Below, piece by piece: positions 1-64,000 of a stretch of DNA of 64,000 bases; position 1 is the stretch's first letter, and each line of letters opens with the position of its first letter. Location: NCBI RefSeq assembly GCF_001544455.2, contig NZ_FCOC02000009.1, forward strand, positions 124,001 through 188,000, read 5' to 3'. This DNA is from Caballeronia sordidicola. Its GTDB lineage: Bacteria > Pseudomonadota > Gammaproteobacteria > Burkholderiales > Burkholderiaceae. Made by a program: the position numbers and the translations under genes. The notes beneath the pieces are model-generated. The model was not told the DNA's origin and made no database searches. It was given only the letters and a program-made list of their open reading frames with translations.

Positions 1-255
1 CAAGTGAATCAGTGGTGAATCGCCTCTAACCTGGCTCGGCGGATTTTAACCGGGCCGTCTTCTTCGAGACAGGATCGTGTCTAGATTCGATTACGCGTTA
101 TCGGGGTTATCGGCGTGAATGCGATAATCTTGAGCCGTTAATATGCACGTCCAATTCCGCCAGCCACGCTGGTATGGCTTGACTCACGAAAGCTTCGCGT
201 TTCTACTAACGCCCCTGTCAGGAATTGCTTGCCCCATGCGGTGCTGAGGAGAACA

Positions 256-945
256 ATGCGCGGCCCCACCAAAAAACAACTGTCGTTAGTCGAACTGGTC
301 GACCAAGGCCTGAGCGTCGAGGAGATTGCGATGCGCACGGGCAAGCTCGTGGCATCGGTTCACAAACAGTTGAACCGGGTCCGGCGCAAAGTGCGCGAGG
401 GGCACTTTGCGCCCGCACCGCTGCCTATCGAGCTGGCAGCGGCGACGCCGCGCATCTATCTTGCCGGTTTCGACGTTTTCCGTTCCGACGCCATGAGTCA
501 CGGCGAGACGCTCAAGGCGATGTGCCAGTCGCGCGGGACGATAGGCTTGTATCCGCTTGACGGGCAGGTTCCCGGCGAGCTGGATCATCTCGGCAAGGCG
601 CAATGGATTTGCCGCGCAAATATGGAAGCGATCCGTTCGGCGGATATTGTCATGGCGAATCTCAACGACTTCCGCGGCGCTGGAGAGCCGGACAGCGGCA
701 CCGCGTTCGAGGCGGGATTTGCCGCCGCGCTAGGCAAACCAATATGGGCTTACACCGGCGATAACCGCACGCTGATCGAGCGTGTATCGGTTAAAAAAGA
801 CGGCGGCGCTTCTTATTGCGCCAACGGCTTTGTGGTCGAGGATTTCGGCTTGAAGTTCAATCTCATGCTTGCGTGTTCAGCACGTATTGTCGTAGGCGGC
901 CCGGAGGATTGTCTCGACGCGATGGCCGCGGAGGGACTGATTTAA
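256..945 (+). CDS. Nucleoside 2-deoxyribosyltransferase-like protein with HTH-like N-terminus
   Basis: Predicted cytosolic protein of 229 residues. Residues 67-165 match the nucleoside 2-deoxyribosyltransferase family: IYLAG near 67, ADIVMANLNDF near 129, then PDSGTAFEAGFA, whose Asp146 and Glu152 sit where the family has active-site acids. Members exchange or hydrolyse the base of deoxynucleosides. The first 50 residues are basic and look like a helix-turn-helix (VEEIAMRTGKLVASVHKQL), which is unusual for a plain transferase and could mean DNA binding or just a helical extension. The ATG at 256 is chosen over one at 229 because AGGAGA lies just upstream. Its substrate cannot be told from sequence. 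Confidence 0.8.
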   Translation: MRGPTKKQLSLVELVDQGLSVEEIAMRTGKLVASVHKQLNRVRRKVREGHFAPAPLPIELAAATPRIYLAGFDVFRSDAMSHGETLKAMCQSRGTIGLYPLDGQVPGELDHLGKAQWICRANMEAIRSADIVMANLNDFRGAGEPDSGTAFEAGFAAALGKPIWAYTGDNRTLIERVSVKKDGGASYCANGFVVEDFGLKFNLMLACSARIVVGGPEDCLDAMAAEGLI

Positions 946-951
946 ATTGCT

Positions 952-1850
952 TTAAACAATGGGACCATCGGCCTGCTGGCGCCGGATAGCAACCATTATG
1001 GAACTCCCTACAATCAGCACAATACCGGCAAGCGACACCATGCCTATGGTCTCGCCCCACGCCACGTAGCCAAAGATCGCGGCCCACACAATGCTCGTGT
1101 AGTTATACGGCGCGAGCGCGCTGGCATCGGCTTGGCGGAAAGCCATGGTCATCAGCAATTGACCCGTGCCGGCGAGGACGCCGACCAGCGCCAGAATTGC
1201 GAGCGAATCCAGCGTGGGCGGCGTCCAGGCGAACATCAGCGAGAAGCCGCTGACCACCGCGCCAATCAAAGTGAAGTAAAGCACGGTGACGCCGGAGTCA
1301 TCGCTTGCGCGAAGCCGCTTGATCTGCAAGATCGACAACGCGCCGAATATCGCGCTGAGAATCAACAGCAACGGACCAAGCAACTCGTCTGATCGCTGCT
1401 CGGACGCACGACCAGCAACACGCCAATAAAGCCGATGGCCGCCGCGCCCGCATCGCGCCGCCTCAACGTTTCCTTAAGCAGCAAGGGGGCCAGCGCGATC
1501 ACGAAAATCGTCTCCGAATAGACGATGGCAACGGCCTCGCTCAACGGCACGTAAGGCAAGCCGGCAAAGAAAAGTCCAAGCGCGCAAAGCAAGGTGATCG
1601 CCCGCAGCGTCTGCGCCTTGATGTCAAGGTTCATCAAGCGTCGCGCCAGCGGTTTGCTGCTTTGAAGGCTTATGACGATAGCGGGCAGCAGGCCGAAAAC
1701 CATCCGGAAGAAGGTTACTTCGTTCGCTGGATAGCGAAGGCTGAGCGACTTCGCGAGAGCATCGACCAACGCAAAGCAAAGCATGGCGGCGAGAATCTGC
1801 GTGACGCTGCGCAGCGGCACGGCTTTGCTTTGCGCGATCGAAAGAGGCAT
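952..1850 (-). pseudogene. EamA/DMT-family permease, frameshifted
   Basis: Two adjacent minus-strand reading frames together give one EamA (drug/metabolite transporter) permease of about 300 residues with ten hydrophobic segments. The first half starts at the ATG at 1850 (MPLSIAQSKAV) and runs to LLVVRPSSDQ, the usual end of EamA repeat 1; it then goes out of frame and stops near 1362. The second half resumes in another frame at about 1385 (LLGPLLLILSAIFGAL) and runs to 952. Joining them needs one base added near 1385, so a 1-nt deletion is the simplest cause. It is either a recent pseudogene or a sequencing error. Substrate unknown. Confidence 0.75.
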
Positions 1851-1996
1851 GAGGTTCACGTTTCCCGGGTAAAACGGCGGCTTTGAACACCGCATAGCTT
1901 AGCACCGGGAATTCGCGAACAGAACCGCGTATTCGCTCAGCCGGCCCGCTGTGTCGGCTGGCGTCAATCCGTTGTCGTTTTAGGGTTTTGCCGCGC

Positions 1997-3235
1997 TCAG
2001 GCCGTTATATCGCTGCCTAGAATCGCGCCCTCGTCCTTCAGCGCACTGATGCGTTCATCGGAGAAACCATATTCGCGCAGCACTTCCCACGTATGTTGCC
2101 CCAAAAGCGGCGCGGGCACGGGGGATTGCGTGCGGCCATCGGAGAAATGAATTGGCAGACCCAGGCCGCGCATTCGTCCTGCTAGCGGATGCGTCGTTTC
2201 CACGATCATCCCGCGCGCCAGCGCCTGCTCGTGCGCGACCGCTTCCGGCACACCAAGCACCGGACCCGACGGCAAGCCGATTGCATCGAACATCGCGAGC
2301 CATTCGCTTGTTGTCCGCTCGATCAGCCGGTTCGTCAGGATCTCCACCAGCACGCCGCGATGCTTCATGCGCCCGGCATTGGTCTTGAAACGCTCGTCGT
2401 CAGCCAGGCCCGGAATATCCAGCGCGCCGACCAGGCGCTCGTAGTTGCTCTGGTTCGCCGCACCGATATTCACCCAGCCATCGCTCGTGCGAAACGCCTG
2501 ATAAGGCGCGCTCGTCGGATTCGCCGAGCCTGCTTTCGGCAACACGGTGCCGTCGGCAAAATAGTTGGCGAAGGCCCAATACATCTGCTGCAAACCCGCT
2601 TCGAACAGCGATGTGTCGACCATCTGCCCCAGGCCAGTTCTCTGCTTGCCCGCATACGCCGCGCAAATGCCAAGCGCCGCGAGAATGCCCGCATTGATGT
2701 CGGTCACGGGCGAACCGGCCTTGATCGGCGCCTGTCCCGGTTCGCCAGTCATGCTCATCAAACCGCTCATGCCTTGCGCGATGAGGTCGAAGCCGCCTTT
2801 ATCGGCCATCGGACCGCTGCGCCCGAAGCCCGATATCGCGCAATAGATCAGCCCGGGATTGTCAGCCTTTAGCGCCTCGTAACCCATGCCAAGTTTTTCC
2901 ATCGTGCCGCGCCGATAGTTCTCCGTGACCACGTCGGCCGTAGCAAGCATCTTGCGCAGTACTTCACGTCCGCCATCGGTTTTCAGGTTGATCGCGACAC
3001 CGCGTTTGTTGCGGTTCACGATCATGAACGACGCCGATTCACCGCCCTCCAGAATAGGCGCGAAGCGGCGGCAATCGTCGCCGCCGGGAATCTTTTCGAC
3101 CTTGATGACGTCCGCGCCCATGTCGGCGAGCATCATGCCGCAAATGGGTCCGGACATGATGTGCGCGAGTTCGATCACACGCATGCCGGCGAGCGGTCCC
3201 GGGCTTTTACTATCGGATGTTTCGTGTTCTGCCAT
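1997..3235 (-). CDS. Class III CoA-transferase (CaiB/BaiF family)
   Basis: Predicted 412-residue enzyme that moves CoA from a thioester to a carboxylic acid. The family signature is clear: an N-terminal PLAGMRVIELAHIMSGP segment, [27 protein letters not shown], and SPVTDINAG, whose Asp is the expected covalent catalytic residue. The ATG at 3235 is used because the coding sequence of the upstream hydratase ends 1 nt before it, so the two are probably translationally coupled. Last gene of a three-gene minus-strand operon with a hydratase and an MFS carrier. Substrate unknown; the CaiB plus CaiD-like pairing recalls carnitine metabolism, but nothing here proves that. Confidence 0.88.
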   Translation of the reverse strand: MAEHETSDSKSPGPLAGMRVIELAHIMSGPICGMMLADMGADVIKVEKIPGGDDCRRFAPILEGGESASFMIVNRNKRGVAINLKTDGGREVLRKMLATADVVTENYRRGTMEKLGMGYEALKADNPGLIYCAISGFGRSGPMADKGGFDLIAQGMSGLMSMTGEPGQAPIKAGSPVTDINAGILAALGICAAYAGKQRTGLGQMVDTSLFEAGLQQMYWAFANYFADGTVLPKAGSANPTSAPYQAFRTSDGWVNIGAANQSNYERLVGALDIPGLADDERFKTNAGRMKHRGVLVEILTNRLIERTTSEWLAMFDAIGLPSGPVLGVPEAVAHEQALARGMIVETTHPLAGRMRGLGLPIHFSDGRTQSPVPAPLLGQHTWEVLREYGFSDERISALKDEGAILGSDITA

Positions 3236-3236
3236 A

Positions 3237-4019
3237 TCAACGCCCCTTGAATTCCGGTTTGACCTTGTCGAGGAAGGCCTGATAGCCGGTGCGGAAATCT
3301 TCCGTGCCAAAGCACGCGAAACCTTCATCGCGTTCTGCGTCGGTGAGCGGCGCCGGGTTCATTGCGCGCTTGACGAACTGCTTGTGCCAGCGCGCGACAA
3401 GCGGAGCACCATCGGCAATACGGCGTGCGGTTGCCAGCGTCTCGTTTGTCACCTGATCGTCGGGAACGATTCGGGTGACGAGGCCTTTCGCGAATGCCTC
3501 TTCTGCATCGAAGATACGGCCCTCGAGCAATATCTCCAGCGCCACGGCGCGGCCGGCAAGCTGCACGAGCGCGTCCAGTTCCGCATGCGCCATCACGAGG
3601 CCCAGGTTCTTGATTGGCACACCGAAGCGGCTCGATTCGCCGCAAATGCGCAGGTCGCACATTGCGGCAATTTCAAGTCCACCGCCCACGCATATTCCGC
3701 GAATCATCGCGACGATCGGATGGCGGCACGCATCGAGCGACGCCAGCGTGCGATGCATGATCGCGCCATACGCACGCGCCTGTTCCACGTTGGACCGGTC
3801 GGTGCGAAACTCCGCTATGTCGTTGCCCGGCGAGAACGCTTTTTCTCCCGCGCCGCGAAGGACGATGCAGCGCAGGGCGTCATCGGCGGAAAGCGTGTCG
3901 ATGGTTTCGCCCAGCGCTTGCCAGAGCGGCTTGGTCATCGCGTTGAGTTTCGCTGGCCGGTCGATGACAACCGTAGCGATGGTCTCCTCACGCTCGACTC
4001 GAATGGAAGCGTCAGTCAC
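3237..4019 (-). CDS. Enoyl-CoA hydratase/isomerase family protein
   Basis: Predicted 260-residue crotonase-fold enzyme. It shows the two oxyanion-hole segments of the family, FSPGNDIAEF and ICVGGGLEIAAMCDLRI, and the usual C-terminal helical region. The start is a GTG at 4019 preceded by GAGGAG seven bases upstream; the longer open frame reaching back into the MFS gene has no such signal. It lies between an MFS carrier (11 nt upstream) and a class III CoA-transferase (1 nt downstream), so it probably hydrates or isomerises the CoA ester made by that transferase. Reaction within the crotonase superfamily cannot be fixed from sequence. Confidence 0.88.
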   Translation of the reverse strand: MTDASIRVEREETIATVVIDRPAKLNAMTKPLWQALGETIDTLSADDALRCIVLRGAGEKAFSPGNDIAEFRTDRSNVEQARAYGAIMHRTLASLDACRHPIVAMIRGICVGGGLEIAAMCDLRICGESSRFGVPIKNLGLVMAHAELDALVQLAGRAVALEILLEGRIFDAEEAFAKGLVTRIVPDDQVTNETLATARRIADGAPLVARWHKQFVKRAMNPAPLTDAERDEGFACFGTEDFRTGYQAFLDKVKPEFKGR

Positions 4020-4030
4020 GTCGTCTCCTC

Positions 4031-5323
4031 TTATACGAACTTGCGCAGCGGCTCGGCGTTCTCGCCTGCGGCGGGTACGTCCGCGAGCATCCGGTCCGGC
4101 CGCATGGTGAACGAGAGCACGATGCCAACCGCCATCAGGATCATGGATACCGTGAACGGCAGGTTCCAGTTCCCCGTCCGGTCGATAAGAAATCCGCCTG
4201 CAACCGGGCTGATGATCGCGGCCAACGCCGAACCTGAATTCATGATGCCGCTGGCAGTGCCCGCATGTTTCGGCGCGATATCCATGGGCACGGCCCACAT
4301 CGGTCCGATCGTCATTTCGTTGAAGAAGAAGCCGCCGCTCAGGCACAGCGCCGCCAACGTGATCGACATGTTGGACACGAGCATGATTGGCGCAAGCGAG
4401 AGCAGCGTCAGCAACATGCACACGCCGACCATCACGTTGCGCGCGAGGCGAAGGTTCTTACTGCGCCGCAAGATGCGATCCGTCACCGATCCACCCAGCC
4501 AGTCGCCCAGCACGCCCGCAAAGAAAACGCCTGAAGCAAAGAGCGCGGACTTGCCCAACTGCATGTGGTAGTTGTGAAGGAAGTACTGCGGAATCCATCC
4601 AAGGAAGAGCCACAACACCCAGCCATAGCAGAAGTAGACGGCCGTGACCGGCGCCATGCGTCCGAGCAACGCACGCCACGGCACGGGCGTTCTCTGCTTC
4701 ACGCCGGAGAACGATGAAAGCGTCTCGCACTCGGCGTCGGTGATGGCGCTATGTTCGCGCGGGTTATCGCGGAAATAGAAGATCCACACGACCGCCCAAA
4801 GAAAGCTCACGATCCCCGTCACAATGAACGCGCCGCGCCAGCTTGTCGCAATCATCAGCCACACGATCAACGGCGGCGCAACGGCGTTGCCAATGCGCGA
4901 TGCCGCGTGCGTGACGCCTTGGGCAAAGCCGCGTTTATCGGCGGGCATCCAGTTCGACATGGCGCGCGTGGCGGTCGGGAACGTCGCACCTTCGCCCAGT
5001 CCAAGCAGCAAGCGCGCAATGATCAGTGATATGAACCCGCCGGACAGTCCCGTCATGACCGTTGCGCCCGCCCAGATCACGGCGCATACAGCGAGTGTCC
5101 GACGCGGCCCGAACCTGTCGCCAACCCATCCGCCGATGATCTGGAACACGAGATACGGATAAGCGAATGCAGAGAAAACAAAACCAATTTGCGTATGCGA
5201 CAAATGCAGTTCCGCGCCGAACTGCGAGGCTGCGGTGCTGACATTGACTCGGTCGACATACGTGATGAAATACATGGCGCACAGCAGTAGCAAAACGCGC
5301 GTCGTAGCTCGACGGAACATCAT
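4031..5323 (-). CDS. MFS transporter, anion:cation symporter type
   Basis: Predicted inner-membrane carrier of 430 residues with about twelve transmembrane helices. FITYVDRVNVSTAAS in helix 1, GWVGDRFGPRRTL between helices 2 and 3, and LLLGLGEGATFPTATRAMSNWMP are typical of the anion:cation symporter group (glucarate, phthalate, tartrate carriers), so the substrate is likely an organic acid. The ATG at 5323 (first of two adjacent ATGs) follows AAGGAGACG, which decides the start against an upstream ATG at 5350. First gene of the operon with the hydratase and CoA-transferase, suggesting import of the acid that they activate. Confidence 0.88.
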   Translation of the reverse strand: MMFRRATTRVLLLLCAMYFITYVDRVNVSTAASQFGAELHLSHTQIGFVFSAFAYPYLVFQIIGGWVGDRFGPRRTLAVCAVIWAGATVMTGLSGGFISLIIARLLLGLGEGATFPTATRAMSNWMPADKRGFAQGVTHAASRIGNAVAPPLIVWLMIATSWRGAFIVTGIVSFLWAVVWIFYFRDNPREHSAITDAECETLSSFSGVKQRTPVPWRALLGRMAPVTAVYFCYGWVLWLFLGWIPQYFLHNYHMQLGKSALFASGVFFAGVLGDWLGGSVTDRILRRSKNLRLARNVMVGVCMLLTLLSLAPIMLVSNMSITLAALCLSGGFFFNEMTIGPMWAVPMDIAPKHAGTASGIMNSGSALAAIISPVAGGFLIDRTGNWNLPFTVSMILMAVGIVLSFTMRPDRMLADVPAAGENAEPLRKFV

Positions 5324-5521
5324 CGTCTCCTTGATTAGTGCGTGCTTCATCGCGACGCCCTGGAGCGCCTGAAGCGAACTGCATCCGGAACTTCGAAAAG
5401 CCTTAGTGGTTGGGTATGGCAGCGGTGCTGCGAATCCTGGGCTTGCGCGGTCGTGTCATGCTTGTCTCCAGTGCGCGAACTTCTGAATACGTCCGCTATG
5501 TGTACGAAGCGATTCCGGCTT

Positions 5522-8500
5522 TCAAGAATTCTTTAGCGCGGACGCAAGAACGCGGGCAACGTGCATTGCCTTCGCATTCGTTCCGTCGGCTATTTGATGG
5601 CGGCAACTGGTGCCGTCGGCAACAATCAGCGCGCCTGCCGCCTTGCGTATGGCAGGCAGCAGCGACAACTCGGCCATCGCTTTGGACGCCGCATAGTGTT
5701 CAGCTTCATAGCCAAAACTGCCGGCCATTCCACAACACGACGATTCGATCACCTGCACCTCCAGCGAAGGAATCCAGCCAAGCACGGCCTGAACCGGGCG
5801 AAATACATCGAATGCTTTTTGATGACAGTGGCCGTGCACGAGCGCCTTTGGATTGGCGATCGATTTCAACGAAAGCCGCAAGCGCCCCGCCTGTTTTTCC
5901 TTCACCAGGAATTCTTCGAACAGAAACGATGTCTGCGCGAGCTTGCGCGCTTCCTCGCCATAGCCATAGTCGAGGAATTCATCGCGAAATGACAGCAGGC
6001 ACGAAGGTTCGAGACCCACGACAGGCACGCCGCGTTCAATGAACGGCCGCAGCGTATCGAGCGTGCGGCGCGCTTCGGCTTTCGCTTCATCGACTTTTCC
6101 CGCCGACAAAAACGTGCGTCCGCAACACAGTGGACGTTCGCCGTCTTTCAGGTTCAGATGGACGGTATAACCCGCGGCCTCCAGCACCTGCTTGGCCGCG
6201 CGTGCATTGTCCGGCTCCATGTAGTTGTTGAACGTATCGACGAACAGCAGCACTTCCTTGCCATTGACCGAGGGCGGCAAAGGCTGTTCAGCCGTCGATA
6301 AAAACGCTGCAACGAACTTCGGGAACGCGCGTTCAGGCGCAAGGCCAAGACGCGTCTTGAGCCAGCCGGCGACCCGCGGCAGACGTTCCACCGAACCGAA
6401 CAACGAAGGCACGCGGCTCGCATAAGGCGCATACCGCGGCATGAATCCCACCAGCCGATCGCGCAAGCGCAGTCCGTTCTTCGCGGTCCACGCAGCGCGC
6501 GCCTCGATCTTGATCTTCGCCATGTCGACGCCCGTCGGGCAATCGCGCTTGCAGCCCTTGCACGACACACACAGATCCAGCACGTCTTTCACGTCCTGGC
6601 TTGCGAGCCCTTCGTCGCCGAGTTGCCCGCTGATCGCGAGCCGCAACGTATTCGCGCGGCCACGCGTCACATGCTGCTCGTCCTTTGTGATCCGATAACT
6701 CGGGCACATCGTGCCTGCATCGAACTTGCGGCAATGGCCATTGTTGTTGCACATCTCGACCGCTTTCGCGAGACCGCCGGTGCGGTCGTCGCCAGTACCC
6801 TCCGGCGTTTCGTCGCCGGTCAGCGGATCACGCGTCACGTTCCATTGCGACCAGTCGAGTTGCGTCTTGAGCGCCCGTTCACGGTACGACGGCGGGAAAC
6901 GGAAGTTGCTCGCGTCGTCCATCTTCGGCGGGTTCACGATGCGATCCGGACTCATGCGATTCTCGGGATCGAATAACGTCTTGATCTCGCGGAACGCCTC
7001 ATTGATTCGGGGTCCGTACTGCCATGCGACCCATTCGCCACGACACAAACCGTCGCCGTGTTCGCCCGAATAAGCGCCCTTGTATTCGCGCACCAGCGCC
7101 GACGCTTCTTCCGCGATCGCGCGCATCTTTTGCGCGCCGTCGCGGCGCATGTCCAGAATCGGCCGCACGTGCAGCGTGCCCACGCTCGCATGGGCGTACC
7201 ACGTGCCTTCGGTATGGTGCTTGTGAAAGACCTCGGTAAGACGTGTCGTGTACTGCGCGAGATGCTCGAGCGGCACCGCGCAATCTTCAATGAACGAAAC
7301 CGGCTTGCCGTCGCCCTTCATGCTCATCATGATATTGAGCCCGGCCTTGCGCACTTCCCACAGGGCCTTTTGCTGCGCGGCCTCGGGCATCTCGACAACT
7401 GAACCGGGCAAGCCGAGATCGCCCATCAGTTCAACAAGCTGCGCAAGCTTGGCGAGTTGCACGGCTTTATCGGCGCCTGCAAACTCGACCAGCAACACCG
7501 CTTGCGGCTGACCCACCAGCGCCTTTTCAATGACCGGCCGAAACGCCGGATTGGACATCGAAAGATCGATCATGGTGCGATCGACGAGTTCCACCGCAAC
7601 CGGACCCAGCTTGACGATGTGCTGCGTCATGTCCATTGCGTCGTAGAACGTCGGGAAGTTCACGACGCCCAGCGTCTTGTGTTCCGGGAGCGGCCAGAGC
7701 TTCAACGTGAGCCGCCGGCTGAACGCGAGCGTGCCTTCCGAGCCAACCAGCAGATGCGCGAGGTTCGGTTCGCCATTGGCGCTGAAGGGCAACGGGCTTT
7801 GGCAATCGAAGAGATCGATGTTGTAGCCCGCCACGCGCCTCAACACCTTCGGCACCTGCTCGCGGATTTCATCGCGTTCGCGTTGTGCGATGCGTTGTAT
7901 GTCTTCAATCAGGGAGCGCATGCGCGCATCCGGGGACATCGCGCTCAAAGCGCCGAACGCCGCTTGATGACCGTCAGCCAGCACGGCGTCGATGGACGCA
8001 ACGTTGTGCACCATGATCCCGTATTCCATGGAACGGGAGCCACACGAATTGTTGCCCGCCATGCCGCCGATCGTGCACTGCGCACTTGTCGATACATCCA
8101 CGGGAAACCACAAGCCATGTGGTTTGAGCCACGCGTTCAGATGATCCAGCACCACGCCCGGTTCCACTGTCACGGTGCGCGCTTCGGCGTCGAAATCGAC
8201 AATGTTGTTGAGCCACTTGCTTGTATCGATAATCAGCGCTTCACCAATCGTCTGCCCGCACTGGCTCGTTCCCGCGCCGCGTGCGAGCACGGGCGCACGG
8301 GCGTCGCGCGCTATGTCCAGCGCGAGCAGCAAGTCGGCCTGGTCGCGTGGCACGACAACGCCCATCGGCATGATCTGATAGATCGATGCATCGGTCGCAT
8401 AACGGCCGCGCGCCGCGCGGTCGAACAGCACGTCGCCTTTCAGCTCGCGGCGCAATCGCGCGGCGAGCGGAGAAAGCGTGGCCCTGGCCGATTCCGGCAT

Positions 8501-8545
8501 CAGGTGGATCGGCTGGACGAGTGCTTCGGGGGATCGGGTCAGCAT
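5522..8545 (-). CDS. FAD-linked oxidase with C-terminal Fe-S and CCG domains (YdiJ-like)
   Basis: Predicted 1007-residue flavo-iron-sulfur dehydrogenase, close in length to E. coli YdiJ (about 1018), a D-2-hydroxy acid (D-2-hydroxyglutarate) dehydrogenase. Order of domains: PCMH-type FAD binding (GVVVPRDQADL, then GGMAGNNSCGSRSMEYG), FAD-oxidase C-terminal domain, a ferredoxin-like domain (CVSCKGCKRDCPTGVDM near 650), then two cysteine-rich CCG blocks (PLCCGRTF and SSCCGMAGSFGYE). It lies 15 nt after an aminotransferase that is expected to use glyoxylate, so glycolate, D-glycerate or D-lactate are also plausible substrates. The ATG at 8545 has no strong ribosome-binding site and an internal start is possible. 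Confidence 0.88.
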   Translation of the reverse strand: MLTRSPEALVQPIHLMPESARATLSPLAARLRRELKGDVLFDRAARGRYATDASIYQIMPMGVVVPRDQADLLLALDIARDARAPVLARGAGTSQCGQTIGEALIIDTSKWLNNIVDFDAEARTVTVEPGVVLDHLNAWLKPHGLWFPVDVSTSAQCTIGGMAGNNSCGSRSMEYGIMVHNVASIDAVLADGHQAAFGALSAMSPDARMRSLIEDIQRIAQRERDEIREQVPKVLRRVAGYNIDLFDCQSPLPFSANGEPNLAHLLVGSEGTLAFSRRLTLKLWPLPEHKTLGVVNFPTFYDAMDMTQHIVKLGPVAVELVDRTMIDLSMSNPAFRPVIEKALVGQPQAVLLVEFAGADKAVQLAKLAQLVELMGDLGLPGSVVEMPEAAQQKALWEVRKAGLNIMMSMKGDGKPVSFIEDCAVPLEHLAQYTTRLTEVFHKHHTEGTWYAHASVGTLHVRPILDMRRDGAQKMRAIAEEASALVREYKGAYSGEHGDGLCRGEWVAWQYGPRINEAFREIKTLFDPENRMSPDRIVNPPKMDDASNFRFPPSYRERALKTQLDWSQWNVTRDPLTGDETPEGTGDDRTGGLAKAVEMCNNNGHCRKFDAGTMCPSYRITKDEQHVTRGRANTLRLAISGQLGDEGLASQDVKDVLDLCVSCKGCKRDCPTGVDMAKIKIEARAAWTAKNGLRLRDRLVGFMPRYAPYASRVPSLFGSVERLPRVAGWLKTRLGLAPERAFPKFVAAFLSTAEQPLPPSVNGKEVLLFVDTFNNYMEPDNARAAKQVLEAAGYTVHLNLKDGERPLCCGRTFLSAGKVDEAKAEARRTLDTLRPFIERGVPVVGLEPSCLLSFRDEFLDYGYGEEARKLAQTSFLFEEFLVKEKQAGRLRLSLKSIANPKALVHGHCHQKAFDVFRPVQAVLGWIPSLEVQVIESSCCGMAGSFGYEAEHYAASKAMAELSLLPAIRKAAGALIVADGTSCRHQIADGTNAKAMHVARVLASALKNS

Positions 8546-8560
8546 CGCTCTGGCGTATTC

Positions 8561-9781
8561 TCAGGCAGCCGCTTTCAAGGCGGGCGCCGCGGCGTTGTTC
8601 GTCAGGTAGTCCATTGCCGCGAGCACGCCGCTTGCCGCGAGTTTCACGCCTGCCAGCTTGAGACCCATCTCGCAGCCTGAAAGCGTCGCCATCAATGTGA
8701 GGTCGTTGCAGTCGCCAAGGTGCCCGATGCGAAACATGCGGCCCTTCAGCTTTCCGAGTCCCGTACCCAGCGACATGTCGAACTTCTCGTAGATCAGCTT
8801 GCGGACCGCGTCGGCGTCCACGCCTTCAGGCGTCATCACGCCCGTCAGCACCGGCGAATACACAGCCGGATCGGCGCACTGGATCTCGAGGCCCCACGCG
8901 TTCACCGCCGCGCGGCACGCCGCCGCCAGCCGCTGGTGACGCGCAAAGACGTTGTCGAGGCCTTCGTCGCCGATCATCTCGAGCGCTTCCGACAAGCCAT
9001 ATAATAAGTTCGTATTCGGCGTGTACGGCCAGTAACCACTCTTGTTCATCTCGATGATTTCATCCCACGCCCAGAACGCGCGCGGCAGCGTGGCCGTCTT
9101 GCCCGCCTCGATCGCCTTCTTCGATACCGCGTTGAAGCTGATCCCCGGCGGCAGCATCAACCCTTTTTGCGAGCCGGACACGGTGACGTCCACGCCCCAT
9201 TCGTCATGCCGGTAATCCGCTGAAGCGAGCCCGGAAATCGTATCGACGAGAAACAGCGCCGGGTGGCCCGCCGCGTCGATCGCCCGGCGCACCGCCGCGA
9301 TGTCCGACGTGACGCCCGTCGATGTCTCGTTGTGCACAACGCAGACCGCCTTGATCACGCGCTGCGTGTCTTCGCGCAAACGGGCTTCGATCATGTCGGC
9401 CTGCACGCCGCGCCGCCAACCTTCAATGCCGGGCAAACCGAGAAACTCCGGCTTGAGTCCGAGGTTCTCGGCCATTTTTTTCCAGAGCGTCGCGAAATGG
9501 CCGGTCTCGAACATCAGCACCGTGTCGCCGGGGCTGAGGGTATTGCACAGCGCCGCCTCCCATGCGCCCGTGCCCGACGCGGGATAGATCACCACGGGTT
9601 GCGCGGTCTTGAAGATCGCCTTGATGCCGTCGAGCACCTTCAGCCCGAGCGCACCGAATTCCGGCCCGCGATGGTCGATGGTCGGATAACTCATCGCGCG
9701 CAGGATGCGGTCGGGCACGGGGCTCGGCCCAGGAATCTGCAGGAAATGGCGACCGGCGGGATGGAAATCGAGCTTCAACAT
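8561..9781 (-). CDS. Serine-glyoxylate / alanine-glyoxylate type aminotransferase
   Basis: Predicted 406-residue class V PLP aminotransferase. The N-terminal FLQIPGPSPVPDRIL and DHRGPEF, the SGTGAWEAAL phosphate-binding region and VSGSQKGLMLPPG with the PLP lysine match serine-glyoxylate aminotransferases, which convert glyoxylate to glycine with serine or alanine as donor. The ATG at 9781 follows AAAGGACG; the frame continues upstream to a TTG but lacks such a signal. First gene of an operon with the FAD oxidase, which could feed it glyoxylate or use the 2-oxoacid made. A perfect 16-bp palindrome lies 15 nt upstream of the start, the likely operator of the divergent GntR protein. Confidence 0.87.
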   Translation of the reverse strand: MLKLDFHPAGRHFLQIPGPSPVPDRILRAMSYPTIDHRGPEFGALGLKVLDGIKAIFKTAQPVVIYPASGTGAWEAALCNTLSPGDTVLMFETGHFATLWKKMAENLGLKPEFLGLPGIEGWRRGVQADMIEARLREDTQRVIKAVCVVHNETSTGVTSDIAAVRRAIDAAGHPALFLVDTISGLASADYRHDEWGVDVTVSGSQKGLMLPPGISFNAVSKKAIEAGKTATLPRAFWAWDEIIEMNKSGYWPYTPNTNLLYGLSEALEMIGDEGLDNVFARHQRLAAACRAAVNAWGLEIQCADPAVYSPVLTGVMTPEGVDADAVRKLIYEKFDMSLGTGLGKLKGRMFRIGHLGDCNDLTLMATLSGCEMGLKLAGVKLAASGVLAAMDYLTNNAAAPALKAAA

Positions 9782-9795
9782 GATGCGTCCTTTGA

Positions 9796-9811
9796 ATTTT
9801 GCATGCAAAAT
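9796..9811. promoter_or_regulatory. Palindromic operator candidate upstream of the aminotransferase
   Basis: ATTTTGCATGCAAAAT is a perfect 16-bp palindrome in the leader of the minus-strand aminotransferase gene. Its core TTGCATGCAA recurs at 9935-9944 over the start codon of the divergent GntR gene. Palindromes of this form are typical targets of FCD-type GntR regulators. Confidence 0.6.
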
Positions 9812-9932
9812 ACTCTAACGCAGCGTTGCATCGACTGAAAGCGATAAATGCTTGTTTTTCTTAGGTGAAAACCCGTCCCTAGGGTTTTCTGGGAGCGGCG
9901 CGGTAAAATCGCGTCAACAGAATGACTAGAGG

Positions 9933-9946
9933 TATTGCATGCAAAA
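9933..9946. promoter_or_regulatory. Second copy of the TTGCATGCAA operator, over the GntR start codon
   Basis: TATTGCATGCAAAA repeats the core of the palindrome at 9796-9811 and overlaps the ATG (9939) of the GntR gene. Binding here would block the regulator's own translation start region or promoter clearance, which suggests autoregulation. The outer bases are not perfectly symmetric. Confidence 0.55.
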
Positions 9947-10667
9947 TGATCGTGTCGCGGATCGCGAATTCACGCTTCCCAAAGTCGAGCGGCAACGTCT
10001 GCACGACACGGTGGTCGATCACCTGCGCAATTTCATCGTGGAAGGGCTGCTTGCGCCGGGCATGAAGTTGAACGAGCGCACGCTGTGCGAGACGCTCGGC
10101 ATTTCGCGCACGCCGTTGCGCGAGGCGTTGAAGGTCCTTGCGTCGGAGGGTTTGATCGACATCCTGCCGAACCGGGGTGCATCGGTTTCACAGATGAGCG
10201 ACGCGGAGATTCGCGAGACGTTCGAACTGATGGGCGGACTCGAAGCGTTTTCGGGGGAACTCGCGTGCGAGCGCATCACGCCTGCCGAACTCAGCGACAT
10301 CAAGGCGTTGCACTACGCCATGCTCGCCTGCCGCGAGCAGAACGATCTTTCCGGGTACTACAGCCGCAATCAGGCTATCCACGACAAGATCAACAACGCC
10401 GCGCGGAACTCCGCGTTGCGGCAGACGTATGTATCGGTGAACCGGCGGTTGCAGGCGCTGCGATTCCGCTCGAATTTCCAGACCACGAAGTGGGACAGCG
10501 CGATCCGCGATCATGAAGCCATGATCGCAGCCCTCGAATCACGCGATGGAAAGCGCATGGCCGAAATCATGCGCGCACATTTGATGGCGAAGCGCGACGC
10601 GGTGCTCGCCGAGCGGACCATGACAACCGTGAAGCCGATTTCTGAAGGCGGGACGTTGCCGGGATGA
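9939..10667 (+). CDS. GntR-family transcriptional regulator, FCD subfamily
   Basis: Predicted 242-residue repressor or activator. N-terminal winged helix: LHDTVVDHLRNFIVEGLLAPG, NERTLCETLGISRTPLREALKVLASEGLI. C-terminal FCD ligand-binding domain from about residue 90, with the helical pattern and histidines (ALHYAML, RNQAIHDKINNAARN, RDHEAMIAALESRD) that hold a metal and a carboxylic acid in this subfamily. Divergent from the aminotransferase-FAD oxidase operon, with matching palindromes at both ends of the intergenic space, so it most likely controls that operon and itself in response to a small carboxylate such as glyoxylate or glycolate. The ligand is inferred, not shown. Confidence 0.9.
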   Translation: MQNDRVADREFTLPKVERQRLHDTVVDHLRNFIVEGLLAPGMKLNERTLCETLGISRTPLREALKVLASEGLIDILPNRGASVSQMSDAEIRETFELMGGLEAFSGELACERITPAELSDIKALHYAMLACREQNDLSGYYSRNQAIHDKINNAARNSALRQTYVSVNRRLQALRFRSNFQTTKWDSAIRDHEAMIAALESRDGKRMAEIMRAHLMAKRDAVLAERTMTTVKPISEGGTLPG

Positions 10668-10790
10668 TCGAGCCCGCAACGCCGCCTTGCATGACACCTG
10701 CGGCACATAGACCCGCGCGCCTCTGAAGATCTAAAACGCACCGCCTAAGCGGATGCGTCACGCCCCTCGTATAAATCCATTTGATGGGAT

Positions 10791-10816
10791 CATAAAAATT
10801 CATAATTATTTTTATG
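10791..10816. promoter_or_regulatory. AT-rich inverted repeat upstream of the porin gene
   Basis: CATAAAAA and TTTTTATG form 8-bp arms around a 10-nt AT-rich spacer, 92 nt before the porin ATG. The surrounding DNA is much more AT-rich than the rest of the window. It may be an operator, an UP-like element or part of the promoter; no factor can be named. Confidence 0.35.
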
Positions 10817-10907
10817 GTTTTCAGCTTTGTACAGTCCGATGCACTCGCCACGCGCCACGAACCCAAAAAGGCGCGACGAACACATTTCACACGCTCATCG
10901 GACCACC

Positions 10908-12017
10908 ATGAAACTACTCAAGCTTGCTCCTCTCGCAATGCTCGGCGCGTTCACCGCCACGTCGTATGCGCAAAGCAGCGTCACGCTCTACGGCCTGATT
11001 TCAGGGGGAATCGGCTTCGCGACGAACCAGGGCGGACACAACGCGTATCAGGCGCTGAGCGGCACGAACCAGAATCCGCGCTGGGGCCTGAAGGGGCGTG
11101 AGGACCTGGGCGGCGGCTTGAGCGCGGTCTTCCAGCTCGAAAACGGCTTCAACATCATGACCGGCACGGCCGCGCAAAATGGCCGCGAGTTCGGCCGCCT
11201 CGCCGCCGTGGGTCTATCGGATAAAAAGTACGGCACGCTGACCCTCGGCCGCCAGTACGACGCCATTCACGACTACATTGGCCCGGTGATCATTGCGAGC
11301 AACGGCGTGAATATTGGCGATAACGACAACGGCTACAACGACATCCGCATCCAGAATTCGGTGAAGTACGTGAGCCCCGATTATCGCGGGCTGAAGGCAA
11401 CGGCCATTTACGGCTTCAGCAATTCAACCGGTTTCGGCGACAACAACGCCTACAGCTTCGGCATTGGTTACGAGCATGGTCCGCTGCGCTGGAGTGCGGT
11501 CTACGCGCAATACAACCATCCGTTCAGCAGCACGAATTCCGACGGCGCGATCTCGAACGATTATTCGTCGCCCATCCTGATCTTCGATAAAAGCGCGACC
11601 AATCCCTCGGTGTTCGCGAAGAAGCAGCGCATTGCCGGCACGGGTGGTTTCTACACAATCGGCAAGGCCCAGTTCGCAGCGCTTTTCACCGATGTCCATT
11701 ACGATTACCTCGACAACTCGCACCTGCACTTGCAGAACTTCGGCGTGAACGTGGTGTACACCATGACGCCTTCGCTGTTCCTCGGCGCGGCGTACGGCTA
11801 CACGGACGGCAAGTACGACGTCATCAACCAGAAGCCCGCGTGGCATCAGGTCAACTTGCAGGCCGACTATTTCCTCTCGAAGCGCACGGACGTGGCATTG
11901 ACCGTGATCGGCCAGCAAGCCGCCGGGGACGCGCAGCACGCGCAGATCTTCGCCTTCGCGCGCTCCACGACCACGCGCCAACTGGTCGCCACCCTCGGCA
12001 TGCGCCACGTATTCTGA
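10908..12017 (+). CDS. Gram-negative porin (OmpC/Omp32-like)
   Basis: Predicted 369-residue outer-membrane beta-barrel. The ATG at 10908 opens a Sec signal peptide (MKLLKLAPLAMLGAFTATSYA, cleavage expected after SYA), and the mature start QSSVTLYGLISGG is the hallmark of betaproteobacterial trimeric porins. NPRWGLKGREDLGGGLSAVFQLE and a C-terminal sequence ending in phenylalanine (GMRHVF) fit barrel insertion by BAM. The stop is 2 nt before the nucleoside hydrolase ATG, so the two are probably co-transcribed, and this porin may serve nucleoside entry. Pore selectivity cannot be read from sequence. Confidence 0.92.
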   Translation: MKLLKLAPLAMLGAFTATSYAQSSVTLYGLISGGIGFATNQGGHNAYQALSGTNQNPRWGLKGREDLGGGLSAVFQLENGFNIMTGTAAQNGREFGRLAAVGLSDKKYGTLTLGRQYDAIHDYIGPVIIASNGVNIGDNDNGYNDIRIQNSVKYVSPDYRGLKATAIYGFSNSTGFGDNNAYSFGIGYEHGPLRWSAVYAQYNHPFSSTNSDGAISNDYSSPILIFDKSATNPSVFAKKQRIAGTGGFYTIGKAQFAALFTDVHYDYLDNSHLHLQNFGVNVVYTMTPSLFLGAAYGYTDGKYDVINQKPAWHQVNLQADYFLSKRTDVALTVIGQQAAGDAQHAQIFAFARSTTTRQLVATLGMRHVF

Positions 12018-12019
12018 AC

Positions 12020-13063
12020 ATGAGCCAGACTTCGAGTTTTACCCGACGCAGTTTCCTGAAGGCATCGGCTGCGCTGAGCGCTTCAGCTTTGTTCAACCCG
12101 CTCGCGCATGCGGCGGGCGAGCGCCGCACGGTGATCATCGACTGCGATCCGGGTCAGGACGACGCCATCGCCATCCTGTTCGCGCTCGGCGCGCGCGACC
12201 GGCTCGACGTGCGCGCGTTGACCGCCGTGGCGGGCAATGTGCCGCTGAACCTGACGGAGCGCAACGCGCGCATCATCCGCGACTGGGCGGGCGCCACGAA
12301 AACACTGCCCGTCTATGCGGGCTGCCCGCGTCCGCTCATGCGCGAACTGATTACCGCCGCGAACGTGCACGGCAAGACCGGGCTGGAAGGCGTCGAACTG
12401 CACGAGCCGCTCGGCGCGCTTGGCGGCCAGCACGCGGTGGCGTATCTCATCGATACCTTGAAAGCCGCGCCGCCGAAAAGCGTCACGCTGTGCGCGATCG
12501 GACCGCTCACGAACATTGCGACCGCGCTGACCGAAGCGCCCGAAATCCGCGACGCGCTACGCGAAATCGTGCTGATGGGCGGCGCGTTCTTCGAGCGCGG
12601 CAACATCACGCCGGCCGCCGAATTCAACGTGTATGTCGATCCGCAAGCGGCGAGCATCGTGTTCTCGAGCGGCGTTCCGATTGTCGTGCTGCCGCGCGAT
12701 GTCGCCGTGAAAGCGCCGATCACGCCGGCTCGCATTGCGCCGATCCGCGCGATTGGCAACCGCTGCGGCGCGATTGTCGCGGACATCATGGCGGCCGAAG
12801 TGAAGTACCAGAAAGGCCGCCGGGGCGTGGAAGAAGCGCCGATGTACGATCCCACCGCCGCAGGTTATCTGGTCGATCCGAGCCTGTTCAAAGGCAAGCT
12901 GGTGAACGTGGTGGTCGAAACAACCGGCCAATGGACGCTGGGTGAAACGATCGTCGACTGGTCAGGACATAGCGGGCGGACGCCCAACGCGACGTGGATC
13001 ACGGATGTCGATGCCGACGCGTTCTACGCTGCGCTGCGCGCCAGCATTGCGACGCTGCCTTGA
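12020..13063 (+). CDS. Nucleoside hydrolase (IunH family) with Tat signal
   Basis: Predicted 347-residue inosine-uridine-type hydrolase that splits ribonucleosides into base and ribose. DCDPGQDDA at 41-49 is the calcium-binding aspartate cluster of the family; GNVPLNLTERNA, CAIGPLTNIATAL, VLMGGAFFERGN and AEFNVYVDPQAA follow in the usual order. TRRSFLKAS at 8-16 plus an Ala-rich stretch is a twin-arginine signal, so the enzyme is probably periplasmic, unlike most cytosolic relatives. Coupled to the porin gene 2 nt upstream and near a purine permease and adenosine deaminase, which fits periplasmic release of bases for uptake. Confidence 0.9.
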   Translation: MSQTSSFTRRSFLKASAALSASALFNPLAHAAGERRTVIIDCDPGQDDAIAILFALGARDRLDVRALTAVAGNVPLNLTERNARIIRDWAGATKTLPVYAGCPRPLMRELITAANVHGKTGLEGVELHEPLGALGGQHAVAYLIDTLKAAPPKSVTLCAIGPLTNIATALTEAPEIRDALREIVLMGGAFFERGNITPAAEFNVYVDPQAASIVFSSGVPIVVLPRDVAVKAPITPARIAPIRAIGNRCGAIVADIMAAEVKYQKGRRGVEEAPMYDPTAAGYLVDPSLFKGKLVNVVVETTGQWTLGETIVDWSGHSGRTPNATWITDVDADAFYAALRASIATLP

Positions 13064-13075
13064 GCCGCGCGGAGC

Positions 13076-13984
13076 TTAAATGTGCGCGGCGACAAAGTCC
13101 CAACACGCTTTTACGTGCGGGCCGCGGTCGACGCCTGCCAGGGAAATCAGCGCAATGGCGCGGGTGACGCGAGGTTTATCGAGTCGCAGCGCGATCAGTT
13201 CGGGGTCGTGCAGATGCAGGGTGTAAAGACTCGGCATGACCGCGATCGCGAGCCCGTTGCGCGCCAACGCATACAGCGGCTCGGTGTATTCCATGGTGTA
13301 GGTCACCGAGAGACGCAGCTTTTCGTCGCCGCTGGTTCTATGCAAGGTATCGCTCACGCTGCCGCGCACGAACACGGCAAGATCGCGGCCCACGAGCTTT
13401 TTCCACGGCACGGTCTTGAGCTTCGCGAGCGGGTCGTCACGCCGCACGACGACTACGATCTCGTCCTCGAAGACATCCCTGAAACGCAGGGCTTCGTGGT
13501 TCGCTTCCGGCTCGTGCACGCCAACGCCGATATCCGCCACGCCGTCGCGCACGGCGTCGATCAGCGCCGTGTTCGGCAAGTCGGTAAGCGTGAAGCGCAG
13601 CGCGGGCCGCTGTTCGCGAAAGGCGTTGAGCACGGGCAGCAAGCGTCCCGCCACCGACGGAATCATCGCAATGCGCACGGTCTGCAGCCGTTCGAGGAAC
13701 GTGCTCGCCATGTCGTCGAACGTGCCGCGCGCGTGGTTCAGCAAGCGCTCGGCGAGCGGCAGGATGCTCGCGCCCGCGTCGGTGAGCGTCAGGCGATGCG
13801 CGGAGCGCAGGAACAGCGGGCCGCCGAGCAGGAATTCGATCTGACGGATCGCGGCGGTCAGCGCGGGTTGCGTGAGCGAGAGCGACTGTGCGGCTTGCGT
13901 GAAGCTGCGCGCATGCGCGAGCGCGACGAAGTACTGCACTTGCCGCAAGGTCAGCGCGGGCAACGGGCCTGAACGATCGGACAT
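13076..13984 (-). CDS. LysR-family transcriptional regulator
   Basis: Predicted 302-residue regulator. N-terminal winged HTH: LTLRQVQYFVALAHARSFTQAAQSLSLTQPALTAAIRQIE, followed by GGPLFLRSAHRLTLTDAG and a LysR substrate-binding domain to the end. It is convergent with the nucleoside hydrolase (12 nt gap) and divergent from the purine permease, so the 92-bp space between 13985 and 14076 is the likely site where it controls permease, deaminase and itself. Ligand is unknown; a purine base or nucleoside is the natural guess from context. Confidence 0.92.
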   Translation of the reverse strand: MSDRSGPLPALTLRQVQYFVALAHARSFTQAAQSLSLTQPALTAAIRQIEFLLGGPLFLRSAHRLTLTDAGASILPLAERLLNHARGTFDDMASTFLERLQTVRIAMIPSVAGRLLPVLNAFREQRPALRFTLTDLPNTALIDAVRDGVADIGVGVHEPEANHEALRFRDVFEDEIVVVVRRDDPLAKLKTVPWKKLVGRDLAVFVRGSVSDTLHRTSGDEKLRLSVTYTMEYTEPLYALARNGLAIAVMPSLYTLHLHDPELIALRLDKPRVTRAIALISLAGVDRGPHVKACWDFVAAHI

Positions 13985-14076
13985 GAAGCGCTACCAGTTG
14001 GATAGATGCGCCGCAGTATAAAACGCGTGTGCGCCGGCCCGCGCTCAAGGAAAAAATAGTGAACAAGGAATCTTCG

Positions 14077-15426
14077 ATGGCTTCTCCCGATGCAACCGTA
14101 ACCCACAAGCCGGGCGGCTGGCTGGATCGCCGCTTTGCGTTGAGCGAGCGCAAGACCAGCGTGCGCGTCGAGACGCTCGCGGGCATCACGTCGTTCCTGG
14201 CGGCGGCGTATCTGCTCGTGGTGATTCCGTCATTGCTTGCCACCGGCGGCATGGATCGCGGCGCGGCGACGACCTCGACCATCATCGTGTTCGTCCTGAG
14301 CACGGTCCTGATGGGGCTTTATACGAACCTGCCATTCATTGTCGGGCCGGGCATTGGAGGGTCCGTGATCCTCGGCGTGACGCTTGCCGCCACGGAACAT
14401 GTCGCGTGGCAAACCGGACTGGGCATTGCATTCGTCTCCGGACTGCTGTTCCTGATTCTCACGCTGGTCGGGGCACGAAGCCTTGTCGTGCGGTTGATTC
14501 CACAGCAGATCAAGCTGGGGCTGGGTGCATCGATCGGGCTGTTTATCGCGGTGCTGGGATTTCGCAACGCGGGCATGGTGATCGCGAACGCCAGGACCAA
14601 TGCGCTCGCGCTCGGCGACTTTTCGCGTCCCGGCACAATTGTGGCGTTGATCGGACTGGCGGCCGCCGTGGTGCTGCAGGGCCGGAAAATCCCCGGCGCG
14701 ATTCTCTGGGCAATCCTGATTGCCGCGGCTGCGGGCGTGCCGCTCGGCGTCACGCATCTGCCGTCGACCATGATCTCCCTGCCGCACGACATCATGCCGG
14801 TCGCGTTCAAGCTGGACATTCCGGGCGCGCTGACGGTCGCGGCCATTCCGTATTTGTTCGTGTTCTTCGCCGCCGAGTTTTTCTCGACCCTCGGCACGAC
14901 GCTCGCGGTCGGCGCAAAAGCCAATCTTCTCGATGAAAACGCCAACCTGCCGAACATCAATCGCCCATTCCTGGTCGATTCGATCGCGGCCACGCTCGGT
15001 CCCGTGCTCGGCATTCCGGCCTTGACCGCGCTGGTCGAATCCGCGGCGGGCGTGGAAGCGGGCGGGCGCAGCGGGTTTTCGTCGCTCGCGGCCGCGGCCA
15101 TGTTCGCGCTGATGCTGCTGTTCGTGCCGGTCGCGCTCGCGATCCCGAAAGAAGCCACGGCGCCCGCGCTGATCCTGATTGGCCTGTCGATGTTCAGCAC
15201 CATCCGCCACGCGCATTTCGATGATTTCACCGACGCTTTCCCGGTCCTTTCCATGGTCCTGCTCACGCTGATGTCGAACAGTTTCGGCACGGGCATTGCG
15301 GGCGGCCTGCTGTGCTTCGTGATCGTGAAACTGCTCGCCGGACGCTTCAAGGAAGTGCCGTGGGGTCTCGTCGTGCTGGCCATTCCGCTTGGGTATTACT
15401 TCTGGACCGTAGTCAAGCATCATTAA
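14077..15426 (+). CDS. NCS2/AzgA-type purine permease
   Basis: Predicted inner-membrane permease of 449 residues with about 12-14 hydrophobic segments. RFALSERKTSVRVETLAGITSFL at the N-terminus, the GPGIGGSVILG loop and AEFFSTLGTTLAVGAKA place it in the AzgA-like branch of the nucleobase:cation symporter-2 family (adenine, guanine, hypoxanthine uptake). The ATG at 14077 follows AAGGA by seven bases; a GTG at 14059 is a less likely start. It is followed 29 nt later by adenosine deaminase, and lies beside a periplasmic nucleoside hydrolase whose products it would import. Confidence 0.88.
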   Translation: MASPDATVTHKPGGWLDRRFALSERKTSVRVETLAGITSFLAAAYLLVVIPSLLATGGMDRGAATTSTIIVFVLSTVLMGLYTNLPFIVGPGIGGSVILGVTLAATEHVAWQTGLGIAFVSGLLFLILTLVGARSLVVRLIPQQIKLGLGASIGLFIAVLGFRNAGMVIANARTNALALGDFSRPGTIVALIGLAAAVVLQGRKIPGAILWAILIAAAAGVPLGVTHLPSTMISLPHDIMPVAFKLDIPGALTVAAIPYLFVFFAAEFFSTLGTTLAVGAKANLLDENANLPNINRPFLVDSIAATLGPVLGIPALTALVESAAGVEAGGRSGFSSLAAAAMFALMLLFVPVALAIPKEATAPALILIGLSMFSTIRHAHFDDFTDAFPVLSMVLLTLMSNSFGTGIAGGLLCFVIVKLLAGRFKEVPWGLVVLAIPLGYYFWTVVKHH

Positions 15427-15455
15427 TTTTCGCATCACCGCTAGTACCGGGAACC

Positions 15456-16559
15456 ATGAAAGAAACGAACGAGACATACGGCAACGTGCCGGCTTCACGC
15501 ACGGGAATAGAAATCACGGATGCGCACCGCGCATTTTTCAAGGCGATTCCGAAGGCCGAACTGCATTGCCATCTGTTGGGCGCGGTCCGCCACGAGACGT
15601 TCGTGGCGCTCGCGCAAAAGAGCCGTGCGCCGATCGAGCGCGCCGAAATCGATGCGTTTTATACGCGCGGCGACAAGCCTGTCGGCGTGTTGCGCGTGCT
15701 GCGTGCGCTCGACGAATACCTTCTAACGGGCCCGGACGACCTGCATCGGATCACGTATGAATATCTCGAGGACGCCGCCGCCCATAACGTGCGCCATGCC
15801 GAGTTTTTCTGGAATCCGACAGGAACGGTGCGTGTATCGAAAATTGAATACGGCGATGCGCAGGCGGGCATTGTCCAGGCGATCCGCGACGCGTCGCGCG
15901 ACTTCGGCATGTCGGCCCGGCTGATTCCGAGCATTGACCGCGAAGCCGATCCGGACGAAGCAGTGGCGTTGGTCGAATGGATGAAAGCGCATTGCGCCGA
16001 TGAAGTCGCCGGCATCGGCATTGATTATCGCGAGAACGACCGGCCGCCGGAATTGTTCTGGAAGGCGTATCGCAATGCGCGCGAAGCGGGGTTCCGGACG
16101 ACCGCGCACGCGGGCGAATTCGGCATGCCGTGGCGCAACGTGGAAACGGCTATCGAGTTATTGAAAGTGGACCGGCTGGATCACGGCTATACGATTGTCG
16201 ATAATCCCGCGCTCGCGGCGAAGTACGCCGCGAGCGGCATTGTCTTCACCGTGGTGCCGACCAACTCGTACTATTTGCGCACATTGCCGCCGGAGCACTG
16301 GGCCGAGCGGCATCCGATTCGCCGGATGCCGGAACTGGGCCTGAAGATTCATCCGAATACCGACGATCCCACGCTGCACAAGGTAAATCCGAGCGAAGCC
16401 TGGGAACTGATGTTCAGCCACTTCGGTTTTGGTCTGGATGATCTGCGCGGCTTCATGATCAATGGCATCGACGGCGCGTGGATCGACCCAGCCACGCGCG
16501 AAACGTGGCGCACGTCATGGCTCGCGGAATTCGACAACCTCGCGAAACCGTTAGCCTGA
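15456..16559 (+). CDS. Adenosine/adenine deaminase family protein
   Basis: Predicted 367-residue metal-dependent deaminase. It carries the complete zinc site of the family: HCH at 37-39, TAHAGE (His and catalytic Glu), a DHGY segment and NTDDP. The sequence deaminates adenosine or adenine to the hypoxanthine form. ATG at 15456 is chosen since the open frame upstream overlaps the permease gene. The likely operon with the permease suggests that it acts on imported purine; because the partner is a base permease and the hydrolase is periplasmic, adenine could be the physiological substrate rather than adenosine. Confidence 0.88.
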   Translation: MKETNETYGNVPASRTGIEITDAHRAFFKAIPKAELHCHLLGAVRHETFVALAQKSRAPIERAEIDAFYTRGDKPVGVLRVLRALDEYLLTGPDDLHRITYEYLEDAAAHNVRHAEFFWNPTGTVRVSKIEYGDAQAGIVQAIRDASRDFGMSARLIPSIDREADPDEAVALVEWMKAHCADEVAGIGIDYRENDRPPELFWKAYRNAREAGFRTTAHAGEFGMPWRNVETAIELLKVDRLDHGYTIVDNPALAAKYAASGIVFTVVPTNSYYLRTLPPEHWAERHPIRRMPELGLKIHPNTDDPTLHKVNPSEAWELMFSHFGFGLDDLRGFMINGIDGAWIDPATRETWRTSWLAEFDNLAKPLA

Positions 16560-16647
16560 ATGGTTGAATTTTTTATCGCGCGGGTGCTCGTGCGAAAACC
16601 CGCTTATCATCGCGCGTTGACGTTCAGACACACAAAGCACCGCGCGC

Positions 16648-17919
16648 ATGCAACCAGCAGGTAACGAATCAACGCAGCCTTCCGGCACGAAGCCCGGGGG
16701 CATTGTCGTCGCGACGATCATAGGCAACGCGTTCGTTGCCTATGACTTTACGGTCTACAGCTTTTCGGCGCTGATTATCGGCCGGCTGTTCTTTCCGTCC
16801 AATAATCCGCTCTCCTCGCTCCTGCTTTCGCTGGGAACGTTTGGCGCGGGTTTTGTCATGCGTCCGCTCGGCGCGATGTTTATTGGCCATGTGGCAGGCA
16901 CGCGCGGGCGCAAAACTGCCATGACGTGGTCGATCACGCTCATGACGCTCGGCACATGGCTGATCGCGTGCCTGCCGACTGTCGCGTCCATTGGCGTCAC
17001 TGCAACGTGGCTGATGGTGATCGCGCGGCTGATGCAAGGGCTCGCCGCGGGCGGGGAGATCGGCCCGGCGTCGGCGGTGCTGATGGAATCCGTGCCGCAC
17101 GACCGGCGCTGTTATCTGACAAGCTGGCGCGGCGCGAGCCAGGGCGCGGCGGCGTTCGCGGCCGCGCTGGTCGGCGCGATCACCACCGCGCTGCTTTCAC
17201 CCGAAGCCATGCACGACTGGGGCTGGCGCATTCCCTTCGTGCTCGGCGGTTTCATCGGTCCGGTGGGATGGTATTTGCGGCGGCGCATGCCATCCGTCAC
17301 CATCAACGCGCCCGAACGGCCGCGTTTCACCACCATCTTCAGGCAACACGCGCGCACGCTCTGCTGCGGCACGCTGATGATGGCCGCGCCGTCGGTTGGC
17401 ATCTATATCACCGTGTTTTATATGCCGAGCTATCTGGTGCGCACGCTGCACCGGCCGGCTGCGATCAGCCTCCTGATCGCCAGTCTCTCCGGCCTCGTGA
17501 TCCTGGTCGTCAATCCGCTCGTCGCGCGCATGGCCGACCGGCAGGCGAGCCGCAAGCCGATTCAGTACCTGATGCTCGCGATCTGCCTCGTGCTGACGTA
17601 TCCCACGTTTCTCGCGCTCAAGACGGGCGTGAGCGACGCAGCCGCAACCGCGATCATCCTGGCGTACGTGGCTCTGGCGCTCAACAACGCGGGCGCGAGC
17701 ACGGTCATGATGCTGGAAGCGTTTGCGCCTTCGCACCGCGCCGCCGCGCTTTCGATGATGTACAGCTTCGGCGTGACACTCTTCGGCGGATTTTCGCCGC
17801 TTATCGTGACGTGGCTGATCGCCGCGACCCGCAATCCGATGATGCCCGCGTGGTATCTGGTCGCCGCGACATGCATCACGCTGTTCGCGCTGTGGCGCTT
17901 TCCAGCGCCCGCGCGTTGA
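16648..17919 (+). CDS. MFS transporter, metabolite:H+ symporter (MHS) type
   Basis: Predicted inner-membrane carrier of 423 residues with about twelve helices. NAFVAYDFTVYSFSALIIG in helix 1, RPLGAMFIGHVAGTRGRKTAM in loop 2-3 and LMQGLAAGGEIGPASAVLMES are typical of the MHS group (citrate, alpha-ketoglutarate, proline/betaine carriers). It follows the adenosine deaminase gene by 88 nt and may be part of the same transcript. Its substrate is unknown; a small organic acid derived from purine breakdown is possible. Convergent with an AraC gene. Confidence 0.85.
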   Translation: MQPAGNESTQPSGTKPGGIVVATIIGNAFVAYDFTVYSFSALIIGRLFFPSNNPLSSLLLSLGTFGAGFVMRPLGAMFIGHVAGTRGRKTAMTWSITLMTLGTWLIACLPTVASIGVTATWLMVIARLMQGLAAGGEIGPASAVLMESVPHDRRCYLTSWRGASQGAAAFAAALVGAITTALLSPEAMHDWGWRIPFVLGGFIGPVGWYLRRRMPSVTINAPERPRFTTIFRQHARTLCCGTLMMAAPSVGIYITVFYMPSYLVRTLHRPAAISLLIASLSGLVILVVNPLVARMADRQASRKPIQYLMLAICLVLTYPTFLALKTGVSDAAATAIILAYVALALNNAGASTVMMLEAFAPSHRAAALSMMYSFGVTLFGGFSPLIVTWLIAATRNPMMPAWYLVAATCITLFALWRFPAPAR

Positions 17920-17931
17920 TCTCGCGCTGAG

Positions 17932-18981
17932 TTATTTTCCGCCCGGCCCGTACGGCGACAACACGCCGGGTGTGCCCGCGCGCTGCAACTCGAAGGCGCG
18001 CACGCGCGCATCCTGCGGACTCATGCCGTAAGCGCGCCGGAACGCGCGCGTGAAATCCGACGCGCTCCTGAAACCCAGCCCGTAGGCAATATCGATGACT
18101 TGCAGGTTGGGAAAGCGCACCAGTTCGCCGGCCGCTTCCCGCAAGCGCCGGTTGCGGATGTACGCGCCCAGGCCGCCTTCATGCTCGAACCATCGATAAA
18201 TCGTCGCGCGCTTGAGTTGCAGCGCTTCGACCACGCTCGACGGCGACAGCTCCGGCTGATGCAGGTTTGCCTCAATGTATCTGCGCACTTGGTTCAGCAC
18301 AGCGACCTGGACCGCCGCGCGAGCGTCGCCGGAGAGACGCACCTGCTTGCGAAACGCGGCAATCAGCAGTTGCGTGGCGGCGTCTAGCTCGCCCTGCGCC
18401 TGCACGGCGCTCATGCGCGGCAGATGGCGCGCGAGCGCGTTGGCGTGGTCGAAAACGAGCTGGGTCAGCGGCGAGCCTTGCTCCACGATGCGGCCGTGGA
18501 TTGAGTCCGCTCCGGGAAACGCCGCGTCCACCACTGCTTTCGGCGCAAAAAGTGTCAGCACATGGCAAGCGGGACGCTCGACGCGAAACGGCTGATCCAG
18601 ATCGAACGCAATCATTCCGCCCGATGAATTCGCCGCGCTGCGTTTGGTGGGCGTGCCCGAAACCTGGCCCACGCCGCCTTCCACGAACAGATGGAACACG
18701 TAGTCGCGACGCATGTCGGCGGAAACTCTCGCCACCGAGCGCTCAAGCGTGAGCGCGTCCGTGCGTGAATCGGTAAAGACGATGTCGCCGGCCACGTATT
18801 TATCGATACGACCGCGAAAACCATCGGCGAGTTGCGACTTTGCGGGCGGCACGTCCACCACGTGCCCGACCCGTTCCCGCCATGCGAGCAACTGGCCGGT
18901 CCTCGCCACGCCGTGCGTACTGAACGTGTTGCGGGTAATGCCGGCAGAAAGCGCGTCGTCTGGAAGGAAGGGCGATGACAT
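17932..18981 (-). CDS. AraC-family transcriptional regulator
   Basis: Predicted 349-residue regulator. Residues about 50-210 form an AraC-binding-like sensor domain; the last 100 residues carry two HTH motifs, HQPELSPSSVVEALQLKRATIYRWFEHEG and LQVIDIAYGLGFRSASDFTRAFRRAYGMSP, the second being the classic AraC signature. The ATG at 18981 (MSSPFLPDD) is preferred to 19029, although no strong ribosome-binding site precedes either. Convergent with the MFS gene. Target and inducer are not evident; the neighbouring MFS carrier is one candidate. Confidence 0.88.
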   Translation of the reverse strand: MSSPFLPDDALSAGITRNTFSTHGVARTGQLLAWRERVGHVVDVPPAKSQLADGFRGRIDKYVAGDIVFTDSRTDALTLERSVARVSADMRRDYVFHLFVEGGVGQVSGTPTKRSAANSSGGMIAFDLDQPFRVERPACHVLTLFAPKAVVDAAFPGADSIHGRIVEQGSPLTQLVFDHANALARHLPRMSAVQAQGELDAATQLLIAAFRKQVRLSGDARAAVQVAVLNQVRRYIEANLHQPELSPSSVVEALQLKRATIYRWFEHEGGLGAYIRNRRLREAAGELVRFPNLQVIDIAYGLGFRSASDFTRAFRRAYGMSPQDARVRAFELQRAGTPGVLSPYGPGGK

Positions 18982-19335
18982 GTGCGTTGAGCGCCTGGGC
19001 GGGTCCTGGTGAATCAAAAATAGGCGCACGCCGGGGCGTCGCCAATTTAATTTTGAAAACTGAGACGTGGGGTAAAGCGGAGCAAAACCGCCGCGCTATG
19101 GTTGAGTTATTGAATCACCTTCCATCTCCCCATCTCGCGCCGACCCAAGCGTTTACGGCGGCAAGCGTGGGAATCGTAGGTTCGCGCTAAAAATCGCGCA
19201 GCGGTCTCCATTTTTCGTCGACCGCTGGGCGCGCGCTGCACGAATCGCTCGGCGGCGCCGCGCAATAATCGAACAAGGCACTATCACGGCCCCGTTAGAA
19301 ACGGTGCGGCCGGTAAAGGTCGACGAGGTATTGGT
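18982..19335. other. Intergenic region between AraC and a small gene
   Basis: Contains the promoter space for the minus-strand AraC gene and the plus-strand 94-residue gene. Short frames here have no convincing start signals. I see no clear palindrome, terminator or RNA gene. Confidence 0.5.
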
Positions 19336-19620
19336 ATGAACGCCCAGAAGAAAACGCCGCGGCCCGGAACCGAAAATCTGCTGCCGGCAAGTTTAGCCGA
19401 TCAGCGACTCGACCATCTGGAGCGCATGATCCGCACGATCGTGAAAAACAGCCCGGCTGGCGCCGTGCACGGCATGGACCCTGATTACTGGCAAAGCCGT
19501 ATCCAGGCGCTTGTCGATGAAAGCAACCTGCTGGTCGTCCAGCAGCAAAGGGTGCGACGCCTGCTGACGGAACTCCAGAAGCGCGCGAAAAGCATCACGA
19601 TGGACCGGTCGGCGGCCTAG
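19336..19620 (+). CDS. Small conserved-looking hypothetical protein
   Basis: A 94-residue soluble protein not assigned to a family. It is rich in charged residues, with predicted helices around LADQRLDHLERMIRTIVKN and DPDYWQSRIQALVDESN and a basic C-terminus (RVRRLLTELQKRAK), consistent with a small helical, possibly dimeric or nucleic-acid-binding protein. A GAGG element lies about 9 nt before the ATG. It stands alone between AraC and FKBP genes. A short GC-rich hairpin (19619-19634) overlaps its stop codon but lacks a T-run. Confidence 0.6.
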   Translation: MNAQKKTPRPGTENLLPASLADQRLDHLERMIRTIVKNSPAGAVHGMDPDYWQSRIQALVDESNLLVVQQQRVRRLLTELQKRAKSITMDRSAA

Positions 19621-19714
19621 GGCATCTTTGCCCTGGATGTACGGTCCGCCGCGCGCGTCTTCCAGGAAAAACACCGCGCAGGCGAACCGCCCAAGGCAGC
19701 TTGACGCGCCGCGC

Positions 19715-20113
19715 TCAGTTGCCGATCTTCAGCAGTTCCACTTCAAAGGTCAGCGTGCTGTTCGGCGGAATGGCGCCCACGCCGCGATCGCCATAAGCCG
19801 TGGCCGGCGGGCAAACCAGCTTGGCCTTTTCGCCGACTTTCATCTTTTGAAGGCCTTGGGTCCAGCACGGGACAACGCGTCCAAGCGGGAACGATGCCGG
19901 CGTGCCGCGTTTATACGATGAGTCGAATTCGGTGCCGTCCGCGAGCGTGCCGCGGTAGTTCACCGTGACCGTATCGGCGGCGGTCGGCTGTGCGCCCGTA
20001 CCCGCCTTCAGTTGCGTGACGGTCACGCCCGAAGGCAGCGTTTCCGTAGCGGCGGCGGCATACGCCGATGAAGCAATCAAGACCATCGAAAGCAAAAGCG
20101 AAACTTTTTTCAT
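19715..20113 (-). CDS. FKBP-type peptidyl-prolyl cis-trans isomerase, exported
   Basis: Predicted 132-residue protein with a signal peptide (MKKVSLLLSMVLIASSAYA) and one FKBP domain: VTVNYRGTLADGTEFDSSYKRG, FPLGRVVPCWTQGLQKMKVGEKAKLVCP, AYGDRGVGAIPPNSTLTFEVELL. It catalyses isomerisation of X-Pro bonds, probably assisting protein folding in the periplasm. The ATG at 20113 starts the signal peptide; the longer upstream frame overlaps the divergent region and is not supported. Divergent from the epoxide hydrolase gene with a 169-bp spacer. Confidence 0.93.
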   Translation of the reverse strand: MKKVSLLLSMVLIASSAYAAAATETLPSGVTVTQLKAGTGAQPTAADTVTVNYRGTLADGTEFDSSYKRGTPASFPLGRVVPCWTQGLQKMKVGEKAKLVCPPATAYGDRGVGAIPPNSTLTFEVELLKIGN

Positions 20114-20282
20114 AAAACGTCCAGAGTATTTCGTGGGTGAAATGGCGTGCCCGATCACTCGAATAACGCGAAATCGAGCCGGATACCATAGCACGGCCGT
20201 GGGGTTTCCAGACGTGTGCCGGGACGGTAACGCGGGAACTGCAGTAGCATCGGCGGCAACGAAAACCAACTTCGGTGCTGCC

Positions 20283-21437
20283 ATGAACGTCACGCCTTTT
20301 CAGATAGCCATCTCCGATAGCGCGCTGCACGACCTTCAGGAGCGCTTGTCTCGCGTGCGCTGGCCGCACAGTCTTGCGGATTCGGGATGGAGCGAAGGAA
20401 CGGATGAGGCGTTCCTCAAGCGCCTTGTCGACTATTGGCAAAATTCGTTCGACTGGCGCGCTCAGGAATCGCGGCTCAACGCGCTGCCGCAATTCACCAC
20501 GGGTATAGACGATAAAACCATTCACTTCGTGCATCGGCGGGGAAATGGGCCGGCGCCGTTGCCGCTGATCCTCACGCATGGCTGGCCGGGATCGTTCATG
20601 GAAATGGAGGCAATCATTCCCCTTCTCGCCGATCCCGCCAGCCACGGCGGCGATCCGCGCGATGCGTTTGACGTCGTGGTGCCGTCGCTGCCCGGATATG
20701 GATTTTCGTCCGCGCCATGCGCGCCGGGTACGGGACCGTTCGAGGTCGCGCGCCTGTGGGCAGCGCTGATGAAGCGTCTTGGCTACGAACGGTTCGGCGC
20801 GCAAGGCGGCGACTGGGGTTCGAGCGTGTCCACGTGGCTGGCGTTCCAGAATCCGGAAAACGTGGCCGGGCTTCATCTGAATTACATTCCGGGGTCGTAT
20901 CGGCCGCCGCTGGGTAACGGTGAGACGCCGCTTTTTTCGCCGGAAGAAACGCAATTTCTCGATACAGCCAAAACCTGGGCCGACGCGGAAGGCGGCTACG
21001 GGCACATACAGGGCACCAAACCTCAGACGCTCGCGTTTGGGCTGAACGACTCGCCAGCGGGTCTGGCGGCGTGGATAGTGGAGAAATTCCGCGGATGGAG
21101 CGATTGCGGCGGCGACGTCGAACGGGTGTTTTCGCTCGATGCGTTGCTGACGAACATTTCCATCTACTGGTTCACGGGCACGATAGGGTCATCGTTTCGC
21201 ATGTATCTGGAGAGCCGGCGGCGGCCGGTGCATTTTGCGAGCGGACAACGCGTGTTGCCGCCGACCGGCATTGCGCATTATCCGCACGAATTGCCGATGC
21301 CGCCGCGCTCGTGGATCGAACGCGTCTACAATCTTCAGCGATACACCACCATGCCACGAGGCGGCCACTTCGCCGCCATGGAAACGCCGCATGAACTCGC
21401 GGAAGAGATCCGGACGTTTTTCAGGCCGCTGCGCTGA
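20283..21437 (+). CDS. Epoxide hydrolase (EHN domain plus alpha/beta hydrolase)
   Basis: Predicted 384-residue enzyme. The N-terminal epoxide-hydrolase domain (MNVTPFQIAISDSALHDLQERLSRVRWP, then DYWQNSFDWRAQE) precedes an alpha/beta-hydrolase core with HGWPGS at 99-104 as the oxyanion segment, nucleophile Asp177 in GGDWGS, and a C-terminal GGHFAAMETP containing the catalytic histidine. Such enzymes open epoxides to diols. The ATG at 20283 is used because a longer frame crosses the divergent FKBP gene. Convergent with a ferritin-like gene. Natural substrate unknown. Confidence 0.88.
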   Translation: MNVTPFQIAISDSALHDLQERLSRVRWPHSLADSGWSEGTDEAFLKRLVDYWQNSFDWRAQESRLNALPQFTTGIDDKTIHFVHRRGNGPAPLPLILTHGWPGSFMEMEAIIPLLADPASHGGDPRDAFDVVVPSLPGYGFSSAPCAPGTGPFEVARLWAALMKRLGYERFGAQGGDWGSSVSTWLAFQNPENVAGLHLNYIPGSYRPPLGNGETPLFSPEETQFLDTAKTWADAEGGYGHIQGTKPQTLAFGLNDSPAGLAAWIVEKFRGWSDCGGDVERVFSLDALLTNISIYWFTGTIGSSFRMYLESRRRPVHFASGQRVLPPTGIAHYPHELPMPPRSWIERVYNLQRYTTMPRGGHFAAMETPHELAEEIRTFFRPLR

Positions 21438-21452
21438 ATCTCGAGCGCCGGA

Positions 21453-21932
21453 CTACAGCAGATCTTTCGCCAGTCCGGCTTCGGGCAGCGTGGCGACGGC
21501 ACCGGGCCGTCGCAGCATCTTGTCGACTTCGCCCGCGTGCAGTTCTTCCACGTGGATCATCTGCCGCGCGTATTCCTCGAGCGCTATCGAGCGGCCTTCG
21601 ACCTGCGCCAGCAACGCCCGGTAGTGACCCAGCGCGATCTTTTCACTTTCGAGCGACTCGCGAAGAATGGAGCCTATGTCGAAGGTATGGGAATCGAGCA
21701 AAGGTCCGATTTCAAGCGACGGATACGCGCCGAGCGTCGTGATCCATTCGCCGGCCTGCTGCGCGTGCAGCAGAGATTCGTCGGCTTGTTCCCTCAACCA
21801 CCCGACAATGGGAATGCGGCCGAAGCCGAATACGAGGAATGAATAGTGGGTGTATCGGACGACGCCGGCGAGTTCCGATTCGAGGATCTCGTTAAGAATT
21901 TCGACGACTCTTTGCTGATTGATTTCCGGCAT
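21453..21932 (-). CDS. Bacterioferritin/ferritin-like protein
   Basis: Predicted 159-residue four-helix-bundle protein. QQRVVEILNEILESELAGVVRYTHYSFLVFG, the glutamate/histidine-rich ADESLLHAQQAGEWI, and LESEKIALGHYRALL fit the diiron ferritin-like superfamily, with carboxylate and histidine ligands in each helix. Such proteins store or oxidise iron, or protect DNA. The ATG at 21932 follows GGAGG by six bases, and the upstream TTG that extends the frame lies inside that site. No bacterioferritin-associated ferredoxin is adjacent. The exact subfamily (bacterioferritin or Dps-like) is not certain. Confidence 0.8.
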   Translation of the reverse strand: MPEINQQRVVEILNEILESELAGVVRYTHYSFLVFGFGRIPIVGWLREQADESLLHAQQAGEWITTLGAYPSLEIGPLLDSHTFDIGSILRESLESEKIALGHYRALLAQVEGRSIALEEYARQMIHVEELHAGEVDKMLRRPGAVATLPEAGLAKDLL

Positions 21933-22051
21933 CTTCGCCTCCAAAGGCGGGCACTGGTTCGCTCAGGACGGACAGCGTTTTTCATGGTGCGCCTCAAGCG
22001 GCGCGAAGATCAAGCGCGTTGCTTTGCGCGCCGCAGCAAAGCGGTGGGTGC

Positions 22052-22231
22052 TTAGAGTTCTTCCAGTCGCCGGTGTGCACTCACGGCAATCCCAAGCGGC
22101 AACACAACGCCCACCATCACGCCCAGCAGCGAACCGAACGCATGCGCCACCGCTGCGGGCGTCAGCAGTGAAAAATGCAAACCGCATATTGCCAGCCACG
22201 TCGCCAGGGTTTCAAAGGTTTGTATCAACAT
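22052..22231 (-). CDS. Small predicted membrane protein, two hydrophobic segments
   Basis: A 59-codon frame (ATG at 22231, TAA at 22052-22054) with strong protein character: MLIQTFETLATWLAICGLH, a second hydrophobic segment FGSLLGVMVGVVLPLGIA, then a charged tail AHRRLEEL. Two transmembrane helices joined by a short TPAAVAHA loop are expected. It overlaps the stop of an upstream small frame by a few bases, so the two may be translationally coupled. No family recognised. A weak GGGGCGG sits before the ATG. Function unknown; a phage-holin-like or small regulatory membrane protein is possible. Confidence 0.55.
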   Translation of the reverse strand: MLIQTFETLATWLAICGLHFSLLTPAAVAHAFGSLLGVMVGVVLPLGIAVSAHRRLEEL

Positions 22232-22458
22232 GACGCCGCCCCAGTTTGCCCCTTACTCACATCAGTTTGGATGGCTTCTTGGGCCGGTTGGACGCGTTGC
22301 CAGAGCACGGCCACGTGGTTTCTTTGGCCCAGATTGCCTAAACCTGCCTTCAGCAGCATGACAAGACGCGAAACAAATGGCGATGCAAAGCGGGACATGG
22401 CAGCAGTAATGAGCAGTTGTGCGTTTATTACCGCAAACATCACGCCCGGTCCTGCCAC
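22225..22458 (-). CDS. Possible small protein upstream of the two-helix protein
   Basis: A 77-codon frame beginning at a GTG, or 71 codons from the ATG at 22440 (MFAVINAQLLITAAMSRF). It has a hydrophobic N-terminal third and then a polar, basic remainder (GNLGQRNHVAVLWQRVQPAQEAIQ). The overlap with the following small membrane-protein gene and the same strand support it, but there is no recognised domain and the ribosome-binding site is weak. It may not be a gene. Confidence 0.35.
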   Translation of the reverse strand: MAGPGVMFAVINAQLLITAAMSRFASPFVSRLVMLLKAGLGNLGQRNHVAVLWQRVQPAQEAIQTDVSKGQTGAASC

Positions 22459-22644
22459 ACCGCTCGATCTATTCTTCTAATAATTATCCGCCCTTGTCCC
22501 GTGGGGTTTTCGGCGGTTTTCGCGCAACGCGTATGGCTGGAAAACCTGCGCGGCGAACTGCGTTTTTATCGATCAAACCGTGCGCTTCGCCGCGTCTTTT
22601 CCAGGGCGGACGCTTTTCAGGTCATCCTTGCCGATGCCTGGCAA

Positions 22645-23400
22645 TCACTTTTCATCGTCTAGAAGCGTGCGGATCATCCGCCCGGGATTCGCCATGAACG
22701 CGCGCATGATCTGGACGTGTTCGGTGTCGTCGTAATTCACGCGCGCAACGCCGTCGGCAGTGAACTGGTAAATCCACGCGTCCGGATAGGCCATGAGAAC
22801 GGGCGAATGCGTGGCAATGACAAATTGCGAGTCGTCGCCCGCCAGGTCGTGGATGCGCGCCAGCGCGGCAAGCTGGCGTTGCGGCGAAAGCGCCGACTCG
22901 GGTTCGTCCAGCAGATACAGTCCCTTGCCGCCAAAGCGGTTCATCAACAGCGCGAGAAACGCCTCGCCGTGAGATCGCTCGTGCAGCGACTGCCCGCCGT
23001 AAGAGTTAATGACCGGAGGGCCAAGGCCGCCGGCGGCATCAAGATTTTCGATTTCCGTCGCGACGTTGAAGAAACTTTCGGCGCGCAGGAAAAATCCATC
23101 CCTCGGCTTCTTGAAGCCCTTGGCGACGCGAAGATACGCGTCGAGCGTGGAATGGGACGACCGGGTATCGAAGCGAAAATTCCGCGTGCCGCCTTCCGCG
23201 TTGAAACCCATGGAAACGGCAATCGCTTCCAGCAGCGTCGACTTCCCCGAGCCGTTTTCACCGACGAAAAACGTCACCTGCGGATGCAGGTCGAGCGTGT
23301 CCAGCGACCGAACCGCGGGAAGCGAAAACGGATAAGCATCGAACGAGTCGACCTTGTCCCGCTGCAATGTGATGCGGCTAATGTACTGGCTGGAAATCAT
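22645..23400 (-). CDS. AAA/SMC-type ATPase (predicted ABC-like ATP-binding protein)
   Basis: Predicted 251-residue soluble P-loop ATPase. GENGSGKST at 47-55 is the Walker A motif, SYGGQSLHERSHGEAFLALL holds an ABC-type signature-like segment, and GLYLLDEPESALSP is Walker B; a C-terminal switch histidine (ATHSP) is present. This is the AAA_21 / OLD-like single-domain arrangement without a membrane partner or nuclease domain. Its role is not known; related proteins occur in stress response and in defence modules, but no partner gene is adjacent, so defence is not supported here. Confidence 0.82.
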   Translation of the reverse strand: MISSQYISRITLQRDKVDSFDAYPFSLPAVRSLDTLDLHPQVTFFVGENGSGKSTLLEAIAVSMGFNAEGGTRNFRFDTRSSHSTLDAYLRVAKGFKKPRDGFFLRAESFFNVATEIENLDAAGGLGPPVINSYGGQSLHERSHGEAFLALLMNRFGGKGLYLLDEPESALSPQRQLAALARIHDLAGDDSQFVIATHSPVLMAYPDAWIYQFTADGVARVNYDDTEHVQIMRAFMANPGRMIRTLLDDEK

Positions 23401-23466
23401 GCGTGCGCGATGAGCTTGGCGAAGCGCTATCTTAGCGTGTCGCCAGGCCCGCGCCGGGCCCGCGCC

Positions 23467-23820
23467 TCACGCCTCCACGATCATTTCAAAGCCGCCGTAG
23501 ATCATGCGTTTGCCATCGAACGGCATGGGATTCTTGTCGGGCTGCACGCGCGGATCGGCCATCACCGCTTTCATGCCGTCGTCGCGCGCCTGACGCGACG
23601 GCCAGAGGATCCACGAGAACACGACCGTCTCGTCGTCCTTGCGCTTGACGGCCATTGGAAACGAAGTCAGCGTGCCTTCCGGCACATCGTCTCCCCAGCA
23701 CTCGACAACTTTCAGCGCGCCGTGCTCCTTGAAAACGCCCGCCGCCATCTGCGCGTGCTGCCGGAACGCCTCGCGGTTGGCCGTGGGCACGGCGGCAACA
23801 AATCCATCGACATAAGTCAT
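23467..23820 (-). CDS. DUF1428 family protein
   Basis: Predicted 117-residue protein that matches the DUF1428 family (E. coli YbaA-like): YVDGFVAAVPTANREAFRQHA, VVECWGDDVPEGTLTSFPMAVK, VFSWILWPSRQARDDG and MPFDGKRMIYGGFE. The fold is dimeric ferredoxin-like; the function is unknown. It stands alone on the minus strand between an ATPase and a PanE-type reductase gene, with its own spacing (over 60 nt on each side). Confidence 0.87.
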   Translation of the reverse strand: MTYVDGFVAAVPTANREAFRQHAQMAAGVFKEHGALKVVECWGDDVPEGTLTSFPMAVKRKDDETVVFSWILWPSRQARDDGMKAVMADPRVQPDKNPMPFDGKRMIYGGFEMIVEA

Positions 23821-23925
23821 GAAGCATCTCCTGTTCGATCATTCGAAAGAAGGAAGCACGCACAACGAGGCTGCGCGCTCCCTTACCTGACGACGAATGG
23901 CCTTGCAGGAAATCGACATGCCTTT

Positions 23926-24933
23926 TTAGCTGACCGGCGCGGGTTCGGGCGCTGGCGCCGGCACGTGCTGCGCAATCTGCTCGCGAAGCTTGATCAGCGC
24001 CAGCACCGTATCGATAGTCGGCGTTGCCTGCCCGACCAGCCGGCCCATTTCCTGCACCACGGTCAGCAACGGGTCGATTTCCATCGGACGATTGGCTTCC
24101 AGATCCTGCAGCATGGAAGTCTTGTGCGCGCCGACGGCACCCGCGCCGTCAATGCGCTTTTCGACATCGACGCGAAAATGCACGCCAAAACGTTCCGCGA
24201 TGGACTTGGCTTCCAGCATCATGGTCCGCGATACATCGCGCGTTGCAGGATCGCTCGTGATCACGTCGAGCGTTGCGTGGGTCAGCGCGCTGATCGGATT
24301 GAAGCAGAGATTGCCCCACAGCTTGAGCCAGATCTCGTCGCGGATATTGTCGCGGATGGGCGCGTCGAGTCCGGCCGCCACCATGATTTCGCTCAGTTTC
24401 TGAATCCGCTCGGTGCGCTCGCCGCTCGGCTCACCGATAGGAAATTTTTTGCCGTACACATGGCGGATCACACCGGGTTCCGTGATCTCGGCTGCGGGGT
24501 ACACCACGCAGCCAATCGCGCGCTCGGCTCCGAGTTGCTTCCACTGCGTGCCGCCCGGGTCGATGCTGTCGAGCGTGGTATCCGCAAACTCGCCGCCGTG
24601 CTTGTGGAAATACCAGTAGGGAATGCCGTTGACGGCGGTGACGATGGCGGTATCGGGACCCAGCAGCGGTTGCATTGCGCCGACCACGCCCGGCACCGAA
24701 TGCGCCTTCAACGCAATGATCACGTAGTCCTGAACACCGAGTTCACGTGGGTCGGACGAACATCGCACCTTGACGGTCCGCTCGGTTCCGTCGATCTGCA
24801 GCCGCACGCCCTTCGACTGCATGGCCGCCAGATGCGGGCCACGCGCGACGAAACTGACATCCGCGCCGGCTAAAGCGAGTTGCGCGCCCAAGTACGCGCC
24901 GATCGCGCCGGCGCCATATACACAGATTTTCAT
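23926..24933 (-). CDS. 2-dehydropantoate 2-reductase family (PanE-type); oxalyl-CoA reductase candidate
   Basis: Predicted 335-residue NADPH-dependent reductase. The Rossmann motif GAGAIGAYLG is at 7-16, and IWLKLWGNLCFNPISALT supplies the conserved lysine and asparagine of ketopantoate reductases. The family normally makes pantoate, but in Methylobacterium extorquens AM1 a PanE paralogue (PanE2) reduces oxalyl-CoA to glyoxylate. This gene lies on the same strand as oxalyl-CoA decarboxylase, formyl-CoA transferases and the transhydrogenase that supplies NADPH, so the oxalyl-CoA role is a reasonable alternative to pantoate synthesis. Sequence alone does not decide; a Pro/Ala-rich tail (PAPAPEPAPVS) is unusual. 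Confidence 0.85.
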   Translation of the reverse strand: MKICVYGAGAIGAYLGAQLALAGADVSFVARGPHLAAMQSKGVRLQIDGTERTVKVRCSSDPRELGVQDYVIIALKAHSVPGVVGAMQPLLGPDTAIVTAVNGIPYWYFHKHGGEFADTTLDSIDPGGTQWKQLGAERAIGCVVYPAAEITEPGVIRHVYGKKFPIGEPSGERTERIQKLSEIMVAAGLDAPIRDNIRDEIWLKLWGNLCFNPISALTHATLDVITSDPATRDVSRTMMLEAKSIAERFGVHFRVDVEKRIDGAGAVGAHKTSMLQDLEANRPMEIDPLLTVVQEMGRLVGQATPTIDTVLALIKLREQIAQHVPAPAPEPAPVS

Positions 24934-25279
24934 CGGTCTCTTCCTGTTTTAAATAACGAATTCTGTCGGGCCGGACGAAAGCCTCAGTCCGGCTTCAGGC
25001 GATGCGAATATCTCGGCGCGTGGTTGAAAGCCGCTGTTTCGTTCATGCCGTGCGGCAGCGACGGTCTCCACGTCGCGCGCCGGCATCCTTATGGGGTGCG
25101 TTGACTGCTCAGGCTGAAACCATGATGGCAACCTTCATCCATTAACGAAAGTGAAAGTTTCTTATGCCTTGGATTAGTTAAAGCTTATATATTTCGGATG
25201 CCTTATAAAATTCGGACGTGCATAGCCGGCGCGCGATTTTCAGGCGCGCGTACACGTGCAGCGTTTAATTACATCGTAC
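24934..25279. other. Intergenic region between panE-type and pyruvate kinase genes
   Basis: Upstream space of the PanE-type gene and downstream space of pyruvate kinase. It contains an AT-rich stretch at about 25140-25220, the likeliest promoter for the reductase, and GGCGCGCG repeats around 25228-25252 that could form a weak hairpin after pyruvate kinase. No gene was found. Confidence 0.5.
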
Positions 25280-26692
25280 CTAAACGCGGGCAATCCGCAG
25301 CAGGTTTGTCGTGCCGGATTCGCCGAACGGCATGCCGGCTGCAATGGCGACCTGATCGCCCGGGCTCGCGAAGCCTTCCCGCGCAGCGGTACCGCACGCG
25401 GCGCTCACCATTTCGTCGACGGAACCAATATCCGGGCTTACCGTGGAGTGCACGCCCCACACCAGCGCGAGACGGCGTGCGGTCGCAAGCTTCGGCGTAA
25501 TGCTCAGGATAGGCGCTGCCGGACGCTGGCGCGCGGCGCGCAAGCTCGTGTGTCCCGACGTGGTGTAGGTCACCGCGACCACCGCATTGATCGTTTGCGC
25601 AACATCGCGCAACGCGGCGCAAATCGCATCGCCCGGCGTGTTCAACGGCAGTTCATGCTGCGCGTCGATCAGGCTGCGATACAACGGATCGTGCTCCACT
25701 TCCTTGATGATGCGGTCCATCATCGCGACCGCCTGCACCGGGAAAGCACCGCTGGCCGATTCCGCCGAAAGCATGACGGCATCAGCGCCGTCGTAGATTG
25801 CCGTAGCCACGTCGGACGCCTCCGCGCGGGTCGGCACGGGCGCGGCGATCATGGACTCGAGCATTTGCGTGGCGATGATCACCGGCTTGCCGTGGCTGCG
25901 GCATGACCGAAGGATGCGCTTTTGGACTCCCGGCACGCGCTCGGGCGGAAGTTCCACGCCCAGGTCGCCACGCGCGACCATCACAGAATCGGACGCCTGA
26001 ACGATTTCATCCAGACGATCCAGCGCCGCCGGTTTTTCCAGCTTGACCATCAGGCCGGCGCGATCGCCTATCAACTCGCGGGCATCGACCAGATCTTCCG
26101 GACGCTGCACGAACGAGAGCGCGATCCAGTCCGCGCCGAGCGACAACGCGAACTCCAGGTCGACGCGATCCTTTTGCGTCAGCACGGGAATCGGCAGGAT
26201 GGTGTCCGGCACGTTCACGCCCTTTCTGTCCGACAACGCGCCACCGTGCTTCACGCGGGTACGGATGCGCTCGCCGTTGTTATCGAGTACTTCGAGGCGC
26301 AGCTTGCCGTCGTCGAGCAGCAGCGACTGGCCCGCGGCCACGACCTCGAACAACTCGGGATGCGGCAGGTACACACGATTCACGTCGCCGGGTGCGGGGT
26401 TGGTATCGAGTGAAAATTCCGCGCCTTCGGCCAGCATCACCTTGCCCGCGGCAAACGGGCCGACCCGCAACTTGGGACCCTGCATGTCGGCGAGGATGGA
26501 AATGGGCCGGCCGGAAACGCGCTCGACTTCGCGCACGAGGTCGTAGCGGCGCTTGTGATCCGCGTGAGAACCGTGGCTGAAGTTCAGGCGGAACACGTCC
26601 GCGCCCGCGTTGAAGAGTTGCGTGATCGTATCGATATCGGAAGTCGCGGGACCGAGCGTGGCGACAATCCTGGCTTTGCGTGAGCGGATCAT
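25280..26692 (-). CDS. pyk: Pyruvate kinase
   Basis: Predicted 470-residue glycolytic enzyme making pyruvate and ATP from phosphoenolpyruvate and ADP. RKARIVATLGPATSD and FRLNFSHGSHADHK at the N-terminus, DLGVELPPERVPGVQKRI and the MLESMIAAPVPTRAEASDVATAIYDGADAVMLSAESA signature region are all present. It follows pntB by 18 nt and so belongs to the FAH-pntA-pntB-pyk operon. In many proteobacteria a second pyruvate kinase (TtuE type) is grouped with glyoxylate or tartronate-semialdehyde enzymes; this copy next to oxalate genes fits that pattern. Confidence 0.94.
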   Translation of the reverse strand: MIRSRKARIVATLGPATSDIDTITQLFNAGADVFRLNFSHGSHADHKRRYDLVREVERVSGRPISILADMQGPKLRVGPFAAGKVMLAEGAEFSLDTNPAPGDVNRVYLPHPELFEVVAAGQSLLLDDGKLRLEVLDNNGERIRTRVKHGGALSDRKGVNVPDTILPIPVLTQKDRVDLEFALSLGADWIALSFVQRPEDLVDARELIGDRAGLMVKLEKPAALDRLDEIVQASDSVMVARGDLGVELPPERVPGVQKRILRSCRSHGKPVIIATQMLESMIAAPVPTRAEASDVATAIYDGADAVMLSAESASGAFPVQAVAMMDRIIKEVEHDPLYRSLIDAQHELPLNTPGDAICAALRDVAQTINAVVAVTYTTSGHTSLRAARQRPAAPILSITPKLATARRLALVWGVHSTVSPDIGSVDEMVSAACGTAAREGFASPGDQVAIAAGMPFGESGTTNLLRIARV

Positions 26693-26710
26693 GGGATTCC
26701 AGTCTTGTGA

Positions 26711-28105
26711 TCAGGCGGCCGACAACTGGCGCAGCAACGCGTCGACGCTCGTCTTGGCGTCGCCGAACAGCATGCGCGTGTTGTCCTTGTAGAAAAGCGG
26801 ATTGTCCACGCCCGCATAGCCGGTCGCCATGCCGCGCTTGGACACCACCACCGTGCGCGCCTTCCACACTTCGAGCACCGGCATGCCTGCAATCGGACTG
26901 CCCGGATCTTCCAGCGCACCCGGATTCACAATGTCGTTCGCGCCGATCACGAGCACGACATCCGTGGTGTGGAAGTCCTCGTTGATCTCGTCCATTTCGA
27001 GCACGATGTCATAGGGCACCTTCGCTTCCGCGAGCAGCACGTTCATATGGCCGGGCAAGCGGCCCGCGACCGGATGAATGCCGAAGCGGACGCGCACGCC
27101 GAGTGCCTCGAGCTTGCGCGTAATGTCGCTGATGGTCGTCTGCGCCTGCGCCACGGCCATGCCGTAACCCGGCACGATAATGACCTCGGAGGCATCGCGC
27201 AGGATGGTGCAGACTTCATCGATGCTGGTCGCCACCACTTCGCCGCCCACGTCCGCCGTGCTCGTTCCGCTCGCCGCGCCGAAGCCGCCAAGGATCACCG
27301 ACAAGAAGCTGCGGTTCATCGCGCGGCACATGATGTAGCTCAGGATCGCGCCGCTAGAGCCGACCAGCGCGCCGGTCGTGATCAGCAGGTCGTTGCTGAG
27401 CATGAAGCCCGTTGCGGCGGCCGCCCATCCGGAATAGCTGTTGAGCATGGAGACGACCACGGGCATGTCCGCGCCGCCGATCGCCATCACGAGATGCACG
27501 CCGAGCGCCGCGGCGAGCACGATCATGATGAGCAACGCGGTGATGCCGTCGGCGATCACGTTTGCCGTGAGGAACCGGTATCCCAACGCCACGCACGCCG
27601 CGAGCACCGCGAGGTTCAGAAGGTGCCGCGCGGGCAAGACGAGCGGCTTGCCGCTGATCGTGCCTTGCAGTTTCAGGAACGCGACAATGGATCCCGTGAA
27701 GGTGATCGTGCCAATGAACACGCCGAGATAGATCTCGCACAGGTGGATGGTCAGTTCGGCGCCGGCAATATCGCCAAGCGGCATCAGGTAGTTGGTGAAG
27801 CCGATCAGCACCGCCGCCAGTCCCACGAAGCTGTGCAGCACGGCGACAAGCTGCGGCATTTGCGTCATCTCGACACGCCGTGCGAGCACGGCGCCGATCG
27901 CCGCGCCAATCACGGCCGCCGCCAGCACGACCGCGAGCCCCGCTCCTTGCGCAATGAGGAGCGTCGCGACGACGGCGATCAGCATGCCCGCGACGCCATA
28001 CAGGTTGCCCCGGCGCGCGGTGCTCGGATGACTCAGTCCGCGCAGGCTCAGGATGAAGAGCACGGCCGCGCCCAGATACGCAATGTTGCCAATTCCGTTC
28101 AGCAT
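26711..28105 (-). CDS. pntB: NAD(P) transhydrogenase subunit beta
   Basis: Predicted 464-residue integral membrane subunit of the proton-translocating transhydrogenase, which uses the proton gradient to reduce NADP with NADH. About nine N-terminal helices ([14 protein letters not shown] onwards) are followed by the cytosolic NADP domain with [31 protein letters not shown] and the [11 protein letters not shown] and [14 protein letters not shown] segments. It lies 11 nt after the fused alpha subunit. The reductant is probably used by the NADPH-dependent reductase two genes further down. Confidence 0.94.
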
Positions 28106-28116
28106 GTTTTTTCTCC

Positions 28117-29664
28117 TTAATTGCGCTGAAACATCTTCAACATGCGCTGGGTCACGAGGAACCCGCCCGCAATGTTGATCGTGGCAACCAGCAACGCGAT
28201 ACCGCCAAGCACCGTCACCAGCGTGTCGGACGTGCCGAGTTGCAACAGCGCGCCGATCACGATGATCCCGCTGATCGCATTGGTCACGCTCATCAGCGGC
28301 GTGTGCAACGCGGGCGTCACGTTCCAGACCACCTGGTAACCCACGAACACCGCGAGCACGAAGACGGTCAGATGCGCGACGAACGCAGGCGGCGCGACCG
28401 CGCCGAGCGCGAGCAGCGCCAATGCGGCGACGGCCAGAATCACAACCGAGACGAAACCATTGCGCGGCTCTTCCTTGACTTCCGCCGCTACTGGCTTCGC
28501 GGGAGCGGGTTTGTGCGCCGCGATGGCAACCGTTTTCGGCGGGGGCGGCGGCCAGCTCACGGCGCCTTCATGCACGACGGTCGCGCCACGCATCACATCG
28601 TCGTCCATGTTGATCTTCGCGACGCCATCTTTCTGCGGCGTCAGATCGGTCAGCAAGTGACGGATGTTCGTGCCGTAAAGCTGGCTCGACTGCGTCGCCA
28701 TGCGACTCGCGAGATCGGTGTAACCGACTATCGATACACCGTGGACCTGCACCACTTCGCCCGGCTGGGTAAGTTCGCAATTGCCGCCCTGCTCGGCCGC
28801 CATGTCCACGATCACGCTGCCCGCGCGCATCATGCCGACCATCTCGGCGGTGATCAGCTTCGGCGCGGGCTTGCCCGGAATCAGCGCGGTCGTGACGATG
28901 ATGTCGACTTCCTTCGCCTGCGCCGCAAAGAGCGCCATTTCCGCCGCGATGAACTCCGCGCTCATCTGTTTCGCGTAGCCACCGCCGCCGCTACCTTCTT
29001 CCTCCATGTCGACCGTGAGGAACACCGCGCCCATGCTTTCGACTTGCTGCTCGACTTCGGCGCGCGTATCGAAAGCACGCACGATGGCGCCCAGACCACG
29101 TGCCGCGCCAATCGCCGCGAGACCTGCAACGCCTGCGCCGATCACCAGCACTTTCGCCGGCGGCATCTTGCCGGCCGCGGTGATCTGTCCGGTGAACACG
29201 CGCCCGAAATGCTGCGCCGCTTCAATGACCGCGCGATAACCCGCCATGTTCGCCATCGAGCTGAGTGCGTCCAGCTTTTGCGCGCGCGAGATGCGGGGAA
29301 CGCTGTCCATCGCCATGACGTTGGCGCCAGCCGCGGCAAGCTGTGCAAGAAGCGCCGCGTTTTGCGCGGGCCAGATGAAGCTGATCAGCGTTGCGCCTCG
29401 CTTGAGCAACGCGGCTTCATGCGGCTCCGGCGCGCGCACCTTGATCACAATGTCGGCGTCGGACCATAACGCGTTCGTGTCGCTCACAATGTGTGCGCCG
29501 GCTGTGCGGTAGGCGTCGTCATCGAATGAGGCGGCGAGTCCCGCCTGCGATTCCACATTCACGGAGAAGCCAAGCTTCAGCAACTGGCCGACGGTCTCGG
29601 GCGTCGCTGCAACGCGGCGCTCGCCCGCGCGGATCTCGCGCGGCACTGCAATGGTCATCGCCAT
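28117..29664 (-). CDS. pntA: NAD(P) transhydrogenase subunit alpha, fused form
   Basis: Predicted 515-residue protein: N-terminal NAD-binding domain ([56 protein letters not shown]) joined by a proline/alanine linker ([19 protein letters not shown]) to a C-terminal membrane part with three to four helices. Thus the alpha subunit is a single chain as in E. coli, whereas many related bacteria have it split into two genes. The ATG at 29664 lies 1 nt after the stop of the FAH-family gene, a tight coupling. Works with PntB. Confidence 0.94.
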
Positions 29665-29665
29665 G

Positions 29666-30445
29666 TCAGACTCCGCCCGCTAAAACGTTCGACAACACGC
29701 CAATCCCGCCGATGGACACTTCAACCGTCGCGCCATCCTTGATCGATCCCACGCCAACGGACGTACCGCACGCGATCACGTCGCCAGGTTCGAGCGTCAT
29801 GTCCTGCGAGATCAGGCTCACTTGCTGCGCGGGCGAAAAGATCATGTCCGAGAGCGGATAGTTCTGGCGCTCGACACCATCGAGCCGCGTGATGACATGT
29901 GCGTTACGCCAGTCGAAATCGCGCTGGATCGCGGGTCCAATGCAACTGAATGTATCGAAGCCCTTCGAGCGGCACCATTGCGCGAAGTTGGGATCTTCGT
30001 TGAGGAGTTCGGCGGCGGTGACGTCGTTGATGCAGCTATAGCCGAAGATGTAGTCGTCGGCTTCTTCTGCCGATACATTGCTGCAGCGCTTGCCAATCAC
30101 AATGGCAAGTTCGCCTTCATACGCAATCTTGCCGTTGTACGCTTTCGGACGCTGGATAGGTTCGCCGTGGCCGATCACGGAGGTTGGCGGCTTGATGAGA
30201 AAGAGCGGATGAGAGGGCGCGGCCTTTCCCAGCTTTTCGGAAAGGGCGTGAAAGTTGTTCCAGAGCGCGACGACTTTTGTCGGTACGCACGGGCTCAGCA
30301 GCGTGACGTCTTCCCGGCTCAGCAGCTTCGCGCCCGGCGTTGCCGTCCCGAACATCTCGCCGTCGTACTGCGTGATGCGATGGTTTTCCAGAACGCCGAA
30401 ACCCGTCTGGCCGTGCGCGTTCCGAAACCGTATCCACGTTTTCAT
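29666..30445 (-). CDS. Fumarylacetoacetate hydrolase (FAH) family protein
   Basis: Predicted 259-residue enzyme. The C-terminal FAH fold shows the metal ligands in [15 protein letters not shown] (Glu-x-Glu) and [13 protein letters not shown] (Asp), plus [13 protein letters not shown]. Members hydrolyse or decarboxylate acylpyruvates, and some hydrolyse or isomerise other beta-diketo acids. It leads the operon with pntA, pntB and pyk, an unusual partner set, and lies 84 nt downstream of a formyl-CoA transferase gene. Its link to oxalate is only contextual; oxaloacetate decarboxylase activity, known in some FAH-domain proteins, is one possibility. Confidence 0.85.
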
Positions 30446-30529
30446 CGAATGTCTCCTGCAAGTTTTTATGGGGTGCGCTGACGCCGCCGCATGGGCCGCG
30501 TCGCGTCATCTTTTTGTGCGAGCCCGCGC

Positions 30530-31777
30530 TCAAATGGCGCCGACAGCCCGCAAATGCGCAATCTGTTCCGGCTGGTAACCCAGTTCGGCCATCACTTCAT
30601 CCGTGTGTTCGCCGAGCAATGGCGAACGCGTGACTTCAGTGGGGCTATCGGACAATTTGATAGGATTGCCAACAGTCAGATATTTTCCGCGCACCGGATG
30701 ATCGACTTCCACAATGGTTCCGGTTTCGCGCAGCGACTGTTCTTCGGCGATTTCTTTCATCGAAAGGATCGGGCCGCATGGAATGTCGTACTTGTTCAGG
30801 ATGTCCATGGCCTGGAACTTGGTCTTCGTCATGGTCCAGCGTTCGATCTCGGCGAAGATGTCCTTCAGGTGCGGCAAGCGCGCGGCGGCCGTGGCGTAGT
30901 CCGGATCGGTCGCCCATTCTTCCTTGCCGATCACGTTGCAGATCTTTGCCCACACGGGCGCTTGCGTAATGAAATAGATATACGCGTTCGGATCGGTTTC
31001 CCAGCCCTTGCATTTCAGGATCCAACCGGGCTGGCCGCCGCCCGATGCATTGCCCGCACGCGGCACGGCTTCGCCGAACTCTCCATTGGGATACTGCGGG
31101 TATTCCTTCATCACGCCGGTGCGTTCGAGGCGCTGCTGGTCGCGCAACTTCACGCGGCACAGATTGAGCACGCTGTCCTGCATGGCGGACAACACGTACT
31201 GGCCGCGGCCGGTCGAATGACGCTGATACAGCGCCGTGACAATGCCAAGCGCCAGATGCAGCCCGGTTCCCGAGTCGCCGATCTGCGCGCCGGTCACAAC
31301 GGGAGGACCATCGTCGAAACCTGTGGTCGACGCGGCTCCGCCCACGCATTGCGCGACGTTCTCGTAAACCTTGCAATCTTCATAGGGTCCGGGACCAAAG
31401 CCTTTCACCGACGCCACGATCATGCGCGGATTCAGTTCCTGCACGCGCTCCCAGGTGAAGCCCATCCGGTCCAGCGCACCCGGCGCGAAATTCTCGACCA
31501 TGACGTCGCACACCTGGATCAGCTCTTCCAGAACCTGCTTGCCTTCGGGATTTTTTGTGTCGATGGTGACCGAACGCTTGTTGTGGTTCAGCATCGTGAA
31601 ATAAAGGCTGTCCGCCTCCGGGATGTCGCGAAGCTGGTCACGCGTGACGTCGCCCACGCCCGCCCGCTCCACCTTGATCACGTCCGCGCCGAACCACGCC
31701 AGCAACTGCGTGCAGGTCGGCCCCGACTGCACGTGCGTGAAGTCGAGGATCTTCACACCCTCCAATGCCTTGCCCAT
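30530..31777 (-). CDS. frc: Formyl-CoA:oxalate CoA-transferase, paralogue 1
   Basis: Predicted 415-residue class III CoA-transferase that activates oxalate with CoA from formyl-CoA. The N-terminal [40 protein letters not shown] and the Asp168 in IGDSGTG (equivalent to the catalytic Asp169 of Oxalobacter Frc) mark it as Frc rather than a generic CaiB. The glycine loop reads SGGGQPGW from 245, with Ser in place of the first of four glycines seen in paralogue 2. It has its own long leader (31778-32091), with a copy of the TGATATA motif. Cytosolic; partner of oxalyl-CoA decarboxylase. Confidence 0.92.
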
Positions 31778-32091
31778 TTTCGTCTCCCTAAATTGATCCT
31801 TGTCTGCCTGGCATTGCGCTCGGTTCGGTTGCCGGACTTTGCCGGCTTATCTACCGTGGGCTGCTCATGGGTCGGCGACGGCTTGCGCGTCGGGCAAACT
31901 GCTTTGGTTCGCCCCTTCTGATATATCGTATTTTGAACATCGTATTTCTGCAACCGCTTTTATTGCTTATTTAGTCTGACGTCGCGCATTTGTTTTATGC
32001 GTCCGCTGAGTCGGTGAATGTGCGCGAGTTATCAGACATTTTATTAGGCGGCTAATTCAGGATTACCAATCATTAAACGCCCAGGCGTTAG
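31778..32091. other. Leader and promoter region of the frc paralogue 1
   Basis: Holds the TGATATA-type motif (31919-31932) and a 9-bp direct repeat ATCGTATTT at 31925-31933 and 31939-31947 (14-bp period). It is more AT-rich near 31920-32060 than the surrounding genes. No gene is evident. Confidence 0.55.
31919..31932 (+). promoter_or_regulatory. TGATATA motif, site C (upstream of frc paralogue 1)
   Basis: TGATATATCGTATT, 142 nt before the frc start codon, differs at two of fourteen positions from the site at the regulator gene and at three from the oxc site. It overlaps the first ATCGTATTT repeat. Candidate binding site of the FCD regulator at 36031-36747. Confidence 0.5.
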
Positions 32092-32331
32092 TTAGCGCGC
32101 GGGCGCGGTGCTCAGCATTGCCATTGCCACGCGGCGCGCACCGGCTATTGCCGCGGCTTCGCTTTCGAACACGGCTTCGTCCACCACATGCTGATACGGC
32201 AGCAAGCCGGATTGGGCCTGCTGGTTTTCATCGACGGTGCGAATGGCGAGATAGGCCGCCCAGCCGCCGTTGTGGATCAACTGCATCGCGGACAGTTCGA
32301 GTTTGTATTGCCCAAGGACCTCGACGTGCAT
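32092..32331 (-). CDS. Small hypothetical protein in the oxalate block
   Basis: A 79-residue protein opening with MHVEVLGQYKLELSAMQLIHN, followed by GGWAAYLAIRTVDENQQAQSG and a helical end (EAAAIAGARRVAMAMLS). AGGAGA lies 8 nt before the ATG, which decides the start against a longer frame. It looks like a small alpha/beta cytosolic protein; no family was recognised. It lies between two frc genes on the same strand, with gaps of 314 and 260 nt, so it may have its own promoter. A role in oxalate use is guessed only from position. Confidence 0.65.
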   Translation of the reverse strand: MHVEVLGQYKLELSAMQLIHNGGWAAYLAIRTVDENQQAQSGLLPYQHVVDEAVFESEAAAIAGARRVAMAMLSTAPAR

Positions 32332-32591
32332 TTGAAATCTCCTGTTAAATCCTGACGATGGGAAGCCGCGACGCGCAGGCGTGCGCGAGCGGCACGTTGG
32401 CGCGTGATTCATCCGTAAGGGTATCGACGGCTGCGGCGGTTGACCGACTTGTAATCGATCGCGATTCCGCCAAATCTGGAAGGGCAGTGATTCAGTCAAC
32501 GCGGCGTCCGCTTTGTGACGCCGCATTGTGCGGGGTCTCGAAGAATGAGACCCCGGTGCTTCGACTACTTTTTGCTACATGAACCAGACGC

Positions 32592-33842
32592 TCACACTGC
32601 CTGGATTTCCTTCAGGTTGAAGATTTCCTGCTGGCTGTAACCGAGGCTCGCCAAAACTTCTTCCGTGTGCTCGCCGAGCAGCGGCGAAGCGGTCACTTCC
32701 GGCTTCAGGTCCGAAAACTTGATCGGGCTGCCGACCGTGAGATACGAGCCGCGAACGCTGTGCGGCACTTCCACGATCGTGCCGCTTGCGCGCAGCGACG
32801 GATCGTTCGCCAGTTCCTTCATGGTCAGCACTGGCGCACACGGAATATCGAACTTGCGCAGGATATCGACAGCTTCGAATTTCGTCTTGTCGGCAAGCCA
32901 CTCTTCAATGGTCGCGAAGATATCGAAGATGTGCGGTTGACGTGCCTCAGCCGTCTTGTACGCCGGGTCGTCGATCCATTCCGGCTTGCCAAGCGCCTTG
33001 CAGATTGGCGCCCAGGCATGACCCTGGATCGTGAAGTAGATGTACGCGTTCGGGTCCGTTTCCCAGCCCTTGCATTTCAGGATCCAGCCCGGCTGACCGC
33101 CGCCGCCGGCGTTGCCGCCGCGCGGAACCACGTCGCTGAATTCGCCGTGCGGATACTGCGGATACTCTTCCAGATAACCCACGCGGTCCAGACGCTGCTG
33201 GTCGCGCAGCTTCACGCGGCACAGGTTCAACACGCTGTCCTGCATCGATACCGCGACCTTCTGGCCCTTGCCGGTTTTATCGCGGCCAATCAGGGCCGTC
33301 AGAATGCCGATGGCCAGATGCATGCCCGTGTTGCTGTCGCCGAGCGCGGCGGCGCTGATGGTCGGAGGACCGTCCCAGAAGCCGGTGGTCGATGCCGCGC
33401 CGCCCGCACACTGAGCGACGTTTTCATAGACTTTCAGGTCGTCGTAATGATGGCCGTCGCTGAAGCCTTTCACCGACGCCACGATCATCTTCGGGTTCAA
33501 CTCATTCAACCGTTCCCACGAAAAACCCATCCGGTCGAGCGCGCCCGGACCAAAGTTCTCCACCAGCACATCGGACTCGCGGATCAGCTTTTCCAGCACT
33601 TCCTTGCCTTCGGGCTTTTTCGTGTCGAGCGTGAGGGACTTCTTGTTGCTGTTCAACATGGTGAAGTACAGCGCGTCGGCGTCGGGAATGTCGCGCAACT
33701 GGTTACGTGTCACATCGCCCGAACCTGGACGTTCGACCTTGATCACGTCTGCACCGAACCACGCGAGTAACTGCGTACAGGCCGGGCCGGCCTGGACGTG
33801 CGTGAAGTCGATGATCTTGATGCCGTCGAGTGGTTTGCTCAT
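32592..33842 (-). CDS. frc: Formyl-CoA:oxalate CoA-transferase, paralogue 2
   Basis: Predicted 416-residue Frc. Same length and architecture as paralogue 1, with [39 protein letters not shown], catalytic Asp169 in LGDSNTG (same number as in Oxalobacter formigenes) and a complete four-glycine loop GGGGQPGW from 246. It converts formyl-CoA plus oxalate to oxalyl-CoA plus formate. The gene starts 23 nt after oxc and should share its transcript, so this is probably the main oxalate-catabolic copy. Confidence 0.94.
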
Positions 33843-33865
33843 GTCATGTCTCCTTGGGCGTTGCC

Positions 33866-35623
33866 TTACTTTTTCATCGCCGCGCTTTGCGGATTGAGGT
33901 TCGTCAGACGGCCGCTCTCCGTGCCGGCAGCTTCGTCGATAACAGCGTTGATCAGCGTCGGCTTGCCTGATGCAATACCTTCCAGCAGCGCCTTGGTCAG
34001 TTGCGCCGGCGTCTCGGCGTTAAAGCCCACGCCGCCGAACGCCTCGATCATCTTGTCGTAGCGCGCGCCCTTCACGAACACGGTCGGCGCAACGTCCTTG
34101 CCGCCGGTCGGGTTCACGTCCGTGCCGCGATACACGCCGTTGTTATTGAAGACGATGGTGACAACGGGCAGGTCGTATCGGCAGATGGTTTCGAGTTCCA
34201 TGCCGCTGAAGCCAAACGCGCTGTCGCCTTCGATGGCGACCACCGGCTTGCCGCTCGTCACAGCCGCGCCAATCGCGAAGCCCATGCCGATGCCCATGAT
34301 TCCCCACGTGCCGGAATCGAAGCGCTTGCGCGGTTCGTACATGTCGATGATGCTGCGCGCATAGTCCAGCGTGTTCGCGCCTTCGTTCACCACGTTGATG
34401 TCCGGACGCGTCTTCAGCACGTCGCGGATTGCGCGCAAGGCGCTGTGGAAGTTCATCGGCGACGGATTTTGCTCGAGCGTCGCGGCCATCTTCGCGAGGT
34501 TCTTGCTCTTCCTTTCCGTGATCGCGCCGGTCCATTCCACGCTCGGCTTCGTGAAGCCGCCCGACTGGATTTCCGTCAGCAGCGCCGACACGCACGAACC
34601 AATGTCGCCGATCACCGGCGCGGCGATCGCAACGTTGCTGTCGATTTCCGTCGGCGAAATGTCGATCTGGACGAACTTCTTCGGTGCCGCGCCCCACGTC
34701 TTGCCCTTGCCGTGCGACAGCAGCCAGTTCAGCCGCGCGCCGATCAGCACCACGACGTCCGCTTCCTGCAGCACGAACGAGCGGGCAGCCGACGCCGATT
34801 GTTCGTGTGTATCGGGCAAGAGGCCCTTCGCCATGGACATCGGCAGATACGGAATGCCGCTCTTCTCCACGAATGCGCGGATTTCAGCGTCGGCTTGCGC
34901 GTAGGCCGCGCCCTTGCCGAGCAAGATCAGCGGACGCTTCGCGCCCTTCAATACGTCGATTGCGCGCTTGACCGAATCCGGAGCGGGAAGCTGGCTCGGC
35001 GCGGCATCGACAACCTTGATCAGCGATTGCTGCGCCTTGACGGCATCGATGGTCTGCGCGAGCAGCTTGGCCGGCAGGTCCAGATAAACACCGCCCGGAC
35101 GCCCGGACACAGCCGCACGGATCGCACGCGCGATACCGACGCCAATATCCTCCGCATGCAATACGCGATACGCGGCCTTCGCATACGGCTTCGCCGCGTT
35201 CAACTGGTCCATTTCCTCATAGTCGCCCTGCTGCAAGTCGACGATCTCACGCTCGCTCGAACCGCTGATCAGGATCATCGGGAAGCAGTTGGTGGTCGCG
35301 TTGGCGAGCGCGGTCAGGCCATTCAGGAAGCCCGGCGCGGACACAGTCAGGCAGATGCCCGGCTTCTTGGTCATGTAACCGGCGATGGCGGCTGCGTTGC
35401 CCGCATGCTGCTCATGGCGAAAGCCAATAAAGCGCATGCCTTCGGCTTGCGCGAGACGCGCGAGGTCCGTGATGGGAATGCCCACCAGACCGAAAATGGT
35501 GTGAATGTCGTTCAGCTTCAGTGCATCGATGACCAGATGAAATCCATCCGTCGTTTCCGCCTTCTTTTCTTCCAGCGTGTCGTTTGCAGTGGCGCTCTGC
35601 GGATTGCTTACTACTTCGGCCAT
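33866..35623 (-). CDS. oxc: Oxalyl-CoA decarboxylase
   Basis: Predicted 585-residue thiamine-diphosphate enzyme that turns oxalyl-CoA into formyl-CoA and CO2. [50 protein letters not shown] (with the ThDP-activating Glu), [21 protein letters not shown] and the ThDP-Mg motif beginning [10 protein letters not shown] and ending FNNNGVYRG are typical of Oxc. Length matches the family. The ATG at 35623 follows GGAGGAG; an upstream GTG is not needed. Heads the oxc-frc operon, with a TGATATA motif 38 nt upstream of the start. Decarboxylation consumes a proton in the cytosol and so supports energy gain from oxalate. Confidence 0.95.
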
Positions 35624-36030
35624 GACGTCTCCTCCTTTGGCGGGGTGTTTGTGTAGTTCGTGATATACAATATTCCACACACAGTATTAGTCAAGCAGCT
35701 TTTTGTTTCGATACGTCATTGCTGCACTGCGGCGAATAGGTTTGGGACGATTTGATACGGTTCCTGGCGCTTTTATGTTTGCGTTGCACCAACTTGCGGT
35801 GACTTCGGAATTTTTGCGGCCAATGAATTTTGGTTGATTTCCGGCCTCGTAAAAACAAGCGGCAGGTTGAAAGCCTTGGCCGTTTTGAACGGGGTTGAGT
35901 GGTGAGAAAGTCAGGCGCAAACGCTTGCGTAAAACCATACGGATTCCTAACAGTAACGGGCTGTGAGCGAACATAGTCAGCCGGATTTACACGGCCTCAA
36001 GCCAAACGCAGCCAAACAAAACCACGACCC
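35624..36030. other. Promoter region of the oxc operon
   Basis: About 400 bp between oxc and the end of the GntR gene, both on the minus strand. It contains the TGATATA motif at 35661-35674 and a GC-poor stretch from 35655 to 35710 that should hold the promoter. No convincing gene is seen. Confidence 0.55.
35661..35674 (+). promoter_or_regulatory. TGATATA motif, site B (upstream of oxc)
   Basis: TGATATACAATATT, 38 nt before the oxc start codon, matches 13 of 14 positions of the reverse complement of the site upstream of the FCD regulator. Close to where a promoter or repressor site should be. Confidence 0.55.
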
Positions 36031-36747
36031 TCAATCGAGAAAATCGCAATTCGTCTCCACGAATTGCGCGAGTTCCACCGAATGCTGCCGGACGAGACTT
36101 TCGACGCGCTCAGTATCCCGCTGCTCCAGCGCCTCAATGATATGCATGTGATCCACGATCGATCGCGACGCGCGGTCGCTCTGCGCAATCGTCATGCGGC
36201 GGATTGCGCGCACATGAACGAAGAGGTTTTTCATTGTGTCGAGAATCACCTGCGATTGCGATAACTCCAGAATCGCCTGATGAAACGCGAGGTTTGCTTC
36301 CGAATACTCTTCTATATGGTCGGCCGGCGTGGCATCGCGGAAATCGTCGAACATGCGGCGCAATCCCGCTATGTCCTCCTCCGACGCGTGCAGCGTCGCG
36401 AGCCGCGCGGCCATGCTTTCGAGCGCAGCCCACATATAGATCATGTCGACGATTTCGCGCTTCGTCTTGCGCTGAATATAGATGCCGCGTCGCGGCACCG
36501 TGCGCAGGAAACCTTCCTGTTCAAGCAGCGTCATCGCCTCGCGAACCGGCGTCCGGCTCACGCCGAGCGCTTCGGTCAGTTCCTTTTCGTCGAGCCGGAT
36601 CTCTTCGCGCGACCGGTAAATATCCGCATCGGCAATAGCCTGCTTCAGCCGCGCATACGCCTGGTCGCGCAACGAAGCCGATGCACTGATCGGCACAAGT
36701 GCAAGCGTCAGGGGCGTCGGGCGGATTCCAACATACGTATCAGCCAT
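36031..36747 (-). CDS. GntR-family regulator, FCD subfamily (likely oxalate regulator)
   Basis: Predicted 238-residue protein. The HTH (LRDQAYARLKQAIADADIY, DEKELTEALGVSRTPVREAMTLLEQEGFL) is followed by an FCD effector domain with the usual histidines (ANLAFHQAILELSQS, VDHMHIIEALEQRD). It lies upstream of oxc on the same strand. A 7-6-7 inverted repeat sits 49-68 nt before its ATG, and similar motifs precede oxc and one frc, so it is the best candidate for control of oxalate genes. The ligand may be oxalate or a CoA product, by inference only. Confidence 0.9.
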   Translation of the reverse strand: MADTYVGIRPTPLTLALVPISASASLRDQAYARLKQAIADADIYRSREEIRLDEKELTEALGVSRTPVREAMTLLEQEGFLRTVPRRGIYIQRKTKREIVDMIYMWAALESMAARLATLHASEEDIAGLRRMFDDFRDATPADHIEEYSEANLAFHQAILELSQSQVILDTMKNLFVHVRAIRRMTIAQSDRASRSIVDHMHIIEALEQRDTERVESLVRQHSVELAQFVETNCDFLD

Positions 36748-37054
36748 TGAGGTGGGTGTCTCCCTGTTGGTATGAAGCGCAGCATCATTATTTAAATATA
36801 CCCAATATGGTATATCAAGAACAAACGCAGCATAAACCCGTTTTACGCGTTCATGTGATATCGGGTTTTCCCTAGCCGTTGCGTTGCTCGGGCGGGCGTC
36901 GTTTTCGCGGACGCTTATAATCTGGCGCGGTTAACGGCGTTATAGCTTCATCTGACTTCGCGCCGGACCAACGGATCCAATCGCTCAATCCATCTATCAG
37001 GCGCGTTGCCCTCTGCGCCGGCATACGGACATCCACCCTATTCCCAGAGAGACC
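36748..37054. other. Divergent intergenic region, GntR and DUF1993 genes
   Basis: Contains the inverted repeat at 36796-36815 for the regulator and a plus-strand TATAAT at 36916-36921 that may serve the DUF1993 gene, although no good -35 hexamer stands at the usual distance. No gene is seen. Confidence 0.5.
36796..36815. promoter_or_regulatory. Inverted repeat in the GntR promoter (site A)
   Basis: ATATACC and GGTATAT form perfect 7-bp arms around a 6-nt spacer. The right half with flanking bases reads AATATGGTATATCA (36804-36817), the reverse complement of the TGATATA-type motif found upstream of oxc and frc. It lies about 50-70 nt before the regulator's ATG, suggesting autoregulation. Confidence 0.6.
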
Positions 37055-37564
37055 ATGACCATTTCCATCTACAACGCATCCGTCCCGGTCTTCAAGCAAA
37101 TGCTGACGGCTTTGTCCGAGGTGCTGCGCAAAGCCGAAGTGCACGCAACCGAAAAGAACATCGAACCGAACGCGCTGTTGCAGGCACGCCTGTTCCCGGA
37201 CATGTTCCCGCTCGTGCGCCAGGTGCAGATCGCCGTTGATTTCTCGAAGGGCGTAAGCTCGCGGCTCGCAGGCGCTGAAGTACCGTCATGGCCCGATACC
37301 GAAGTCACGTTCGCCGATCTGCAGGCGCTGGTTGCAAAGGCGCTGGCCCACATCGCATCGTTCGATGCCGCGCAATTCGAAGGCAGCGAAAACAAGGAGA
37401 TCGTGCTGCGCCCGGGTACGCCGAAAGAGAAGAAGCTCAACGGCAGCGCTTATCTGCAGCACTACGGTTTGCCGCAGTTCTTCTTTCACGTCACGACCGC
37501 GTACGCCATCCTGCGTCACAACGGAGTGGATATTGGCAAGCGCGACTACATGGGCGCTTATTGA
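37055..37564 (+). CDS. DUF1993 family protein
   Basis: Predicted 169-residue soluble protein matching DUF1993: MTISIYNASVPVFKQMLTAL, NALLQARLFPDMFPLVRQVQIAVDFSKG, and the C-terminal YLQHYGLPQFFFHVTTAYAILRHNGVDIGKRDYMG. The fold is expected to be a DinB-like helical bundle, and the function is unknown. GAGA precedes the ATG. Monocistronic; a hairpin at 37631-37656 lies downstream. Confidence 0.88.
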   Translation: MTISIYNASVPVFKQMLTALSEVLRKAEVHATEKNIEPNALLQARLFPDMFPLVRQVQIAVDFSKGVSSRLAGAEVPSWPDTEVTFADLQALVAKALAHIASFDAAQFEGSENKEIVLRPGTPKEKKLNGSAYLQHYGLPQFFFHVTTAYAILRHNGVDIGKRDYMGAY

Positions 37565-37630
37565 GCGTTGATTGTTGAACATTGGCTTTCGCTGTGCGCC
37601 AGGTCTTCAGCCGGCGCGAAAGTGTCTGGT

Positions 37631-37656
37631 CGTATCGTCTCGTTCGAGGCGATACG
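37631..37656. terminator. Hairpin downstream of the DUF1993 gene
   Basis: CGTATCG and CGATACG pair as 7-bp arms, extended by several further pairs including one G-T, with a short loop. There is no T-run after it, so it is a possible but weak terminator for the gene ending at 37564. Confidence 0.35.
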
Positions 37657-37846
37657 TTCGCTCGCATGTCATCGAACTCCCGTTGATCGATCGTGCGCCG
37701 AGGGCGTGCCGGTTCTAGGTGTTTAACCCGAGCAAACGCGCTCCTTAAGGGAAAACACAGGGCCGCTAAAGCAGCGTAATAGCCCGCTATTACCCGGTTT
37801 TCTGCCAACGTTGCATACTGAAGCGACGCCATGACACGAGCCGCGC

Positions 37847-38242
37847 ATGACCAAATTCCTCCACCTGATGATCCGCGTCCAGGCGCTGGATCGCTCTATT
37901 GCGTTCTATCAGGACGCGTTCGGCATGCGCGAATCGCATCGCCTTGATTTCGATACTTTTACGCTCGTTTATCTTCGCGATCCACAGAGCGGCGCGGAGA
38001 TTGAACTCACGCTGAACAAGGGGACGGCCACGCCCTATACGCACGGCACGGGCTACGGTCACGTGGCGTTCGCCGTCGACGATCTGGCCACGTTCCGCGA
38101 TCGTTTGATCAGCCAGGGCATGCAGCCGGGCGAACTCAAGTCGCTCACGCACGATGGCGCTGTCGCCGCGCGCTTTTTCTTCATTACGGATCCCGACGGC
38201 TACAAGATCGAAGTGTTATCGAGGGAGGGCCACTACGTATGA
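37847..38242 (+). CDS. Glyoxalase I-like VOC protein
   Basis: Predicted 131-residue protein of the vicinal-oxygen-chelate family. Four metal ligands of glyoxalase I are in place: His6, Glu53, His72 and Glu122. FLHLMIRVQALDRSIAFYQDAFGM and GHVAFAVDDL are typical of lactoylglutathione lyase, which detoxifies methylglyoxal with glutathione. It lies 39 nt before the Tat subunit of a sugar/alcohol dehydrogenase, so it may instead act on a product of that complex. Plain lactoylglutathione lyase is the first choice. Confidence 0.85.
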   Translation: MTKFLHLMIRVQALDRSIAFYQDAFGMRESHRLDFDTFTLVYLRDPQSGAEIELTLNKGTATPYTHGTGYGHVAFAVDDLATFRDRLISQGMQPGELKSLTHDGAVAARFFFITDPDGYKIEVLSREGHYV

Positions 38243-38281
38243 ACTGACGCAGGTACTGGACAACTATAAAAGGAGACAATC

Positions 38282-38926
38282 ATGCCCAAGGCAATCCCCA
38301 TTGCCGTCGTCGCCGCCGAAGGCCTTCAAGGTTCCGCGGCCGGTTTACATACACATACACATCTCGCCGTGCCGCCCGCGCGCGTGAGCCGCCGGCACTT
38401 CCTCCAGGGTTCCGTGGTCCTGTCCGGCGTACTGGCGGCCGGCACGCCCATCGCGCTGCTCGCGCCCAGTCGCGCGTGGGCGGTGGAACTGACTCACATC
38501 GATCAGTCCCAGGCCGACGCCATCATGACGCTCTCGCGCACGCTCTACCCGCACAAGACGTTGCCCGACGCGGTCTACGCGCTGGCCGTGAAGGATGTCG
38601 ATGCGAAAGCCACCGATCAGAAGACCATGGACGTGATCAAGAACGGCGTGGCGAAACTGAACGACGCGGCGCAGGGCAAATGGACCGGCAATGGGACGCT
38701 CTCCGACGCGCAGCGCACGGCGATCGTCGAGGCAAATCAGACCGATCCGTTCGTGCTGCTCGTGCGCGCGCAATGCGTCACCTCGCTCTATAACAACGAC
38801 ATGTCGTTTGCGCACTTCGGCTACGAAGGCGAAGCGTTCAGCAAGGGCGGCTACGTGGGCCGCGGATTCAACGACCTGACATGGTTGCCGAATCCGCCTG
38901 CCGGCGCGAGTCCGCCGGTCGCCTGA
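38282..38926 (+). CDS. Gluconate 2-dehydrogenase subunit 3-like protein with Tat signal
   Basis: Predicted 214-residue small subunit of a membrane-associated FAD dehydrogenase. SRRHFLQGS near 36 followed by a hydrophobic stretch is a twin-arginine signal, which probably carries the folded, signal-less GMC subunit out with it. The remainder (LTHIDQSQADAIMTLSRTLYPHKTLPDAVYAL and NDMSFAHFGYEGEAF) matches the subunit-3 family. AAAGGAG precedes the ATG. Operon order: small subunit, GMC subunit, RHH protein, cytochrome c. The long region before the Tat motif, rich in His and Thr, is unusual. Confidence 0.87.
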   Translation: MPKAIPIAVVAAEGLQGSAAGLHTHTHLAVPPARVSRRHFLQGSVVLSGVLAAGTPIALLAPSRAWAVELTHIDQSQADAIMTLSRTLYPHKTLPDAVYALAVKDVDAKATDQKTMDVIKNGVAKLNDAAQGKWTGNGTLSDAQRTAIVEANQTDPFVLLVRAQCVTSLYNNDMSFAHFGYEGEAFSKGGYVGRGFNDLTWLPNPPAGASPPVA

Positions 38927-38964
38927 ACCCGAACCTGAACGCAAAAACTGCCGAGGAGGCAAGC

Positions 38965-40533
38965 ATGGCTAAGTTCGACTACAACGACGATTCCGTTGTC
39001 GTGATCGTCGGTTCGGGCGCGGGCGGCGGGACGCTCGCGAACGAGTTGTGCCAGAAGGGCGTGAAAGTCGTAGTACTGGAAGCGGGCAAGCGCCAGTCAT
39101 CGGCCACGTTCATCAACGACGAATGGAAATCTTTCGGGCAACTCGCCTGGACCGACAAGCGCACTACATCCGGAGACTGGCGCGTCGCGAAGGACTTCCC
39201 CGAGTTGCCGGCGTGGATCTGCAAGACCGTCGGCGGCACGACAACACATTGGGCGGGCGCGTCGCTGCGCTTTCACGAACACGAGTTCAAGGCGCGCACC
39301 ACGTATGGTTCCATCGATCAAGCGAATCTGCTCGACTGGCCGATCACGCTTTCAGACCTGCAACCGTACTACGCGCGCGCCGAGAACAAGATGGGCGTGA
39401 CGCGCACAAACGGCATTCCGGGACTGCCGGGCAACAACAACTTCAAGGTCTTCTACGATGGCGCGACCAAGGTCGGCTACAAGGATTGCAACACCGGGCA
39501 CATGGCGATCAACAGCCGCCCACGCGCGGGACGTGGCCAGTGCATGCAACTGGGATTCTGCTTCCAGGGCTGCAAATCGGGTGCGAAATGGTCCACGCTC
39601 TACACCGAGATCCCCGCAGGGGAAGCAACCGGGCGCCTAGAAGTGCGTCCCGAGTCGCATGTGATGCGTATTGAAACGAACGCGGCGGGAAAGGCAAGCA
39701 GCGTGATCTATACGGACGCCGATGGCAAACAACAACGCCAGCGCGCACGCGTGGTCTGCGTCGCGGGCAATTCCATAGAAACGCCGCGGCTCTTGTTGCT
39801 CTCGGAATCATCGAAACATCCTGACGGACTTGCAAACAGTTCGGGCCAGGTCGGACGGAACTACATGCGCCATACAACGGGGTCCGTCTACGGCGTGTTC
39901 AAGGAGCCGGTGCATTTCTATAGGGGAACGGTGATGGCGGGCATCATCACCGACGAAGCCGGGTTCAATCCGAAGCGCGGCTTCGCGGGCGGCTACGAGA
40001 TGGAGACCATCTCGCTCGGCCTGCCGTTTGCCGCGGCGTTCTTTGACCCGGGCGCGTGGGGATCGGACTTTACCTACTATATGGATAACTACGCAAATAC
40101 CGCGGGCATGTGGATAGTCGGCGAGGACATGCCGCGCGAGACGAACCGCGTCACGTTGAATCATGACGTGAAGGATCAGATCGGCTTGCCGGTGGCGAAC
40201 GTCCATTACGACGACCATCCGAACGATACTGCCATGCGCGAGCATGCGTTCAAGCAGGGCGAGGCCATCTATACAGCCGCGGGCGCGGTCAAGACGTTGC
40301 GTACCCCGCCCTATCCGTCCACGCACAATCTCGGCACTTGCAGGATGAGCGCGAAACCGGGCGACGGCGTCTGCAACAAGCACGGCCAGACTTTCGATGT
40401 CCCCAACCTCTTCATCTCCGACGGCAGCCAGTTCACGACCAGCGCGGCCGAAAATCCAACGCTCACCATCGTGACGCTGGCAATCCGGCAATCGGATTAC
40501 ATAGCGGACCAGATGAAACGCCGCAGCATCTAG
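38965..40533 (+). CDS. GMC-family FAD dehydrogenase, catalytic subunit
   Basis: Predicted 522-residue flavoprotein. VVVIVGSGAGGGTLANELCQKG is the FAD-binding start, GGTTTHWAGASLRF and YPSTHNLGTCRM hold other family motifs, and AENPTLTIVTLAIRQSDYIA is the C-terminal GMC signature with the catalytic His/Asn pair. It has no signal peptide and is expected to be exported with the Tat subunit. Members oxidise gluconate, glucose, sorbitol or other polyols and pass electrons to a cytochrome. GAGGAGG gives a strong start at 38965. The substrate is unknown. Confidence 0.92.
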   Translation: MAKFDYNDDSVVVIVGSGAGGGTLANELCQKGVKVVVLEAGKRQSSATFINDEWKSFGQLAWTDKRTTSGDWRVAKDFPELPAWICKTVGGTTTHWAGASLRFHEHEFKARTTYGSIDQANLLDWPITLSDLQPYYARAENKMGVTRTNGIPGLPGNNNFKVFYDGATKVGYKDCNTGHMAINSRPRAGRGQCMQLGFCFQGCKSGAKWSTLYTEIPAGEATGRLEVRPESHVMRIETNAAGKASSVIYTDADGKQQRQRARVVCVAGNSIETPRLLLLSESSKHPDGLANSSGQVGRNYMRHTTGSVYGVFKEPVHFYRGTVMAGIITDEAGFNPKRGFAGGYEMETISLGLPFAAAFFDPGAWGSDFTYYMDNYANTAGMWIVGEDMPRETNRVTLNHDVKDQIGLPVANVHYDDHPNDTAMREHAFKQGEAIYTAAGAVKTLRTPPYPSTHNLGTCRMSAKPGDGVCNKHGQTFDVPNLFISDGSQFTTSAAENPTLTIVTLAIRQSDYIADQMKRRSI

Positions 40534-40542
40534 ACGCTGCAA

Positions 40543-40566
40543 CGGAGCCGCCATCGGGCGGTTCCG
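40543..40566 (+). other. Stem-loop between the GMC and RHH genes
   Basis: A 10-bp stem with one G-T pair and an ATCG loop, starting 10 nt after the GMC stop codon. There is no T-run, so it probably protects or partially terminates the upstream mRNA, lowering expression of the RHH and cytochrome genes. Confidence 0.5.
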
Positions 40567-40589
40567 CCTTCACTGCAAGGAGTTCGTTC

Positions 40590-40913
40590 ATGTGCAGGAT
40601 CTACGCTCAAACCGATCCGATTCTCTACGAATGCCGCGCGCGCTCGGTGCGCATCAGCGGCGTGACGACAACCATCCGGCTGGAGAACCTGTTCTGGCAG
40701 ACGCTGTCCGAACTCGCCGCCGACAACGACATGACCACCAACCAGCTCATCGCCAAGTTGCATGAGGAGATCACGCAGCATCTCGGCGAGACGACGAACT
40801 TTGCATCGTTCCTTCGCGTCACCTGTCTTCGATATCAAGGACTAAGAGCGAACGCGTCGATGGACTTTCGAAGCCACGTGACGAGCAATGCGGCAGACAA
40901 GGTGGCGGGCTGA
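40590..40913 (+). CDS. Ribbon-helix-helix domain protein
   Basis: Predicted 107-residue protein matching the RHH_4-type ribbon-helix-helix family: YECRARSVRISGVTTTIRLENLFWQTLSELAADNDMTTNQLIAKLHEEI. The strand-helix-helix pattern predicts a DNA-binding dimer. AAGGAG lies 9 nt before the ATG. It sits between the GMC subunit and the cytochrome, a place where an enzyme subunit would be expected, and may regulate the operon. The C-terminal third (after ASFLRVTCLRYQG) matches nothing I recognise. Confidence 0.82.
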   Translation: MCRIYAQTDPILYECRARSVRISGVTTTIRLENLFWQTLSELAADNDMTTNQLIAKLHEEITQHLGETTNFASFLRVTCLRYQGLRANASMDFRSHVTSNAADKVAG

Positions 40914-40916
40914 TCG

Positions 40917-41270
40917 ATGAAGAAAGGGTCGAGCGGAACTCTTTGCCTTGCGTTTGAATTTGCGTTTCTATTCACCCTCTTCACAGCGCAGCCGGCGCGT
41001 GCGACGCCGGACGGTGCGGCGGCTTTGGCAATCGTGCAGAAGAACAATTGCCTTGGATGTCATGCGGTGAAAACGCAGGTCGTCGGCCCGGCTTATCAGG
41101 CGGTCGCAAAAAAGTACAAGAACGATCCTTCCGCGCCTGAGAGGCTATTTGCGAAAGTCCGCAACGGCGGCGCCGGTGTCTGGGGTGAAATTCCGATGCC
41201 GCCCAATCCCACTATCAGCGATGCCGATTTACACACGGTCATTGACTGGATCCTTGGCGGGGCAAAGTGA
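40917..41270 (+). CDS. Class I c-type cytochrome (c-551/552 type)
   Basis: Predicted 117-residue exported protein. A signal peptide (to about residue 30, ARA-TPDG) is followed by the single haem site CLGCH (Cys45, Cys48, His49) and a C-terminal IPMPP with Met94 as sixth ligand. Mature length of about 88 residues matches c-551/552. Related dehydrogenases usually carry a triple-haem cytochrome, so a mono-haem partner here is a notable difference. It starts 3 nt after the RHH stop codon. Likely electron acceptor of the GMC subunit. Confidence 0.92.
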   Translation: MKKGSSGTLCLAFEFAFLFTLFTAQPARATPDGAAALAIVQKNNCLGCHAVKTQVVGPAYQAVAKKYKNDPSAPERLFAKVRNGGAGVWGEIPMPPNPTISDADLHTVIDWILGGAK

Positions 41271-41424
41271 TTGGCTAAGGCCGGCAGCGCGTTGATGGCT
41301 GCATCTAGGTAAAACCCCTTATTTCGCGTGCCCTCCTCACGCACTAATCTCGCATCACCTTCAAACAGAACGACGTTCTGTCTAACAGAACAAAACGAAC
41401 GAGACGCCCGCAGGAGGGTTGAAA

Positions 41425-42858
41425 ATGGCAAGTCTGCCAATCGATGCGACTAGTGGATCGCAAAAACCAAACGCCGGCGGCAGGGAAACCGTGCCCGGCA
41501 TCAACGCGCGCATTGATCGCCTGCCCGCCACGCGCTCCGTGTGGGCGCTGGTTTTCATGCTGTCCATTGGCGGCTGGTTTGAATTCTACGACCTGTTTTT
41601 TACCGCCTACGTAGGTCCGGGCCTTGTGAAAAGCGGCTTGTACTCGACCACCACGGCGTCGTTCTTCGGCGTGTCGGGGCTTGGCGCGTTCGTGGCGGCA
41701 TCGTTCGCGGGCTTGTTCATCGGCACGTTCTTCCTGGCAGGACTCGCCGATAAATACGGCCGCAAGACCATCTTCACCGTGTCGCTGCTCTGGTATTCCA
41801 TAGCGACCCTGGTCATGGCGTTCCAGAGCACCGCACCCGCCATCAATATATGGCGGCTGATTGCGGGCATTGGCGTGGGCGTGGAGCTCGTCACCATCGA
41901 TACCTACGTCAGTGAACTCGTGCCAAAGCACTTGCGCGGCCGCGCGTTCGCGTTCGTCCACCTCGTGCAATACACGGCCGTTCCGTCGGTCGCGTTTTTC
42001 GCGTGGTGGCTCGTGCCGCAAAAGCCGTTCGGTCTCGACGGCTGGCGCTGGGTGGTGATCATCGGTGCGCTGGGTGCGCTCGTGGTGTGGGCGATCCGCC
42101 AGCGCGTTCCGGAAAGTCCACGCTGGCTCGCGCAGCAGGGCCGCGCCGCGCAAGCCGAATACGTGCTTCACGCACTCGAAACGAAAGTCGCCGCGCAGTA
42201 CGGACGTGCGCTGCCGGAGCCTGTCGCGACCGTCGAACCGGCGACCACCAAAGCCGCGTTTCGCGAAATCTGGCAACCGCCGTATCGCAAGCGCGCGATC
42301 ACCATGCTTGTCTTCAACTTCTTCCAGGCGATCGGCTTCTACGGTTTCGCTTCCTGGGTGCCCACGCTGCTTGTCTCCAAAGGCGTCACGATCACGCATA
42401 GCCTGCTGTATTCGTTTGTCATCGCGATCTCGAATCCGTTCGGGCCGCTGCTCGGGATGGCGATTGCAGACCGCATCGAACGAAAGACGCTGATTGTGCT
42501 GTCCGCGCTCGGCATTGCGGTGTTCGGGAGTGTGTTTGCAACGCAGACATCGCCCGTCATGCTGATGATTCTCGGCGTGCTGATTACGTTGTGCGGCACC
42601 TTGCTCTCGGTCGGGTATCACGCGTACCAGACCGAGCTTTTCCCAACGCGGCTGCGCGCACGCGCCGTGGGTCTCGTCTATTCCATCTCGCGTCTTTCCG
42701 CCATGTTCTCCGGTTTCATGATCGCGTTCGCCTTGCGTCACTTCGAAGTGACGGGCGTGTTCGCGCTGATTAGCGCATCGATGATCATGGTGATGGGCGC
42801 CATCGGCATCTTTGGACCGCGCACGAACAATCGCAATCTGGACGAGATTTCCCATTGA
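41425..42858 (+). CDS. MFS transporter, sugar/acid:H+ symporter type
   Basis: Predicted inner-membrane carrier of 477 residues, about twelve helices. SVWALVFMLSIGGWFEFYDLFFTAYVG in helix 1, LADKYGRKTIFT, and LPEPVATVEPATTKAAF in a long central loop are typical of the sugar-porter/MHS group. The ATG at 41425 follows AGGAGG by seven bases. The next gene downstream is a CoA-transferase (54 nt gap), then a citryl-CoA-lyase-like gene, so it likely imports the carboxylic acid that they process. Exact substrate unknown. Confidence 0.87.
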   Translation: MASLPIDATSGSQKPNAGGRETVPGINARIDRLPATRSVWALVFMLSIGGWFEFYDLFFTAYVGPGLVKSGLYSTTTASFFGVSGLGAFVAASFAGLFIGTFFLAGLADKYGRKTIFTVSLLWYSIATLVMAFQSTAPAINIWRLIAGIGVGVELVTIDTYVSELVPKHLRGRAFAFVHLVQYTAVPSVAFFAWWLVPQKPFGLDGWRWVVIIGALGALVVWAIRQRVPESPRWLAQQGRAAQAEYVLHALETKVAAQYGRALPEPVATVEPATTKAAFREIWQPPYRKRAITMLVFNFFQAIGFYGFASWVPTLLVSKGVTITHSLLYSFVIAISNPFGPLLGMAIADRIERKTLIVLSALGIAVFGSVFATQTSPVMLMILGVLITLCGTLLSVGYHAYQTELFPTRLRARAVGLVYSISRLSAMFSGFMIAFALRHFEVTGVFALISASMIMVMGAIGIFGPRTNNRNLDEISH

Positions 42859-42912
42859 TGTCGAGCGTTGCGCCATATGTAGGTTGGGTATTTTTGGACA
42901 AGAGGGTTTGAC

Positions 42913-44112
42913 ATGACGCTTCCGTTAGCAGGAATACGGGTGCTGGATTTATCGAATGTGCTCGCCGGGCCGTTCTGCGCGTATCAGCTTGCGCTGCTCG
43001 GCGCCGAAGTGATCAAGGTCGAGCATCCCGAAGGCGGCGATCTTGCCCGGCGGCTCGGCGCTGACAAGGAAGCGTCGGCGCGGGATATGGGCGCTTCGTT
43101 TGTTGCAGTGAACGCGGGCAAGCAATCGATCACGCTGAATCTTAAAGACGCACGCGGCAAGGAAATTTTGCGCTCGCTGGTGAAGACCGCGGACGTACTT
43201 GTCGAGAATTTCCGGCCCGGCGTGATGACGCGTCTTGAACTCGGCTACGAAGCGCTCAGCGAAATCAATCCGAAACTCGTCTATTGTGCTATCTCCGGAT
43301 TTGGTAAGGATGGCGAATTATCGAAGCGCCCGGCTTACGATCAGATCATCCAGGGCATTTCCGGCGTGATGAGCGTAACCGGCGATCCGGAAAGCGCGCC
43401 CTTGCGGGTCGGTTATCCCGTGTCGGACACGGTCGGCGGACTGACCGCCGCATTCGGGATTTGCGCCGCGCTGGTCGACGCGCGCGCCAGCGGCCGCGGA
43501 CGGATGCTGGATGTATCCATGCTGGAAGCCACGCTTTCTACCATGGGCTGGGTCGTGTCAAACTACCTGAACGCAGGCGTCACGCCAGCGCCAATGGGCA
43601 ACGAAAACTTCACGGCCGCGCCCTCCGGCACGTTCAGGACCGGCGACGGTTTGCTCAACATCGCGGCAAACGAGACCCGGCAGTTCGTGAGTTTGTGCCG
43701 CTTGATCGGGCGGCCGGATCTCGCCGATGACCCGCGCTTTTCGGAACGCAACACGCGCAAGGTGAATCGTGCGGCGTTGAAGGCGGAGATAGAAACCGCG
43801 TTGGCCTCGGACAGCGCGGTGAACTGGGACGCGAAATTCATCGAAGCCGGCGTGCCCGCCGGACGCGTGATGTCGGTGCCCGAAATCCTCGCGCATCCGC
43901 ATATGGTATCGCGCGAATTCGTGCATGAATTCAACGGCGATGACGCCGCAACACGGCAACGCGTCACGCGCGCGGGTTTTCGTTTCGCCGATACCGACAC
44001 CGCGCCCGCATCGCCCGCGCCGGTGTTGTCCGCGAACACACGCGAACATCTTTCCGCACTGGGTTTCGACGCAACGGAAATCGATCAGCTACGCGCCGAA
44101 GGAGTGATCTGA
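42913..44112 (+). CDS. Class III CoA-transferase (CaiB/BaiF family)
   Basis: Predicted 399-residue CoA-transferase. LAGIRVLDLSNVLAGPFCAYQLALLGAEVIKVEHPEGGD and VLVENFRPGVMTRLELGYEAL are family signatures; VSDTVGGLTAAFGICAAL contains the expected catalytic Asp. It starts at the ATG at 42913, with GAGGG nearby. The next gene begins 2 nt after its stop, so it and the citryl-CoA-lyase-like protein are coupled. A plausible scheme is CoA loading of a tri- or dicarboxylic acid followed by lyase cleavage. Confidence 0.88.
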   Translation: MTLPLAGIRVLDLSNVLAGPFCAYQLALLGAEVIKVEHPEGGDLARRLGADKEASARDMGASFVAVNAGKQSITLNLKDARGKEILRSLVKTADVLVENFRPGVMTRLELGYEALSEINPKLVYCAISGFGKDGELSKRPAYDQIIQGISGVMSVTGDPESAPLRVGYPVSDTVGGLTAAFGICAALVDARASGRGRMLDVSMLEATLSTMGWVVSNYLNAGVTPAPMGNENFTAAPSGTFRTGDGLLNIAANETRQFVSLCRLIGRPDLADDPRFSERNTRKVNRAALKAEIETALASDSAVNWDAKFIEAGVPAGRVMSVPEILAHPHMVSREFVHEFNGDDAATRQRVTRAGFRFADTDTAPASPAPVLSANTREHLSALGFDATEIDQLRAEGVI

Positions 44113-44114
44113 AC

Positions 44115-44939
44115 ATGACGCAGGAATTTGACGCCGCCGCGCTCGCCGCGGATTACTGGAGCACCTCGATCATCGATATCCATCCGGGGTCGATCAACGT
44201 GCGCGGTTTTCCGATCCAGGAACTGATTGGCTCGATAAGTTTCCCGCAGATGATCTGGCTGATGTTGCGCGGAGAATTGCCCGATAAAAACCAGGCAGGT
44301 TTATTTGAAGCCGCGCTGGTGGCGTCGGTGGACCACGGGCCGCACGCACCTTCCATCGCCATCTCGCGCATGGCGACGAGTTGCGGTTTGCCGCTGAACG
44401 GCGCAATGGCTTCCGCGATCAACGCACTCGACGACGTCCACGGGGGCGCCGGCCAGCAAGCTGTCGAGCTATACGATTCGATCGTCGCGCTGGAGAACGC
44501 GGGCGCCGCGCTGGAAGATGCGGTCGAGCAAGGCGTCGATGCGTTTATCGGCGAACGCGGCAAGTATCTGCCGGGCTTCGGGCACAGGTTTCATCCTGTG
44601 GATCCGCGCGCAACCAGGCTGCTTGCTTTAGTCGATGCCAGCGTTGAACACGGCGTGATCGGCGGAAAATATGCGGCGGTCGCGCGGGGTATCGAGGCGT
44701 TATTGAAAGCGCGCAAGAACAAGCCGGTGCCGATGAACATCGATGGCGCGACCGCCGTGATTTATGCCGAGCTTGGCTTTGCGCCCGAGCTTGCGCGCGG
44801 CGTGTTTTGTTTGTCGCGGGCGGTGGGCATCTTGTCGCATGCGTGGGAGCAGCGCGGCCGGAAAGAACGCAATAAAGGTCCGATGCCGCGTCAGATGGCG
44901 TACAAGTACACGGGCAAGCCCGAGCGTCATCTGGCCTGA
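44115..44939 (+). CDS. Citrate synthase-like / citryl-CoA lyase-like protein
   Basis: Predicted 274-residue protein of the citrate-synthase superfamily, shorter than true citrate synthase (about 430) and close to the citryl-CoA lyase (Ccl) group. The three catalytic-type histidine regions remain: His74 in DHGPHAPS, His109 in DVHGGAGQ and His157 in PGFGHRFHP. It is expected to cleave a 3-hydroxyacyl-CoA such as citryl-CoA or citramalyl-CoA to acetyl-CoA or another acyl-CoA plus an oxoacid. Coupled to a CaiB-family CoA-transferase, and 13 nt of its 3' end overlap the convergent IclR gene. The substrate is unknown. Confidence 0.8.
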   Translation: MTQEFDAAALAADYWSTSIIDIHPGSINVRGFPIQELIGSISFPQMIWLMLRGELPDKNQAGLFEAALVASVDHGPHAPSIAISRMATSCGLPLNGAMASAINALDDVHGGAGQQAVELYDSIVALENAGAALEDAVEQGVDAFIGERGKYLPGFGHRFHPVDPRATRLLALVDASVEHGVIGGKYAAVARGIEALLKARKNKPVPMNIDGATAVIYAELGFAPELARGVFCLSRAVGILSHAWEQRGRKERNKGPMPRQMAYKYTGKPERHLA

Positions 44940-45694
44940 ACGTCCGCCACGCGGCGCTGCGCGGCGCGCAACGCGCGGGCGTCACCGCCGAGCGCATCGG
45001 TTGCGCGCGCGGCGCAATCGAACAGCGCGTCAAGGTTGTTTGCAACGAACGCCTGATCAATACGCGAGCTCGGTCCCGCAAGCGTAATCACGCCGCGCAA
45101 GGTCTGGCGAACACCGAAGACGGGCATCGATACACCCGCGGTTTCCCGGTCGCGCTCGCCCATCGATACATAATAGAAGTCCTCGCGAATCTGCTCGAAG
45201 ACCTCGCCCGGCTTGCCGCCAAAAGCCAGCAGCGCCATTCCGCCCGAACCGCTTTCCAGCGGCAACACATCGCCTTCGCGCACGTGATAACGCACGGCGT
45301 GCGTCGAATCCACACGATGCAAACACACGCGCACGCCGTCGTCGCGAACATAAAACGACACGCTTTCGCCGCTGATTTCGGCGAGTTCGCGCATGAGCGG
45401 AACGAGAATGTCGCCCAGATTCAGGCTGCGTTGATACACGGCGCCCAGCATGAACGTGGACGGCCCCAGCTGATAGCGGCCGTCGTCGCGACGCAGCAGC
45501 AAACGGTGCTGGATCAGCGCGCCAGCAAGGCGCAACAGCGTGCTCTTGTACAGACCGGTCCGGGCGGCGAGTTCGGCGAGCGTGAGGGCGTCGTCGTCGG
45601 GGCGGAATGCAAAAAGAATCGCACACGCGCGGTCGATGACAGCAACGCCGTCGCCCGCTTTCGGGCCAGGTTTATCGGCGGGCGTTGTTGGCAT
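44927..45694 (-). CDS. IclR-family transcriptional regulator
   Basis: Predicted 255-residue regulator. N-terminal winged HTH: AVIDRACAILFAF, LAELAARTGLYKSTLLRLAGALIQHRLLLRRDDGRYQLG; then an IclR effector domain with SVSFYVRDDGVRVCLHRVDS, LPLESGSGGMALLAFGG and a C-terminal AGVSMPVFGVRQTLRGVITLAGP. Convergent with the MFS-CaiB-lyase operon and overlapping its end by 13 nt. It is the likely regulator of that operon, though its own promoter faces away from it, toward the alpha/beta hydrolase gene. Confidence 0.9.
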   Translation of the reverse strand: MPTTPADKPGPKAGDGVAVIDRACAILFAFRPDDDALTLAELAARTGLYKSTLLRLAGALIQHRLLLRRDDGRYQLGPSTFMLGAVYQRSLNLGDILVPLMRELAEISGESVSFYVRDDGVRVCLHRVDSTHAVRYHVREGDVLPLESGSGGMALLAFGGKPGEVFEQIREDFYYVSMGERDRETAGVSMPVFGVRQTLRGVITLAGPSSRIDQAFVANNLDALFDCAARATDALGGDARALRAAQRRVADVQAR

Positions 45695-45912
45695 GGTGAC
45701 GTGACGTTGTTGTATTGAAGGGGAAATTTTACGCGATGCGAGTTAGGCGGGATATGGCCGTCTGGATAACTGGCCGGCAAGAAGAAAGACGCGGCGCGGG
45801 CAGATTGTTAGTTGCTTTTTCGCTTAATCCGACATTGGATCGAGGAACGCCCGGTTCGAGAAACGTGTCGAACGGCAACGATCATGCATCGAGGCACTTC
45901 GGGAGAGCGCAC

Positions 45913-46815
45913 ATGGTAAACGACCCGCAAACCGCACAAACCGCACGAACAGCGAGGCTTGAAATTGCGTACACGACATCCGGTCCCGCTGACGGTCCGC
46001 CCGTTCTGCTGCTGCACGGCTGGCCCGACGCCGCGCGTGCCTGGACACCCGTGGCAGCGCGTCTCGCCGAATCGGGCTTTCGCACCATCGTCCCGGATCT
46101 GCGCGGCCACGGCCAAACCCGCTTTCTCTCGCCAGGCATTCTTCGCGACGCATCGGCCGCCGCGCTCGCGCAGGATGCAATCGACCTTGCTGACGCGCTC
46201 GGCGTTGAACATTTCGATGTGGTCGGCCACGACTGGGGTGCGCGTGCGGCCTACACGCTGGCGGCGCTGTTCCCCGAACGCATCGGTCGAATCGCTGCCC
46301 TTGCTCTCGCGTTTCAACCCAATGCCGCGTTCGAGTTACCCCGTTTCAGCCAGGCGCGCAAGTTCTGGTATCAATGGTTCATGTCGCTCGATGACGGTCC
46401 CGCCGCGCTCGCCGCCGATCCCAAAGGGTTTGCACGTTTGCAGTGGGACACGTGGTCGCCGCCGGGCTGGTTCGATGACAACGAATTTGCGCGCACCGCC
46501 GCTGCTTTCGATAACCCCGACTGGGTGCCGATCACACTCAACGGATATCGCCGGCGCTGGCGTGAGGGCGAAGTGTCCGATCCTGAGTACGCTGCGTTGC
46601 AGTCAAGACTGGCTGGCATCGACCGGATTTCGGTACCGACGCTGATGATCCAGGGCGGCGCGGATTTCTGCGATGAACCGGCGTCGTCGGAAGGAATGGA
46701 TCGGCATTTCACTGGCGGATACCGGCGCGTGGTGCTGAATGGAGTCGGCCACTTTCCACCAAGGGAAGCGCCCGGCGCGGTGGCGGATCTGCTCATCGCG
46801 CATTTGAAGGCCTAA
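45913..46815 (+). CDS. Alpha/beta hydrolase (epoxide hydrolase/dehalogenase-like)
   Basis: Predicted 300-residue hydrolase. VLLLHGWPDAARAW gives the oxyanion segment, Asp107 in GHDWGARAAY is the nucleophile, and GVGHFPPREAP the catalytic histidine, typical of epoxide hydrolase or haloalkane dehalogenase relatives. An Asp rather than Ser nucleophile argues against a simple esterase. The open frame extends upstream to 45715 but the ATG at 45913 matches family starts. Its 3' end overlaps the RES toxin gene by 4 nt on the opposite strand. Substrate unknown. Confidence 0.85.
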   Translation: MVNDPQTAQTARTARLEIAYTTSGPADGPPVLLLHGWPDAARAWTPVAARLAESGFRTIVPDLRGHGQTRFLSPGILRDASAAALAQDAIDLADALGVEHFDVVGHDWGARAAYTLAALFPERIGRIAALALAFQPNAAFELPRFSQARKFWYQWFMSLDDGPAALAADPKGFARLQWDTWSPPGWFDDNEFARTAAAFDNPDWVPITLNGYRRRWREGEVSDPEYAALQSRLAGIDRISVPTLMIQGGADFCDEPASSEGMDRHFTGGYRRVVLNGVGHFPPREAPGAVADLLIAHLKA

Positions 46816-47276
46816 TCCTTCGACAACAGCCGCAAGATCCGTCTGTCATGGCGCACCTGAATGACTTCCGCGATCTCGAGTCGGGCCGCGTCGGGATGCG
46901 CCGGATTCAGCACATAATTGGTCGCGGGCAAAATGGCGCTCGGCACTTTCAGCAACGCGGTTGTTCCGCTGGCCAACCATTCGGTGCCGGCCGATTGCGT
47001 CCATTGCATGTCGGTGCGCCAGTCTTCGGGGGTATCGGCTTCGAGCAGTTCCGCGATCGGGATGTCGTCCGGCACTTCAATGCGCAGCAGCTGGTAGGAA
47101 TCCGGAACGTATTCCGAGTGACTCAGTTCCTGGTGGACGAGAATTTCGAGCAGCGCCGAGGCCGGGTGTTCAGCGAGATACGCAACCGGCTGCCCCGTGA
47201 AATGCCAGCGCCCCGGCGCGCGCAATCCGCCAATGCCTTTCAGATCGGCGTAATTGCTGATGCGCCAAAGCTCCAT
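46812..47276 (-). CDS. RES-domain toxin (NAD-degrading family)
   Basis: Predicted 154-residue RES-domain protein. LWRISN with Arg5, PVAYLAEHPASALLEILVH (Tyr33, Glu44) and the late VPSAILPATNYVLNPAHPD (Ser) give the family's Arg-Glu-Ser pattern. RES toxins deplete NAD by ADP-ribosyltransferase-like phosphorolysis or hydrolysis. The ATG at 47276 overlaps the last base of the antitoxin stop codon, a usual arrangement in toxin-antitoxin operons. Located about 2 kb from the partition locus, it may help stabilise the replicon. Confidence 0.9.
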   Translation of the reverse strand: MELWRISNYADLKGIGGLRAPGRWHFTGQPVAYLAEHPASALLEILVHQELSHSEYVPDSYQLLRIEVPDDIPIAELLEADTPEDWRTDMQWTQSAGTEWLASGTTALLKVPSAILPATNYVLNPAHPDAARLEIAEVIQVRHDRRILRLLSKD

Positions 47277-47731
47277 CAGCCGAAATACCCTTCGTCCAGT
47301 TGCACGAGCGCTTCTTCGACCAGCCGCGCGCCGTGTTCCGTGCTGGCCATATCGAGCGCGGTCTTTCCGCCAAAACGACGTTGCCGGCTTCTCAGCCACT
47401 GCATCGACTTGTCCTGATTGTCGAAAACCGTGTCGGACTGCGCGACGAGCTTTGCGAGGCGGATGGCCTTGTCGGATTCCTCGGTCGAGAGACGTTCCTG
47501 GTTTTGCCTGCGATGCGTGAGCGTTCGGCGCGGAATGATGAAATTCAGCTCGTCCGCTTTCAGGCCGTGCGCCGACAACCGGTCGATGACATCGACCGCT
47601 ACCCGTTCGCTCGCGAGTTCCGCGAGATCCAGTCCGGAGTGAATCGACGCGTCGAGCAACTCCGCGAGCAACGCGAATTCGGCCCGCTTTGGATTGACGG
47701 ACCCGGTGGGTTTGAAAGCGACGGCGATCAT
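47276..47731 (-). CDS. Xre/MbcA/ParS-type antitoxin (DUF2384)
   Basis: Predicted 151-residue antitoxin of the RES partner family. Regions LNFIIPRRTLTHRRQNQERLSTEESDKAIRLAKLVAQ and WLRSRQRRFGGKTALDMASTEHGARLVEEALVQLDEGYFG are the Xre-like and DUF2384 toxin-binding parts. The ATG at 47731 follows GAGGA. The gene precedes and is coupled to the RES toxin and should repress the operon; a TATAAT hexamer 42 nt upstream is the likely promoter. Confidence 0.9.
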   Translation of the reverse strand: MIAVAFKPTGSVNPKRAEFALLAELLDASIHSGLDLAELASERVAVDVIDRLSAHGLKADELNFIIPRRTLTHRRQNQERLSTEESDKAIRLAKLVAQSDTVFDNQDKSMQWLRSRQRRFGGKTALDMASTEHGARLVEEALVQLDEGYFG

Positions 47732-47772
47732 GGCGAAATCCTCAAAATCCTGCCTTGGCAATTTGCACATTC

Positions 47773-47778
47773 ATTATA
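47773..47778 (-). promoter_or_regulatory. Promoter -10 element of the RES/Xre operon
   Basis: A perfect TATAAT on the minus strand. At 17 bp spacing a TCGCAA hexamer (47796-47801) is a poor match to TTGACA. Start of transcription would be about 35 nt before the antitoxin ATG at 47731. Confidence 0.5.
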
Positions 47779-47808
47779 GGCATTTTGCCGATGCGTTGCG
47801 AGTCCCGT

Positions 47809-48231
47809 CTACACGTGTCCAGATGCGTTCGCGGGTTCGGTCCGCGCGCTCAATATCCGGGAGAGGTTGACCTCGATCCAGTCGGCCAGCGAACTCACCT
47901 GCCGCGCGACCTCGTCGCCCAGCGGCGTCAGCCGATAGTCGACGTGCGGCGGCACTACGTCATACGACGTACGCACGACAAACCCATCGGCGGCTAGCCA
48001 CTGCAACGTCTGCGCGAGCATTTTTTCGCTTACGCCATCCACCTTGCGGCGCAGGTCGCTGAAACGGCACGTCTTTTCATCCAGCAGCACCATCAGTACG
48101 AGCACGCCCCACCGGCTGGTTACGTGCTTGAGCACTTCGCGCGACGGACAGTCGGCCGAAAGCAACTCGCCGCGTCGAACGAGTTCGGACAGCGGTACGG
48201 TTTCTATGGGCAATTCGAAATTCGACTTCAC
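47809..48231 (-). CDS. HxlR-family regulator (QorR/YtfH-like)
   Basis: Predicted 140-residue winged-helix regulator. SADCPSREVLKHVTSRWGVLVLMVLLDEKTCRFSDLRRKVDGVSEKMLAQTLQWLAADGFVVR is the HxlR core. The lone cysteine in SADCPSR lies where redox-sensing QorR-type members have their sensor cysteine. It is divergent from a quinone oxidoreductase gene, exactly the ytfH-ytfG arrangement of E. coli, so it most likely represses that gene until quinone or oxidant stress. Confidence 0.92.
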   Translation of the reverse strand: MKSNFELPIETVPLSELVRRGELLSADCPSREVLKHVTSRWGVLVLMVLLDEKTCRFSDLRRKVDGVSEKMLAQTLQWLAADGFVVRTSYDVVPPHVDYRLTPLGDEVARQVSSLADWIEVNLSRILSARTEPANASGHV

Positions 48232-48234
48232 GGA

Positions 48235-48259
48235 TACTTACCTCGGCGTACGTACTTAC
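48235..48259. promoter_or_regulatory. Direct repeats in the HxlR-QorB promoter region
   Basis: TACTTAC occurs at 48235-48241 and again at 48253-48259, 18 bp apart, in the divergent space. The second copy is followed by AAAAGTTA, so it may form part of an imperfect inverted repeat. This is a reasonable operator region for the HxlR protein. Confidence 0.4.
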
Positions 48260-48336
48260 GAAAAGTTAGTTTATCCGATACCGTGCGGATTCGGTCGTGT
48301 CCCGCGCCGTTTTTTAACCGTTCAAGGAGTCACTTC

Positions 48337-49191
48337 ATGATTGCTGTCACCGGAGCCACCGGCCAACTTGGCCGGCTTGTTATAGAAGCATTGTTGAAAA
48401 CCGTGCCCGCCTCGCAGATCGTCGCGGCCGCGCGCACGCCCGAGAAGGCCGCCGATCTTGCCGCCCGCGGTGTGCAGGTCAGGCGTGCGGATTACAACGA
48501 GCCCGCGACGCTCGACGCGGCGTTCGCGGGCGTCAAGAAGCTGCTGCTGGTTTCATCGAGCGAAATTGGCAAGCGCGGCACGCAGCATCGTGCGGCTATT
48601 GATGCAGCCCGCCGCGCGGGTGTCGAATTGATCGCCTACACCAGCGTGTTGCACGCCGATACCTCGCCGCTCGGTCTTGCGGGCGAGCATCGCGAAACCG
48701 AAGCGGCGTTGCGCGACTCGGGCGTGCCGTTTGTCGTGTTGCGCAACGGCTGGTACACGGAGAACTACACAGGCAGCCTTGCGCCCGCGCTTGAGCATGG
48801 CGCGATTCTCGGCAACTCGCGCGATGGCCGGATTTCATCGGCTGCCCGCGCCGACTATGCCGAAGCGGCGGCGCTCGTGATAACCCGCGGCCCGCAAGCT
48901 GGCCAAATCTACGAGCTGGCGGGCGACACCGCCTACACCCTCACCGATCTCGCGGCGGAAGTCGCGCGGCAATCGGGTAAAGCGGTGGTGTATCGAGACC
49001 TGTCCGAGGCCGACTATAAAGCGGCGTTGATCGGCGTCGGTCTCCCCGAGCCCGTGGCCGCATTGATCTCCGACTCGGGAACAGGCACCGTGAAAGGCGC
49101 CCTCTTCGATGACAGCCATCAATTGAGCGCAATCCTCGGACGCCCGACCACGCCACTCGCTACGGTTGTTGCTGCGGCGCTCGCCAGGTAA
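48337..49191 (+). CDS. NAD(P)H:quinone oxidoreductase, QorB/YtfG-like (NmrA family)
   Basis: Predicted 284-residue Rossmann-fold reductase of the atypical SDR family. VTGATGQLGRLVIEALL is the NADPH-binding glycine motif; LIAYTSVLHADTSPLGLAGEHRETEAAL and VVLRNGWYTENYTG match YtfG. It would reduce quinones with NADPH as a detoxification step. AAGGAG lies 8 nt before the ATG at 48337; the longer upstream frame overlaps the HxlR start and is rejected. Divergent from the HxlR gene, which probably controls it. Confidence 0.9.
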   Translation: MIAVTGATGQLGRLVIEALLKTVPASQIVAAARTPEKAADLAARGVQVRRADYNEPATLDAAFAGVKKLLLVSSSEIGKRGTQHRAAIDAARRAGVELIAYTSVLHADTSPLGLAGEHRETEAALRDSGVPFVVLRNGWYTENYTGSLAPALEHGAILGNSRDGRISSAARADYAEAAALVITRGPQAGQIYELAGDTAYTLTDLAAEVARQSGKAVVYRDLSEADYKAALIGVGLPEPVAALISDSGTGTVKGALFDDSHQLSAILGRPTTPLATVVAAALAR

Positions 49192-49357
49192 CCGGCCATG
49201 ACGCGCGGTCGATGCACAAGGCCGCGCGATCTTCGGATCCAATGTCACTCTGTATACTTATCAGATGTAGCGTTTTTTATTGTCAAACTAAGCCCACGCT
49301 GGTAGCCTTCCTCCAACCTCTTGAAACCAAAGCATAATTAATTCGATTCTGGTCGCC

Positions 49358-51205
49358 TTGAACACGCCCTCCGTCCGCAATCCCGAGAACCGCGCTTCCA
49401 TAAAGCGGCTCACACGCGAACACTTCGCACTGTATCGCGGGTATCTGGACGGCGTGTCGATCGAACAATTGCACGCCACATACGGCGACGCGGCCACGGA
49501 CGTACGCGGCACACGACGTCTTATCGGGTTATTGCGCGATACCCTTTCGAGCGCCGCCCGCCGGACCCGCGATGTCGAGGCAACGCATCTCTTGCGTCTG
49601 CGGCCCGGCAGCATTCCCGATGCAGAACGCGTTGCTGCCAGCGCGTTGCCGACGCTCGCCGCGTATCGCGAGGCCGTCGATCCGAACGGATTTCATAGCG
49701 AAGCCGAACTGCTTGAGCTTTATCGGGCGGAATATTCGCAGGAAAACGCTCCGCTTGATCGCCGGGCATCCAGGAACGCGCGCTTGCGCCGCCGTCAGGC
49801 CGACGCGCTCGCCCGGATGGAAAACAGCCTGGTTCAGGCGCCTCAGCCCGACCATCCGGTGTCGAGCTGGCTTGAACCTGCAATCGCGGACAGATTGCAA
49901 CGGGCGCATATATATACGCTTGCCGATCTGCTGGGGTTTATTGAACGCCGGGGGCATCGCTGGCACGCCGGGGTGGAGCGCGTCGGGCCGAAAGCAGCAC
50001 GGCGCATCGTGGACTGGCTTTCCCTTCACGCGGATTCGTTGGGCCACACGCTGTCGAAACGCGCCGTCACGCCGCGCCGGCGCTTGGCCAGCAATGATCC
50101 GGCGCTCGTGCGGCCACGCCAGCAGGGAATCGTACCGCTGGAAGCGCTCGATGTGCCGGCACTACTGGACGGATCCGCCGGCACGAACCGCATGGTCCGG
50201 CCTGCGGTGGACTGCGGCTTCGACACTGATTTGCAGGCGATCAATGCGTGGCTTACAAGTCGTCAGCACAGTCTTCACACGGTTCGTGCATATCGGCGCG
50301 AATCGGAACGGTTGCTTCTTTGGGCGATTCACGCGAAGGGAAAAGCGCTGTCGTCGTTGAGCAGCGGCGACTGCGCGGAATATATCGAGACATTTCTGAT
50401 CGATCCGCAGCCCGCCGCCCGGTGGATTGGAAGCGCGAAAATCGAGCGGACACACCCCGATTGGCGCCCCTTTATTGGCGCGCTTTCGGACCGTAGCCGA
50501 GAAACGGCCCGGGCGATTCTGCACGCAATGGGCGAGTGGCTGGTAGGCCAGGACTATCTGGCGAGCAACCCGTTTGCCCGCTGCGCGAGTGTCGCAACCG
50601 GACCGCGCATCGACGTCGCCGGACGGTCCTTGAGCTGCGGCCAGTGGCGTAACGTCGTTCAGTCGAACACGCGCGTGCATTACTCGGAACGCGAATTACG
50701 CGATTTTTTGGCTCTAAGCCTTGCATACTCGACTGGCTTGCGGCGAGCGGAACTAGCCCGCGCCACGACAAGCCATCTGGTCAAGGCCGTGTCCGAAAAC
50801 TCTCGTAACCCGGATAATCTCTGCTGGCAACTCATGGTGTCAGGCCCGGATCGCCGCATTCCGATTCCTCAGTCCGTCGTGGAACTGCTTATCGCCAGCC
50901 TGCGTGCTCGCGGGCTGCCTGGGAATCCGGTTGCCTGCGCACCCCATACCCCGCTTCTTGCAAATTTTCGGACAGGACATTCCCTCACGCCGGATGGAAT
51001 TGGGCAGGTATTTCGCCGCGTGCTTGCTGGCGTGATTCCGAAGCTGGCCCGCGATCCGAGCACGCACTGGATCCGCCACACTCATTCGCATCACGCGCTT
51101 CGACAAGGCGCGGACTGTCGGGAAATCCAGGCTCGCCTCGGCCATGCGCACCTTTCCACGACGCGACTTTACGTCAAGGCAGTGTTTGTTCGCGGGACCA
51201 CCTGA
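49358..51205 (+). CDS. Tyrosine recombinase / phage integrase family protein of the replicon
   Basis: Predicted 615-residue site-specific recombinase. The catalytic part is C-terminal: Arg in YSTGLRRAELARATTSHLV, the HWIRHTHSHHAL box (His-x-x-Arg), LGHAHLST and the nucleophile Tyr in TTRLYVKAV. The N-terminal 300 residues form a long extra domain that integrases of phages lack. The start is a TTG at 49358; no ATG occurs for about 150 codons, so the exact start is uncertain. Lying just upstream of parA, it may resolve replicon multimers or aid segregation, a layout known in Burkholderia secondary replicons, rather than be a prophage remnant; no phage genes are nearby. Confidence 0.85.
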   Translation: MNTPSVRNPENRASIKRLTREHFALYRGYLDGVSIEQLHATYGDAATDVRGTRRLIGLLRDTLSSAARRTRDVEATHLLRLRPGSIPDAERVAASALPTLAAYREAVDPNGFHSEAELLELYRAEYSQENAPLDRRASRNARLRRRQADALARMENSLVQAPQPDHPVSSWLEPAIADRLQRAHIYTLADLLGFIERRGHRWHAGVERVGPKAARRIVDWLSLHADSLGHTLSKRAVTPRRRLASNDPALVRPRQQGIVPLEALDVPALLDGSAGTNRMVRPAVDCGFDTDLQAINAWLTSRQHSLHTVRAYRRESERLLLWAIHAKGKALSSLSSGDCAEYIETFLIDPQPAARWIGSAKIERTHPDWRPFIGALSDRSRETARAILHAMGEWLVGQDYLASNPFARCASVATGPRIDVAGRSLSCGQWRNVVQSNTRVHYSERELRDFLALSLAYSTGLRRAELARATTSHLVKAVSENSRNPDNLCWQLMVSGPDRRIPIPQSVVELLIASLRARGLPGNPVACAPHTPLLANFRTGHSLTPDGIGQVFRRVLAGVIPKLARDPSTHWIRHTHSHHALRQGADCREIQARLGHAHLSTTRLYVKAVFVRGTT

Positions 51206-51420
51206 GGTAAAACAGGCCTGGTTCCTACAATCCAGTGCTTAAAATTCCCCGGTCCGCGCTGATTCCGCAGACCTAAAGCAGGGTCAACCGCCTGTTTTCC
51301 CTCAAGTCATTTCTCATCTTTCTGCCCGCAGTCCATTACCCGCGTGCCTTTCCGGCCGTCGGCACGTGGCAAAGTTTACTTGCGTTTACTCCGTATACCT
51401 CTTAGTCTTCGGTTACCGTC

Positions 51421-51462
51421 GGTTCTACCTTTTAAGGGAGAATCCACGTTTTTGGTAGAACC
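51421..51462. promoter_or_regulatory. Inverted repeat upstream of parA
   Basis: GGTTCTACC and GGTAGAACC are perfect 9-bp arms separated by 24 nt, ending 20 nt before the parA ATG. ParA proteins with an N-terminal HTH usually bind their own promoter, so this is a good operator candidate. GTTTAC repeats at about 51373 and 51382 lie further upstream. Confidence 0.55.
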
Positions 51463-51482
51463 AGCACCACCGGGAAGAACAC

Positions 51483-52679
51483 ATGGATATCAACCTTTCG
51501 ACGCCACCTATCGAGGTGACGCCGGACGACCTCGTCAATTTGGCGGCGCGCTCCGCCAAAATGCTTGAGCGAATTCGCACGCAGATGCTCCAACCGTTTC
51601 CGCGGAAGGTTGCCCCGGTGTTCCCGAGCGGCAAACTCCAGGAACTGTGCGGCATCGACAAAGCCCGCTTCTCCTATCTGATCAAGAAAGGCGAACTTCC
51701 GCAGGGGACGCAAGAAAAGCCTGGCGCAGCCCGACAGTTCACATTGGCGGAAACCATTGAGTGGGTCCGCGCGGAACGCAAGCCCAGGCAACGTCCCGAG
51801 GGGAAAAAAGGCAAGGTCATCGCGATTGGCAACTTCAAGGGCGGTGTCACCAAGACCACGACATCCATGGTGCTCGCGCAAGGTTTGTCCCTGCGGCATG
51901 GTCGTCGCGTGTTGCATATCGACATGGACCCGCAGGGCAGCGCAACCACGCTGTACGGCATAAACCCGCACGCTGAAATCAATGGCGATCAAACCATTCT
52001 GCCTCTGATCGAAGCGTACGTAAGCGGAGAAGCCTTCAGCATGAAAAATCTCCCGATGCAAACGTATTGGGAGAACCTCGACCTCATACCTTCGTCGACC
52101 GATCTTTTCAACGCCGAATTCATGCTGCCAGCGCGCGTTCATGCGTCCCCGAGCGCTAAATTCTGGAATGTGCTGAATGACGGACTGGAAGATCTCAAGG
52201 ATGAGTACGACTACATCATCATAGACACGGCGCCCACCCTGAGCTATCTCACCATCAACGCGCTGTTTGCGGCCGATGGCGTCATTGTTCCAGTGATGCC
52301 CGACACCCTTTCATTCGCATCGATGGTGCAGTTCTGGTCGCTTTTCTCGGATATGGTCTCCGGAATGAAGCAGTTTGGAGAATCCGCCGACGAAGCCAAG
52401 GTGTTCGATTTCATCGATATTCTGGTTACGCGCATGCCTAACAAGGCTAACGCGTCGATCGTACGCGACTGGGTTATCACTACATACGGCGAGCGGGTCC
52501 TGCCCGTTGAAATTCCGGAGACAGACCTCGCGCGCACGACCACGAACGATTTTTCCACGGTGTACGACTTTCCTAACTACGACGGCAACGCGGCGACACT
52601 GCGGCGCATTCGCGTGCCCTACGATCAGGTTGTTGATTTGATCGACAGCAAGGTTTGTTACCTCTGGGACAAGGAGTAA
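51483..52679 (+). CDS. parA: ParA-type partition ATPase (type Ia)
   Basis: Predicted 398-residue partition protein. Residues 1-100 include a DNA-binding segment (CGIDKARFSYLIKKGELPQ) typical of type Ia ParA. NFKGGVTKTTTS is the deviant Walker A motif; HIDMDPQGSATTLYG and IIIDTAPTLSYLT follow. The C-terminal part (VYDFPNYDGNAATLRRIRVPYDQVVDLI) is as in plasmid and chromid ParA. It forms ATP-dependent gradients on the nucleoid to segregate the replicon with ParB. The ATG at 51483 begins 20 nt after a 9-bp inverted repeat that it may bind for autoregulation. Confidence 0.95.
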   Translation: MDINLSTPPIEVTPDDLVNLAARSAKMLERIRTQMLQPFPRKVAPVFPSGKLQELCGIDKARFSYLIKKGELPQGTQEKPGAARQFTLAETIEWVRAERKPRQRPEGKKGKVIAIGNFKGGVTKTTTSMVLAQGLSLRHGRRVLHIDMDPQGSATTLYGINPHAEINGDQTILPLIEAYVSGEAFSMKNLPMQTYWENLDLIPSSTDLFNAEFMLPARVHASPSAKFWNVLNDGLEDLKDEYDYIIIDTAPTLSYLTINALFAADGVIVPVMPDTLSFASMVQFWSLFSDMVSGMKQFGESADEAKVFDFIDILVTRMPNKANASIVRDWVITTYGERVLPVEIPETDLARTTTNDFSTVYDFPNYDGNAATLRRIRVPYDQVVDLIDSKVCYLWDKE

Positions 52680-52681
52680 GC

Positions 52682-53644
52682 ATGTCTACAGCAGCGAAAC
52701 AAAAAGCCAAGGCGGCAGGCATCCGTCTTGACGACGACAGCAACGACGCCCCTTCTGAGCCGCTTGCTCCACGCACGGCGCCGGGGCAATTGATTGGATT
52801 GCAAGGGCGCGTTCATAGCCAGCAAGCAGAGATCGAAAAACTGAAACGCGCGCTTGAACAGCGGGCTCCCGGCAAGATCCCGCTCAACAAACTTCACGAA
52901 ATACCCGGTCGCCGGCGTCGATTGACAAGCGCCGAGTATGCCGAGCTTAAAGCCAACTTGACCGCTTACCCGCTCGCTCAGCCAATCACAGTACGGGAGC
53001 GGCCGGATGGCGAGTACGACATCGTGGCCGGGCACAATCGTGCTTCGGTTTATCGGGAAATTGGACGCACAGAAATCGACGGCATTGTGCTCGACATCGA
53101 TGCATCGATGGTCGAGTACGCCGCTTTTTTCTCCAACCTGTTATCGCCGACACTTTCCGACTTCGAGAAGTTTTGGGGTTTCAAGTCGCTGCAGGACTCG
53201 ACGGGAATCACCAAGGAAGAACTGGCAAAGGCGGCGGGCATTAGTGATTCACACGTTGGCCGGATCATGAAGTTCGATCTCCTGCCCGACGAAAGCAAGA
53301 ATCTGCTGGCCACTCGGCCAGAGCGACTGGGTAGCAACGCCGCCGAGCAAATGGCCAAGGCGGTTGCGGAAGGCCGCGAAGACAAGGTCAAGGCCGCAAT
53401 TGAACGCCTGATAAACGACGAGGCTTTCACGCAAGCTCAGGCAATCGCCGCCACCAAAGCGCCTCGCGCATCTCGCGAACGCATTGAACCGATGATTATT
53501 CGTCGGGGCGCAAAAAAAGTTTGTCAAATCTCAGCCCGCAACGGTGTTGTAGGCGTGTCTTTTTCAGGCAGCGCCGCAGATGACGCTGAGCAATGGGCGG
53601 AGCGAATCCGCACATTTATCGAAACAGAACTCGGAAAACAATGA
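52682..53644 (+). CDS. parB: ParB-type centromere-binding protein
   Basis: Predicted 320-residue protein. A low-complexity basic N-terminus leads to the ParB/Srx CTPase domain (IPLNKLHEIPGRRRRLTSAEYAEL, AGHNRASVYREIG) and the central HTH (TGITKEELAKAAGISDSHVGRIMKFDLLP), then a C-terminal dimerisation part. GHNRAS replaces the chromosomal GERRFR, as in plasmid-type ParB. It starts 2 nt after parA, with AAGGAG. It would bind parS, possibly the palindromes at 53645 and 53730, and load ParA. Confidence 0.94.
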   Translation: MSTAAKQKAKAAGIRLDDDSNDAPSEPLAPRTAPGQLIGLQGRVHSQQAEIEKLKRALEQRAPGKIPLNKLHEIPGRRRRLTSAEYAELKANLTAYPLAQPITVRERPDGEYDIVAGHNRASVYREIGRTEIDGIVLDIDASMVEYAAFFSNLLSPTLSDFEKFWGFKSLQDSTGITKEELAKAAGISDSHVGRIMKFDLLPDESKNLLATRPERLGSNAAEQMAKAVAEGREDKVKAAIERLINDEAFTQAQAIAATKAPRASRERIEPMIIRRGAKKVCQISARNGVVGVSFSGSAADDAEQWAERIRTFIETELGKQ

Positions 53645-53657
53645 TCCCTAGTAGGGA
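53645..53657. repeat. TCCCTAGTAGGGA palindrome, copy 1 (parS or Rep-site candidate)
   Basis: A perfect 13-bp palindrome that begins just after the parB stop codon, repeated 85 bp downstream. Position between parB and rep suggests a ParB binding site or initiator-binding site. I saw no third copy in the window. Confidence 0.6.
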
Positions 53658-53729
53658 ACACATTGAAATCAACGAGTTAGCAACAAGAGGTTGGCAATCC
53701 CTTGGGAGTTGAGCGGGAACTCAAAATTC

Positions 53730-53742
53730 TCCCTAGTAGGGA
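53730..53742. repeat. TCCCTAGTAGGGA palindrome, copy 2
   Basis: Identical to the copy at 53645-53657 and in the same intergenic region. The two copies have the same centre-to-centre spacing that would be about eight helical turns (85 bp). Confidence 0.6.
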
Positions 53743-53762
53743 AGGCTTCAAAATCATGGACT

Positions 53763-53802
53763 TAGTTTAACGATCGAGAACAACGATGATCTAGTTTAAA
53801 CG
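53763..53802. repeat. TAGTTTAA direct repeats between parB and rep
   Basis: TAGTTTAA occurs at 53763-53770 and 53792-53799, 29 bp apart, in an AT-rich stretch. The second is part of GTTTAAAC (53794-53801), an 8-bp palindrome. They could be initiator or IHF-like contact points. Confidence 0.4.
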
Positions 53803-53810
53803 CAGAAAGA

Positions 53811-53842
53811 CAAAAGCCTTCGGTGGGAACCGAAGGCTTTTG
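53811..53842. terminator. Bidirectional terminator hairpin after parB
   Basis: CAAAAGCCTTCGG and CCGAAGGCTTTTG are perfect 13-bp arms with a TGGGAA loop. The A-tract on one side and T-tract on the other make it a strong Rho-independent terminator on the plus strand for parAB, and usable in both directions. It separates parAB from rep. Confidence 0.8.
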
Positions 53843-53958
53843 ATTTAACCGGGCTTCGCTGTCGCTTGCCCACCGCTGCATTTCTCCGACGGGAATCGGA
53901 TAAAGGCCCAACACCTCGAAGTGTAGCGGATAGCGATCGGCAGTCAAGCGTTTCTCTT

Positions 53959-53976
53959 CCATTTTTCTAGAAATGG
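53959..53976. promoter_or_regulatory. Inverted repeat before the rep start
   Basis: CCATTT and AAATGG form 6-bp arms, ending 9 nt before the ATG at 53986; an overlapping TTTCTAGAAA palindrome lies inside. Replication initiators often repress their own gene through such a site. Confidence 0.5.
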
Positions 53977-53985
53977 ACGTGTGAC

Positions 53986-55266
53986 ATGCTTATCGCGCAA
54001 CATTCCGTTGCTGGCGAGGGGTTTGTGTACCCTCTTCCACTCCACGACGATTCCACTGCTACCGATCAAAACGCACTGGATGCATTTCTGGCGCATCAAT
54101 CCAATCTGCCCTGGGTGGTGTTTCGGGCCGCGCACCGCGCTGCCAATTATCCTGAGCTACCAGCCCGTGCAAGGGCTGTATTGGCCGCGCTTGCGCGCAC
54201 GGTCGACGCCAACAACCCCTACGCGTCCATATTCGCCCGCCGTGAACTTCTCACTGGCCGAGCCATGCAGTCTATGCGAACGTTTTATCGCAGCCTTGAC
54301 GATCTTGAAGCCGCCGGATTGATCGAGCGCGCTCCGCAAAAACGTTATGGCAACGCGGGCTTGTTTGGGCGCGCCTACCTGCACCTCACGGAACGTTCCG
54401 CGATGGTCCTGGGTTATATCTCTCCGTCTCCCGATACCGAAGCAAGCGAGTCCCACGCATCAAGGGATAGTAGCGTCGCCACGTTCTCTCAAACTTTTGA
54501 GGCTCCGTGTGCCAGCGTGGCAGACGGAGCTATATATAAGGATCTATTCCCTAAGAATCAAAAGAGACAACCAGGCGCCGTTCCTGCCGACCTCGAGCGC
54601 CTGCTGGGTTTGGGTTTTCGTCAATTTTTGATTTTCAAACTCATGCGTGAAGCAAAGGCTCAAGCCAAGCTGCTCTCCGATGTTGTCGAGGCAACCTGGG
54701 ACCATCTGAAACAGGCCAAGCGCCCGATCAGCTATCTTCGCGCCCTGCTGCGCTCACCCGTCGACTTTAGCCATCAGATTCGCGCAAAACGCACCGCTGA
54801 CGAACACAAGGCCCGTGACGTCGCCCGCGCAGCGCAGATCACAGCCACCGTGCACGAATGCGCCGGTCGGACTTTTATCGACGATGCCTACAGCAAACTC
54901 GTCGTTGTATCGAATGACGCCCGGTCGATTTTCGTACAAGATCGCCGCGAGGTTTCGCCTCGTGTCGCAACCGGACAGTGGGCCGAATCGTTCGTTGCGG
55001 CGCTCAAGGCAAAAGCTTTGAAGCAAGCAACTCAGAAGCAGATCGCTGACTTCCGCGAAAGATGCATGGGCAACGCCGTACGAAGCACCGCCGAGTGCAA
55101 CACATCTGTCCGGATAGCCCATCCACGTGCACGTACCGCAGATATTGGTGACCGGCTTGAGGAAATGAAACGCACCCTACGGGCGGCGTGCGCAGGCGTC
55201 AATCGGGCGAGCCCAAGTCTTCCCTCGATTAGCGAATCCTCATTGAACCAGCCCTCTGCTCGATAA
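53986..55266 (+). CDS. Replication initiator protein of the secondary replicon
   Basis: Predicted 426-residue protein resembling the Rep proteins of Burkholderia chromids and megaplasmids. NLPWVVFRAAHRAANYPELPARARAVLAALARTVDANNPYASIFARRELLTGRAMQSMRTFYRSL region (residues 40-110) looks like a winged-helix DNA-binding domain (RELLTGRAMQSMRTFYRSLDDLEAAGLIERAP). A second helical region from 200 to 290 may oligomerise. It should open the origin and recruit helicase. It lacks an AAA+ motif, so it is not DnaA-like. Downstream of the parAB terminator, with its own inverted repeat before the ATG. Family assigned by context plus overall form, not by a decisive motif. Confidence 0.75.
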   Translation: MLIAQHSVAGEGFVYPLPLHDDSTATDQNALDAFLAHQSNLPWVVFRAAHRAANYPELPARARAVLAALARTVDANNPYASIFARRELLTGRAMQSMRTFYRSLDDLEAAGLIERAPQKRYGNAGLFGRAYLHLTERSAMVLGYISPSPDTEASESHASRDSSVATFSQTFEAPCASVADGAIYKDLFPKNQKRQPGAVPADLERLLGLGFRQFLIFKLMREAKAQAKLLSDVVEATWDHLKQAKRPISYLRALLRSPVDFSHQIRAKRTADEHKARDVARAAQITATVHECAGRTFIDDAYSKLVVVSNDARSIFVQDRREVSPRVATGQWAESFVAALKAKALKQATQKQIADFRERCMGNAVRSTAECNTSVRIAHPRARTADIGDRLEEMKRTLRAACAGVNRASPSLPSISESSLNQPSAR

Positions 55267-55645
55267 ACCCCAGCCGACGGATAGTTTCACGCGAGGCGTT
55301 CAACGTGAGTCGGGCAACGTATCCAACCGGCGGATGTGGGACCGAGAATGCAGTGCACCCGAGACGCTAGCATCGGCGCTCAGTGCCATTTCGTGGTTAC
55401 AGCGGAAACGGACAGACGAGCCGCTACGGGATACGAAGCGCATAGGGCGAACCCGATTCATGCCGTACGGGAAGGCTCTGGACATCGTTGTCCCGCGTAT
55501 TAAGAAACTTCATTTAGCAACTAACGGTCGATTAGATTAGCGTCCACCACAATTTGGCGGCGAGCCGAAATTCAATCTGATTGCATCCGTTCGCAGGCAA
55601 GTCGAATCTAGTTAAGGAAAACCCGAATAGATATCAACTTGACTG

Positions 55646-55666
55646 ATTGTATTACAGTCGTACAAT
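55646..55666. promoter_or_regulatory. Inverted repeat ATTGTA-N9-TACAAT
   Basis: Perfect 6-bp arms with a 9-nt spacer in the AT-rich part of the gene-poor region. About 290 nt upstream of the carboxymuconolactone decarboxylase-like gene. Could be an operator or initiator site. Confidence 0.4.
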
Positions 55667-55676
55667 ACCAAAACCG

Positions 55677-55707
55677 ATTTGGCAATCCCCAATAGATCGC
55701 GCCAAAT
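55677..55707. repeat. Inverted repeat ATTTGGC / GCCAAAT
   Basis: Seven-base arms with a 17-nt spacer; a further direct copy of ATTTGGC lies near 55551. Together these make three half-sites in 160 bp. Confidence 0.4.
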
Positions 55708-55952
55708 ACAGCACGAAAAAGAAGCACACACCCGCGTGAAGGAAGGACATCGCCGAGCCGCCGCCAATCTGGTCGTCAGATTGAGAGGATGGCCGAATCT
55801 TGATGAAAGGGTGGCGACATACTTTTCCGACCGATGCGAAAAGTGATTAGTTGAAAGAGTCGCACGGGCTGAACGCGGCGAAGCGCCTTATTCAATTCGT
55901 ACCCTACGAAATCGATAAGGAAACCAAACCATGTCAACGAAGGCGAATGCTA

Positions 55953-56348
55953 ATGGATAGCAATGAACGTTTTGAAAAAGGATTCGAAAACAGAAAAGAA
56001 GTTCTCGGCGCGGAGCACGTAGAAAAGTCCTGGGCTGCGGCTGACGACTTTAACCGGCCGATGCAAAAGCTCGTCACCGAGTACTGTTGGGGCGAGATAT
56101 GGGGAGATGAGACGCTGTCATTCAAGACGCGCAGCATAGTCAACCTTGCAATGCTGACAGCAATGAGCCAGCACCACGAACTTGCTGTCCACGTGAAAGG
56201 TGCGCTCAGGAACGGAGTAACGAAGCAAGAGATTCGCGCCGTGTTGATGCAAGCGTCGGTGTACTGTGGGGCGCCACTCGCGCTCGCAGCCTTTCGCGTG
56301 GCAGGTGACGCGATCAAGGCATACGAGACGGGACACGAGAAAAAGTAA
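55953..56348 (+). CDS. Carboxymuconolactone decarboxylase family protein (PcaC-like)
   Basis: Predicted 131-residue protein close in length to PcaC (about 130). DDFNRPMQKLVTEYCWGEIWGDETLSFKTRSIVNLAMLTAMSQHHELAVHVKGALRNGVTKQEIRAVLMQASVYCGAPLALAAFRVA region follows the family layout, including HELAVHVKGALRNG. PcaC decarboxylates 4-carboxymuconolactone in the protocatechuate pathway. No other pca gene is nearby, so this may be an orphan or an AhpD-like stress protein; but the CXXC of AhpD is absent. ATG at 55947 is an alternative start. Confidence 0.82.
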   Translation: MDSNERFEKGFENRKEVLGAEHVEKSWAAADDFNRPMQKLVTEYCWGEIWGDETLSFKTRSIVNLAMLTAMSQHHELAVHVKGALRNGVTKQEIRAVLMQASVYCGAPLALAAFRVAGDAIKAYETGHEKK

Positions 56349-56566
56349 ACGTCACATAGTGCCTTAGGCATTCGTCAGCCAACTGTCATGGCAACGCGTG
56401 ACATATCGAAGAAAATCACCGCAAGGAAATTGATGCCTGCCTCGCCGCGAGTGTGGCGCAGGCCGCTGCACATTCGCGTGTATCGATTGTAGAAAAGCAG
56501 CCATGCACATTGAATGAAATAGCCGCGAAAATACTGTCCCTCGCTATCTGCGTCAACCGAGGAGAA

Positions 56567-56590
56567 GCCGCTTGCTCGATAGCAAGCGGC
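56567..56590 (-). terminator. Hairpin terminator after DUF4148 gene
   Basis: GCCGCTTGCT and AGCAAGCGGC form a perfect 10-bp stem with a CGAT loop, 31 nt past the stop codon of the minus-strand gene. There is no long T-run in either direction, so strength is uncertain. Confidence 0.55.
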
Positions 56591-56620
56591 CCTCTTTCAT
56601 TCGATGTTCGCACGTACGGC

Positions 56621-56941
56621 TCAATGACCGAAATAAACTGTGTGGTTGCTGTCCGACGGGCCCGTTTGCGCACGAATCCCGGAAGCGGACGTACCGCTAG
56701 TCGACGGCCCATAAGAAGTTGCCGCTACACCGCGCTCTTCCTGCACGCGTTGTTCGGCAGCCTGCGTTTTTGCGGGGTAGGTCGTACGTTCGGCATCAGG
56801 GTTATATCCTGATTGCTCCATTTGCAGAAGGTCGTTTTTGACTGCGGAGCGCGTGACTTGGGTGTTGTCCTGAGCAAAGGCAAACGCCGGTGTTGCCAAC
56901 GCCGATGCAATCACAACTGCCGGAATAAGTGACCTGATCAT
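56621..56941 (-). CDS. DUF4148 domain protein, exported
   Basis: Predicted 106-residue small secreted protein of a Burkholderiaceae-typical family. A signal peptide (MIRSLIPAVVIASALATPAFA) is followed by TRSAVKNDLLQMEQSGYNPDAERTTYPAKTQAAEQRV, the DUF4148 core, and a Ser/Gly-rich C-terminus. GGAGG lies 8 nt before the ATG at 56941. The function is unknown; the protein is probably periplasmic. Monocistronic. Confidence 0.88.
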   Translation of the reverse strand: MIRSLIPAVVIASALATPAFAFAQDNTQVTRSAVKNDLLQMEQSGYNPDAERTTYPAKTQAAEQRVQEERGVAATSYGPSTSGTSASGIRAQTGPSDSNHTVYFGH

Positions 56942-57274
56942 GATGAAACCTCCTTTGGATGTTGTTAAGGAGGTACATGCAAACCGCAGGCCTGCCCCAT
57001 GCATCAGGTGAGTATCGAACCCGCGCTAACCGGGCGACAATCGCCCGAAGTGCGCGGCGTCGCTTCTTATAATCGCTCGCCGCCGACGAGAATTTGTCCA
57101 AAAAATCAGCGCGCGATACATCGCGTGGCGAATTCCTCCGCTGAGCACCTCACGATATCTCCCTGCGCCACATCTTTATTTCTTTTCCTTGTTTTCGAAA
57201 ACCAACGCAAACGCCTACGATGGTTCCTTGAACGCATCAATTCGACACCGTGAGCTGCTCACAATCCGACACTC
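56942..57274. other. Divergent intergenic region DUF4148 / GntR
   Basis: Contains a perfect 7-bp inverted repeat CGGGCGA-caa-TCGCCCG at 57031-57047, likely regulatory for the minus-strand gene, and a plus-strand TATAAT at 57068-57073 that may start the GntR-ABC operon. No gene is seen. Confidence 0.5.
57031..57047. promoter_or_regulatory. Short-loop inverted repeat CGGGCGA/TCGCCCG
   Basis: Perfect 7-bp arms with a 3-nt spacer in the divergent region before the DUF4148 gene and the GntR operon. It could be an operator or a GC-rich hairpin. Confidence 0.45.
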
Positions 57275-58033
57275 ATGAACTACAACGATCCCGATCCGCG
57301 CATGTCCACTCCGGTCGCCACGTCCGATACTTCGGCACCGATTGCCAGGGGCGACGACGCCTACGAGCGCATCCGGCGCGACGTGCTGTCGTGCAAACTC
57401 ATGCCCGGCTCGACGGTGACGGAAAGCCAGTTGATGACAGATTACGAAATTGGCAAGACGAGTTGCCGTATCGCGCTTGTGCGGCTCGCGCACGAAGGCT
57501 TCATGCGCTCGCTTCCGCGACAGGGTTACAGGATCACGCCGATCACGCTGAAAGACGTCGAAGAAGTCTTTGCGTTGCGCGTCCAGCTTGAACCGCTGGC
57601 TGCACGTCTTGCTTGTGGCCGTGTTGACGTCGAGTTGCTCAAACGTCTCGAAGCCGCGTGCCGGGTGCCGCATCCTGAGCGCGCATTGTCTGCGCAGATC
57701 GATGTATTTCTGGACGCCAACCGCGAGTTTCATCTCGCCATCGCCGCAGCGAGCGGCAACGAACGATTGCACCGGACGCTGGCAAGCCTGCTGGATGAAA
57801 TGTCGCGCCTCGTGGCGCTAGGCTTTGGCGTTCAAGGCACGAAGCCCGAGATCAAGCATGACCACAACGCGATGATCGATGCGTTTATCGCCGGCGACGG
57901 ACGCCGTGCCGAGACCATCGCGCGCCGTCACATCGAGACGTTCCAGACCATGACAATGGAAAAGGTCTACGCAAGCCTGTCGAGCGCGGGCGCGTCGCTG
58001 CCGCTCTATACGGTCGCGGAGTTGCGTCGATGA
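57275..58033 (+). CDS. GntR-family regulator, FCD subfamily
   Basis: Predicted 252-residue regulator. HTH: AYERIRRDVLSCKLMPGSTVTESQLMTDYEIGKTSCRIALVRLAHEGFM; FCD domain from 95 on with FLDANREFHLAIAAASGNERLHRTLASLLDEMSRLV and HDHNAMIDAFIAGDGRRAE. First gene of the plus-strand cluster, overlapping the ABC ATPase gene by 4 nt (ATGA). A regulator transcribed with its targets suggests feedback control. The second ATG (57302) is an alternative start. Confidence 0.9.
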   Translation: MNYNDPDPRMSTPVATSDTSAPIARGDDAYERIRRDVLSCKLMPGSTVTESQLMTDYEIGKTSCRIALVRLAHEGFMRSLPRQGYRITPITLKDVEEVFALRVQLEPLAARLACGRVDVELLKRLEAACRVPHPERALSAQIDVFLDANREFHLAIAAASGNERLHRTLASLLDEMSRLVALGFGVQGTKPEIKHDHNAMIDAFIAGDGRRAETIARRHIETFQTMTMEKVYASLSSAGASLPLYTVAELRR

Positions 58034-58782
58034 GCGCTGCAATATCCACTGCAATATCTCTTCGCGGCGTAGGCAAGCAGTTTGGCTCGCTGCAGGTGCT
58101 GGACGGCGTTTCTTTCGATGTCGCCCAAAGCGAGATCGTGGCGCTTCTTGGTACGTCGGGTTGCGGCAAGAGCACCTTGCTGAACATGGTCGCGGGGTTG
58201 ATCGAGCCAAGCGCGGGCGAGCTATGGATCGACGGTAAGCATACCGAAGGAACGAAGGACCGTAACGCGCTGGCTTATATGTTTCAGGAAGACCGCTTGC
58301 TCCCATGGCGCACGGCGCGCGCCAACGCAGAGTTCGGCCTGGAAGCCGCAGTCCCCGCCATCCCCGCGCACGAACGCCATGCGCGTGCGAATGCGGTGCT
58401 CAATCTCGTGGGGCTGCAAGGTTTTGCCGATGCCCATCCGCATCAGTTATCCGGCGGCATGCGCAGTCGCGTGGCGCTGGCTCGCAGCCTGGTTACGGGA
58501 CCGCGCATCCTGCTGATGGACGAACCGTTTTCGAAGCTTGATCCGCAAATGCGCACGCAGATGCACGAAGAATTGCTGCGCATTCACGCGATGCAAAACA
58601 TGACCGTCCTCTTCGTCACGCACGACGTGGAGGAGGCGATCGTGCTGGCCGACCGCGTGGTCGTGCTCGCACCGCGTCCCGGGCGCGTGCGCGAGATTGT
58701 CGGCGTCGACCTGCCGCGCCCGCGCAGCGCCACCGATCCCGCCGTTGCCGAGGCGATCCGCCAACTGCGTCTCCTGATCTGA
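58030..58782 (+). CDS. ABC transporter ATP-binding protein (SsuB/TauB type)
   Basis: Predicted 250-residue ATPase of the nitrate/sulfonate/taurine family importer. Walker A GTSGCGKST, Q-loop YMFQEDRLLPWRT, signature LSGGMRSRVALARSL, Walker B RILLMDEPFSKLD and the switch His (VTHDVEEA) are all intact. The short QEDRLLPW loop is typical of this subclass. It overlaps the GntR gene and leads into the permease gene 3 nt downstream. Uptake of the operon's organic-acid substrate is inferred. Confidence 0.93.
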   Translation: MSAAISTAISLRGVGKQFGSLQVLDGVSFDVAQSEIVALLGTSGCGKSTLLNMVAGLIEPSAGELWIDGKHTEGTKDRNALAYMFQEDRLLPWRTARANAEFGLEAAVPAIPAHERHARANAVLNLVGLQGFADAHPHQLSGGMRSRVALARSLVTGPRILLMDEPFSKLDPQMRTQMHEELLRIHAMQNMTVLFVTHDVEEAIVLADRVVVLAPRPGRVREIVGVDLPRPRSATDPAVAEAIRQLRLLI

Positions 58783-58785
58783 CCT

Positions 58786-59559
58786 ATGGCTACTATTCCG
58801 CGAAGTTCGTTCGCCCCGACCGTTGCGCAACGCGTGGCGCTTGTTGTATTGCTGCTGGCGCTCTGGTCGCTTGCGTCGCTGCGCATGCCGCAATTCGTGC
58901 TGCCCGGACCGCAGAGAGTCGCGCATGCGTTCGTGGCGCTGGTGCAAGGCGGCACTTTTTTCGATGACCTTGGCGTCACGCTGTATCGCGTGGTGGGAGG
59001 GTTTCTGTTGGCTGCGGCCGTGGGTGCGCCGCTTGGCATTGCGCTCGGATCGAACCCGCGGGTCGCGCACTTTTTCGAGCCGCTGCTCTCGATTGTAAAT
59101 ACGGTTTCGTCGGCAATATGGGCCGTGTTCGCCATCATCTGGTTCGGCATCTCGAATGCGACAACCATCTTCGTGGTGTTCATGACGGCCATGCCGCTGA
59201 TCCTGACTAACGTATGGCAAGGCGCGCTGACTGTAGATGGCAATCTCGTAGAACTTGCCCGCAGTTTTCGCATGTCGCAAACACAGATCATGCGCAAGAT
59301 TTTCTTGCCGACCATCTTGCCGCATTTCTTTGCCGGCGCGCGGCTTGCGTTTGGTTTTGGCTGGCGTGTGTCGCTGGTCGCGGAGACCATCGGGTCGTCG
59401 AACGGGATTGGATATCGCTTGCGGCAAGCGGCGGATCTCGTGCAGACCGATCAGGTTTTCGCGTGGACTGCGACATTGGTCGTCCTGATGCTTGCACTTG
59501 AAGCGGGCGTGCTGAAGCCGCTCGAACGCCGCCTGTTTCGCTGGAAAAAAACCGACTGA
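58786..59559 (+). CDS. ABC transporter permease (SsuC/TauC type)
   Basis: Predicted 257-residue inner-membrane permease with about six helices. The EAA-type coupling loop (ELARSFRMSQTQIMRKIFLPTILPHFFAGARLAFGFGWRVSLVAE) is characteristic of the SsuC/TauC/NrtB group. Works with the ATPase upstream and the binding protein downstream. Substrate unknown. Confidence 0.92.
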   Translation: MATIPRSSFAPTVAQRVALVVLLLALWSLASLRMPQFVLPGPQRVAHAFVALVQGGTFFDDLGVTLYRVVGGFLLAAAVGAPLGIALGSNPRVAHFFEPLLSIVNTVSSAIWAVFAIIWFGISNATTIFVVFMTAMPLILTNVWQGALTVDGNLVELARSFRMSQTQIMRKIFLPTILPHFFAGARLAFGFGWRVSLVAETIGSSNGIGYRLRQAADLVQTDQVFAWTATLVVLMLALEAGVLKPLERRLFRWKKTD

Positions 59560-59587
59560 ACCAGATGAACCAAACGGGATGAGGATA

Positions 59588-60589
59588 ATGAAACGCTTTG
59601 ATTTATTCAGGAGAGCGGCGCTTGTTACGGCCATTGCAGCAAGTGCGGCACTGGGCGGCGTGCGCGCGGCGCAAGCGGCGCCGATACGCATTGGCTACTG
59701 GACGAGTGGCGTGAGCCTTGGCTTTGGCGCGGTGCTCGAAGCGCAGAAGTTCCTGCAGCAACGCGGGCTGGATGTGACCTTCGTGCATTTCGCCGATGTC
59801 AACGCGCCCAATCGCGCACTGGCCGCAAACGCAATCGACTTCGCTTTTGCGGCTCCCGCATCGGCCGTCTTCAGCACTGCCGCCGACGGCGTGCCGTTGA
59901 AGATCGTGCTCGCAACACAACCCGCCGATGTCGAATTCGTCGCGCCGGAAGACTCGCCCATCAAATCGCTCGCCGACCTGCGCGGCAAGAAGGTCGGCAT
60001 GTCGCCGCCGGGTAGTTCGGTTGCATCGATTGCAACTGCAGTCCTGCAGGGCAACAACGGCATCAAGCCTGCCGACTTCTCGATTGTTCCTGGAAACGAA
60101 GGCCGCCTTGCGCAGTTTCTCGTGCAAAAACAGGTCGATGCGGCCGCCTTGCGCGCCGTGACCATCGCGCAATTGAAGGAGCTGAAGGTGAAGCGCCTGG
60201 GCAGTTTCGGCGGCGAATGGAAAAAGCTCACGAAGTCGGACGCGACGCCCTACATTGGCGTGAGCGCGATCCGTGCGGATTATCTCGCCCAGCATCCGCA
60301 AGACGTGGCGAAGCTGATTGCCGGCATGCGCACCGCGTTGCAATGGGGCGCGGCGCATCAGGGCGACGTTGCCACGATCCTGCAAAAGAGCGCGAACTTG
60401 CCGGCTGAGGACGCGCAGGCCTACGCTGCGCGCTGGTCGGACATCAATCGCGTGACCTTCGAGCCTATCGATCTGGACACGCTCAAACGCGAACATCAGA
60501 TTTTCGTGGACGGTGGCGTGATCAAGGGCGCATTGCCCGCCAATCTGTTCGATACCGCCCCATACGCCGCATCGAAATCAATTCAGTAA
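59588..60589 (+). CDS. ABC transporter substrate-binding protein (SsuA/NMT1-like)
   Basis: Predicted 333-residue periplasmic protein. MKRFDLFRRAALVTAIAASAALGGVRAAQA is a signal peptide. The mature part (IRIGYWTSGVSLGFGAVLEAQKFLQQRGLDVTFVHF and DLRGKKVGMSPPGSSVASIATAVLQ) has the NMT1/SsuA fold. GAGGAT lies 7 nt before the ATG at 59588. It determines specificity of the importer; ligand identity cannot be read. The nearby acyl-CoA ligase and thioesterase suggest a carboxylic acid. Confidence 0.9.
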   Translation: MKRFDLFRRAALVTAIAASAALGGVRAAQAAPIRIGYWTSGVSLGFGAVLEAQKFLQQRGLDVTFVHFADVNAPNRALAANAIDFAFAAPASAVFSTAADGVPLKIVLATQPADVEFVAPEDSPIKSLADLRGKKVGMSPPGSSVASIATAVLQGNNGIKPADFSIVPGNEGRLAQFLVQKQVDAAALRAVTIAQLKELKVKRLGSFGGEWKKLTKSDATPYIGVSAIRADYLAQHPQDVAKLIAGMRTALQWGAAHQGDVATILQKSANLPAEDAQAYAARWSDINRVTFEPIDLDTLKREHQIFVDGGVIKGALPANLFDTAPYAASKSIQ

Positions 60590-60604
60590 CGTGGAGAAGA
60601 CACT

Positions 60605-61633
60605 GTGACAACCGCTATTGCATCGACCATGAAAGCGCTCGTGCTGAACGAACATGGCGACCTTGATCAACTGCATGTGGTCAGCGACAAGCCCGTGCCA
60701 AAAGCCACGTCCGGGCATGTGGTGATTCGCGTGCGTGCATCATCGTTCAACTATCACGATGTATTCACGGTGAAGGGCATGCCCGGTATCAAGGTGCCGT
60801 TTCCAGTGGTGATCGGGCTCGACATGGCCGGCGACATCGCGGAAGTGGGCGAGGGCGTTGAAGGCTGGAAGCCGGGTGATCGCGTGCTCGTGAATCCGCT
60901 GTATCCGGAGAAGGGCCTGATGGGCGAAATGCTGGATGGCGGCATGGCGCAGTATTGCCTCGTGTCCGTGGCCCAGTTGATCCCGCTGCCCGACGCCGTG
61001 AGCTACGACGCCGCGTCCGCCTTGCCCGTGGCCTACGGCACGGCGCACCGCATGCTTGTCACGCACAGGACGGTCAAGGCCGGCGACCGCGTGCTGATCC
61101 TCGGCGCGAGCGGCGGGGTGGGCACGGCGTGCATCCTGATCGCGAAGCAACTGGGCGCCGAAGTGATCGCGTGCGCGGGCAGCGACGAGAAGTGCGAGCA
61201 ACTGAAAGCGCTCGGCGCCGATCAGACGGTCAACTACAAGACCACGGATTTCTCGAAGTGGGCCATTGGACAGTATGGCAAGCCGCAACGCCGGACCTAC
61301 GACGGCGGTGTCGACGTGGTCGTGAACTTCACCGGCGGCGACACGTGGGTGCCCTCGCTGAAATGCCTCAAGCGCGGCGGCACACTGCTCGTATGCGGCG
61401 CGACGGCCGGACATGCGCCGGCGGAAGACCTGCGATACATCTGGAGCTTCGAGCTGAAGATCATCGGCTCCAACAGTTTCTACGATGAAAACCTGCGCGC
61501 GTTGCTCGACCAGATCGCAACAGGTGAACTCGTGCCTGCCATCGACCGGACGTTGCCGCTCGAAGAAGCGGCCGAAGGGCTGCGTCTGATTCGCGATCGC
61601 GAGGTGCTAGGCAAGGTCGTGGTCAATCCGTGA
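60605..61633 (+). CDS. Zinc-independent alcohol dehydrogenase / quinone oxidoreductase (MDR family)
   Basis: Predicted 342-residue medium-chain reductase. MKALVLNEHGDLDQLHVV, SSFNYHDVFTVKG (with no zinc-ligand Cys), GLDMAGDIAEVGEGVEGWKPGDRV and LILGASGGVGTACILIAKQLGAEVIACAGSDEKCEQLKALGAD show an NADPH-dependent quinone oxidoreductase or enoyl reductase type. Probable substrate reduction of a C=C or quinone intermediate in the pathway. GTG start at 60605 after GGAGA. Confidence 0.87.
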   Translation: MTTAIASTMKALVLNEHGDLDQLHVVSDKPVPKATSGHVVIRVRASSFNYHDVFTVKGMPGIKVPFPVVIGLDMAGDIAEVGEGVEGWKPGDRVLVNPLYPEKGLMGEMLDGGMAQYCLVSVAQLIPLPDAVSYDAASALPVAYGTAHRMLVTHRTVKAGDRVLILGASGGVGTACILIAKQLGAEVIACAGSDEKCEQLKALGADQTVNYKTTDFSKWAIGQYGKPQRRTYDGGVDVVVNFTGGDTWVPSLKCLKRGGTLLVCGATAGHAPAEDLRYIWSFELKIIGSNSFYDENLRALLDQIATGELVPAIDRTLPLEEAAEGLRLIRDREVLGKVVVNP

Positions 61634-61672
61634 ATCCAATGTTGGGCAAAGTCGAAATCGAGAGAAAACATC

Positions 61673-62119
61673 ATGAGCGAAGCAACGTTACCGTCCGCGC
61701 AGGATATCGAGGCGCGCCTTCGTCGCGGCCCGTTCCACGAATGGCTTGGGCTGAAAGTGGTATCGGTGGGTGAGGGCGAGATTGAACTCACGGCCGCGTG
61801 GCGCGAAGAGTGGGTCGTGAATCCGGACAAGGGCTACACGCACGGCGGCATTCTCGCCGCGCTCGTGGATCTCGCGGCGGATTGGGCGCTGGTGTCGAAA
61901 ACAGGGCGCGGCGTGCCTACCATCGACTTGCGTGTGGACTATCATCGCGCGGCGTTCAAGGGTGACCTGACCGTGAAAGGCAAGGTGGTCAAGTTCGGCT
62001 CGCAAGTGTCGGTCGCCGAGGCGCAAGTCTTCGATAAAGAGGGCAAGCTCGTCGCAAGCGGACGCGGCGCGTATTCGACCGCGACAGCTTCGCCCGCAAC
62101 GCCGCCATCCGTGCCGTGA
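61673..62119 (+). CDS. PaaI-type thioesterase (hotdog fold)
   Basis: Predicted 148-residue hotdog thioesterase. FHEWLGLKVVSVGEGEIELTAAW, NPDKGYTHGGILAALVDLAADWAL (the conserved HGG with nearby Asp) and TIDLRVDYHRAAFKGDLTVKGKVVK match the PaaI family. It cleaves acyl-CoA esters and rescues CoA from dead-end intermediates. The stop overlaps the next gene's ATG by one base, TGATG. Confidence 0.87.
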   Translation: MSEATLPSAQDIEARLRRGPFHEWLGLKVVSVGEGEIELTAAWREEWVVNPDKGYTHGGILAALVDLAADWALVSKTGRGVPTIDLRVDYHRAAFKGDLTVKGKVVKFGSQVSVAEAQVFDKEGKLVASGRGAYSTATASPATPPSVP

Positions 62120-62883
62120 TGTTGCCGCTCGATCACCTGGTCATCAACACGCGCTTCGATACCGACGCCGCTCAAGCCATCTTCGAGCAACTCGGTTTCA
62201 CGGTCGCGCCGCGCGGATATCACACGCTCGGCTCGATCAATCACGCGATCGTATTCGATGACCACTATCTCGAACTGATCGGTCTGCCTGCCGATGGCAA
62301 GACCGTGCGCGAGGAGATCCTGAACAGTCCCCTCGGCGCAGACGGTCTCGTGTTTCGCACCGAAGATCCGGATGCGACCTTTGCAAGGTTGCAGCAGGCA
62401 GGCTTCGATACGACTCCGCCGCAGACATTTTCGCGCCCGGTTGAACCGCTTGGCGACGCGCGTTTCACGACGGTGCGCCTGAAAGCCGGTCAGCTCGATG
62501 GCGGCCGCGTCTATTTTTGCCAGCACCTGACGCCCGAGTTCGTGTTTCGTGACGAATGGCAGCATCATCCGAACGGCGCGACTGGCTTGAGCGCGCTGCA
62601 TCTGGTCGATGTAGCGCCCGAACCCTACATGCAACTCGGCGAGATCGCGCCCGGCTTCGCGCTGGCTTACTGGACACGCAAGACCTTCGATGAGCATTTC
62701 GGCGCAATGGCCGCGCACGTCGCGGCGCGTGGACCGCGTTACGCCGCGATCACCGTGCGTACTCCAGCGTGGCGATCGATCGAGCCAATGGCGAGCGCGG
62801 CTGGCTTGCCCGCTGTAGTCGAAGCAGATCGAGTGCTCGTTGCGTTGCCGCGCTTCGATACCTTGCTGGAATTCATCTCATGA
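62119..62883 (+). CDS. Glyoxalase-like (Glyoxalase_3/VOC) domain protein
   Basis: Predicted 254-residue protein. LPLDHLVINTRFDTDAAQAIFEQLGFTVAPRGYHTLGSINHAIVFDDHYLELIGL is the first VOC-like half, with the metal-type His and Glu; GATGLSALHLVDV and IEPMASAAGLPAVVEADRVLVAL follow. The family is large and includes putative ring-cleavage or isomerase roles. Coupled to thioesterase before it and to the ligase after it (ATGA overlap at 62880). Function in the pathway is unknown. Confidence 0.82.
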   Translation: MLPLDHLVINTRFDTDAAQAIFEQLGFTVAPRGYHTLGSINHAIVFDDHYLELIGLPADGKTVREEILNSPLGADGLVFRTEDPDATFARLQQAGFDTTPPQTFSRPVEPLGDARFTTVRLKAGQLDGGRVYFCQHLTPEFVFRDEWQHHPNGATGLSALHLVDVAPEPYMQLGEIAPGFALAYWTRKTFDEHFGAMAAHVAARGPRYAAITVRTPAWRSIEPMASAAGLPAVVEADRVLVALPRFDTLLEFIS

Positions 62884-64000
62884 CGTTCCCCACCAATCTC
62901 GGTGCGTTGATTGCCCGCGACTCTGCGGACAACGACGCCGTTGCAATCATCGGCCTTGATGAAGCATTCAATGCGCGCCGGTATACGTTCGCCGAACTCG
63001 ACGCCATCGCGGACGCCGTTGCGCATACGCTTCATCGGCAATACGCGCGCGGTGAACGCATCGCGGTGCTCGCTGCGAACTCCGCCGAATATGTCGCGAC
63101 CCTGCTTGGCATCATGCGCGCGGGGCTGGTTGCCGTGCCGGTCAACTACAAGTTCCCGCGAGCGCTGATTGCAGAGGTTATTGCCGACAGCGGCGCGCGA
63201 ATGGTATTCAGTGATCCGAAGCGTTCAGCCGATACGCCTGATGCGCTGCCGCGAATCGTCTTCGACAGTCCCGACGAAACGCAAGGTTTCGCTGCCTTCA
63301 TCGCAGAAGCCAAGGCTCATCGCGGTCCGTTCGAACCGGTCGCGCCGAATGAAAACGAAGCCGCGCTATTTCTCTACACATCGGGATCGACGGGCCGGCC
63401 CAAAGGTGTCGTGCTTTCGCACGCGAGTCATTTGTGGGTTGTCGAGACGCGCCTGAAAGCGCAGCCGTTGCAGAGCGAACGCGTGCTGATCGCAGCGCCG
63501 CTTTATCACATGAACGCGCTGGCGCTGGCGTTTCTGGCGCTCGCCGCACGCGCCACGACCGTGCTCATGCCGGCGTTCAACGCGCGCAACTACATTCGCG
63601 CTATCGATACGTATAGATGCACCTGGCTCACCTCCGTCCCGCCCATGATCGCCATGATGATGCAGGAGCGGGACCTGCTTTCGCGAACAGATCTATCGTC
63701 GGTACGTTACGTGCGCATGGGCTCCGCTCCGGTCAGCGGCGCGTTGCTCGACCAGATCCACACGTTGTTGCCGAACGCGAAAGTGATCAATGCATACGGC
63801 ACGACCGAAGGCGGTCCCGTGGTGTTCGGCCCGCATCCCGGCGGCTTGCCGACGCCGCCCCTGGCTGTTGGCGTGGCGCATCCGCAAGTGCAGCTTCGCC
63901 TGGTCGATACAAACGGGCAGCCCGCCGACGAGGGCGAACTGGAAATGCGCAGTCCCGGTCTGATGAACGGTTATCACAATCGCGCGGACCTTGCGCCGCC
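62880..64000 (+). CDS. AMP-dependent acyl-CoA synthetase/ligase (3' end outside the window)
   Basis: About 373 codons of a ligase are present; the frame is open to the end of the window. The AMP-binding core is visible: LFLYTSGSTGRPKGVVLSH (residues about 163-181) and a later NAYGTTEGGP segment. It would activate a carboxylic acid to an acyl-CoA via an adenylate. The ATG at 62880 overlaps the stop of the VOC gene by 4 nt, so it belongs to the operon. Substrate may be the same acid that the ABC system imports. Confidence 0.9.
   Translation, partial: MTFPTNLGALIARDSADNDAVAIIGLDEAFNARRYTFAELDAIADAVAHTLHRQYARGERIAVLAANSAEYVATLLGIMRAGLVAVPVNYKFPRALIAEVIADSGARMVFSDPKRSADTPDALPRIVFDSPDETQGFAAFIAEAKAHRGPFEPVAPNENEAALFLYTSGSTGRPKGVVLSHASHLWVVETRLKAQPLQSERVLIAAPLYHMNALALAFLALAARATTVLMPAFNARNYIRAIDTYRCTWLTSVPPMIAMMMQERDLLSRTDLSSVRYVRMGSAPVSGALLDQIHTLLPNAKVINAYGTTEGGPVVFGPHPGGLPTPPLAVGVAHPQVQLRLVDTNGQPADEGELEMRSPGLMNGYHNRADLAP

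Follow-up and report, generated by a model that had tools for sequence, protein, structure and literature searches.

A predicted oxalate oxidation and assimilation operon with its own transhydrogenase and pyruvate kinase genes in Caballeronia sordidicola

In a 64,000-nucleotide stretch of the Caballeronia sordidicola genome (hereafter the window), we characterized a minus-strand gene block that probably constitutes an oxalate operon with an oxidative as well as a reductive arm, accompanied by a transhydrogenase (PntAB), presumably for NADPH supply, and a pyruvate kinase (Pyk) of the glycerate type. The gene content, clade membership, neighbours, extra gene copies and promoter box described below come from the sequence. 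The reaction of the PanE2/ApbA2 enzymes, their use of NADP and the oxalate growth phenotype come from published work on relatives, and would extend to this strain by analogy. The chemistry is known from relatives, and the packaging looks new. A dual oxidation/assimilation module had been proposed in the initial annotation, and comparison with other genomes lends it support, since the PanE-type protein shares a clade with homologues from Cupriavidus and Methylobacterium and the Pyk is of the type found in glycerate operons.

The block spans positions 23926-36747 in the order gntR, oxc, frc, small ORF, frc, FAH, pntA, pntB, pyk and panE. All eight genes named in the initial annotation (oxc, two frc, FAH, pntA, pntB, pyk and a PanE-family gene) are intact ORFs of the minus strand and lie as described there. 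Families were assigned by curated profile cut-offs, with oxc scanned minus its start codon. Oxalyl-CoA decarboxylase, of the oxidative arm, is encoded by oxc (33866-35623; TIGR03254, 999.8 bits, cut-off 739.4; NF006721), and two formyl-CoA:oxalate CoA-transferases by frc1 (32592-33842; TIGR03253, 733.4, cut-off 504.2) and frc2 (30530-31777; TIGR03253, 737.2, cut-off 504.2). These are followed by a FAH-family gene (29666-30445; PF01557, 201.3, cut-off 23.9), by pntA for the transhydrogenase alpha subunit with its 4TM domain (28117-29664; TIGR00561, 776.6, cut-off 444.4; PF12769) and pntB for the beta subunit (26711-28105; NF006974, 699.5, cut-off 689), both above their cut-offs, and by pyk (25280-26692; NF004886, 694.1, cut-off 623) and the panE-type gene (23926-24933; NF005089, 530.2, cut-off 223). 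Gaps between FAH, pntA, pntB and pyk measure 1, 11 and 18 bases, and the 346 bases separating pyk from panE hold no box. Because the complete gene order is conserved in two relatives (L044 and L045), the block is not a chance arrangement. Two further members had been absent from the initial annotation: a 144-aa ORF (32092-32526, minus strand), to which profile scans assigned no family, and a GntR/FCD-family regulator (36031-36747, minus strand), recognized by the same scans. A PAS protein occupies the position of the 144-aa ORF in six relatives (L046-L051).

The PanE-type protein is predicted to be an NADPH-dependent oxalyl-CoA reductase. It is 77% identical to its Cupriavidus metallidurans homologue, 48% to that of Methylobacterium and 28% to E. 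coli PanE; the M. extorquens and C. necator enzymes were represented throughout by other species of both genera. Our trees were quick ones with very long outgroup branches, and the PanE tree took 92 of 171 sequences, with E. coli PanE and three other paralogues from the C. sordidicola genome set as outgroup. Window, Cupriavidus and Methylobacterium proteins share a clade of 75 rows (support 92, not starred), within which the window protein groups with the Cupriavidus homologue and Methylobacterium occupies the sister half; another C. sordidicola paralogue (C16) lies outside, in a starred 11-row clade. The initial annotation had called for a comparison with a second PanE of the genome, and five further PanE-type genes were found elsewhere in it, making six with the window copy; the protein is neither the sole PanE nor clustered with the canonical enzymes. 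A canonical ketopantoate reductase was dismissed as its identity on the tree, where E. coli PanE lies on the opposite side as a long-branched outgroup, and on copy number. The E. coli catalytic residues K204, N102, S273 and E285 are retained, as are R31 and K76, which presumably bind the NADPH phosphate; these roles are taken from E. coli PanE, and other PanE proteins keep all six residues too.

Neighbouring genes distinguish this clade. Oxalate genes lie beside its PanE at 38 of 44 phylum-sample loci vs. 0 of 18 loci outside the clade (Fisher p 7e-11), with 13 of the 18 assigned from the tree and the other 5 from identity only (40-44%), because the tree used only part of the sequences. They were also present at 8 of 19 further loci from the order sample (20 regions read, less L376, a second locus of a genome already counted). 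Clade loci without nearby oxalate genes amounted to 6 of 44 in the phylum sample and 22 of 80 named loci, many of the latter on short contigs. An AMP-ligase gene occurs within 400 bp of PanE at 23 of 44 phylum-sample and 23 of 80 named loci, and the one ligase examined matched solved oxalate-CoA ligases best. The FAH-family gene is likewise a frequent neighbour of the clade (within 400 bp at 64 of 132 loci), and urate and allantoin genes are among the panE neighbours in Azospirillum.

The pntA and pntB genes of the block are extra copies, and the pntB is 54% identical to the other one of the genome (C2:11798). Extra-copy status of pntB was found in all eight genomes with the gene at a panE or oxc locus, and each of the 23 genomes without pntB at such a locus had a single pntB. 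Copies from panE or oxc loci fall in four places in the PntB tree. Of two Phyllobacterium plasmids that otherwise resemble each other, one carries pntAB between panE and FAH, and in another genome (G001) pntAB adjoins oxc-frc with panE elsewhere (L201, L058), so that the pump may serve oxalate growth generally rather than PanE. The window Pyk, 42% identical to the other Pyk of the genome (C12:93934), belongs to a starred 9-row clade with the Pyk of three gcl-hyi-glxR-pyk operons (L335, L336 and L337); the tree omitted a contig-cut fragment (L246) and retained the full copy (L310). Another of the nine rows, from Noviherbaspirillum (C5), has neither gcl nor panE nearby in the region read (L338). 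The window pyk is itself not beside gcl, and the gcl-hyi-glxR genes of this genome lie on C13 (L343) with no pyk adjoining. A Pyk from another branch is encoded downstream of panE in Variovorax and Rhizobacter. The linkage of pntAB and pyk to oxalate genes and PanE, drawn from position in the initial annotation, recurs in other lineages. Nevertheless, PntB was found near the clade's panE at only 2 of 44 phylum-sample, 1 of 80 named and 0 of 19 order-sample loci, and Pyk at 1 of 44, 5 of 80 and 0 of 19, indicating that neither is required by the pathway in general and that, with most panE loci lacking both, they are lineage-specific additions.

The operon is probably regulated by the GntR/FCD protein, which is 98% identical in L044 and L045 and has a 77% identical copy (L042) at a second oxalate locus on C3, where genes for OxlT (an oxalate/formate antiporter), frc, panE' and frc2 are found. 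A promoter before oxc (TTGACT, TATTGT; 35661-35694, minus strand) overlaps the box ATATTGTATATCA and is kept in relatives; the sigma-70 scan that included it found 4 sites vs. 4.2 expected. A GTATATCA box on the plus strand (36810-36817), 62 bases upstream of gntR, is also present in L044 and L045, and the window holds 2 matches to it vs. 0.33 expected, a count equalled by 7 of 100 shuffles. The 13-base pattern ATRTTGTATATCA, derived from the same sites that it later matched after the box was spotted by eye, has four sites in the 6.87-Mb genome, all at oxalate promoters (one before oxc in the window and three at the second locus, ahead of frc, panE' and frc2), and its reversed control none. 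A search for shared palindromes in the upstream regions found none beyond near-identical relatives.

Taken together, these features suggest the following pathway. Frc1 and Frc2 would load CoA onto oxalate, and Oxc would convert part of the resulting oxalyl-CoA to formyl-CoA, whose CoA would pass to new oxalate while formate is presumably oxidised to yield NADH. The PanE-type enzyme would reduce the remaining oxalyl-CoA to glyoxylate with NADPH. Since each glyoxylate costs one NADPH and oxalate oxidation yields NADH, the extra PntAB may convert NADH to NADPH at the expense of the proton gradient. Glyoxylate would then proceed through Gcl, Hyi and GlxR and a presumed glycerate kinase to phosphoglycerate and PEP, which the glycerate-type Pyk of the operon could turn into pyruvate. 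The GntR protein probably switches both the operon and the C3 locus through their common box.

It is very improbable that the enzyme simply serves vitamin B5 synthesis as an ordinary ketopantoate reductase, so that its position by oxalate genes would be meaningless. The NCBIfam name of its subfamily (2-dehydropantoate 2-reductase), the ketopantoate reductase label of its closest solved chain (3ghy) and the conserved catalytic residues speak for that role, but low identity to E. coli PanE, the separate clade, the five other PanE-type genes and the association of the clade with oxalate genes and an oxalate-CoA ligase argue against it. A combination in which PanE does reduce oxalyl-CoA, yet pntAB and pyk are chance passengers, is unlikely, even though both are absent from most clade loci and the three PntB cases among 124 loci (base rate 0.42%) give p 0.016 with kinship ignored, one of them (G013) being a genus mate of the window. 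Chance would have to account for the four tree positions of PntB, the consistent extra-copy status, the pntAB of one of the two Phyllobacterium plasmids, the gcl-operon type of the Pyk, the other-branch Pyk of Variovorax and Rhizobacter, and the short intergenic gaps.

Also quite unlikely is the reverse of the proposed flow, in which PanE would make oxalyl-CoA from glyoxylate (arising from glycolate, purines or Rubisco side reactions), Oxc would burn it and PntAB would take the surplus NADPH. PntAB normally runs towards NADPH, and the two frc genes, the antiporter of the linked locus and the glycerate-type Pyk suggest oxalate intake and assimilation. In favour of the reverse direction, besides the Azospirillum neighbours, two papers report that M. 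extorquens PanE, assayed with CoA and NADP+, acts reversibly (PMC9485241), and that oxalyl-CoA decarboxylation helps C. necator to use glycolate once the glycerate pathway is lost (PMC7486775).

Beyond an operon with two oxalate arms, we tentatively propose that NADPH limits oxalate assimilation, that dedicated transhydrogenase genes were separately recruited to oxalyl-CoA reductase loci at least four times, that the window lineage added Pyk to give a nearly self-contained oxalate-to-pyruvate operon, and that the FAH protein, adjacent to this reductase in many lineages, could perform an unrecognised oxalate step. Oxalate is a very oxidised substrate, and a dedicated transhydrogenase adjoining the reductase, if that is what PntAB is, would make the NADPH cost of building carbon from it directly testable. 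Clade, marker residues and neighbours together offer both a rule for separating likely oxalyl-CoA reductases from the many genes annotated as 2-dehydropantoate 2-reductase and a parts list for PanE2-based synthetic routes.

An oxalyl-CoA reduction route with PanE2 was reportedly described in Methylobacterium extorquens AM1 by Schneider et al. in 2012, and the likeness to the window lies in the PanE-type oxalyl-CoA reductase. At three of four named Methylobacterium loci the homologue is flanked by OxlT, FAH and an oxalate-CoA-ligase-like gene (M. oxalidis has FAH only), and the stretches read from these stand-in species (48% identity) are without oxc, frc, pntAB and pyk. The M. extorquens enzyme was also tested in a further study (PMC8411744). 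In Cupriavidus necator, the ApbA2 gene lies near frc-oxc, its deletion slows growth on oxalate, and the protein is 51% identical to M. extorquens PanE2 (PMC7486775). Judged via the C. metallidurans homologue, the window PanE belongs to the same subclade as ApbA2; unlike the window, the C. metallidurans locus (L134) has neither pntAB nor pyk within 12 kb, whereas a genome adjoining it in the tree (G364) does possess pntAB (L143). A complete oxalotrophy operon has been reported for C. oxalaticus, with its genes not itemised (PMC9476978). Among the literature matches listed (titles and abstract starts, most subscription papers being outside coverage), none described a locus linking pntAB or pyk to oxalate genes. 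Glycerate operons of the gcl-hyi-glxR-pyk type have a Pyk clade in common with the window, where pyk sits in an oxalate operon instead. Finally, Burkholderia phytofirmans PsJN carries an antiporter-oxc-frc cluster whose oxc is required for growth on oxalate; it resembles the window in oxc and frc, and the main text of that paper mentions neither a reductase nor a transhydrogenase (PMC3886118).

The window carries on its minus strand, at 23926-36747, gntR, oxc, frc1, a 144-aa ORF, frc2, an FAH-family gene (29666-30445), pntA, pntB, pyk and a panE-type gene, a series that includes all of the minus-strand genes listed in the initial annotation (oxc, two frc, FAH, pntA, pntB, pyk and the PanE-family gene). 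The gaps from the FAH gene through pntA and pntB to pyk are 1, 11, and 18 bases, and panE follows pyk after 346 bases. The genome is 6.87 Mb, with the window at 124001-188000 of contig C9. A 22-kb stretch beside it has its best match in Caballeronia plasmids (83.7% over 34% of the query), which makes a Burkholderiaceae member resembling Caballeronia or Paraburkholderia the likely source. When 41 genomes were searched (this one, 24 of the genus and 16 of the order), a window-type PanE (at least 84% identity) was found in nine genomes of the genus, including this one. All nine loci have oxc-frc and pntA-pntB beside panE, and eight have the FAH gene, which is absent in G017. The pyk gene and second frc are limited to our genome and two relatives (G013 and G019); in the other six loci panE lies 9 to 117 bases downstream of pntB. 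In G001, locus L201 combines oxc-frc with pntAB but lacks a panE there. Another panE type (72-77%), whose copy in our genome lies at C3:597651 together with OxlT, GntR and frc2, had no pntB within 10 kb in any of the eight loci read. The two genes directly downstream of the window panE (22645-23400 and 23467-23820) are kept at 91-92% in the two relatives' loci with the whole gene order (L044 and L045), and the larger resembles an AAA-type ATPase by eye.

We predict with high confidence that the window PanE is an oxalyl-CoA reductase. A second PanE elsewhere in the genome had been proposed as a check, and the window copy is not the sole one: six matches were obtained with the window protein at E 0.001, and six strong matches (E 1.9e-22 or better) among 15 in an ApbA domain search, giving six PanE-type genes. 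In a 92-row tree built by a quick method, the window protein falls in a single clade of 75 rows (support 92, not starred); the outgroup, E. coli PanE and three of our paralogues, sits on very long branches. One half of the clade (99, starred) includes four rows of named Methylobacterium together with Oxalobacteraceae and Comamonadaceae; in the other (81) are the window, Cupriavidus metallidurans, Azospirillaceae and Rhodobacteraceae SC52. Each half would thus neighbor a tested enzyme, with C. metallidurans and other Methylobacterium species standing in for the tested sequences. The fourth paralogue (on C16) falls outside, in a separate 11-row clade. Over aligned columns, the window PanE is 77% identical to that of C. 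metallidurans, 73% to the C3 copy, 48% to M. goesingense and M. oxalidis, 37% to the C16 copy and 28% to E. coli PanE. Among 149 clade and 18 outside sequences, E. coli K176, N98, S244 and E256 (window K204, N102, S273 and E285) are conserved, as are R31 and K72 (window K76); the first four are catalytic in E. coli PanE, R31 and K72 bind the NADPH phosphate, and all six are also kept in the outside sequences. The clade's marker residues are P146-A147 and H270: their frequency is at or near 100% among its members, as against 0 to 6% in the outside sequences, and E. coli PanE has N241 in place of H270.

The surroundings of clade members point the same way. A locus was counted as having an oxalate neighbor when a gene for OxlT, Frc, Oxc, an oxalate-CoA ligase or an Oxc-like ThDP enzyme lay within 10 kb. 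This holds for 38 of the 44 phylum-sample loci, for 58 of the 80 named loci, a set with many short contigs, and for seven of eight plasmid loci; of the 18 PanE loci that fall outside the clade, none has such a neighbor. In the order sample, where 46 of 300 genomes had a match and 19 of 20 regions read were counted, the figure is 8/19. PanE has an AMP-ligase gene no more than 400 bp away at 23/44 phylum-sample, 23/80 named and 2/8 plasmid loci. The one ligase compared with solved structures, that of locus L140, best matched oxalate-CoA ligases (E 1.7e-123), and this resemblance lends independent support to the role of PanE; the L140 pair is a predicted two-gene unit for oxalate activation and reduction.

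Several further partners were observed. Oxalate-CoA-ligase-like genes directly beside panE, with neither oxc nor frc in the region examined, recur in Rhodobacteraceae SC52, Methylobacterium, many further genomes and several betaproteobacterial MAGs (L140, L152-L158, L160-L163, L165-L171, L202 and L203). Among the partners that lack an explanation, the FAH-family protein is the most frequent: 64 of 132 loci have its gene no more than 400 bp from PanE. In some panE loci a ThDP enzyme adjoins frc, with no oxc in the stretch read: L134, L136, L054, L059, L139, L351, L159, L243, L261, L279 and L230. The two tested (L059 and L139) reached the cut-off of none of the listed NCBIfam models, the nearest being acetolactate synthase and 2-hydroxyacyl-CoA lyase, and those of L054 and L059 share 27-28% identity with Oxc; the enzyme is possibly another that acts on formyl-CoA or oxalyl-CoA. 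Many panE loci also contain a SucCD-like CoA ligase pair (L139, L351, L052-L054, L058, L134, L136, L224, L247 and L249), perhaps an ADP-forming ligase whose substrate is oxalate or some other dicarboxylate.

Oxidation of oxalate yields NADH via formate. The reductase would use one NADPH per glyoxylate and two per phosphoglycerate, leaving a gap between NADH supply and NADPH need that the proton-driven transhydrogenase PntAB would fill, and Pyk would complete the glycerate route. The genes for OxlT and Gcl lie elsewhere in the genome. Judged on gene content, the module might instead run in the opposite direction and burn glyoxylate, which we regard as rather improbable. For oxalate assimilation, dedicated roles of PntAB and Pyk are predicted with moderate confidence. 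PntB was found near panE at 2/44 phylum-sample, 1/80 named and 0/19 order-sample loci and at three of the eight plasmid loci first read; in four more plasmid loci it was present in Azospirillum B510, A. lipoferum and Skermanella rosea and absent in Phyllobacterium T1293. Given a per-locus base rate of 0.42%, three cases among 124 loci amount to p 0.016; the case for PntB therefore rests more on separate tree places and extra copies than on frequency. In a 47-row tree, panE-linked PntB occupies four places: the window copy and that of G364 belong to a Burkholderiaceae clade (96, starred), Skermanella groups with Azospirillum (97, starred), and Phyllobacterium and Noviherbaspirillum each have a place of their own; the linked copy of Noviherbaspirillum is almost identical to the genome's other copy. 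Two Phyllobacterium plasmids have panE, FAH, sucCD, frc, a ThDP gene and oxlT in common, and pntAB is present in one only, between panE and FAH. All eight searched genomes with pntB at a panE or oxc locus (G000, our own, and G013, G019, G011, G017, G001, G364 and G433) have a further copy elsewhere, vs. a single pntB in 23 of 23 other searched genomes (Fisher p 1e-7, kinship ignored).

Other features of pntB loci were noted. The two almost identical genes of Noviherbaspirillum pedocola, one beside panE, indicate recent duplication (L245, L346 and L347), and G011 has a broken pntB-like frame with several stops (C7:256928-258310) and three intact copies elsewhere. Five Azospirillaceae loci (L137, L138, L349, L350 and L352) have CBS-domain genes between panE and pntAB; a histone-deacetylase-like gene lies between them in Skermanella and nearby in Azospirillum, where pyk, PPDK and gcl are nearby as well.

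Our genome has two Pyk genes, that of the window and a copy on C12 (42%). The window gene falls in a starred nine-row clade with G013 and G019, a MAG Pyk downstream of panE (L219), a Herminiimonas Pyk about 10 kb from panE (L246), a Noviherbaspirillum C5 Pyk with neither gcl nor panE in the stretch read (L338), and those of Collimonas-like G031, G292 and G364. Whereas the window pyk sits in an oxalate operon, these last three all sit in gcl-hyi-glxR-pyk clusters (L335-L337); our own gcl-hyi-glxR on C13 (L343) is without pyk. A Pyk from a different branch directly follows panE in a Rhizobacter MAG and at three Variovorax loci, which is a separate recruitment.

The oxc promoter (TTGACT, TATTGT), kept in L044 and L045, overlaps ATATTGTATATCA, and related sites with AGTATATCAC lie upstream of oxc in all six other window-type loci. 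The pattern ATRTTGTATATCA has four sites genome-wide (before oxc in the window and before frc1, panE' and frc2 at C3) vs. none for a reversed control; as the pattern was derived from its own four sites, the result proper is the absence of further ones. A shorter form lies upstream of gntR. These sites suggest one oxalate regulon spanning the window operon and the C3 locus, and we infer that GntR binds the box. A second oxc (67%) on C1 (21500-41000), with an frc (76%) and an frc-like gene (31%), has neither promoter box nor panE. In B. terrae BS001 beside a fungus, an antiporter-oxc-two-frc cluster and glyoxylate carboligase were reportedly raised (PMC5209427).

Published work on tested enzymes allows a comparison. 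An assay of purified M. extorquens PanE used CoA, NADP+ and glyoxylate and gave a Km of 0.36 mM (PMC9485241), and the enzyme was also characterized as a putative oxalyl-CoA reductase (PMC8411744). For C. necator, a published account (PMC7486775) places apbA2 close to frc-oxc, and reports that on oxalate its deletion raised the doubling time from 6.5 h to 10 h and that growth was abolished without frc-oxc. Our 50-51% identity between PanE of C. metallidurans and of M. goesingense or M. oxalidis fits the 51% printed there for ApbA2 vs. M. extorquens PanE2. The window-type PanE resembles C. necator ApbA2 in that both lie near frc-oxc, and the C. metallidurans stand-in is 77% identical to the window protein.
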